32,894 bases of DNA, taken from the NCBI GenBank assembly GCA_012729835.1, contig JAAYCK010000071.1:1-32894 (forward strand). Direction: 5' to 3'. Below are positions 1-32,894 of the stretch, piece after piece. Origin of the DNA: Syntrophomonadaceae bacterium (GTDB taxonomy: Bacteria > Bacillota > Syntrophomonadia > Syntrophomonadales > Syntrophomonadaceae). The position numbers and the translations under genes are program-made. Positions within the stretch are counted from its first letter, which is position 1. Each line of letters starts with the position of its first letter. The notes under the pieces are model-generated. The model worked only from the letters and a program-made list of their open reading frames with translations, was not told the DNA's origin and made no database searches.

Positions 1-144
1 CCCCTTATCAAAAGAGAATAACCCACCAGAAATCGAGAAAGCCGCTCCGCTAAAACCACAGGAACGGCTTAAATACCAGCTTTTCAAACAATATAAAAAC
101 CACCCACCGATAAAATATATTTTATCAATAGATGGTAGATAATC

Positions 145-220
145 TGGTGGAGACGGGGGGACTCGAACCCCCGACCCCCTCGTTGCGAACGAGGTGCTCT
201 CCCAGCTGAGCCACGCCCCC
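145..220 (-). tRNA. tRNA-Ala (anticodon CGC)
   Basis: On the minus strand this is a complete 76-nt cloverleaf with an encoded 3' CCA. The acceptor stem GGGGGCG/CGTCTCC contains the G3:U70 wobble that marks alanine tRNAs. The D arm (GCTC...GAGC), the anticodon stem CCTCG/CGAGG with loop TTCGCAA, and the T arm (GGGGG-TTCGAGT-CCCCC) all pair. The anticodon CGC reads the codon GCG. A promoter about 50 bases upstream suggests it is transcribed alone. Confidence 0.96.
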
Positions 221-248
221 ACAAATTTATCGAGATTAGAGACATCTC

Positions 249-312
249 GACCACTTGATTTTCCCCAAACTATCGTAATTATAAGGTAGTCGTTTCGAGA
301 AAACAAGTGGTC
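249..312. repeat. Imperfect 14-bp inverted repeat around the tRNA promoter
   Basis: GACCACTTGATTTTC (249-263) and GAAAACAAGTGGTC (299-312) are inverse complements except for one extra A. The spacer of 35 bases contains the -10 box of the tRNA promoter and the right arm overlaps the -35 box. It could be a protein binding site or a stem; nothing else is visible between the tRNA and position 474. Confidence 0.45.
278..306 (-). promoter_or_regulatory. Promoter of the tRNA-Ala gene
   Basis: On the minus strand a TTGTTT box (306-301) is followed after exactly 17 bases by a perfect TATAAT (283-278). The predicted start site lies about 50 bases before the tRNA 5' end. No other gene is in reach in this orientation. 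Confidence 0.55.
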
Positions 313-473
313 TGATACGTTTTATATTTCTGTTTTATGTCTTCTTCTTAAGAAGGATTTTTTCCTTGAGTTGTAAAGTTCCATTCACAATTCTTCATTC
401 CAAATGCTAGCGTTGGCTATAGCAGTCCAGGCTTGATAATATTAATGAAATCAGGTATATCATTTAGTAGTTC

Positions 474-1421
474 CTAAGGACGCGCCTTTGAATGGGGAGT
501 TTCGTAAATGATCTTTCCGGTCATGGAGGTGTCATAGCCAACATGTTGTTCAACCGCCCTTTTAAATGCGGTTGAGTTTATGACTGCCTGTATCTGCTGC
601 CATTCAGATTTTGCTATCGTTTCCTGAAGAATAATCAGATCATACCTTTCTTTAAACAGGGGCACAAAATCCAACCCCATCCTTTGCGCAGCATATTGAA
701 TACCAATTCCAAAATCTGCTTCTCCATTGGCAATCTTAAGTCCAACTCCCCAATGAGTCTTTTCTTCTTTTTCGTAGCCCTGAATTTGGCGTGGTAGTAT
801 TTCGTTACGAAACAAATATTGATCTAATCTTAAACGGGTACCGGAGCCTCTCTGCCGATTCACAAAGCGAAGCCCCTTTTTGGTGATATCATCCCACGAG
901 CTGAGATTATTCGGATTACCTGCAGGGACAATCCAACCCTGAAATCTTTGCACCAGGTTAATAATCGTATAAGCTTCAGTCATAAGCAGGTGCTCTGCGA
1001 AAGGAAGATTATATTCCTGTAATTTTTCATCCCAGAGATGAACACCAGTTATTTGCGCCCCTCTGTTGTAAAGAGCTATCAAGCCTTGCATACTACCCTT
1101 AAAAACTGTATTAAGGGAAAAAGAAGAATCCGAGTGATTTAAAAACTCTGCCAGCAGTTCCACGGATAGATCATGGCTGCCCAAAAAACAAAAACCATTG
1201 TCTGATGATAGATCCTTATGTTCTTCAGAATGTACCTGGGGACGCTTTTCACCAATGTCTCCCTGCAAATAGTGCATTAATGAATCATAATCGATACGTA
1301 TTTTTCTTCCAACGCGCCGTGAAGGTATTTCTCCCTTTTTTATCAGATCATACAGGGTGTATTTTGAAATTTTTAGTATCTGGGCTGCTTCTTCAGGGGT
1401 AAGTGGCGGACGTTCAGAAAT
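474..1421 (-). CDS. HTH plus molybdate-binding-like domain transcriptional regulator
   Basis: The C-terminal ~240 residues match the PBP-like domain found in molybdate/tungstate-responsive regulators (COG1910 type), with segments such as GVHLWDE and FVNRQRGSGTRLRLDQ. In the same frame, upstream of the first ATG (1277), the DNA encodes an excisionase/MerR-like helix-turn-helix: LTPEEAAQILKIS, a recognition segment, then GEIPSRRVGRKIRI. The first ATG therefore cuts off the DNA-binding domain. No ATG, GTG or TTG exists in this frame between the HTH and the preceding stop. An ATT at 1421-1419, ten bases after AAGGAG (1437-1432), would give a 315-residue protein beginning M-S-E-R-P-P. A well-spaced TTG at 1426 is in another frame, so a one-base indel is the alternative. 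It lies beyond the end of the formate dehydrogenase operon on the same strand, which suggests control of molybdenum genes (inference). Confidence 0.8.
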   Translation of the reverse strand: MSERPPLTPEEAAQILKISKYTLYDLIKKGEIPSRRVGRKIRIDYDSLMHYLQGDIGEKRPQVHSEEHKDLSSDNGFCFLGSHDLSVELLAEFLNHSDSSFSLNTVFKGSMQGLIALYNRGAQITGVHLWDEKLQEYNLPFAEHLLMTEAYTIINLVQRFQGWIVPAGNPNNLSSWDDITKKGLRFVNRQRGSGTRLRLDQYLFRNEILPRQIQGYEKEEKTHWGVGLKIANGEADFGIGIQYAAQRMGLDFVPLFKERYDLIILQETIAKSEWQQIQAVINSTAFKRAVEQHVGYDTSMTGKIIYETPHSKARP

Positions 1422-1581
1422 GGCAAGTCGTCTCCTTCCGTATATCAGTAATAATATTACATAACAAGATTGCTCATAGGGTTAATAAAGATCTTTCCTC
1501 TATTTTAATGCAGTTTTGTCGGTTTATATAATACTCTAAAAATAACATCAGGGGAAGATAGTGTCAACTTACCTTCGGTTT

Positions 1582-1605
1582 TGTGAATAAACATGTGAAT
1601 AAACA
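1582..1605. repeat. Perfect tandem 12-bp direct repeat
   Basis: TGTGAATAAACA occurs twice back to back, about 160 bases upstream of the regulator gene. Two adjacent identical sites are typical of a binding site for a dimer or a co-operative regulator; autoregulation is a guess. The rest of the 1422-1887 gap holds only the operon terminator and AT-rich sequence. Confidence 0.4.
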
Positions 1606-1715
1606 ACACCTTTTATAATCTAATTCTTCCATTTATCTTAAGAATCATGAAGTTAGCGTTTATTTGTCCTAATATAAAATGGCAATGCTGATAAATGATC
1701 GTTCCCTTATCCTTT

Positions 1716-1742
1716 AAAAAAAATTTCCCGCATAAGCGGGAA
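1716..1742 (-). terminator. Intrinsic terminator of the formate dehydrogenase operon
   Basis: On the minus strand a perfect 7-bp stem TTCCCGC/GCGGGAA with loop TTAT is followed by A and eight T. It lies about 150 bases after the FdhE stop codon, with no gene between. A second AT-rich hairpin (CCAAATAAT, loop TGTT, ATTATTTGG; 1861-1882) sits just past the FdhE stop and may protect the 3' end. Confidence 0.85.
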
Positions 1743-1887
1743 GAAAAAGATTGGGATGTTATGAAAAGCCTAAGCTATTTCATCAATAATTATGGCACTC
1801 AGTCTATCAGCAGCATGTCAAAAGTTTTGTTATCAAGACTAGCCATCGGGGAATCACCTGCCAAATAATTGTTATTATTTGGATTCC

Positions 1888-2667
1888 CTAATTGATTTGA
1901 TTATTCCTTTTTATCTGTTCTTCAAGCCATAGCTCGGCTGCATAATTCAAGGGAAGGGTTCTTAAGTCTTCCCATACATAGTCTTTAACCGGCAGCTTAC
2001 GCTCGTCGATTTCCTTGAAGTACTGCCCACAGACCTCACAAACGGCTATTTGAATTCCTGGAAATGCTTCATTGTCTAGATATATTAGTCTCTTGGAATC
2101 TTCACTACCGCAAAACAGACAACCGGTTCGTTGAACAGGCCATTCAAATCCGCATGTGACACAGTGCATCATCCTTTTTCCCTCAGGTTTGGCCAAAACC
2201 GCCAGCGTGGAGACTTCGCCGCAAACCGGACATTCCGTTGTGTTCTTCATGGGATTATCGGATGTACGGGGATTGTATTTTTGTTCCGGCACTCCCTTTT
2301 CATAAACAATCTGGCTGGCAAGCTTGGCCACACCACTAACTGCCATTTGCAGACGGGTTGCCATACTAGGGTCCATGTCGTTTTTACCCTGCTTTAACTG
2401 CTCCCACATTTCAAAGAGGGTTGAATCAGTGATTTCTACTTTGGCAGCGCTGTTTAGGCGCTGCCAAAGCTCAACAATAGCATCTTCCGGCAAATCCATG
2501 ATAGGCAAATACGGAGGCTTTTTGGCTAAAACCAGTGTTGCCTGCCAATGAGAACAGCGTTCCTGGTGCCAATTATCAACCTCTTGCTTGAGCATCTGGT
2601 GCTTCTGATAAGCTTCTTTAACACTGACATCTTCTGTGATCGCTAATTTGCCTCTTTTGGCACTCAT
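1888..2667 (-). CDS. fdhE: Formate dehydrogenase accessory protein FdhE
   Basis: FdhE is a cytoplasmic, rubredoxin-like iron-binding protein needed for maturation of respiratory formate dehydrogenases. The 259-residue protein has the diagnostic CxxC series in its C-terminal half: CPVCGE, CVTCGF, CLFCGS and CEVCGQ. The start at 2667 (MSAKRGK) is preferred because AAGGAG lies nine bases before it; a TTG eight codons upstream has no such site. It is the last gene of the operon, 44 bases after the cytochrome subunit. The N-terminal half is helical and less conserved, as is usual for the family. Confidence 0.93.
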   Translation of the reverse strand: MSAKRGKLAITEDVSVKEAYQKHQMLKQEVDNWHQERCSHWQATLVLAKKPPYLPIMDLPEDAIVELWQRLNSAAKVEITDSTLFEMWEQLKQGKNDMDPSMATRLQMAVSGVAKLASQIVYEKGVPEQKYNPRTSDNPMKNTTECPVCGEVSTLAVLAKPEGKRMMHCVTCGFEWPVQRTGCLFCGSEDSKRLIYLDNEAFPGIQIAVCEVCGQYFKEIDERKLPVKDYVWEDLRTLPLNYAAELWLEEQIKRNNQIN

Positions 2668-2711
2668 CCGGAATCTCTCCTTACTCTTCAAAACAATTAT
2701 TCCATGCAGTT

Positions 2712-3359
2712 CTAAGATTTGGTGACCTCATTGTACCACTTGGCATGATGGTGAGCCGCCCAGTCGGAGCGAACCGTACCCTTCCACATTCCCCAGAAGG
2801 ACTCGCCGGAACCCGGATGGAAAGACCCCAGGTAGGCGTGCATACACACCATGCAGGTGGCTAGGATCATGCATATTCCATGTATCGGATAGCACCATTG
2901 AACTAACCCTGCCGGGAAGGCGTCCTTAAACCACATGACATAACCGCTTAAAGCCAGCAACACGCAGGAAGTGGTGGTTACCACCGAATTCATCTTTTCG
3001 CCGCCGTTAAACTTGGATTGTGGCGGTATTTCCACGTGGAAGCCAAAGAATTCCAACGGGAACACCATGAGGAACTTGATATCGTTCGCTCCAAAAGAAA
3101 AGACGTCTTTCCACCATTCAACAAAACCTTTAAAGTTAATAACCAGAGCAATCAGCGGTATAATCGTAAAGAATACCGCCATGACCTTGTGAATCGAGCT
3201 GGCAGTTACATGACTGCCAAATAACGGAGTCAGTACGCGTCCCAATGCTGGAGTAAAGAGGGTCAACCCGGTAAACAGCAGTACCAAAAAGGTAATGGTA
3301 TGACCCCAATGGGCAAAGCGGGCACTGCCACTAAACCGTAAAACACGTTCTTTAAGCAT
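2712..3359 (-). CDS. fdnI: Formate dehydrogenase cytochrome b556 (gamma) subunit
   Basis: This integral membrane di-heme cytochrome b of the FdnI/FdoI type anchors the extracytoplasmic formate dehydrogenase and passes electrons between the iron-sulfur subunit and the quinone pool. The 215 residues contain four hydrophobic helices (about 17-38, 58-76, 125-145, 157-177). Histidines suited to heme ligation lie in FAHWGH near residue 17, SIHKVM near 56, PIHGIC near 154 and CMHAYLG near 168. Its ATG overlaps the end of the iron-sulfur gene by eight bases, so translation is probably coupled. In a syntroph the complex may run in reverse, making formate from reduced menaquinone (inference). The symbol follows E. 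coli naming. Confidence 0.92.
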   Translation of the reverse strand: MLKERVLRFSGSARFAHWGHTITFLVLLFTGLTLFTPALGRVLTPLFGSHVTASSIHKVMAVFFTIIPLIALVINFKGFVEWWKDVFSFGANDIKFLMVFPLEFFGFHVEIPPQSKFNGGEKMNSVVTTTSCVLLALSGYVMWFKDAFPAGLVQWCYPIHGICMILATCMVCMHAYLGSFHPGSGESFWGMWKGTVRSDWAAHHHAKWYNEVTKS

Positions 3360-4149
3360 GTAAGTCCCCTCCTTTCGACTTGTTAGCGTTATTGATTATC
3401 CGGGTGGTGAAGAAACTGCCCACTGCTGCTGCCGCCGCCAGAGGAATCAACCAGATGCCGTATGGCTGCACCCAATCCTTCCAGACCACCAGCGATGACG
3501 ATACAGTCGGGTTTACCGGCAGTCCATAGAATTCCGGATCCTCTAACAGCAGATAGAGATAGGTAGTGCCTCCCATGGCGTTATCACCATACAGCTGAGC
3601 CTTGGGATGATCCTTCTTAACCTCAGCCAGACGAGTTTGGGCCAGCGCCTCAATCTCTGCCGGTTCTCCAAAATGCAGAGCACCAGGTTGACAGGTGTAA
3701 ACACAGGCAGGCTTGATTCCGTTTTCAACCCGGTCGATACAGCCGGTACACTTAAAAGTCTTTTTCAGTTCCGGATTGGTCTTGGGAACGCTCCAGGGGC
3801 AGTTAGCGACACAATAACCGCAACCTATGCACTTTTCATGATCAATCAACGTATATCCTGATTCCGTCTTATAAATCGCCTGTACCGGACAAGCCTTCAG
3901 GCAGGAAGGTTCTGCACAATGGTAACACTGATGTTTAAACATCAGCCATTCCATTTTGCCATTCTCATACTTTTCATGCATGCTGATATAGGTCCAAGTA
4001 TTGTACGTGGTGGATGCTTGAGACTGATAGCTGGTGATCAGCTGGGTCTTCTCAGCCTCAAGATCATTCCAGGCCTTGCATGCTACTGAACAGGCTTTGC
4101 AGCCGGTGCATAATGAAGTATCAACAAAAACCTTTTTCTTTGTCATCAT
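3352..4149 (-). CDS. fdnH: Formate dehydrogenase iron-sulfur (beta) subunit
   Basis: A ferredoxin-like subunit with four [4Fe-4S] cluster motifs, in order: CTGCKACSVAC, CYHCAEPSCLKAC, CIGCGYCVANC and CTGCIDR with a distal CVYTC. It wires the catalytic subunit to cytochrome b. A single C-terminal membrane helix (about 238-258, WLIPLAAAAAVGSFF) anchors it, as in FdnH. The start chosen at 4149 follows AAGGAGG by five bases and overlaps the alpha-subunit stop as TAATG; an upstream ATG at 4179 lies inside the previous gene. Length 265 residues, slightly shorter than E. coli FdnH. It has no signal peptide, so it probably rides with the alpha subunit through the Tat system. Confidence 0.93.
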   Translation of the reverse strand: MMTKKKVFVDTSLCTGCKACSVACKAWNDLEAEKTQLITSYQSQASTTYNTWTYISMHEKYENGKMEWLMFKHQCYHCAEPSCLKACPVQAIYKTESGYTLIDHEKCIGCGYCVANCPWSVPKTNPELKKTFKCTGCIDRVENGIKPACVYTCQPGALHFGEPAEIEALAQTRLAEVKKDHPKAQLYGDNAMGGTTYLYLLLEDPEFYGLPVNPTVSSSLVVWKDWVQPYGIWLIPLAAAAAVGSFFTTRIINNANKSKGGDLHA

Positions 4150-7100
4150 TAAGCCCTCCTTGCATTGACAAGGCAGCATTTATATTCGGGAGTCCCTGCA
4201 CCCGGATCACATGCATTCATTGTCACATTATTCGTACTTGGGCCAGGATTCAAGCTGGCAAAGCCCCAGCTCCATGGCATACCAATAGTTTCCGTATCTT
4301 TCCCGTTTATTTTCAGGGTCTGAATACGATCGGTAACCAAGGCGTGTACGGTCAGTTTGCCGCGAATAGAGGATATCTCCACCCTATCCCCGTCTTTGAT
4401 GCCAAGCTTTTTACCAAGGTTTTTGCTTATCTCTGCAAAGGGTTCGGGCATGACTTCATTCAGGAAGGGTATATTACGGGTAATGGCGCCAGCACAGAAG
4501 TGCTCGCAGACACCATATGTTGTAAGAACATATGGATAATCCTTGGGATCGCCAAACTCGGTGGAAACGATCTTGGCACAGGGATTATTCTGTACCTTGG
4601 GATGCAGTAAATTGTTGGTTGGACTTTCAATCGGCTCATAGAATTCGGGCATCGGACCATCAACCGTCATACCTGCCCCGCGAACCGGAACAGCTGCTAT
4701 ACTATCAGCGGGAACGGGTGATGAGGACACGCCGCTAGTGTAGCTGGCTGTAAACAAGCGGCCTACGCCCTCGGGATTCATACGGAAAGCCTGTTTTCCT
4801 TCCGGGGTGTCAGGACCCTTTTTCTTGTCAACCACATCGGGACCATCATTGCCGGTCCAGGTTCCTGCAGCAGCATCCCACCAGATCAGTTTGCGCTTCT
4901 CATCAATCGGCTGGCCGTTGGCATCGCAGGAGGCCCGGTTATAGAGCACACGAATGTTGCCCGGCCAGGCAAAGGCATATTCCTTGTTCAGGCCTAAGCC
5001 GGTGGGGTCAGCATTGTCGCGGCGGTCAGCCAGGTTTTTACCCGGCGGCGTTACGCCGGCATATATCCAGCAGCCGGTGGAAACAGTGCCAATCGGAGCA
5101 TTCAGATAATCAGCCAGGCTAGCGGTTAGCTGGCCGGTATTATCATCATAGCCATTAAGTTCCTGCAGAACCTTCAAGGCGCTGGCCTCTCCGTCGTGAT
5201 CATAGTCCCAATTAGCTTTCAGGATCGGCTCATCTTTGGGATCGGTGCTGCCGGCATAAAGCTCACGCATCTTTTTAAATATCAAGTCTATCATATCCAG
5301 GTCGGGCAAGCAGCCATTAAGTGGCTCAAGGGCTCTTTCCTTCCATTGCACCAGACGGGAAGAATTGGTCATGGTCCCAGCTTTTTCGTAAACGAAAGCT
5401 GCCGGCAGGAATATGACTTCGGTCTTGATAGACTTGGTGTCGATCCCCGGTTCACGCCAGAACTGGGCGGTTTCGGTGTTAAATATGTCGGCCACTACCA
5501 GCATCTCTAACTTGGAAAGTCCGCGGGCCACCATCTTACGGTCAGGGATGGAAACGGTGGAGTTAGAACCCCAGTTAAAGAGCATCTTGAATTGTCCTTT
5601 TTCCATCCAGTTGAAAAACTGTGACTGAACCGGCATATTATCCGGGTTGTTTTTGGGCAGCCAGCCATAGCCGTAATCGTTTTCAGGAGTGGCGTTTTTA
5701 CCGAACCAAGCCTTGAGCAGCGCCACCATCGGTTTATGCTGAACTGAACCATTTTTGACCGCAAAATCATGCAAGGTCACCTGGGCGTTGGTGGGATAGG
5801 GCAAGTATCCCGGTAGATTGGCATTAAGGTTGGCCATATCGGTTGAACCTTGAACATTGGGCTCGCCGCGCAGAGCCTGGATGCCGCCGCCAGCCTTGCC
5901 TACATTGCCCAGCAGCAACTGGATGATGGCATAACAGCGGATACCCTGCACACCAGTGGTATGCTGGGTCATGCCCAGAGCATAAAAGATATTGCCCGGC
6001 TTGGCTGCCGCAAAGGTATCGGCGATCAGCTTGATTTTATCAGCGGGGATACCGGTTATCTTTTCAGCTACATCGAAGGTATAGCGAGAAAAATGCTTCT
6101 TTAGTAGCTGGAATACGCAGTCTGGATCATCCAGGCTGTCAGCCTTGACCGGCTTGTTGTTTTCATCAAGCTGGTAAGCCCAGGATGCATAATCGTACTT
6201 CTTTTTCTCAGAATTAAATCCGGAGAACAAACCGTCTTCAAACTTAAAGTCCTTGCTGACCTTCAACAGGGCGTTGGTTAAGTTCAGAACATAGGTCTCG
6301 TCATAAAGCTTATTTTGAATGTAGTAATTGATCATAGCCCCGAGATAGGCAATATCAGTTCCCGGACGAATCTGAGCAAAGATATCAGCCTTGGCAGCGG
6401 TTCGCGTAAAGCGGGGATCAACCACAATAATCTTAGCGCCTTTCGCCTTGGCACGGTTGACCCACTTCATGGCGATAGGGTGGTTTTCCGCGCAGTTGCT
6501 GCCGGCGATCAGGAAACATTCAGAATTCATCATATCCTGCCAGGAGTTGGTCATGGCGCCGCGACCGAATGAAGGTGACAAACTAGCCACCGTGGGCGCG
6601 TGTCAGATACGGGCCTGGTGTTCGTGATATGGTGTGCCGATCAATCTGGCAAACTTTGTTAACAAGTAAGATTCTTCATTGTCAACCTCAGCGGACCCGA
6701 TCATAGCCAGACCTTCGGCCCGGTTGGCGGGAACAATCTTCTTCTCACCGGTGCTGGTGATTATCTCATCAGTCTTCTTCCAGGTCTTGTTCCGGATTTC
6801 TACAGCTTTCTTGGCGATACGCTCGATAGCCTCGTCCCAGGTAATCTCGGTCCATTCCTCGGCTCCCGGGGCACGATAAAGCGGTGTTTTCGGACGTTCC
6901 TCCGAATAGGCCACCTGCTCAAGACTGGCTGCCTTCGGGCAAAGACCGCCTTCATTAATTGGATTGTCTGGATTTCCTTCCAAATGAACCAGTTTGCCGT
7001 CCTTAATATGCAGGAGCAGACCGCATCCACCTGAGCAGAAATGACAGATACTAGGGACCTTGGTGCATCCATCCAGCTTCAGTGCGTACCCCTGTGCAGC

Positions 7101-7196
7101 AGTTGCTTCCAGATTAAACCCTAAGCCGGAAGCAACTACGGCAGCGGAGATACCTGAAATCTTCAGGAAACCACGACGAGTAACTTTCATAACCAA
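4149..7196 (-). CDS. fdhA: Formate dehydrogenase alpha subunit, selenocysteine- and Mo/W-bisMGD-dependent
   Basis: Catalytic subunit of an FdnG-type formate dehydrogenase; it interconverts formate and CO2 with a protein-bound bis-MGD cofactor. An in-frame TGA at 6605-6603 interrupts the reading frame inside HQARI-U-HAPTVASL, the exact position of the catalytic selenocysteine in the family, so the two ORFs on either side are one gene of about 1015 codons (the E. coli FdnG length). The N-terminus has a Tat signal with TRRGFLKIS, and a [4Fe-4S] site at C51, C54, C58 and C86. The protein is therefore exported. Either the TTG at 7196 (six bases after AAAGGAGG) or the ATG at 7190 may be the start. 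It ends in a TAATG overlap with the beta-subunit gene. Regulation probably acts through the leader RNA at 7563-7657. Confidence 0.95.
6574..6605 (-). promoter_or_regulatory. UGA selenocysteine codon with SECIS-like hairpin
   Basis: The UGA (6605-6603) is followed after eleven bases by a six-pair stem GGTGGC/GTCACC (6591-6586 and 6579-6574, one G-U pair) with loop TAGTTT. Position and size suit a bacterial SECIS element read by SelB, with a GU in the apical loop. The flanking protein sequence is conserved formate dehydrogenase, which rules out a true stop. Confidence 0.85.
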
Positions 7197-7330
7197 TCTC
7201 TACCTCCTTTTTAAAAACTACTACCCGCAGATACTCTTTTAGCCAGAGCACCTGATTGTATTTATGTGTAACTCTAATTGATAGTGGGTATGAACCCCTT
7301 AGTACTTTTGCGAAAATGGCTCAAGTGAAT

Positions 7331-7411
7331 TTAATCCGTTTCTAGCCACCAGACCTCATTGCCTTCCTGGTCATTGCTTCCAATTCCTTGGTCCTGCTCT
7401 ACCGGGGTCAT
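7331..7411 (-). CDS. Possible 26-residue small ORF in the fdhA leader
   Basis: An ATG at 7411 opens 26 codons ending in TAA, rich in acidic and glutamine residues and ending EVWWLETD. A perfect AGGAGG lies upstream but only two bases from the ATG, which is closer than usual. It lies between the leader terminator and fdhA, in the same direction. It could be a small protein, a leader peptide or chance. I do not recognise it. Confidence 0.3.
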   Translation of the reverse strand: MTPVEQDQGIGSNDQEGNEVWWLETD

Positions 7412-7458
7412 TCCCTCCTCTCATGTCCATTAGTCGAATATAAAATGACGTAATAAGC

Positions 7459-7487
7459 AAAAATGCCTCCGGCACAAGGCCGGGGGC
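7459..7487 (-). terminator. Intrinsic terminator (attenuator) in the fdhA leader
   Basis: On the minus strand GCCCCCGGC (7487-7479) and GCCGGAGGC (7473-7465) form a nine-pair stem with a five-base loop, followed by A and five T. It lies 76 bases after the structured RNA and about 260 bases before fdhA, so transcription must read through it. Its 3' arm GGAGGCAT is the exact complement of ATGCCTCC inside the upstream RNA (7591-7584), a ready-made antiterminator. Confidence 0.75.
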
Positions 7488-7562
7488 ACAAAAAACCCCT
7501 CTTCTGGTTTTAATGCCCAATATAGCCTAAAAAGAGCTATCTGCTCTCAGCAAGGCTTTTAG

Positions 7563-7657
7563 GCTCCTTTCCAAAAATACGGGGAGGCATAATCGTTTCC
7601 AAGCATACCCATAGGCCCAGGAACCATGGCTTGGCTTTAGGTCCAAAGGCTTGGAGC
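7563..7657 (-). promoter_or_regulatory. Structured leader RNA upstream of fdhA, Moco-riboswitch-like (copy A)
   Basis: This 95-nt segment aligns without gaps to 19161-19255. Shared blocks are GCTCC, ATGGT, TGGGTA, GGAAAC and CCCCGTATTTTTGGAAAGGA. Proposed structure: closing stem GCTCC/GGAGC; an arm with a tetraloop-receptor-like CCTAA/ATGG; and an arm GTATGCTTG-GAAA-CGATTATGC capped by a GAAA loop. The last arm keeps pairing in the other copy with different bases. A position upstream of a molybdopterin enzyme and next to moeA fits the molybdenum (or tungsten) cofactor riboswitch family; that family call is from context and remembered motif, not a search. The rest of the 7197-7891 gap is AT-rich with no other convincing gene. 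Confidence 0.6.
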
Positions 7658-7770
7658 TATACAATTGTCACACAGCAATGGCTACCAGCAAATTATTGCA
7701 TAGTGTCTGCTACTTAATGCTACTATTCACAACGTAATATATCATAATGCTAATAATTTGTCATTATAAA

Positions 7771-7794
7771 AATATAACCGTATTTGTTTATATT
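7771..7794. promoter_or_regulatory. Inverted repeat between divergent fdhA and moeA
   Basis: AATATAA and TTATATT form a perfect 7-bp inverted repeat separated by ten bases. It lies in the region that should hold both divergent promoters. Size and AT-rich arms resemble operators of molybdate-responsive regulators, and the HTH/molybdate-binding protein encoded at 474-1421 would be a candidate ligand (inference). Confidence 0.3.
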
Positions 7795-7891
7795 AGAACA
7801 AACATTTTACTACAACTGATGTATAATAAAGTAATATAATATCTTTGGAGCCATGAACTGAGGAAAATCCACGGTACAAGGTAGGTTATCT

Positions 7892-9130
7892 ATGAATAGA
7901 CTACAGTTGGTTAATGACAAATTATTTGAACCGGTTAGTTTGGACGAAGCTGTTGATATCAGTTGTGAAAGCATTCGGGCCCTGGACACCGAGTACCTGC
8001 ACATAGACGATGCCTATATGAGGGTAGCCGCAGACAATATAGCCAGCTTTATGAATGTACCTAATTTTGATCGTTCAGCAATGGATGGCTATGCGATTGG
8101 TAAGACTGATCTGAAGAAACTGCAAACCGGACGATCTTTGCGTCTGAGAGTAGCTTCTATTATAGGAGCCGGTTCAATTGAAAGCAGGGCAATAAAGCCT
8201 GGGGAAACCTGTAGGATTATGACCGGCGCTTCGCTTCCAGAAGGCAGCGTTGCCGTTATCAAACAAGAGGACGTTGAGATAATAAATGAGAACTATATAA
8301 TTGTCAGCGTTAGGCCGATACAGGGTGAAAATATAAGAGTATCCGGCCATGAATTGAGGGCTGGAGATAGAGTTGCAGCCAAAGGGCAGGTTTTAAAAGC
8401 AGAAATCCTGGAAAGGATAGCCGCCTGTGGCATAGAAAGGGTGCCGGTATGCAAAGTGCCTCGTGTAAATATTTTAAACACGGGAAATGAGCTGCTTTTA
8501 CCCGGGTCCCCCATCAAAACAGGCTGCATATATTGCAGCAACCGGAGCCTAATGGCATGCAAAATAACCAGCAGCGGAGCTTTGCCATTACTGTCGCCTT
8601 CCGTAATTAATGATGATCTGCAAACCATTGTAACTGCAGTAAAAAAGGCGGTCCAGGTTTCTGATATGGTAATAGTCAGCGGGGGGACCGGCAACGGTCT
8701 TTTCGACCTCGTTGGTAACGCGCTCGAGTATTTGAATGCCCAGCTTCTTTTCAAAGGTATAAACGTCTTCCCCGGCAAAAATTCTTTAGCCGCCCTTCTC
8801 AATGGCAAACTTATTTTTAACCTATCCGGCAACCCCTCTGCAGCCGGGATATTGTTTGAAGCTTTAGTAAAACCGGCCCTGCTTAAGTTAAAAGGAGAGT
8901 TATCGTATAAAGGGGATTGGTTTAATATAGATCTGGCCAGCCCCATTGAGCATTTAAAGCCGGGCCGCAGCCTGCACCGGGGAGAAATGATTATTAGACA
9001 GGGACATGTCTACGCTCTGCCGGTAAGCCGAAAGGTTATTAATACCGGAAATATTCCTTTACTGTTAGATGTACAGAAAAGGCCGGGAGAAGAACGATTT
9101 ATGGTTAAAGCTAAATTAATTGCAGATTAA
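7892..9130 (+). CDS. moeA: Molybdopterin molybdenumtransferase, MoeA family
   Basis: MoeA inserts molybdate into adenylylated molybdopterin in the cytoplasm. The 412-residue protein has the family layout: an N-terminal domain with FDRSAMDGYAIG (about 60-71), a GEN.R..G segment near 145-150, the MoaB/MogA-like domain with NTGNELLLPGSPIKTG and SGGTGNGLFD, then GKNSLAALLNGKLIFNLSGNPSA and a small C-terminal domain. It is divergent: the usual SGGVSxGDYD reads SGGTGNGLFD and GNPVS reads GNPSA, though the aspartate is kept. It may be a specialised paralog serving formate dehydrogenase, or tungsten rather than molybdenum. It is divergent to fdhA and convergent with mobB, 18 bases away. Confidence 0.9.
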   Translation: MNRLQLVNDKLFEPVSLDEAVDISCESIRALDTEYLHIDDAYMRVAADNIASFMNVPNFDRSAMDGYAIGKTDLKKLQTGRSLRLRVASIIGAGSIESRAIKPGETCRIMTGASLPEGSVAVIKQEDVEIINENYIIVSVRPIQGENIRVSGHELRAGDRVAAKGQVLKAEILERIAACGIERVPVCKVPRVNILNTGNELLLPGSPIKTGCIYCSNRSLMACKITSSGALPLLSPSVINDDLQTIVTAVKKAVQVSDMVIVSGGTGNGLFDLVGNALEYLNAQLLFKGINVFPGKNSLAALLNGKLIFNLSGNPSAAGILFEALVKPALLKLKGELSYKGDWFNIDLASPIEHLKPGRSLHRGEMIIRQGHVYALPVSRKVINTGNIPLLLDVQKRPGEERFMVKAKLIAD

Positions 9131-9148
9131 GCACCTAAAAGAGATGTT

Positions 9149-9643
9149 TTAATCTCGGAGGTATTTTTCCGCTAGAAATTCGGCCAGCAGTTCTAATTGG
9201 CCGTAAGGATAATAAGGCACATCGTCTCTAAAAGGCCCATCACTTACTGTTGCAATCAAATCAACATCCCCGTCAGGAAAAACAGCATCTTGATCACGGA
9301 TAACCTGGATTTTAGGTCCCGGTTCATTTTTAAAACCTTCAACCAGAATTAGATCAATATTCTCATCAGCCTGAAGTCTGTCCAAAATGCTTTGCAGGGA
9401 TAAATCCCTCTCTATCCGTTCATGGGTAGTAATTGATTCTAGCCCTACTACCAGTACCTTTTGCGCGCCGGCATTAAAAAGCTGCCACGAGTCCTTACCG
9501 GGAATGTCCACGTCATAGCCATGGGCAGCGTGCTTTATAGCGGCAATCCGGTAGCCTTGACCGGATAATATTTTAGTCAGATTAGCAACCACAGTTGTCT
9601 TACCTGAATTTGAATAACCAAAAAAACTTATTATCGGAATCAG
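9149..9643 (-). CDS. mobB: Molybdopterin-guanine dinucleotide biosynthesis protein MobB
   Basis: A P-loop GTPase that assists MobA in attaching GMP to molybdopterin. Walker A is GYSNSGKTT near the N-terminus; AIKHAAHGYDVDIPGKDS matches the MobB segment IKHTHHDMDVDKPGKDS; LILVEGFKNEPGPKI is the Walker B region. The only ATG/GTG/TTG in frame is a GTG at 9715 without a ribosome binding site, giving a 24-residue extension not found in the family. A CTG at 9643, nine bases after AGGAGG (9658-9653), gives a 164-residue protein starting M-I-P-I-I-S-F, which aligns with the E. coli start M-I-P-L-L-A-F. CTG initiation is therefore proposed. Confidence 0.9.
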   Translation of the reverse strand: MIPIISFFGYSNSGKTTVVANLTKILSGQGYRIAAIKHAAHGYDVDIPGKDSWQLFNAGAQKVLVVGLESITTHERIERDLSLQSILDRLQADENIDLILVEGFKNEPGPKIQVIRDQDAVFPDGDVDLIATVSDGPFRDDVPYYPYGQLELLAEFLAEKYLRD

Positions 9644-9963
9644 TTTTAAACACCTCCTATCAGGGTGCCGATACTGTTGATTACATATAACGGCAGCCTG
9701 TAAATATTTAACCACAATTAGCTTATAAGAAATAGCTAAAAATTGAAAGTCGTGCTGCGTTTTATCTAGCCTGCTTCAACCAGTCCTCTCTCAATTCCAA
9801 AATACCGATTATCTGACTTACGCTTCTATCCGGTGCCTCACCTGAACACTATGGCCTGATCGCCCCCTTGTAAGATAGATCCCGAAGATTGTATATCTGC
9901 AAAGGATTTACCCTCCCCTTTGTAGAATGACTCCAAAAAGATCGTGATCGAGGGGGTTATATA

Positions 9964-10743
9964 ATGGCGGACAAATCAGTAGTATGGAGAAAGGAAAATG
10001 GCATCTGCTTTATTACTATGAATGAAGCAACCAGTCTGAATGCCATCAGCAAAGGTATCGTTGCCGGCCTTGAAGAAGCTTTCGAGGACTGTTTTGATGA
10101 AGAGATCCGCGCGATCGTCCTGACTGGTGCGGGGAGAGCCTTCTGTGCCGGGGGCGATCTGGCTGAAATGATTAAGGATGGGCCAACCCATTGGCTACTG
10201 CAAACACCTAAAAAGTTGGGTGTGGTGGTCAGCACCATGCGTAAACTGCCTAAACCGATCATCGCGTCTATTAATGGTCCGGCCTTCGGAGTGGGCATGA
10301 GCGTGGCCATGGCCTGCGACCTGCGCATCATGTCCGACAGGGCGACCTTCGCTCAGGCTTACACCTCAGTGGGATTGAGTCCGGATGGAGCCTGGTCCAT
10401 GACTGTACCCCAGACAGTCGGAGTAGCTAAGGCTCTGGAGATGGTACTCCTGGATCGGCCCATCAATGCCGAGGAGGCCCTGCGGCTTGGTCTAGTCAGT
10501 ATCGTGGTGCCAGCCGATCAATTGGAAGCAGAAACGTTGAAGGTGGCTACCAAGCTGGCCAATGGCCCGACCCGGGCGTATGCCAATGCCAAAGCCCTTA
10601 TCAACAGGTCTATGCTGGATGGCATCGAATCTCAAATGGATCTGGAGAGGTATAGTATTTCCAGCTGCGGCAGCAGCGAAGATTTCGTCGAGGGCAGTGA
10701 TGCCATCTTTAACAAGCGCAAACCGGCCTTCAAAGGGCGTTAA
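9964..10743 (+). CDS. Enoyl-CoA hydratase/isomerase (crotonase) family protein
   Basis: A 259-residue crotonase. The CoA-binding and oxyanion-hole segments are present: RAFCAGGDL (58-65) and NGPAFGVGMS (104-113). The two catalytic glutamates of classical enoyl-CoA hydratase are replaced: the Glu144 position is Ser113 and the Glu164 position is Tyr133. An aspartate at 141 in LSPDGAW matches the catalytic aspartate position of PaaG-type isomerases. Isomerase or another crotonase reaction is thus more likely than simple hydration. The ATG follows GAGGGGGTT, a G-run ribosome binding site shared with other CoA genes here. It ends at a strong terminator. Confidence 0.88.
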   Translation: MADKSVVWRKENGICFITMNEATSLNAISKGIVAGLEEAFEDCFDEEIRAIVLTGAGRAFCAGGDLAEMIKDGPTHWLLQTPKKLGVVVSTMRKLPKPIIASINGPAFGVGMSVAMACDLRIMSDRATFAQAYTSVGLSPDGAWSMTVPQTVGVAKALEMVLLDRPINAEEALRLGLVSIVVPADQLEAETLKVATKLANGPTRAYANAKALINRSMLDGIESQMDLERYSISSCGSSEDFVEGSDAIFNKRKPAFKGR

Positions 10744-10789
10744 CCTCTACCTGACCGATATTACTTTTGTGATGAATCATTATTCCTCT

Positions 10790-10841
10790 AAACCATTTTC
10801 TCTTTTCAAGTATAATATCAAGAGAAGATGGTTTTTATTTT
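10790..10841 (+). terminator. Intrinsic terminator after the crotonase gene
   Basis: AAACCATTTTCTCTT (10790-10804) pairs with AAGAGAAGATGGTTT (10820-10834) over 15 positions with one G-U wobble, then T-rich sequence follows. The loop contains TATAAT, but without a matching -35 box. Confidence 0.8.
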
Positions 10842-10861
10842 GAAGAGAAGGGACGAGAATA

Positions 10862-11974
10862 ATGTACGAGAATTGCTGCTGGCTTGACATCAATGTCCTG
10901 GAGACATTTATGCGGGATGTTTTCATCGGACTGGGGGTTCCCGAAGATGATGCTGCCATTTGTGCTGATGTTCTCATTACGGCTGACAAACGGGGTATAG
11001 ATTCCCATGGGATCGGGAGACTAAAACCAATCTACTATGATCGGATCAGAGCCGGTATCCAGTTTGCCGCGGCCAATTACGAGGTGGTCAGGGAAGGCCC
11101 GACTACGGCGGTAATTGATGGACATCACGGTATGGGACATGCTATCAGCAAGCGGGCCATGCAAATGGCCATCGACAAGGCCAAGACCTACGGACTGGGT
11201 ATGGTCACAGTTCGCAACTCAACCCATTACGGAATAGCCGGCTACTATGCATTAATGGCTATTGAGGCCGGAATGATCGGAATTACTGGGACCAATGCCC
11301 GCCCTTCCATTGCACCCACCTTCGGTGTCGAAAATATGCTGGGAACCAATCCGCTTACCATTGGATTTCCAACTGATGAAGCTTTCCCTTTCGTATTAGA
11401 CTGTGCCACCTCGGTTTCCCAACGAGGTAAGATCGAGGTATATGATCGTGATAATAAGGATATCCCGCCCGGATGGGTAATCGACCGCAGCGGCCAGACC
11501 CGCACCGACACCCACCAGATCTTAGAAGACCTGGTGTCCGGAGAAGCTGCTCTGACTCCATTGGGGGGACTTGGTGAAGACACCGCCGGTTATAAGGGAT
11601 ATGGTTATGCTACTGTGGTAGAGGTACTATCTGCAGCCCTGCAGCAGGGAGCGTTTTTGAAGGCCTTGTCCGGTTATGATGCCGACGGTAATAAGCAGCC
11701 TTACGGCCTTGGCCATTTCTTTATAGCCATAGATATTTCCGCCTTTAACGACCTGGATTCTTTCAAGAAGTCAGCAGGTGACATCATGCGCCTGCTGCGG
11801 GCTTCCGAAAGAGCTCCGGGGGCAGAGCGCATATATACGGCTGGCGAGAAGGAATACCTGGCCTGGCTGGAGAGAAAAGAAAAGGGTATCCCCATCAATG
11901 AAGTATTGCAGAATGAAATGATCCAAATGAGAAACGAGCTGGGTTTGTGGCACCACCATTTCCCTTTCGAGTAA
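10862..11974 (+). CDS. Malate/L-lactate dehydrogenase, MDH2 (Ldh_2) superfamily
   Basis: NAD(P)-dependent 2-hydroxyacid oxidoreductase of the non-Rossmann MDH2/ureidoglycolate dehydrogenase superfamily. Family marks are GIDSHGIGRL (about 48-57) with the conserved histidine, VRNSTHYGIAGYYA (about 119-132) with a second histidine, and the substrate/cofactor segment GTNPLTIGFPT. Length 370 is normal for the family. Exact substrate (malate, lactate, sulfolactate or ureidoglycolate) cannot be told from sequence. It stands alone between a terminator and the DUF2339 gene about 60 bases on, so co-transcription with the latter is possible. Confidence 0.9.
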   Translation: MYENCCWLDINVLETFMRDVFIGLGVPEDDAAICADVLITADKRGIDSHGIGRLKPIYYDRIRAGIQFAAANYEVVREGPTTAVIDGHHGMGHAISKRAMQMAIDKAKTYGLGMVTVRNSTHYGIAGYYALMAIEAGMIGITGTNARPSIAPTFGVENMLGTNPLTIGFPTDEAFPFVLDCATSVSQRGKIEVYDRDNKDIPPGWVIDRSGQTRTDTHQILEDLVSGEAALTPLGGLGEDTAGYKGYGYATVVEVLSAALQQGAFLKALSGYDADGNKQPYGLGHFFIAIDISAFNDLDSFKKSAGDIMRLLRASERAPGAERIYTAGEKEYLAWLERKEKGIPINEVLQNEMIQMRNELGLWHHHFPFE

Positions 11975-12034
11975 ACGTCAACTAGAGATACCCATCTGAT
12001 ATAATTGGTTTAATCAGAGGAGGTGGTGCCCGTC

Positions 12035-13765
12035 ATGAATTATGACGAACAAAAGACACTCGAATCCCTCCAGGCGGAAATCTCAGCGTTAAAAGCCAGG
12101 GTTGCCGCCCTCGAGAATGCTCAAACCCATGATACCGGTGACACCGTCACCAAGCGTACACCTGAATCCCCCAAAAGTGCACTAAAATCAATTATGCTAA
12201 ACCGCAGCCCCCAGTCAGAACTCGAGAGTGCTGATCTCCCGCCCCAGTCACGTTTTGCCGACCGCAGCCAGCTGGAAGAATATATCGGGGGCAGAATACT
12301 AAATTGGATCGGTGCCTTGATAGTCGTATTTGCAGTCGCCTATTTTCTCAAATGGTCTTTTGACAACCAGATAATCGGTGAGATGGGGCGCTGCATCCTG
12401 GGCCTGGTCACTGGCATAGCCATGATGACCGCCGGGCAGATTTGTTATAAGAAGGGCTATAGCCTGTATGCCCAGGGTTTGATTGGAGCCGGCATCGCCA
12501 TAATCTACTTATCATCATTTGCAGCAGTGAATTATTACCATCTAATTACTCCATACGTCGCTTTTACCCTGATGTTCATCACCGCGATAGCCGGCGGCAT
12601 GCTGGCAGCCATCAATAATGCTCCAGCTACAGCCGTTATGGCTACTATTGGCGGTTTCCTGGTTCCCTTCCTGATGGGCAGCCGTACCAGTCAGGTCATA
12701 CCACTGTTATCCTATGTACTGATCCTGGACCTGGGAGTATTATTCCTGGCCTATTACCGCCAGTGGCTGGCATTGGACATCCTGGCCCTGATCGGAACCC
12801 TGATAATATCAGGAGTGGCTCTGACTATGCACTGGCAGGTCTGGCCTGGTCAGGCCTTTTTCACCGTTTACCTGCTATTATTCATCGCCGTAGCCGCGAC
12901 TTATGATCACCGTACCCGCAACCACAATCAACTGCTGCTCTTTTTTGCTACAGTCTGTTTCTCGACTTTGTCTTTCGGAAATGTTATCGATAAGATAGAA
13001 GATTGGCGGGGCTTGTTTACACTGTCCCTGGCCGGCATTTTTCTCCTGACCTATTATCTGCCGGTGATTACCAGGAGCACTACAATACATTTCCGCCAAT
13101 GGCTGCTGATTTGGGCCATGATTTTTGCCCTGCTAACGGCACCGCTGCATTTGAATGACGTTTATTGCGCGGTTGCCTGGCTGATTGTAGCCGCAGTGCT
13201 CTTATATATATCTCAACATTTTGCCAGGCGGTTGCCCTTCATCACCGCACTGGTTATAATTGCGATAGTTTTCTTCACGACTCTAGGCACGTATATCCAG
13301 CCCTATCAGGTCCCATTCTTTAATAATGCATCGGTATTGTTGGCATTGTGCGCTATAGATTGGATATTGGCACTGGCTATTATCCCCCGGCTTTTCAGCA
13401 GTAAACCATACCTCCAGGCCGCCCTATCCTCCGTTGCTATTTCCACTATTTTTTACCTGGTGCAGTTTGACATCAGTAACGCGGTCTACTATTATCAGGC
13501 TAATCAATCATTCTCCTTTCTGGTGCCGGTGGCCTGGGCTCTTATTACTACTCTGGTACTGCTCATCGGTGTCCGCAGAAAAAATAAAACCCTTCGCTTG
13601 CTCAGTCTTATCCTCTACGGTGTAGTCATCATCCGCACCCTGTTTTTCGATCTTCGTCACTTGGATATCGTTTACAAGATACTAGTCTTGCTGGCCATCG
13701 GTTTAATTGCCCTGGCTATTTCTTTCTTCTATCAAAAGAGAATGAAAGGGGAAGTGCTTCCGTGA
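12035..13765 (+). CDS. DUF2339 polytopic membrane protein
   Basis: The N-terminal ~85 residues are polar with a short coiled coil (TLESLQAEISALKARVAALE). Then comes the DUF2339 signature EEYIGGRILNWIGALIVVFA and roughly sixteen hydrophobic helices to the end. The ATG at 12035 is preferred; AGAGGAGG lies eleven bases before it, and a GTG at 12023 overlaps that site. The function of DUF2339 proteins is unknown. The stop overlaps the start of the DUF3999-like gene (GTGA), so the two are translated together and probably work together in the envelope. Confidence 0.88.
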   Translation: MNYDEQKTLESLQAEISALKARVAALENAQTHDTGDTVTKRTPESPKSALKSIMLNRSPQSELESADLPPQSRFADRSQLEEYIGGRILNWIGALIVVFAVAYFLKWSFDNQIIGEMGRCILGLVTGIAMMTAGQICYKKGYSLYAQGLIGAGIAIIYLSSFAAVNYYHLITPYVAFTLMFITAIAGGMLAAINNAPATAVMATIGGFLVPFLMGSRTSQVIPLLSYVLILDLGVLFLAYYRQWLALDILALIGTLIISGVALTMHWQVWPGQAFFTVYLLLFIAVAATYDHRTRNHNQLLLFFATVCFSTLSFGNVIDKIEDWRGLFTLSLAGIFLLTYYLPVITRSTTIHFRQWLLIWAMIFALLTAPLHLNDVYCAVAWLIVAAVLLYISQHFARRLPFITALVIIAIVFFTTLGTYIQPYQVPFFNNASVLLALCAIDWILALAIIPRLFSSKPYLQAALSSVAISTIFYLVQFDISNAVYYYQANQSFSFLVPVAWALITTLVLLIGVRRKNKTLRLLSLILYGVVIIRTLFFDLRHLDIVYKILVLLAIGLIALAISFFYQKRMKGEVLP

Positions 13766-15003
13766 AAAAATATTCTGTAATCCTGATCGCCCTAGCTCTG
13801 ATACTTATGATCCCCGGGTTCTGCCTGGCCAGTTTCAATCATCTTTACTGGCAGTACTACAAGGCACTGCCCACCCAAGCAAGCGGTTTCAGTGCCATCA
13901 AATTGGATAAGGATATAATGCTTCATTGCCAGGAAAACTTCTCAGATCTTAGAGTCACCGATCAGGATGGCAGGGAGATCTCCAGCCAGGTGCTTCGGCC
14001 TGAAAAGCAACGGCAAGATATAGCGACTACCCAGTTAAACCGCAACGAATATCTTGATCGTACATCGCTGGTGCTCGACCTGGGGCCCAATCCCCTGGCC
14101 CATAATCGTATCGATGTGTATCTGGACAGCAGTAAAGATTACATGCGAGAGGTTACCCTGGAAGCCAGCCAGGATAATGAGACCTGGGGCAATATAGGCA
14201 CAGGCCGGATTATGATGTATCAAGGCCGATCTTATAACACGCTATCATTCACTACCAACACCGCTCGCTATCTTAGAGTCAATGTCAACCAGGTCAACAG
14301 TGAGAAGCGGCTGCCCTTGACCGATGCTATCGTCTATTTCATGCCGATAAGCCTTTACCAGGGCGAATCGATACCTGTCAAAATCCTATCCCAGCGTTCA
14401 GATCGTACCAGGACCAATTTAGTAGTGGATCTGCAGGTGCCCAACTACTTCATCGACCGGGTCACCATCGAGACACCGGACCGGAATTACTCACGAGTTG
14501 TTTATGTAGACAGTGATAATGCGACCAGCAAATCCAACCAGCCATTGACATTGAATACCGATACCATATTTGATTATAAGTGGCAGGATTATTCCTCTGC
14601 CCGAGACTATGTTGAAATAGGCCAGTACGCGCGGCGTTTCCTCTTTATATCCATAGAAAACGGTAGCAGTGCGCCACTGAAAATCAACGCTATCAAGGTC
14701 AGCGCATCCCCGCCTTATCTTTTGGCTGACCTCAAGGGTCCATCCCGGCTATGGTACGGCAATCCCAATGTAAATAATGAAAGCTATGATCTCGACAAGT
14801 TCGCCTATCTGATCCAGACCACTGATCTGAAATGGGTCACACCCGGTGCGCAGCAGATTAACCCCGATTATAAAGTGCCTTGGAGCGAACAGAATAAATG
14901 GCTCTTGAATGCGTTGATTATCCTGGTAGCTTTCGGCTTCGTGGTGATCATATTACGGAATCTTGATAAGATAAAAGAATTAAGAAAAGGCGAGGATCAG
15001 TAA
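13762..15003 (+). CDS. DUF3999-like exported, membrane-anchored protein
   Basis: The 413-residue protein starts at GTG, overlapping the DUF2339 stop by four bases. It has a signal peptide (about 1-24, KKYSVILIALALILMIPGFC), a large beta-rich extracytoplasmic part with discoidin-like phrases (EVTLEASQDNETWGNIG, TARYLRVNVNQ) and one C-terminal membrane helix (about 378-398) followed by a short basic tail. DUF3999 proteins are often encoded beside DUF2339 proteins. The role is unknown; carbohydrate or cell-wall contact is only suggested by the fold-like repeats. A terminator follows at once. Confidence 0.82.
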   Translation: MKKYSVILIALALILMIPGFCLASFNHLYWQYYKALPTQASGFSAIKLDKDIMLHCQENFSDLRVTDQDGREISSQVLRPEKQRQDIATTQLNRNEYLDRTSLVLDLGPNPLAHNRIDVYLDSSKDYMREVTLEASQDNETWGNIGTGRIMMYQGRSYNTLSFTTNTARYLRVNVNQVNSEKRLPLTDAIVYFMPISLYQGESIPVKILSQRSDRTRTNLVVDLQVPNYFIDRVTIETPDRNYSRVVYVDSDNATSKSNQPLTLNTDTIFDYKWQDYSSARDYVEIGQYARRFLFISIENGSSAPLKINAIKVSASPPYLLADLKGPSRLWYGNPNVNNESYDLDKFAYLIQTTDLKWVTPGAQQINPDYKVPWSEQNKWLLNALIILVAFGFVVIILRNLDKIKELRKGEDQ

Positions 15004-15025
15004 GCTGCTTGATTTTGTCATAGTA

Positions 15026-15063
15026 AAAAACGAGGATACCCCTTATGTGGCATCCTCGTTTTT
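15026..15063. terminator. Bidirectional intrinsic terminator
   Basis: AAAAACGAGGAT (15026-15037) pairs perfectly with ATCCTCGTTTTT (15052-15063), giving a T-run on both strands. It separates the DUF2339/DUF3999 pair from the convergent orphan gene. Confidence 0.88.
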
Positions 15064-15079
15064 GTTTCGGTTATTCATT

Positions 15080-16075
15080 CTATGGCAGACGGAAGACCTG
15101 CCAGGCAAATACTGGCCCGTTTCGATAACCGCATTCTCCCAAACAGCGGAAACGGCGGTTGGCATAAGTAAAGTTTTCCGGTCGGCGCTGGCGATCACTT
15201 CCATCCCGCCAGCGAGCTGCCTGGCGGCCTAACCGGCGCCATAACAAGTCGCAGCGAGCCTCCAGGCATGCCCCGGCAACAATGATGCCGCCATCATTTA
15301 GCTTTTCCAGAACCTTAATGGAATTACACGGTTCGAACCACATCGACCGACGATCCTCCAGGTTTTCCCTGGGGTTCAAATCGATAGGGTTGGTCAGCAA
15401 TGCGATATATTCATCTTCGGGTTTTACCAGCCGCAAGCGTGGTGACCAGTCGGCGTTTTCTACATTGACTGTGCTGAGCAGCTCAGATTTCGGGTTGTTT
15501 GCCCTTTCCATAGCCGGACCGGGACAGAAAAAAACCGCCAGAGAATCCAAAGCCTTTAGAGATTCCATTTCATCGAAACGATGACTGTAAACCCTGACCC
15601 GGTTATCATGATTACTAGTGACTGTCCATATCTCATTGGTTGACAGGTACGAGGGCCATCTCTCCCCTTGATAACTACCTCTGTCATAAACACGGGCCTG
15701 GTGCAAAAATGAAGGATGACTGCGAGGTAAAGTACGGGCTGAGCTGACTAACTCAGACGGAAATATGTAATCTACTCCAGTATTAGAAAACCTTGATTGG
15801 TGTTCGCCGCGACAGCGCAGGGCCGGCAGTACGGGCAGATTATCACGATTGACAAAATGAAATTCCGATACCGAATCCATAAACCGCAGCAGGACCTCAC
15901 CGCTGTCCCTTCCACAATGCGGATAGAACAAAGCTCCTGGAGGCAGATCAACCCTAAAACGGCGGGCAAAGGTGAGAGCATTACTGATGCGCGGAAATGA
16001 TGGAATTAGATTGTTTGCATTCATCCCATTTCGATCCATCCCTTCATACCTAGAACCAGGGTTTCCCCAATTCAC
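15080..16075 (-). CDS. Uncharacterised protein, possibly methyltransferase-like at the N-terminus
   Basis: I do not recognise this 331-residue protein with confidence. Residues about 43-75 (LPPGALFYPHCGRDSGEVLL..., then VSEFHFVN) resemble a degenerate SAM-methyltransferase motif I followed by the end of strand two, where the acidic residue has become Asn. The rest has several Cys, is basic near the C-terminus (RRLGRQAARWRDGSDRQRR) and shows no membrane segment. The start is uncertain: GTG 16075, ATG 16039 and ATG 16024 all lack a clear ribosome binding site. It may share a transcript with the topoisomerase-domain gene 147 bases upstream. Confidence 0.6.
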   Translation of the reverse strand: MNWGNPGSRYEGMDRNGMNANNLIPSFPRISNALTFARRFRVDLPPGALFYPHCGRDSGEVLLRFMDSVSEFHFVNRDNLPVLPALRCRGEHQSRFSNTGVDYIFPSELVSSARTLPRSHPSFLHQARVYDRGSYQGERWPSYLSTNEIWTVTSNHDNRVRVYSHRFDEMESLKALDSLAVFFCPGPAMERANNPKSELLSTVNVENADWSPRLRLVKPEDEYIALLTNPIDLNPRENLEDRRSMWFEPCNSIKVLEKLNDGGIIVAGACLEARCDLLWRRLGRQAARWRDGSDRQRRPENFTYANRRFRCLGECGYRNGPVFAWQVFRLP

Positions 16076-16222
16076 AACACTACCAGGTATATTTATAAAG
16101 GCAGGTCCGGAATAGATCGAATATTGGCTGATAAATCAGGACCATTTTTTACTTGTAATGGTAAACGCTATGTAAACGTAAATTCCCTTTCGTAATTAAT
16201 AAATTAGCATATTCAATAGGAT

Positions 16223-16576
16223 TTATCCATCCCTTTTGCCATATTCGGAAAATTCAAACAAAATCTGGCCGTCTTCCAACTTGAGAAAGGCATCGAAGGT
16301 TCCTCCCTTTTTAGACTTGAAGCCTTTGATCAGATTGGAACGACCTTGTCTTAGCATACGCCGTGCATTGGTAATTGATATATTCTTTCCCGCTATGGTC
16401 TTCCATATCACAAATTTACACCCCTGCCGCCAGGCCGAGCAAGTGTATCCCCGGGGGCTTTCTATCACCGGGTTTCCACACAGCGGACAGATTCCGAAGA
16501 TTTGAATACCAGGAGCCAGAGCGGGCGTCTGTTCAATATCCAGGCTATTCTTTTCAGACTCTTCTTTTGGTGCCAC
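16223..16576 (-). CDS. Stand-alone topoisomerase C-terminal zinc/repeat domain protein
   Basis: The protein carries one zinc-ribbon-like unit CPLCGNPVIESPRGYTC...GCKFVIWK followed by ITNARRMLRQGRSNLIKGF and GGTFDAFLKLEDGQILFEF. This is the C-terminal repeat otherwise attached to topoisomerase III (Toprim_Crpt type). No topoisomerase catalytic domain is encoded nearby, so it is a small single-domain protein of 117 residues from GTG 16576, seven bases after GAGGTG; a TTG six codons upstream is the alternative. A DNA-binding accessory role is a guess. Confidence 0.75.
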   Translation of the reverse strand: MAPKEESEKNSLDIEQTPALAPGIQIFGICPLCGNPVIESPRGYTCSAWRQGCKFVIWKTIAGKNISITNARRMLRQGRSNLIKGFKSKKGGTFDAFLKLEDGQILFEFSEYGKRDG

Positions 16577-16808
16577 AGCAATACACCTCACCAATGGTTA
16601 TAGATCGAAAGATTGGTTGTATTTGTTAAAGTTTTATATTTAGACAGGAGGTAAACACTTATCGAGAGTAGAATAACAGTTTATATCCACCTTTATAATG
16701 TAATTGATGTTTATATTACCACATAAATATACTATATGAGTGGCGCTCTTTGTGTCTGCCAGTTTTTATAGTTTTATGACAACCTTTGACATGATATGGG
16801 AGTTCATC

Positions 16809-19130
16809 ATGGATCATGAATTAGTACTGCAAACTCAATTGAAATTAAGCCTGCAACGCATTCGGCAGCAGATTGCTGATCTTGAACTTATGGACATTCG
16901 CAGCAAACGTTCACAGGAGTTGTTTACTGCGCTGTTCATCAGCTCTCCGATCGGCATTTTCATAGTACAGGGCGGCAAATTTGTTAATGTCAATCCCCAA
17001 TTCGAGAAACTTATAGGCATTTCTAAGATGGATCTAATCGGACGGGAGTCGCTTAGCCTGGTAATTCCCGAAGACCGGGAGAGTGTGGCGGTCAACGCCC
17101 GGAAGATGCTCAAAGGCGGGGACACCGAGCCTTATGAGTACAGAGTAATTCAGGAGGACGGTTCTGTTAAATGGATCATGGAGACCGTCACCTCCATCCA
17201 ATATATGGGCTCTACCGCTACTCTAGGCAATTTTATGGATATAACCAGCCGCAAACAAACTGAAGCCGCTCTGGTAGAAAGTCAGGAACACTATCGCGAC
17301 CTCTTCGAGAATGCCAATGACATCATCTACATTCACGACCTTAAGGGGCGCTTTGTGGGCCTCAATAAACGAGCCCTGGAGATATCCGGTTACCAGTTGG
17401 AAGAAGTAATCGATCACAACTTTTTGGAGGTAATCGCTCCCCAGTACCATGTACTGGTCACCCACACCATGGTACGTGATATCTTTTTAGGTTTGACCCC
17501 CACCTACGAATTGGAGATGATCACGAAGAACGGTAATTTGGTGCCCCTGGAAGTAAGACCGCGACTACTTAAGAAAAACGGAATTCCCTATGGGGTGCAA
17601 GGAATAGCTCGCGATATCACAGAAAGAAAACAAATGGAGACCGAATTGCGGGCTACTAATCAACGCCTGCTGGACATCATAGAATTCTTGCCCGACGCTA
17701 CCTTTGTTATCGATAATCAAGGCCAGGTCATTGCCTGGAACCGAGCTATCGAGACCATGACCGGGTTAAATAAAAATGCCATCATTGGTCGCGGCCAATA
17801 TCTCTATGCCGTGCCTTTTTATGGTTCCACCCGTCCCATGCTGGCAGATCTAATCGGAAATCCTTCCCTTGATGCAAATAATTATTACGAAGAGGTTCGC
17901 CGGGAAGGCAATAGTCTGTATACTGAGATATTCGCCCCTGGCATGTACGATGCTAAAGGAGCTTATATCTGGGTCAAAGCTTCACCTCTGATGGATGCTG
18001 ACGGCAAGCTAGTGGGAGCTATAGAGTCGATCCGCGATATCAGTGAGAGAAAACACTTCGAGGAACAATTGCGTTACCTTAGTTTGCATGACGGGCTTAC
18101 CAACTTATATAACAGAACCTATTTCGAAGAGGAGATCAACCGCCTGGAGACGGGACGCTTCCAATCCACCGGTCTGTTGATATGTGATGTAGACGGATTA
18201 AAGCTGGTTAATGATACCTTAGGCCACGACGCCGGGGATAACCTCCTCATTGGTGTAGCCCGGGTACTCCAGTCATGTTTCCGTGGTGAAGATGTAGTCG
18301 CCCGGGTAGGCGGTGATGAATTCGCTATCCTTATGCCGCACAGTGATGAAACCGTTACCGAAATCGCCTGCATGCGCATCCGGGAAGCAGTCAATATGTA
18401 CAATTTCGGTAACCCGGAGATACCTCTCAGCCTGTCACTGGGTTTTGCAGTTAGGAGTACGCCTGCCACTACTATGACCGAAGTTTACCAGGCTGCCGAC
18501 AATAACATGTACCGAGAAAAACTGCACCGGCGGCAAAGCGCCCGCAGCGCTATAGTTAACACCTTGATGAAGGCCTTGCAGGCCCGGGATTTTATAACCG
18601 AAGGACATGCCGACCGATTGCAGGATATGGTGGCTATGCTGGGAGAAGCCATCGGCCTGCCCGGACACCGTATTAGTGATCTGCGTTTATTTGCCGAATT
18701 TCATGATATCGGCAAAGTCGGCATACCCGACCGCATTCTCTTTAAAACCGGCCCACTATCCAAAGATGAGACCTTCGAAATGCAGCGGCACTCGGAGATC
18801 GGTCATCGCATAGCCTTGTCCGCCCCTGATCTGGCCCCGATCGCTGATTGGATCTTAAAGCATCACGAGTGGTGGAATGGCAATGGTTACCCCATGGGAC
18901 TACGCGAAGCCGAAATCCCACTTGAATGCCGGATCCTATCTATTGCCGATGCCTATGATGCAATGACCAATGATCGTCCTTACCGGCCAGCCATGCCGAA
19001 GCGCCTGGCTCTGGAAGAACTTGAAAAGTACGCAGGCACTCAATTTGACCCCAGTCTGGTCGAGACCTTTGCCCATATTGTCCGCCGGGGCGAGCAAACA
19101 GATAACAGTATCTTGCACAGGAAAAACTGA
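16809..19130 (+). CDS. PAS-PAS-PAS-GGDEF-HD-GYP cyclic-di-GMP signalling protein
   Basis: A cytoplasmic sensor of about 773 residues without membrane helices. After a short coiled coil come three PAS domains (about 45-155, 160-285, 290-420), then a GGDEF domain with CDVDGLKLVNDTLGHDAGD, an inhibitory-site RGED and an intact RVGGDEF five residues later, then HD-GYP with FHDIGKVGIPDRIL and HHEWWNGNGYP. Both halves keep catalytic residues, so it could make and break c-di-GMP, with PAS domains choosing the direction. The start at 16809 follows GGGAG by six bases; a GTG at 16740 gives a longer form without a good site. The stop codon lies between the -35 and -10 of the next promoter. Confidence 0.9.
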   Translation: MDHELVLQTQLKLSLQRIRQQIADLELMDIRSKRSQELFTALFISSPIGIFIVQGGKFVNVNPQFEKLIGISKMDLIGRESLSLVIPEDRESVAVNARKMLKGGDTEPYEYRVIQEDGSVKWIMETVTSIQYMGSTATLGNFMDITSRKQTEAALVESQEHYRDLFENANDIIYIHDLKGRFVGLNKRALEISGYQLEEVIDHNFLEVIAPQYHVLVTHTMVRDIFLGLTPTYELEMITKNGNLVPLEVRPRLLKKNGIPYGVQGIARDITERKQMETELRATNQRLLDIIEFLPDATFVIDNQGQVIAWNRAIETMTGLNKNAIIGRGQYLYAVPFYGSTRPMLADLIGNPSLDANNYYEEVRREGNSLYTEIFAPGMYDAKGAYIWVKASPLMDADGKLVGAIESIRDISERKHFEEQLRYLSLHDGLTNLYNRTYFEEEINRLETGRFQSTGLLICDVDGLKLVNDTLGHDAGDNLLIGVARVLQSCFRGEDVVARVGGDEFAILMPHSDETVTEIACMRIREAVNMYNFGNPEIPLSLSLGFAVRSTPATTMTEVYQAADNNMYREKLHRRQSARSAIVNTLMKALQARDFITEGHADRLQDMVAMLGEAIGLPGHRISDLRLFAEFHDIGKVGIPDRILFKTGPLSKDETFEMQRHSEIGHRIALSAPDLAPIADWILKHHEWWNGNGYPMGLREAEIPLECRILSIADAYDAMTNDRPYRPAMPKRLALEELEKYAGTQFDPSLVETFAHIVRRGEQTDNSILHRKN

Positions 19131-19141
19131 TGTGATAAAAT
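19113..19141 (+). promoter_or_regulatory. Promoter of the second structured RNA
   Basis: TTGCAC (19113-19118), a 17-base spacer and TAAAAT (19136-19141). The predicted start near 19148 is about a dozen bases before the conserved RNA at 19161. The promoter overlaps the stop codon of the PAS-GGDEF-HD-GYP gene. Confidence 0.5.
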
Positions 19142-19160
19142 ATACAAAATTAAATATTCT

Positions 19161-19255
19161 GCTCCGAGTTCGTATATCCTAAGCGAAAGTATGGTATACG
19201 CACCTTTGGGTACAGGGGGAAACCCCGGTGCCTCCCCGTATTTTTGGAAAGGAGT
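19161..19255 (+). promoter_or_regulatory. Structured leader RNA, Moco-riboswitch-like (copy B)
   Basis: This copy matches the fdhA leader RNA (7657-7563) in length and in all conserved blocks, and folds better. Closing stem GCTCC/GGAGT; an arm CGTATA/TATACG containing a textbook 11-nt tetraloop receptor (CCTAAG with TATGG) capped by C-GAAA-G (19171-19200); and an arm GTACAGGGG-GAAA-CCCCGGTGC (19210-19231). Compared with copy A, pairs in the last arm change on both sides while pairing is kept. The 3' closing strand doubles as a ribosome binding site for the GTG at 19259. The ligand is unknown; molybdenum or tungsten cofactor is suggested by copy A. Confidence 0.6.
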
Positions 19256-19258
19256 ATA

Positions 19259-19462
19259 GTGTCGCTTGTTATGGACAGGTGTACTGTGCTTTTTGCCGGT
19301 ATCTGTTCATTTTTTATTTTAACAGGCGGCTTGTCCCCATGTGTGTTTCACACGGCAGCGGGGGTGTATTCTTTATTGCCAAATTCGGGATTATACAAGG
19401 GAAAAACGCCATTAGGCTTTTTCATACAATCCCAATCTTTTTCCTCCCGCTTGCCACAGTAA
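19259..19462 (+). CDS. Possible small hydrophobic protein under copy B
   Basis: GTG at 19259, four bases after AAGGAG, opens 67 codons. Residues about 8-30 (TVLFAGICSFFILTGGLSPC) look like a signal peptide or membrane helix; the rest has no motif I know. The stop codon lies in the loop of the terminator. The ribosome binding site forms the 3' strand of the RNA closing stem, so ligand binding could block translation. It could be chance or a decayed transporter gene. The remaining gap sequence up to 19636 shows a GTGTG-TTT-CACAC hairpin near 19341 and nothing else clear. Confidence 0.3.
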   Translation: MSLVMDRCTVLFAGICSFFILTGGLSPCVFHTAAGVYSLLPNSGLYKGKTPLGFFIQSQSFSSRLPQ

Positions 19463-19478
19463 GCGGGCTTCTTTTTTT
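19446..19478 (+). terminator. Intrinsic terminator downstream of copy B
   Basis: CCCGCTT (19446-19452) pairs with AAGCGGG (19461-19467), loop of eight, then CTTC and seven T. It ends the transcript started at 19148 or lets it read into the thioesterase gene. Confidence 0.82.
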
Positions 19479-19636
19479 AAATCCCGCTTTCCCTTATATC
19501 TGCAACCCTTCTTCAAGGAATTTCTCATCCTGCGCGCTCAATTCCGTCATTCATGAAAAGGAATACCCTTTTTCATGCCGAATTGAATAAATCATAGCAG
19601 CACACTTAGAAGTAATTGTGGAAGCGAGGATATAGC

Positions 19637-20074
19637 ATGAAAGAAGCAGATCGGAAAGAATATAGACCATACGGCAATCTCAATGTAGAGCTGGGAACGC
19701 CGCCGCCTTGTTACCTGCATATGGAGGCCACTCTGGTCGATTACGATCCCGCTAAAGGTTTAACTGTAGCCTTCCCTGTTTTAAAGGCCTATCTAAATCC
19801 AGCCGGTACTATGCAGGGCGGTTTTATAACCGCCGCTTTTGATAATGTGTTCGGCCCGCTGTGTTATTTGGCTTCCGGCACTCCGGCATCTGCCATGGTC
19901 GATATTAACAACACTTTTCACCGGCCAGCCTTTGCTGGTGATGAACTTACCATCACAGCAAGAGTGAAAACAAAAGGGCGCACTATTATCCATATGGAAG
20001 GTGAAGCTTACAATCAGGACAATAAACTGGTGGCTTCAGCTAATTGCAATTACATGCTTACCCCACCCAGATGA
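19637..20074 (+). CDS. PaaI-like hotdog-fold thioesterase
   Basis: A 145-residue single hotdog domain, the size of PaaI/YbgC-like acyl-CoA thioesterases. The core motif reads NPAGTMQGGFITAAFD (about 56-71): the usual HGG is QGG, and the acidic residue of the active site is present. The second half (VDINNTFHRPAFAGDELTITARVKTKGRT) is typical. The ATG at 19637 follows GCGAGGA by six bases and is preferred over a GTG at 19616. Likely hydrolyses an acyl-CoA in the cytoplasm; substrate unknown. It lies 158 bases after the copy B terminator and before a strong bidirectional terminator. Confidence 0.85.
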   Translation: MKEADRKEYRPYGNLNVELGTPPPCYLHMEATLVDYDPAKGLTVAFPVLKAYLNPAGTMQGGFITAAFDNVFGPLCYLASGTPASAMVDINNTFHRPAFAGDELTITARVKTKGRTIIHMEGEAYNQDNKLVASANCNYMLTPPR

Positions 20075-20106
20075 GCTTTTTGATGTAATGCACCATACAA
20101 AATATT

Positions 20107-20139
20107 AAAGGGGGCGTTCTTATCGGGAACGCCCCCTTT
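20107..20139. terminator. Bidirectional intrinsic terminator
   Basis: GGGGGCGTTC (20110-20119) pairs with GAACGCCCCC (20127-20136), extended by AAA/TTT. It separates the convergent thioesterase and aminotransferase genes. Confidence 0.85.
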
Positions 20140-20153
20140 GCGTGATTAAACTG

Positions 20154-21224
20154 CTATTTCACTTCTACGATCCAGTTGAAAGGATCCGGGATCTCACCGT
20201 ATTGAATGCCGGTAAGCGTGTTGTAGATCTTCTGGGACAACTCGCCGATCTGTCCATTGTTGATATGCATGACATTGCCGTCATAGTTGAGTTCGCCAAT
20301 TGGCGAAATGACCGCCGCCGTTCCCGTTCCGAAGGCCTCTTCCAGCTTGCCGGCAGCATTGGCCTGGGCTACCTCTTCGATGGATAGCTTACGCTCAGTG
20401 ACCTTCACTCCCCAGCTTTGCAACAACTTGATGCTGGAATCGCGGGTTATTCCCGGGAGCAAGCTTCCTTCCAGGGATGGAGTAATGACTTCTCCATCTA
20501 TCTTAAAGAAGACGTTCATGGTTCCAACTTCTTCGATATACTTCTTCTCAACGCCATCCAGCCATAATACCTGGGTATAACCCTGGTGATGAGCCTCTTC
20601 CTGGGCCTTCAGGCTGGCTGCATAATTGGCCGGGGTCTTGGTGAAGCCGAGTCCTCCCTTGACCGCCCGTACGTAATTTTTCTCGACATAGATCTTGACC
20701 GGATTGATTCCCTCGGGATAGTAGGCACCGACCGGTGAGAGAATGATCATGAATTTATACCTGTGAGCCGGTCTTACCCCCAGGAAGGGATCCAGGGAAA
20801 TGATAAAGGGTCTCACATAGAGTGAGGTCCCTTCCGCAGAAGGTATCCAATCTTGATCAACAGATACCACGGTTTTGATAGCCTCTACCGCAAAATCAAC
20901 GTCCAGCAGCGGGATGCACAGCCGTTCATTGGATACGTTCATTCTCTCCATGTTAGAAAAAGGCCGGAAAAGAAGTATACTCCCTTTTTTGGTTCTATAG
21001 GCCTTCAAGCCTTCAAAGGTTGCCTGGCCATAATGGAACATCATCACTGAAGGATCAAGTTCCAACGGTCCGTAGGGCACCACCATTGGATCATGCCAGC
21101 CCTGGCCCTCTGTGTAATCCATCACAAACATATGGTCGGAAAAAATCTGGCCGAAACCCAGGTTGTCCTGATTGGGTTTGGCCTTGGGAGTGGTGGTTTT
21201 TTGAATACCTATCGCTGCAGTCAT
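20154..21224 (-). CDS. ilvE: Branched-chain amino acid aminotransferase
   Basis: PLP fold-type IV enzyme that interconverts leucine, isoleucine and valine with their 2-oxoacids. The sequence follows the eukaryote-like/ BCAT2 branch: FHYGQATFEGLKAYR, RPFSNMERMNVSNERL, the lysine region GFTKTPANYAASLKAQEEA and the PLP-phosphate loop PGITRDSSIKLLQSWG. EAFGTGTAAVISPIGE is also conserved. The start at 21224 follows AAGGAG by about nine bases; a longer frame to 21344 lacks a site. Length 356 is standard. It lies downstream of cca on the same strand, with a gap holding a palindrome. Confidence 0.95.
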   Translation of the reverse strand: MTAAIGIQKTTTPKAKPNQDNLGFGQIFSDHMFVMDYTEGQGWHDPMVVPYGPLELDPSVMMFHYGQATFEGLKAYRTKKGSILLFRPFSNMERMNVSNERLCIPLLDVDFAVEAIKTVVSVDQDWIPSAEGTSLYVRPFIISLDPFLGVRPAHRYKFMIILSPVGAYYPEGINPVKIYVEKNYVRAVKGGLGFTKTPANYAASLKAQEEAHHQGYTQVLWLDGVEKKYIEEVGTMNVFFKIDGEVITPSLEGSLLPGITRDSSIKLLQSWGVKVTERKLSIEEVAQANAAGKLEEAFGTGTAAVISPIGELNYDGNVMHINNGQIGELSQKIYNTLTGIQYGEIPDPFNWIVEVK

Positions 21225-21260
21225 GGGGTCATCTCCTTCTGGTTTTAGATCCGTCCCAGG

Positions 21261-21283
21261 CATTACAGATGTCTGTTGTAATG
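21261..21283. promoter_or_regulatory. Inverted repeat in the ilvE leader
   Basis: CATTACA and TGTAATG flank nine bases, about 40 bases before the ilvE start. On the minus strand a TATAAT lies about 30 bases further upstream, so the palindrome would be in the early transcript. It could be an operator or a small hairpin. No T-box motif is visible. Confidence 0.3.
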
Positions 21284-21365
21284 TCAGCGCGGTCCTGAAT
21301 ATATAGAATATATTATACCGCAAGAACGCGCATTGAGTATCCAAGATATTTTGTATACATCTTAT

Positions 21366-22691
21366 TCAATCCGCCGTTCCGTTTACTGCCAGCTTGTCCA
21401 ATCTACCCCGGGCAATTTCCAACAACAGATCGCGTTCGTTACGCAGCGGGTCATCCAATACGATATCCAGTAACACTTGCAAGGTCCTGCCCAGTTCCGG
21501 ACCCGGCCGATATCCCAATGAAATAAGGTCTTCCCCGGTTACTGCCAGATCGCTTCTCTGCAGAGGTATTCCTTCATCTATGATTCGCCGGATTTCTTCA
21601 TCTAGCTGATTTAGAGAGGTAAAATCCGCGGGTGGCGCCGAGGCGATGATATCGGCTCTCTGCAGCTCCAACAAATCTTCAATATTATCCTGCCCAACCT
21701 CAACGATCAGCTTTTTTAGGGATCGGTCACGCAGCTTCTCAAAACGGCTCATATGTGCTCTAATCAGGGAAGACACCTTCTCCGTTGTTTGCCAATCATA
21801 GCGCAGGCGAGACATAATCACATTTGCCATATTGCTGCCCACCACATGATGACCATAAAAGTGTCCCTTCCCCCATTCATCCAGGCTAAAACAGACCGGT
21901 TTGGCAACATCGTGCAAAAGAGCTGCCAGGCGAAGCGGCAGACGCGGCGAGGTATTGTCCAGGGCTGCCAGGCTGTGTTCCAAAACATCCCGATCGTGAT
22001 GATAGCTTCTCTGATCAAAACCTGCAGCTGGTATCAATTCTGGCACTATATATTGGAGCAAACCGGACTTATACAGCATCCTGACCCCCTGACCGGGACG
22101 CTCCGATAACAGGATCCGATTAAACTCCTCCCGGATCCTTTCGGGTGCGGTCAGAGCCAGTAAGCCTTTGAGCTGCAGGATCTCCTGCCAGGTCCCATCT
22201 TCAATAGCGAAGCCGTAAACCGCATGCAATCTGATTGCTCTCAACATACGCAGGGGATCATCACTGAATAGTCTGGCTCCCCGCCCCCCGGTTGACCTTA
22301 TTATTCCCTGGGCTAGATCCTGTGCACCCCCCCAGGGATCATACAATATCTCCCGGCGGTCCATGGCTATAGCATTTATCGTAAAATCCCGATTAGCTAA
22401 ATCATCTCTCAGTGCCGCTGCTCCGTTTAAGCCTGGATTTCCTCGAAAGGTGGACACTTCGATTAGGCGGTTATCGATTATCACGCCCAATGTGCCATGT
22501 CTTTCCCCAATAGTAAGTACTCGGTCAAAGCAGCGTTTTATATCATGGACAGAAGCCGGAGTCACTATGTCGTAATCGTGTGGCATCTTGCCCAACAGAT
22601 AATCCCGAACACACCCGCCTACCAAAAAGCAGGGGTATCCGTTATTCTCCAAGCGGTCCATTACTTCTCTGACTTTGGGAGGACAGTCCAT
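21366..22691 (-). CDS. cca: CCA-adding tRNA nucleotidyltransferase / poly(A) polymerase family
   Basis: Class II nucleotidyltransferase of 441 residues. The catalytic head has LVGGCVRDYLLGKMPHDYDI with the DxD pair, then GERHGTLGVIID and a RDFTINAIA segment; RRL-type and RIREEFNRIL helices follow. An HD domain (HSLAALDNTSP then LAALLHDVAKP) lies in the C-terminal half, as in many Clostridial enzymes. It repairs or adds the 3' CCA of tRNAs; the tRNA in this window encodes CCA, so here it would mainly repair. The ATG at 22691 has AGGTGA upstream. Confidence 0.93.
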   Translation of the reverse strand: MDCPPKVREVMDRLENNGYPCFLVGGCVRDYLLGKMPHDYDIVTPASVHDIKRCFDRVLTIGERHGTLGVIIDNRLIEVSTFRGNPGLNGAAALRDDLANRDFTINAIAMDRREILYDPWGGAQDLAQGIIRSTGGRGARLFSDDPLRMLRAIRLHAVYGFAIEDGTWQEILQLKGLLALTAPERIREEFNRILLSERPGQGVRMLYKSGLLQYIVPELIPAAGFDQRSYHHDRDVLEHSLAALDNTSPRLPLRLAALLHDVAKPVCFSLDEWGKGHFYGHHVVGSNMANVIMSRLRYDWQTTEKVSSLIRAHMSRFEKLRDRSLKKLIVEVGQDNIEDLLELQRADIIASAPPADFTSLNQLDEEIRRIIDEGIPLQRSDLAVTGEDLISLGYRPGPELGRTLQVLLDIVLDDPLRNERDLLLEIARGRLDKLAVNGTAD

Positions 22692-22866
22692 ATTGGTTCA
22701 CCTGCCGGTTAATCTTATTTAGTGCAAATACAATATCGTACCCTGGTATTATGCTCTTGTTATCATTTTACCCTCTTTAGAATCATCTCACCGGAAAAAA
22801 GGAAAAAACGTTTTAAAGTCGAATATTCCCTATAAATAATAATTTAGATTTACGGGGGTTGATACT

Positions 22867-23652
22867 GTGTCTTATAGCAAGTACGAGACTTTAAAAACAG
22901 AACTGCTGGACAATAATATCCTGGTGGTCGGACTGAACCGCCCCACCAAGCTCAATGCGGTCAATAAGGCCATGTTGAGCGAACTGGAAGACCTGTGGGC
23001 CCGGCTGAGACGCGACAAAGGAGTCCGGCTGGTCATCCTCAAAGGAGAAGGCGAAAAGGGCTTTTGCGGCGGCATGGACGTAAAAGAAGGTCTGGATCCC
23101 GAGCTCATGAATCTGCCCAATTTTACCGAATGGCAGATCCGCCTGGCTGAACTGCAGCTCGCTATGCGCCTGATACCTCAGCCCATCATCGCCCTGATCC
23201 ACGGAGCGGCAGCGGGGGCAGGCCTCTCCTTTGCCATTGCTTCTGATATAAGGATTATCTCGCCGGATGCCAGGTTCTCCGCTTTCTATATCAATATCGG
23301 TCTGGGCGGAGCCGATATGGGCTCTAGTTACTTTCTGCCACGCCATATCGGAACCGGGCGGGCTTATGAATTCCTGCTTACCGGTCGCTTTATGAGCTCC
23401 GAAGAAGCCATGCAACTTGGCCTCTGTTCCCGTTGTGTTCCCCGGGAAAAACTAATGGAAACTGCTCTGGAGATAGCTGCAGACATCGTCCACAAGGACC
23501 CCATGCAACTGCAACTTACCAAAGAAGCTATCAACGTTAATCTGGACTGTGCCGGCTTAGCCTCGGCTCTCGCCCTGGAAAACCGAAATCAGATCATGCT
23601 GGTCATGCATAACATCGATAAGGGCAAGCAGGAAATCTTCGGTCAAAAATAG
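22867..23652 (+). CDS. Enoyl-CoA hydratase/isomerase (crotonase) family protein
   Basis: A 261-residue crotonase starting at GTG after GGGGGTT. CoA and oxyanion segments are GFCGGMDV (about 66-73) and IHGAAAGAGLSFAIASD. As in the crotonase at 9964-10743, both classical hydratase glutamates are absent: the Glu144 position is Ser and the Glu164 position is Tyr (in FSAFYINIGL). The loop GLGGADMGSSYFLPR carries an Asp. A reaction other than plain enoyl-CoA hydration is likely; function in beta-oxidation is inferred from the CoA-transferase and acyl-CoA dehydrogenase downstream. Confidence 0.88.
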   Translation: MSYSKYETLKTELLDNNILVVGLNRPTKLNAVNKAMLSELEDLWARLRRDKGVRLVILKGEGEKGFCGGMDVKEGLDPELMNLPNFTEWQIRLAELQLAMRLIPQPIIALIHGAAAGAGLSFAIASDIRIISPDARFSAFYINIGLGGADMGSSYFLPRHIGTGRAYEFLLTGRFMSSEEAMQLGLCSRCVPREKLMETALEIAADIVHKDPMQLQLTKEAINVNLDCAGLASALALENRNQIMLVMHNIDKGKQEIFGQK

Positions 23653-23661
23653 TGGGGACAA

Positions 23662-23880
23662 TTAGCCACAGATGGGCACAGATAGGGCAACGGTTTTTTG
23701 CCACAGATTTACACAGATAATATAACGGGTGTCAGGGATTCATCCCTGACACCCGTTTATACTTGTAATCTCCATTAATTTTAGGCTTTTCCACTTCACT
23801 AATCAATTAAGATTTACATTTTGGCAGATAAAACTCATCTGTGCTAATCAGTGTTTCACTCGTGCCCATCCGTTGTAAAT
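23662..23880. repeat. Degenerate inverted-repeat element
   Basis: The gap between the crotonase and CoA-transferase genes is roughly palindromic. GATGGGCAC (23671-23679) is matched by GTGCCCATC (23862-23870), and CACAGAT (23712-23718) by ATCTGTG (23837-23843). The left side has repeated CACAGAT units, seen again at 32730-32761. The strong hairpin at 23724-23757 sits inside. It looks like a worn non-coding repeat. Confidence 0.4.
23724..23757. terminator. Strong bidirectional hairpin terminator
   Basis: AACGGGTGTCAGGGAT (23724-23739) is perfectly complementary to ATCCCTGACACCCGTT (23742-23757) with a two-base gap. It lies between two convergent genes. The T-run is short (GTTTAT), so stalling depends on the very stable stem. 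Confidence 0.65.
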
Positions 23881-23890
23881 CCCCGTATTC

Positions 23891-25228
23891 TTAGCCTTCC
23901 TTGTTGGTCTTGGTCCAGATATTTAACTTCTCGGCTTCCTTGATCAGATCATCACGGAAATCGGGATGAGCAATGCTGATTATCTCTTCGGCCCTCCACC
24001 AGGTCGGTTTGGCTCTCATTCTTACCGCGCCAAATTCTGTAACGATATAATCCACCATCTGGCGTGGTATGGTGGTGATTGAGGCCGGGGCAAAGGTAGG
24101 TACGATTCTCGATTTGAGATTGCCTTCCTTGTCGGTATAGGTGGAAGCCAGGCATATAAAACTCTTACCGCCATTAGACCATTGCGAGCCCAGCACGAAA
24201 TCCCACATGCCGCCATTGCCGGATATCTGCGCGGTATCGTTGCTCTCAGCGTTCACCTGGGTATAGAGATCTACCTCTACCGTGTTGTTAATGGAAACAA
24301 AATTATCCAGCTTACATATAACCCGTGGATCATTGGTATAGCCTACTGGATGTGAAGCGCAAGCCGGGTTATTGTTCATGAACTCTAACATGCGATGACT
24401 GCCAATGGCAAAGGTGTAGGCCACCCGCCCTCGATCTATATTCTTAGCCAAGCCGTTCATGCGTCCAGCTTCGATCATATCCACATACGCATCGACAAAC
24501 ATCTCGGTGTGACCGCCCAGGTTCTTCAAATCAGAACCAGCGATTGCGGTGCCTACTGCGCCTGGCATACCACCAATCCCTAATTGGATACAGCTGCCAT
24601 CATGGATAAATTCCATCAAATGATTAGCAATGGCTATATCTACCTCATTGGGTTTGATACCGGGTAAATCAGGTAATAGCTGGTCGTCGGGAGCCTCTAC
24701 GATGAAATCCACCATGGAAATGTGTACCGATTCCTCAGACCCGCCCAGGCAAACCGGTTGGTTCTTGTTTACTTCTAAAATCACGAAATCGGCGGCTTCC
24801 ATATTAGCCAGGCTCTCAGAATTTTGTGGCCCTAGATTAAAATATCCGTTTTTATCCATCGGGCAGACCTGCGAAATGCAGACATTGCGGTGGGGAGCAA
24901 TAGCCTCCCGGTACATGGTACATGCATTATGGTAAACAATCGGCACATAATTACACAGCCCATACGACTGCAGTACGCGTGAGATCTTGCTGAACTGCCA
25001 GTCGTTGTAGATAAAGCTGCTTTTTACCTTCGCCACCTCAGGCACCGGCGGCACAGTAACCGCACAATATACCTGAACATCCTTCAGCTCAGTGCGCTTA
25101 GCCAGCGCCTGGTCGCAGAGGACCGGTTTACCGCAGAAAAATCCATAATCCACGATATCCCCTGATTTGACAACCTTTACTGCCTCTTCGGCAGTAACCA
25201 GCTTCTTCTTGTACTCTTCTCTGTACAT
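23891..25228 (-). CDS. Acyl-CoA:carboxylate CoA-transferase (4-hydroxybutyrate/butyrate type)
   Basis: A 445-residue CoA-transferase of the acetyl-CoA hydrolase/transferase family. The catalytic glutamate is Glu242 in GGHTEMFVDAYVDMIEAG, at the place of Glu238 in the clostridial 4-hydroxybutyrate enzyme. Other family segments are LQLGIGGMPGAVG (about 215-227), ESNDTAQISGNGGMWDF and GGKSFICL. It moves CoA between acetate and a short acyl-CoA, which would activate butyrate or release acetate during fatty-acid oxidation (inference). The ATG is preceded at some distance by GGGGGGTT, a weak or unusual ribosome binding site. It is convergent with the crotonase gene. Confidence 0.9.
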   Translation of the reverse strand: MYREEYKKKLVTAEEAVKVVKSGDIVDYGFFCGKPVLCDQALAKRTELKDVQVYCAVTVPPVPEVAKVKSSFIYNDWQFSKISRVLQSYGLCNYVPIVYHNACTMYREAIAPHRNVCISQVCPMDKNGYFNLGPQNSESLANMEAADFVILEVNKNQPVCLGGSEESVHISMVDFIVEAPDDQLLPDLPGIKPNEVDIAIANHLMEFIHDGSCIQLGIGGMPGAVGTAIAGSDLKNLGGHTEMFVDAYVDMIEAGRMNGLAKNIDRGRVAYTFAIGSHRMLEFMNNNPACASHPVGYTNDPRVICKLDNFVSINNTVEVDLYTQVNAESNDTAQISGNGGMWDFVLGSQWSNGGKSFICLASTYTDKEGNLKSRIVPTFAPASITTIPRQMVDYIVTEFGAVRMRAKPTWWRAEEIISIAHPDFRDDLIKEAEKLNIWTKTNKEG

Positions 25229-25263
25229 TTCTAAATAAACCCCCCAAAATATATTTAATGTTA

Positions 25264-25280
25264 CGCAACCCCCCGTTGCG
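25264..25280. promoter_or_regulatory. Small palindrome upstream of the CoA-transferase gene
   Basis: CGCAAC and GTTGCG flank five C residues. On the minus strand it gives a six-pair hairpin with a G5 loop, about 35 bases before the start codon and in the untranslated leader or promoter. The G-run plus TT recurs at 25241-25248 and near 25378. Role unknown. Confidence 0.3.
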
Positions 25281-25442
25281 ACATTTTCTCAATAAGCATA
25301 AAATATAAGCCAATAGTCATATGTTATTTATTTTGACCTACTATTTCCCTTCGACATCGGGACCAATTCTCCTGCCCTAAACCCCCCATTTTACTAAGTC
25401 ATAAAGTGGGCATTCTAGGGGAATAATGCCAATATTATCGCA

Positions 25443-25634
25443 ATGGCTAGAGCTAAAAACCACGAAGTGTTGGGGCAGTTGATACGCTTTGGCCTCACCG
25501 GTCAGATAAATACAGTTATAAATTTTGCAATTTTCAGTCTATTGCTGTTCTTCACCAGTTGGATCAATGGACCCGGGTTGCTGTTAATAAATAGGTTATC
25601 CAACCTGCTATGTCCCCCTAATATTATGTTATAG
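25443..25634 (+). pseudogene. N-terminal remnant of a GtrA-like membrane protein
   Basis: The 63-residue frame has LGQLIRFGLTGQINTVINFA followed by IFSLLLFF, the start of the GtrA family (normally about 130 residues and four helices, linked to lipid-linked sugar flipping). Only the first helix and part of the second survive before a stop, so it is probably a decayed gene. No clear ribosome binding site. The rest of the 25229-25748 gap holds the palindrome at 25264 and a weak promoter at 25688. Confidence 0.5.
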
Positions 25635-25687
25635 AAAAAAGTTGATTCGTAACTTTCCACCGCGTACATCCCCATTAAATAATTTAC

Positions 25688-25715
25688 TTGACTGCGGAAT
25701 CGATTCAGGTAAAGT
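25688..25715 (+). promoter_or_regulatory. Candidate promoter of the acyl-CoA dehydrogenase gene
   Basis: TTGACT (25688-25693), a 16-base spacer and TAAAGT (25710-25715). The -35 box is good and the -10 weak. It lies 34 bases before the start codon. Confidence 0.35.
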
Positions 25716-25748
25716 TTTAAGCAGAGAATTTTTTAGGGGGTAATCAAT

Positions 25749-27587
25749 TTGTCATCGAATTTTTTACATTCCACCAGAGATCACAAGTTTATTCTTAAAG
25801 AATGGCTGGATCTGGAACAGATACTGGCCACAGAAAGATTTGCCGGGGGTTATTCAGTCGATGATATGGACTTCATTCTCGACAATGCGTTAAAGGGCGC
25901 CCGGGAAATGATTGCACCGACCTGTGAGGACTCAGATAAGATCGGCTGTCGTTACGAAAATGATAAAGTAATAACTCCCCCCTCCATGCGCGAGGCCTAC
26001 TATTTTATACAGAACAATGGCCTCTGTACCAGCAACTATGACCCGCAAGACAGTTCGGCGGTCCCCCTCTGTGTCTTATGGTCATGGCTGGAGTATCTGA
26101 TTGGAGCCAACCCCTCTCTGTCTACTTTGTACCTGGCCTGCGGCGGGGCTGCTGGTCTGATAGAAGACTTCGGCAACGACTACCTGAAGTCAACATTTTT
26201 GCCCAAGATGTACAGTGGCGAATGGGCTGGCACCATGGACCTGACCGAACCGAGCGCTGGTTCGGAACTGGCCAATCTTGCCACACGGGCGCTGCCAACC
26301 GATGAACCAGGAGTATATAAAATAAAGGGAACTAAATGCTTCATCAGCGGCGGCGAGCAGGATATCACCGAGAATATCATCCATCTGACCCTGGCCCGTA
26401 TCGAAGGTGGAGCCCGGGGTACAGCTGGTATATCTCTGTTCGTGGTTCCAAAATACCTGAGTGATGAGTCCGGAAACTTAGGCCGGTTCAATGATGTTAC
26501 CTGCGGTGGTATCGAGCATAAGCTTGGTTTGAAAGGCAACCCCACCTGTATCGTCAATTTTGGCGAGGATAATAATTGCATCGGTTACCTGCTGGGCGAG
26601 GTACCTGGTGAAGACGGAATCGGGCAGGGCCTGATGCAAATGTTCAATATGATGAACGAGGAACGTCTGATGACTGGTCTTTCCGCTACGGCGCTGGCAG
26701 CGGTAGCTTACAACAATGCCGCCGATTATGCCCGGCAGCGCATCCAGGGCAAAGCTACCACCAATCCCAAAGGCGGTCAGGTAGCTATCATTAACCATGA
26801 AGATATCCGTCGCAGCCTCCTGATGCAAAAGGCTTATATCGAAGCCTTCCGGGCTATGGTGATCAGCACCTTTTATCTGGTGGATATCAAGAACCACCAT
26901 GGCGACAAGGAAGTAGTCAAAAAGGCCAAGGACCGCATTGAAATTAATACTCCGCTGGTTAAGGCCTTCTGCTCTGACTTTGCCCTTGAATGCATCAGTT
27001 CCGCCCTGCAGGTCTATGGCGGCTACGGTTTCTCCGAGGAGTATCCCTGTGCGGAATTATACCGGGATGCCAGGATCTATCCCATTTGGGAGGGCACAAA
27101 CTATATCCAGTCTATGGACCTGGTAGGAAGAAAGATGACCATGAAGAAGGGCCAGGTCTTTGGCGACTGGCTGGCTGAGATCAAGGCATTTGCCGGGAAT
27201 ACTCAAGACAATTCTGTATTCGCTGCTGATTTTGCCATTTTGAATAAATATATTAATGTATATGATGAGATTCAGGTAATTCTTAACACCTGGCGGGCCG
27301 AAAGCAGAGAGGATCTGGTGAAGGTTTTCGCTACCCGGCTGCTGCACGCTACCGGCAAGCTGTTTGGCGCTAAGCTGCTGTTGGAGATGGCTCTGATCGC
27401 CCAGGTCAAATGCAATGAACTGGGTACGGATCACTATGACTATCCCTTCTACTCCGGTAAAGTTGCTTCCGCTCGTTTCTACCTGCGGAATATACTACCG
27501 GACCTTGCTGCTACTCTGGAGATCGTCAAGAATGCCGATACCAGCGCTGTAAGTATTGATGAACGAGCCCTAGGCGTGATCATCTAA
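25749..27587 (+). CDS. Acyl-CoA dehydrogenase, long form with C-terminal extension
   Basis: FAD enzyme that oxidises acyl-CoA to enoyl-CoA. The 612 residues hold the usual N-terminal helical domain, the beta domain with AGTMDLTEPSAGSELA (about 157-172), the C-terminal helical domain with VYGGYGFSEEYP, and the catalytic glutamate in IYPIWEGTNYIQS. About 130 further residues form the extra C-terminal domain of the roughly 600-residue FadE/DmdC-like group. The start is TTG eight bases after AGGGGGT. The natural electron acceptor would be an electron-transfer flavoprotein, not encoded here. Substrate chain length cannot be told. Confidence 0.93.
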   Translation: MSSNFLHSTRDHKFILKEWLDLEQILATERFAGGYSVDDMDFILDNALKGAREMIAPTCEDSDKIGCRYENDKVITPPSMREAYYFIQNNGLCTSNYDPQDSSAVPLCVLWSWLEYLIGANPSLSTLYLACGGAAGLIEDFGNDYLKSTFLPKMYSGEWAGTMDLTEPSAGSELANLATRALPTDEPGVYKIKGTKCFISGGEQDITENIIHLTLARIEGGARGTAGISLFVVPKYLSDESGNLGRFNDVTCGGIEHKLGLKGNPTCIVNFGEDNNCIGYLLGEVPGEDGIGQGLMQMFNMMNEERLMTGLSATALAAVAYNNAADYARQRIQGKATTNPKGGQVAIINHEDIRRSLLMQKAYIEAFRAMVISTFYLVDIKNHHGDKEVVKKAKDRIEINTPLVKAFCSDFALECISSALQVYGGYGFSEEYPCAELYRDARIYPIWEGTNYIQSMDLVGRKMTMKKGQVFGDWLAEIKAFAGNTQDNSVFAADFAILNKYINVYDEIQVILNTWRAESREDLVKVFATRLLHATGKLFGAKLLLEMALIAQVKCNELGTDHYDYPFYSGKVASARFYLRNILPDLAATLEIVKNADTSAVSIDERALGVII

Positions 27588-27619
27588 TACTTATCCTTAA
27601 ACAAATACTATTCTTGTTT

Positions 27620-27647
27620 GGGTAGGACTCCACAAGGACTCCTACCC
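27620..27647. terminator. Hairpin after the acyl-CoA dehydrogenase gene
   Basis: GGGTAGGA (27620-27627) and TCCTACCC (27640-27647) form an eight-pair stem with a twelve-base loop, about 30 bases after the stop codon. There is no T-run (ATATTAT follows), so termination is uncertain. Confidence 0.4.
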
Positions 27648-27738
27648 ATATTATCGATACCCCGAAGTATAAATGGTTAAAATAATAAATAATAGCTCAA
27701 TGTTTTTATATTAGGAATTCGCGGAAAGGGACCGAAAA

Positions 27739-29193
27739 ATGTCGCTGCAAGACCAGGGAAAAGCCCCGGCACAAGTTAATGCCAAGGATGGAGCAACTGC
27801 GGTTTACTCGCCTACCGCCAGAAGGATCGTTCTGGTGGTTACAACTATGAGTGCCTTCATAACGCCATTCTTGGCTTCCTCAATCAATGTTGCCCTGCCT
27901 TCCATGGCCCGGGAATTTTCTCTGAATGCTATCATGATGAGCTGGGTGGTCACTGCCTACCTGCTCTCCGCCACCATCTTCCTGGTGCCTTTTGGACGTC
28001 TGGCCGACATCTACGGTCGTAAGAAGATGTATCTTTGGGGGAACGCCCTGGTTGCTGTTTCAGCACTCCTGGCCGCCTTCGCCACCTCTTACTCTATGCT
28101 GATTTTCGCACGCATCCTTGGGGGATTGGCCTCCTCCATGGTTTTCGGGACCGGCACCGCCATCCTTGTCTCAATTTACCCTCTGCAACAGCGTGGCCGG
28201 GTGTTAGGGATAAGTGTAGCCGGCACTTATTTCGGCCTGTCTCTGGGACCTCTCCTGGGCGGCTGGCTTACCCAATACCTGGGTTGGCGCAGCATCTTCC
28301 TCTTCATAGTTCCTATCGGATTGATAACGATGGCCTTGATCCACCGGACAATTAAAAAGGATTGGTCCGAAGCCCGGGGGGAACGTTTTGATCTGTTGGG
28401 CGCACTGTTGTATTCGGCGGGAATTTACATGTTGATGCATGGACTTGCTAAACTGCCTGCTCCCATAGGTTTTGCCGTTATCCTCGGTGGCTTTGTTACA
28501 TTAGTGTTTTTTTATATATGGGAATCCCGGACCCTGCATCCAGTTCTGAATGTTAAGGTCTTCCGGCACAACCTGACCTTCACCTTTTCCAACCTGGCCG
28601 CTCTGATCAACTACAGCGCTACCTTTGCCGTGACCTTCATGCTCAGTCTTTTTCTCCAATATATTAAAGCCTTAACGGCAGTGCAGGCTGGCTATATCCT
28701 GGTTTTCCAACCGGTGGTCATGTTCCTGTTCTCCCCCTTTGCCGGACGGCTGTCGGATCGCATCGAACCACGACTAGTAGCTTCTGCGGGGATGGGCTTC
28801 TGTGCACTGGGCCTGGCGCTTTTGATCGGCATTGACCGCCAGACCAGTCTTAGTTATATCATTACTTGTCTGGTCCTCCTTGGCCTGGGCTTTGCCCTGT
28901 TCACTTCGCCCAACACCAACGCGGTGATGAGCTCCGTCGATAAGCGTTTTTACGGAGTAGCCTCCGGCACCCTCTCCACCATGAGGCTGACCGGACAAAT
29001 GATGAGTATGGGGATTGTAACCATGATCATATCGCTTTATGTGGGCAGCATGCAGATATCACCCGCCAGTTTTGCCCACTTTCTTCAGGCAAACCGGGTC
29101 AGCTTCATCGTATTTGCGCTGCTCTGTACCCTGGGGGTAATAGCTTCTTTGGCCAGAGGAAAAGTACATGCGGATACCGATACACTGTCCTGA
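27739..29193 (+). CDS. MFS exporter, DHA2 (EmrB/QacA) family
   Basis: A 484-residue proton-driven exporter with about fourteen hydrophobic helices. Family motif A is GRLADIYGRKKMY (about 85-97), the first helix carries the usual N-V-A-L-P segment, and GPLLGGWLTQYLGWRSIF (about 170-187) is the motif C/linker region. The N-terminal 30 residues are cytoplasmic and polar. AAAGGG lies upstream of the ATG. A MarR-family gene follows in the same direction 160 bases later with its own promoter, which suggests drug or solvent export under MarR control (inference). Confidence 0.92.
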   Translation: MSLQDQGKAPAQVNAKDGATAVYSPTARRIVLVVTTMSAFITPFLASSINVALPSMAREFSLNAIMMSWVVTAYLLSATIFLVPFGRLADIYGRKKMYLWGNALVAVSALLAAFATSYSMLIFARILGGLASSMVFGTGTAILVSIYPLQQRGRVLGISVAGTYFGLSLGPLLGGWLTQYLGWRSIFLFIVPIGLITMALIHRTIKKDWSEARGERFDLLGALLYSAGIYMLMHGLAKLPAPIGFAVILGGFVTLVFFYIWESRTLHPVLNVKVFRHNLTFTFSNLAALINYSATFAVTFMLSLFLQYIKALTAVQAGYILVFQPVVMFLFSPFAGRLSDRIEPRLVASAGMGFCALGLALLIGIDRQTSLSYIITCLVLLGLGFALFTSPNTNAVMSSVDKRFYGVASGTLSTMRLTGQMMSMGIVTMIISLYVGSMQISPASFAHFLQANRVSFIVFALLCTLGVIASLARGKVHADTDTLS

Positions 29194-29298
29194 ACCTGGC
29201 ATCCTGTTAAAGCTTCACTTCTGCTTTCCGCTGCATCGCTTAGGTTGTTATTTTCTGAGTACAGTAATTTCTGTCCCATTGCACCCAGGAGTTATTGT

Positions 29299-29343
29299 TT
29301 GACATTTTCTTATTTATTATATATTATAATTATACTATATAAT
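29299..29343 (+). promoter_or_regulatory. marR promoter with overlapping palindromic operator
   Basis: TTGACA (29299-29304), 17 bases, TATTAT (29322-29327). A perfect 8-bp inverted repeat, ATTATATA (29316-29323) and TATATAAT (29336-29343) with a 12-base spacer, covers the -10 box and start site. This layout suits autorepression by the MarR protein encoded just downstream. Confidence 0.6.
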
Positions 29344-29363
29344 ATTTTTCCGGAGTGCCGTGC

Positions 29364-29816
29364 GTGAACAAAATCGATACCGGGTTGGTCAACAACATAA
29401 TGGATGCGTTTGAATGTGCCAGGGAAGCTCTGGCTCTGTTGCCGCCCATGTCGGCAAAAATAAAGCCCGTTTATCTTCGTATCCTGAGTGCGATATATAA
29501 GACCGGCGGTAAATCCGGCAGTGCGCGCGTAACTGACATAAGCAAGGTTTCTGGATTATTGCTTCCCAATACCACCAAATTCATCAATGAAATGGTTGAA
29601 CTGGACCTGGTAGAGAAATTCACCTCCGAATCGGATAAACGTGTAGTTTTGGTACGGGCGACCGAGTTAGGTCAGCAGTATATCCATGACTACGTTATCA
29701 GCTTCTTAGATGGTTTAGAGAAAGAGTTTTCCCAGATCGGCGAAGCGGACTGCATAATCATGATTGAGACCATCAATAAGGTTTCCCAGGCTATGAAAAC
29801 AGTCTATCAAAGATGA
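29364..29816 (+). CDS. MarR-family transcriptional regulator
   Basis: A 150-residue winged-helix protein. The central part (LRILSAIYKTGGKSGSARVTDISKVSGLLLPNTTKFINEMVELDLVEK) is the MarR helix-turn-helix, and DKRVVLVRATELGQQYI is the wing; N- and C-terminal helices form the dimer. The GTG at 29364 follows GGAG by eight bases; a GTG three codons upstream overlaps that site. It lies between an MFS exporter and a CarD-like gene, 28 bases apart from the latter, and is likely to repress its own promoter and perhaps the exporter. Confidence 0.88.
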   Translation: MNKIDTGLVNNIMDAFECAREALALLPPMSAKIKPVYLRILSAIYKTGGKSGSARVTDISKVSGLLLPNTTKFINEMVELDLVEKFTSESDKRVVLVRATELGQQYIHDYVISFLDGLEKEFSQIGEADCIIMIETINKVSQAMKTVYQR

Positions 29817-29844
29817 GAAAGCGAGAAGATAGGAGATTAAATCT

Positions 29845-30354
29845 ATGTTTAAAGTCAATGATTATGTAGTATATGGGGTGACCGGGGTATGCCAGATTGA
29901 GGATATCACGGAAGTTGACAATGCAGAACTATCTCCTGTCCAATACTATGTATTACGTCCAGTTTACGCCGAAAACATGACCATCAAAGTCCCGGTTAAC
30001 AACAAAAACCTCGTTATGAGGGCAGTCAGCACGAAGGATAAGGTTATGTCTATGATCGCGATGATTCCTGGTATCCAGACCGTTTGGATAGATAACGAAA
30101 AGCAGAGAATGAATGATTATAAAACAGCACTAAGAACAGGAAAAACCGAAGAATGGATTAAAATAATCAAAACCCTGTCCCTGGAGAGAGAAACTAGATC
30201 GGTTGATGGCAGGAAGCTCAGAAAGACGGACGAAGACATACTGAATACTGCTGAAAGATATCTGAATGAAGAGTTTGCCATCGCTCTCAATATTGAGCCT
30301 GGTCAGGTACCAGATTATATACTGGAGCACATCGGCCAAGAAGAAAATAATTGA
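29845..30354 (+). CDS. CarD/CdnL-family transcription factor
   Basis: The N-terminal CarD/TRCF Tudor-like RNA-polymerase-binding domain is clear (FKVNDYVVYGVTGVCQIEDI, then YYVLRPVYAENMTIKVPV). The C-terminal helical part (about 75-165) with LETRS...LRKTDEDILNTAERYL suits the DNA-contacting domain. Length 169 is standard. It follows GGAG by ten bases and lies 28 bases after marR, so the two form an operon. CarD proteins stabilise open promoter complexes; the regulon is unknown. Confidence 0.9.
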   Translation: MFKVNDYVVYGVTGVCQIEDITEVDNAELSPVQYYVLRPVYAENMTIKVPVNNKNLVMRAVSTKDKVMSMIAMIPGIQTVWIDNEKQRMNDYKTALRTGKTEEWIKIIKTLSLERETRSVDGRKLRKTDEDILNTAERYLNEEFAIALNIEPGQVPDYILEHIGQEENN

Positions 30355-30411
30355 TACTTCACTTATCCTGTCCTAAGTATTATAGATCCATAACCCACAT
30401 ATTCTGGGCTT

Positions 30412-31164
30412 TTATAGTTTCCAACCGCCATCGACGCTTATCACTTGGCCATTAATATAGGCAGCCTTTGGCGACAGGAGAAAAACGCAGGCTGCGGCTA
30501 CGTCCTCTGGCCGACCCAGCCGGCCCAAAGGCATTTCATCGCTAAGCTCAGCCAGTTCATCCAAGGTCATCTCCCCTGTTAGCATATCGGTAGCTATCGG
30601 TCCGGGTGCCAGTGCATTGACCCTTATTCCTGATGGGCCAACCTCAGCAGCCAGTGAGCGGGTAAGCGCAATTAACCCCCCTTTGGAGGCTGAGTAAACC
30701 GATTCAAAAGCCGCACCCTGCTGACCCCATATGGATGCTATATTGACGATGGATCCGCTACGGCGCCTAATCATACCCGGCAGGGCACGCCGCATACAAA
30801 GAAAGGCTCCCTTGAGGTTTACCCCCATCAGCTCGTCCCACTGATCTTCGCTAATATCCTGCAGAAGTCCACGTAGTGAGATGCCAGCGTTGTTTACCAA
30901 CCAATCCACCGAGCCAAGGTTTTCTTCTATCTGACTAAACATAGCTTCGACCTCAGCGGCAATACTGATGTCAGCCTTTACTGCCAAAACACGATTACCC
31001 TGTTCCTGTAAGCGTTCCGCCAGGTTCCTGGCAGCCAATTCTGAGCGGTGATAATTCAGCGCAACCGGCATCCCTTCCGCAGCCAGAGCATTGACGATCG
31101 CAGCCCCGATCCCTCGGCTGCCACCGGTTACCAGGCAAACTGCCGGCTGGCTTTCTACCTGCAT
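30412..31164 (-). CDS. Short-chain dehydrogenase/reductase, FabG-like
   Basis: A classical SDR of 250 residues. The cofactor loop is TGGSRGIG (about 13-20), followed by NNAG; the catalytic Ser lies in NIASIWG and the Tyr/Lys pair in YSASKGG. The C-terminal PGPIATDML and GQVISVDGG are typical of 3-oxoacyl-ACP reductase FabG and hydroxyacyl-CoA dehydrogenases. Either role would fit. The ATG at 31164 follows GGGGGG by six bases; an ATG at 31182 includes that site. An intrinsic terminator sits only 24 bases before the start, so expression probably depends on read-through. Confidence 0.9.
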   Translation of the reverse strand: MQVESQPAVCLVTGGSRGIGAAIVNALAAEGMPVALNYHRSELAARNLAERLQEQGNRVLAVKADISIAAEVEAMFSQIEENLGSVDWLVNNAGISLRGLLQDISEDQWDELMGVNLKGAFLCMRRALPGMIRRRSGSIVNIASIWGQQGAAFESVYSASKGGLIALTRSLAAEVGPSGIRVNALAPGPIATDMLTGEMTLDELAELSDEMPLGRLGRPEDVAAACVFLLSPKAAYINGQVISVDGGWKL

Positions 31165-31187
31165 TTCTATCCCCCCGTTCATACAAT

Positions 31188-31215
31188 AAAAAATGCCCTT
31201 TTATAAGGGCATTTT
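31188..31215 (-). terminator. Intrinsic terminator directly upstream of the SDR gene
   Basis: On the minus strand ATGCCCTT pairs with AAGGGCAT (extended by A/T pairs), loop ATAA, followed by six T (31193-31188). It lies between the stem-closed RNA and the SDR start codon, as an attenuator would. Confidence 0.75.
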
Positions 31216-31236
31216 CTGGTCTCTTGACATTTATTC

Positions 31237-31430
31237 GGTGGCGGAGAAAGAACGGACTTCTTAGGGTTTAACTTGGGTTCTCTAACTCGCAATGGACCAC
31301 CTAACGATTTATTTTATTCAAAAAGTGAAGGGAACCTGGGTCTCTTGGGTCTCTTAATTTAACTTACTTGAAAGGAGCGTTTAACTCTGGTTCTGGGACT
31401 GACATCCTGATCTCCTGTTTCTCCGCCACC
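31237..31430 (-). ncRNA. Candidate structured RNA closed by a perfect 13-bp stem
   Basis: GGTGGCGGAGAAA and TTTCTCCGCCACC (31430-31418 and 31249-31237 on the minus strand) are exact complements 194 nt apart end to end. A promoter at 31467-31439 predicts a start within two bases of the stem. A terminator follows 22 bases after it. Inside, an 18-nt direct repeat occurs (AGAACCAGAGTTAAACGC and AGAACCCAAGTTAAACCC, 15 of 18 equal); each contains GAACC, which can pair with one central GGTTC (31336-31332). AAGAGACCC occurs twice in the middle. No ORF above 15 codons. I do not know the family. It may be a free ncRNA or an attenuating leader of the SDR gene. Confidence 0.55.
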
Positions 31431-31438
31431 TTAATAAT

Positions 31439-31467
31439 AGTATAAGCAGAGCCACCTGAAAAATCAA
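31439..31467 (-). promoter_or_regulatory. Promoter of the stem-closed RNA / SDR leader
   Basis: On the minus strand TTGATT (31467-31462), a 17-base spacer and TATACT (31444-31439). The predicted start is about 31432, immediately before the closing stem. Confidence 0.6.
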
Positions 31468-31542
31468 GCATTTCGTATATGGGAAATAATTCCGCCGAGC
31501 CGGCCATGTTAACCAATAATATCTTCTCAATTAGCTATTAAT

Positions 31543-31552
31543 ATGATATCAT
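31543..31552. promoter_or_regulatory. Palindrome in the SPFH promoter region
   Basis: ATGATATCAT is a perfect 10-bp palindrome, flanked by two copies of TATTAATA (around 31535 and 31560). It lies 30 bases before the SPFH start and could be an operator, perhaps for the ribbon-helix-helix protein encoded after SPFH. Confidence 0.25.
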
Positions 31553-31581
31553 TATTATATTATTAATAAGGGGTGGTTTGT

Positions 31582-32424
31582 ATGCAGGAAAAATCAGCAT
31601 GGAAGATCAATGGTTTCTTGGCTCTGCTAATTGCTCTTCTTCTGTTGGTAGGTTCTCTTTTATTTTTCGCCTTGGGCTCTATAGGTATGGGCACACTGGC
31701 AATACTGATCTCCTTCCTGGCTTTTATTGGTATAACCGTAGTTCAGCCCAACCAGGCCAAGGTAGTGGTCTTCTTCGGCAAGTATCTGGGTACTATAAGG
31801 GATTCCGGCATCTGGCTGACCGTCCCTTTCTCCGGAAGGTACAAAGTCTCTCTGCGGGTAAGTAATTTCAACAGCAAGACCCTGAAAGTAAACGATGTGG
31901 AGGGTAATCCGGTAGAAATAGCGGCGGTTATAGTATTTAAGGTCATCGATACCGCTCGGGCCCTTTTTGATGTCGATAACTATGAACAATTTGTTGAAAT
32001 CCAGAGCGAGACTGCTCTGCGCCATGTAGCTACCAAATACCCCTATGATGACTTTGAGAGCGGCCAGATCTCCCTCAGGGCTAATGCCGAAGAAGTAGCC
32101 GGCGAGTTAACCCGGGAACTGCAGGAGCGGCTGGAGGTGGCCGGGGTACAGGTAATGGAAGCGCGGCTTACTCACTTAGCTTACGCTACCGAAATTGCCA
32201 GCGCCATGCTGCAGCGCCAGCAGGCTAGTGCCATCATTGCCGCACGACAGATGATAGTGGAAGGGGCTGTAGGTATGGCCCAGATGGCAATCACCCAGAT
32301 GGAACGGGACGGCATCCTGGAACTGGACGGCGAACGCAAGGTAGCCATGATCAATAATCTGCTGGTAGCCGTTATTTCTGAACGCGGCGCCCAACCCATC
32401 CTTAATACGGGAAGTCTGTATTAG
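31582..32424 (+). CDS. SPFH (band 7/stomatin-like) membrane protein
   Basis: Two N-terminal hydrophobic helices (about 10-30 and 34-53) precede an SPFH domain starting [19 protein letters not shown] and running to about residue 200, with a helical C-terminal part ([25 protein letters not shown]). The 280 residues resemble Firmicute SPFH proteins that gather in lipid microdomains. The ATG at 31582 follows GGGGTGG by five bases; a GTG three codons upstream overlaps that site. A ribbon-helix-helix gene begins 13 bases after its stop, so they form an operon. Confidence 0.92.
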
Positions 32425-32437
32425 GCGGTATAGTACA

Positions 32438-32638
32438 ATGGCAGGTCAAAAGAAGAGCTTTCTGCTGCGTATCGACCCTACCACATATGCGGCCCTGGAA
32501 AAGTGGGCAGATGACGAGTTTCGCAGTGTAAACGCTCATGTTGAATATCTACTGCGGGAATCCCTGAAAAAGGCCGGTCGGCTTGGCAAACAAGCCATAA
32601 GCGTTGAAAGCCAGGATAATAAAGAAGAGAATGAATGA
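32438..32638 (+). CDS. Arc-like ribbon-helix-helix protein
   Basis: A 66-residue protein whose first ~45 residues ([20 protein letters not shown], then [18 protein letters not shown]) match the Arc/MetJ ribbon-helix-helix: one strand, then two helices. The tail is polar and acidic. It would bind DNA as a dimer of dimers; in some Firmicutes such a gene follows an SPFH gene. Its target may be its own operon. No strong ribosome binding site is present, so translation is probably coupled to the SPFH gene. Confidence 0.85.
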
Positions 32639-32643
32639 TCAAA

Positions 32644-32679
32644 GGCCTCGGGACTAAACCCGGGGCCTAATTCATTTTT
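32644..32679 (+). terminator. Terminator after the SPFH operon
   Basis: GGCCTCGGG (32644-32652) pairs with CCCGGGGCC (32659-32667) with one G-U pair and a six-base loop, then TAATTCATTTTT. The T-run is delayed but the stem is strong and correctly placed. Confidence 0.6.
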
Positions 32680-32728
32680 GGCAATTGACGTATGATGCGA
32701 ACCAGAGCTGGGTCAGGAATACGATTTA

Positions 32729-32838
32729 TTGCCATAGATTAACACAGATTCACACAGATTAGATATGGGCCCTCCCACCCTGTCATTGCGAGCGCAGCGA
32801 AGCAATCTTTAAGCCATATAAGCCTGGTGAAGATTGCC
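32729..32838. repeat. Intergenic repeat debris
   Basis: Two repeat types adjoin. First, CACAGATT-like units (32738-32761) as at 23669-23718. Second, TGTCATTGCGAGCGCAGCGA followed by AGCAATCTT, a type common between genes in many bacteria, with GCAATCTT (32802-32809) answered by AAGATTGC (32830-32837). No gene is visible from 32639 to the window end. Confidence 0.5.
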
Positions 32839-32894
32839 GCGTCCCCGGCACTCAATAAAATAGTTCAGTCTATTAAAGTAATGCATAATAAGTA

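Follow-up and report, generated by a model that had tools for sequence, protein, structure and literature searches.

A clamp-closed RNA of the Syntrophomonadaceae with a weakly folded loop and promoter and terminator signals of its own

An intergenic segment upstream of a reductase gene raises the question of whether the RNA that it appears to encode acts on that gene or stands on its own. We analyzed a 32,894-nucleotide stretch of a Syntrophomonadaceae genome (the window). For the minus strand near its end, the original prediction listed a promoter, a 13-bp stem closing 194 nt, an 18-nt direct repeat, and an intrinsic terminator, and proposed either an undescribed structured RNA or a switch controlling an acyl-chain reductase. 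Direct reading of the minus strand confirmed promoter, stem (referred to below as the clamp), and terminator in the claimed order. The elements are as follows.

31467-31462, minus strand: -35 hexamer TTGATT, read in the sequence; TTG occurs at the same place in nearly all relatives
31444-31439, minus strand: -10 hexamer TATACT, read in the sequence; relatives have TATAAT or TATACT 7-9 nt ahead of the clamp
31430 to 31432, minus strand: predicted start of transcription, on the first clamp base or 1-2 nt ahead of it, placed by its spacing from the -10 hexamer
31430-31418, minus strand: 5' arm of the clamp, GGTGGCGGAGAAA (= GGUGGCGGAGAAA)
31250-31417, minus strand: loop interior, 168 nt between the arms, weakly folded and GUU-rich on this strand
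31295-31302, minus strand: AGGUGGUC, the window copy of the loop motif GGYG[GU]U that is common to most members
31249-31237, minus strand: 3' arm of the clamp, UUUCUCCGCCACC, the exact reverse complement of the 5' arm (13/13 bp)
31215-31190, minus strand: hairpin of the intrinsic terminator, AAAATGCCCTT-ATAA-AAGGGCATTTT, with a T-run then extending to about 31186
30412-31164, minus strand: downstream SDR gene (YmfI/FabG-like), a neighbor outside the RNA family

In the window, 17 nt separate TTGATT from TATACT, and 8 nt lie between TATACT and the clamp. The 18-nt direct repeat is present inside the loop but is composed of two tandem 9-mers (31337-31354). The predicted transcript (31432 to 31186) has a folding energy of -65.2 kcal/mol (z = -4.1; none of 200 shuffles was equally stable), with clamp and terminator supplying most of this stability. 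The segment occurs as a single copy in the window genome. The terminator ends about 22 bases ahead of the SDR start codon (ATG at 31164, with a second in-frame ATG at 31182). The product of this gene, which had been called FabG-like, scores above the NCBIfam cut-off for the EF-P 5-aminopentanone reductase (YmfI) and stays under the one set for the FabG equivalog TIGR01830.

When relatives were searched at the DNA level, several genomes gave short matches with the -10 box and the 5' arm at their center, and the same genus gave a longer one. These matches proved to be complete units, with the promoter followed by the 5' arm, a variable body, the 3' arm, and the terminator. Genome contigs of 84,980 species were scanned with the pattern TATAMT-N5/6-WAGGTGGCGGAGA, in which the 3' arm was not required. 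Of the 27 matches, 17 fell in Syntrophomonadaceae and 10 elsewhere, and the 3' arm was present in 17/17 of the former versus 0/10 of the latter. The member set was then widened with a covariance model (R1) that admitted clamp variants; 43 members were accepted, and they come from 34 of the 54 Syntrophomonadaceae genomes and from 16 genera. Nine genomes carry two copies and the other carriers one; none has more than two.

Outside this family, the covariance-model search found no member in two sister families (nine genomes), also with laxer filters, nor among 398 genomes of the phylum, and the exact stem pattern gave a single chance match across the phylum, in GC-rich DNA and without a promoter. 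Several candidates were rejected: pattern matches in the order (e.g., TATAACCTTAATAAGGTGGCGGAG) look like coding sequence and have no 3' arm, the model matches L141, L142, and L151 have no clamp, and one promoter-like match in IMG/VR, which would have indicated viral carriage, lacks the 3' arm and is therefore attributed to chance. Within the family, 20 of the 54 genomes have no detectable copy; the near-complete ones among them include G021, G034, G012, G030, G023, G007, G011, and G025, and their lack of a copy may reflect loss or divergence beyond the reach of the model. No Rfam 15 covariance model matched the window or 17 other members at the gathering cut-off, relaxed thresholds gave chance-level matches or none, and we found no open-access paper describing the RNA. 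That this is an undescribed structured RNA, as originally suggested, is in line with these searches and with the conserved promoter and terminator and the compensatory stem changes described below. We are almost certain that the family is a real clamp-closed non-coding RNA.

The two ends of the RNA form a helix of 10-13 bp that is common to the members (GGUGGCGGAG/CUCCGCCACC). Pairing was counted over 12 pairs in 42 members, one member being left out because its 3' arm has an insertion, and 96.2% of the cells were paired. GGAG and CTCC served as anchors for the columns, so the four pairs that they form have no room to vary here. Compensatory changes, proposed as a check in the original prediction, were found at 5 of the 12 pairs, where both sides had changed. 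The shuffle mean was 1.0, none of 500 shuffles reached five, and controls with slid partners gave at most two. Independent examples are L135 (GGTAGCGGAG/CTCCGCTACC), L147 (GGTGGTGGAG/CTCCACCACC), L133 (AGTGGCGGAG/CTCCGCCACT), and one genus represented by L138-L140 (ATGGCGGAG/CTCCGCCAT). The clamp sequence is near-fixed beyond what pairing needs, with the invariance of the first member set being partly by design, as that set was found via the exact stem, and this near-fixity suggests that the clamp is recognised by something.

The signals around the clamp are conserved as well. A TATAAT-like -10 box lies 7-9 nt upstream of the clamp in almost all members, with a TTG-type -35 element some 16-18 nt further upstream. 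A script detected a hairpin with a T-run after 40 of the 43 members, compared with 11/43 in shuffled flanks, and in the other three the terminator was identified by eye. No coding signal was detected in the RNA, and a coding role was rejected, the longest internal ORFs being shorter than in shuffled sequences. Judged by its sequence, the family thus combines a conserved promoter, a terminator, a covarying helix, and the lack of an ORF, as expected for stand-alone bacterial non-coding RNAs, which are a known kind. We conclude that the window encodes a conserved RNA that is clamp-closed, stands alone, carries promoter and terminator signals of its own, and is probably non-coding.

Conservation of the interior is poor. 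Members measure 145-311 nt from clamp to clamp, with loops of about 120-290 nt, and the loop alignment shows little shared sequence and rapid change between genera. The motif GGYG[GU]U occurs in 28 of the 43 members, compared with 6.7 expected from shuffles, mostly 60-80 nt ahead of the 3' end, and many members have G-N-GAGGU at roughly 45-50 nt ahead of the end. The RNA strand of the loop is rich in RGUU words, with a pronounced strand bias: AGTT occurs 167 times and its complement AACT 22 times, TTAGTT 43 times and its complement once, and AGTTAG 34 times and its complement never, whereas base composition alone would give an AGTT/AACT ratio near 1.8. Sense words outnumber antisense words in 43/43 members. 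Where two dinucleotides are complementary, the loop uses one and avoids the other; it also avoids the self-complementary GC and AT. The loop folds more weakly than dinucleotide shuffles in 35/43 members (mean z +0.78, t 4.2) and more weakly than mononucleotide shuffles in 40/43; L133 and L140 are exceptions whose loops fold well. Because of the strand bias, the avoided dinucleotides, and the weak fold, the loop seems to be selected to remain open and unpaired, although bias and weak fold could also reflect selection for the mere openness of a spacer rather than for binding. GU also recurs with a period of approximately 4.8 nt (z 5.3), and a 3.5-nt periodicity does not stand out; since the 4.8-nt signal is weaker without tandem and short members, it was not used as evidence. 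In the member L064 (positions 1505-1817, minus strand), 14-nt units of the type AAGTTAGTTAATCC are repeated in tandem within the loop, and similar words occur in L082. Such repeats may be a route by which loops grow.

These features can be combined into a mechanism. A sigma-A type promoter directly ahead of the clamp would start the RNA and an intrinsic terminator would end it. The clamp may be recognised as double-stranded RNA, shield the ends, or both, while selection would keep the loop open, exposing many short single-stranded words (RGUU, AGUUA, GGUU) to which a protein or other RNAs could bind in trans. The RNA might then act as a decoy or scaffold in the manner of CsrB, with a partner other than CsrA. 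We give this explanation as a whole, a family-restricted clamp-closed non-coding RNA acting in trans as an open-loop platform or decoy, about an even chance of being correct, and regard the binding or decoy role of the open loop, taken by itself, as a plausible suggestion that falls a little short of that.

Comparison with known RNAs shows partial likenesses. Like CsrB, CsrC, RsmY, and RsmZ, the clamp RNA is a stand-alone intergenic RNA with its own terminator, weak sequence conservation, repeated short words, and variable length. We know of no counterpart of the clamp in these decoy RNAs, and the GGA that CsrB carries in its hairpin loops is depleted in the clamp RNA (66 found versus 98.5 expected). 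A CsrA sponge was accordingly rejected: the genome has a CsrA gene, yet GGA and ANGGA occur at 0.67 and 0.52 of expectation. The weakly structured array of short words also resembles the trp leader bound by TRAP, a protein widespread in the order. A TRAP sponge was rejected as well, as GAG/UAG is not preferred over AAG/CAG and arrays of three occur in 2/43 members; no TRAP match was found in the near-complete carrier genomes G016 and G024. Ro-binding Y RNAs have a conserved end helix and a variable loop, as does the clamp RNA, for which no Rfam similarity was found. With 6S RNA it shares a size of about 190 nt, paired ends, and its own transcription unit, but it has neither a 6S-like long hairpin with a bubble nor an Rfam match, and the only match to RF00013 above the cut-off in this genome lies at another place (G000:C85, 80.9 bits). 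Finally, raiA, OLE, GOLLD, and other large RNAs of Bacillota in Rfam are likewise conserved and non-coding, with roles that are unknown or were recently found. These RNAs have rich conserved folds, whereas the clamp RNA has a single conserved helix, a weakly folded loop, and no Rfam match.

The main rival to the platform or decoy reading is base pairing with mRNAs. Target mRNAs would be paired either by the open loop or, once it is released from the clamp, by the CUCCGCCACC arm, whose CUCC could cover ribosome-binding sites. The RNA has promoter and terminator signals of its own, its open, strand-biased loop is well suited to antisense pairing, and CUCC in the 3' arm is complementary to the GGAG core of the Shine-Dalgarno sequence. 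Against this, the loop varies fast between genera and retains only a short shared motif, and in all counted members CUCC is tied up in a strong helix. We consider base pairing unlikely, though it deserves to be kept in mind. The next rival is a processing helix as in pre-rRNA, in which RNase III would cut the clamp and release the loop as the active RNA. RNase III uses helices of this kind, and a near-fixed helix of 10-13 bp around a variable body agrees with such a role, but the invariance of the clamp at the sequence level exceeds what RNase III needs, which leaves this explanation distinctly improbable.

Cis control of the downstream SDR gene by an attenuator or riboswitch would account for the short distance between terminator and ATG in the window. 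The same SDR orthologue follows on the same strand in 16 of the 43 copies (mostly 55-67% identical to the window SDR over about 240 residues, with one truncated copy at 44%), and it often lies at the end of a cluster that includes genes for a ferredoxin, an Rrf2-type regulator, a NifS-like protein, and a hybrid-cluster-protein-like enzyme, all named by sequence impression. Yet the SDR gene lies 51-1105 bp away, past the RNA's own terminator and at the larger distances with ORFs in between, and 27/43 copies adjoin other genes, so the expectation that an SDR gene always follows was not borne out. A sirtuin-like gene is downstream of four copies, and the other copies without the SDR have varied neighbors, some on the opposite strand; in several two-copy genomes, one copy is SDR-linked and the other is not. 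No conserved aptamer-like fold was found in the family. The two exclusive folds that had been proposed for the attenuator depend on a GGTTC that can pair with either of two GAACC copies; these words exist in the window, but both words occur in only 3/43 members, so the alternative is not conserved. A switch controlling the reductase is thus very improbable, and the SDR adjacency reflects the conserved position of a stand-alone RNA rather than regulation of the gene in cis. A mobile element had already been thought unlikely, and this reading, like that of a MITE or an invertible segment bounded by terminal inverted repeats, is hardly credible. Near-fixed repeats flanking a variable interior and varying genomic positions might suggest it, but there are one or at most two copies per genome, the promoter and terminator are conserved at a fixed distance outside the repeats, and the orientation of the interior relative to the promoter is identical in 43/43 members, so the interior does not invert. 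Overall, the original interpretation is partly supported.

Most known conserved bacterial RNAs are recognised by a rich fold. In the clamp RNA, the conserved fold is one helix, with apparent selection for the lack of a fold inside it, and standard structure-based screens would probably miss such an RNA. We know of no description of a design in which a single fixed clamp encloses a loop under selection against folding. More tentatively still than the decoy role, a sequence-fixed double-stranded clamp with a large loop kept single-stranded by evolution may represent a new class of bacterial RNA, a multi-site platform for an RNA-binding protein or many RNAs that is specific to syntrophic fatty-acid oxidisers. 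The RNA is confined to a family living by syntrophic fatty-acid oxidation, organisms for which we know of little described RNA regulation, and it points to a possible RNA-binding partner.

Two further features of the window were observed. A formate dehydrogenase-like molybdopterin oxidoreductase gene (4149-7196, minus strand) is interrupted by a single in-frame TGA (6605-6603). The surrounding sequence, QARI-TGA-HAPTV, is like that of selenocysteine-containing formate dehydrogenases, and a plain ORF caller breaks this gene in two. Two Moco (molybdenum/tungsten) riboswitches score above the Rfam cut-off, at 7548-7668 (minus strand) and 19150-19270 (plus strand); one lies upstream of the formate dehydrogenase and the other right after a PAS-GGDEF-HD protein.
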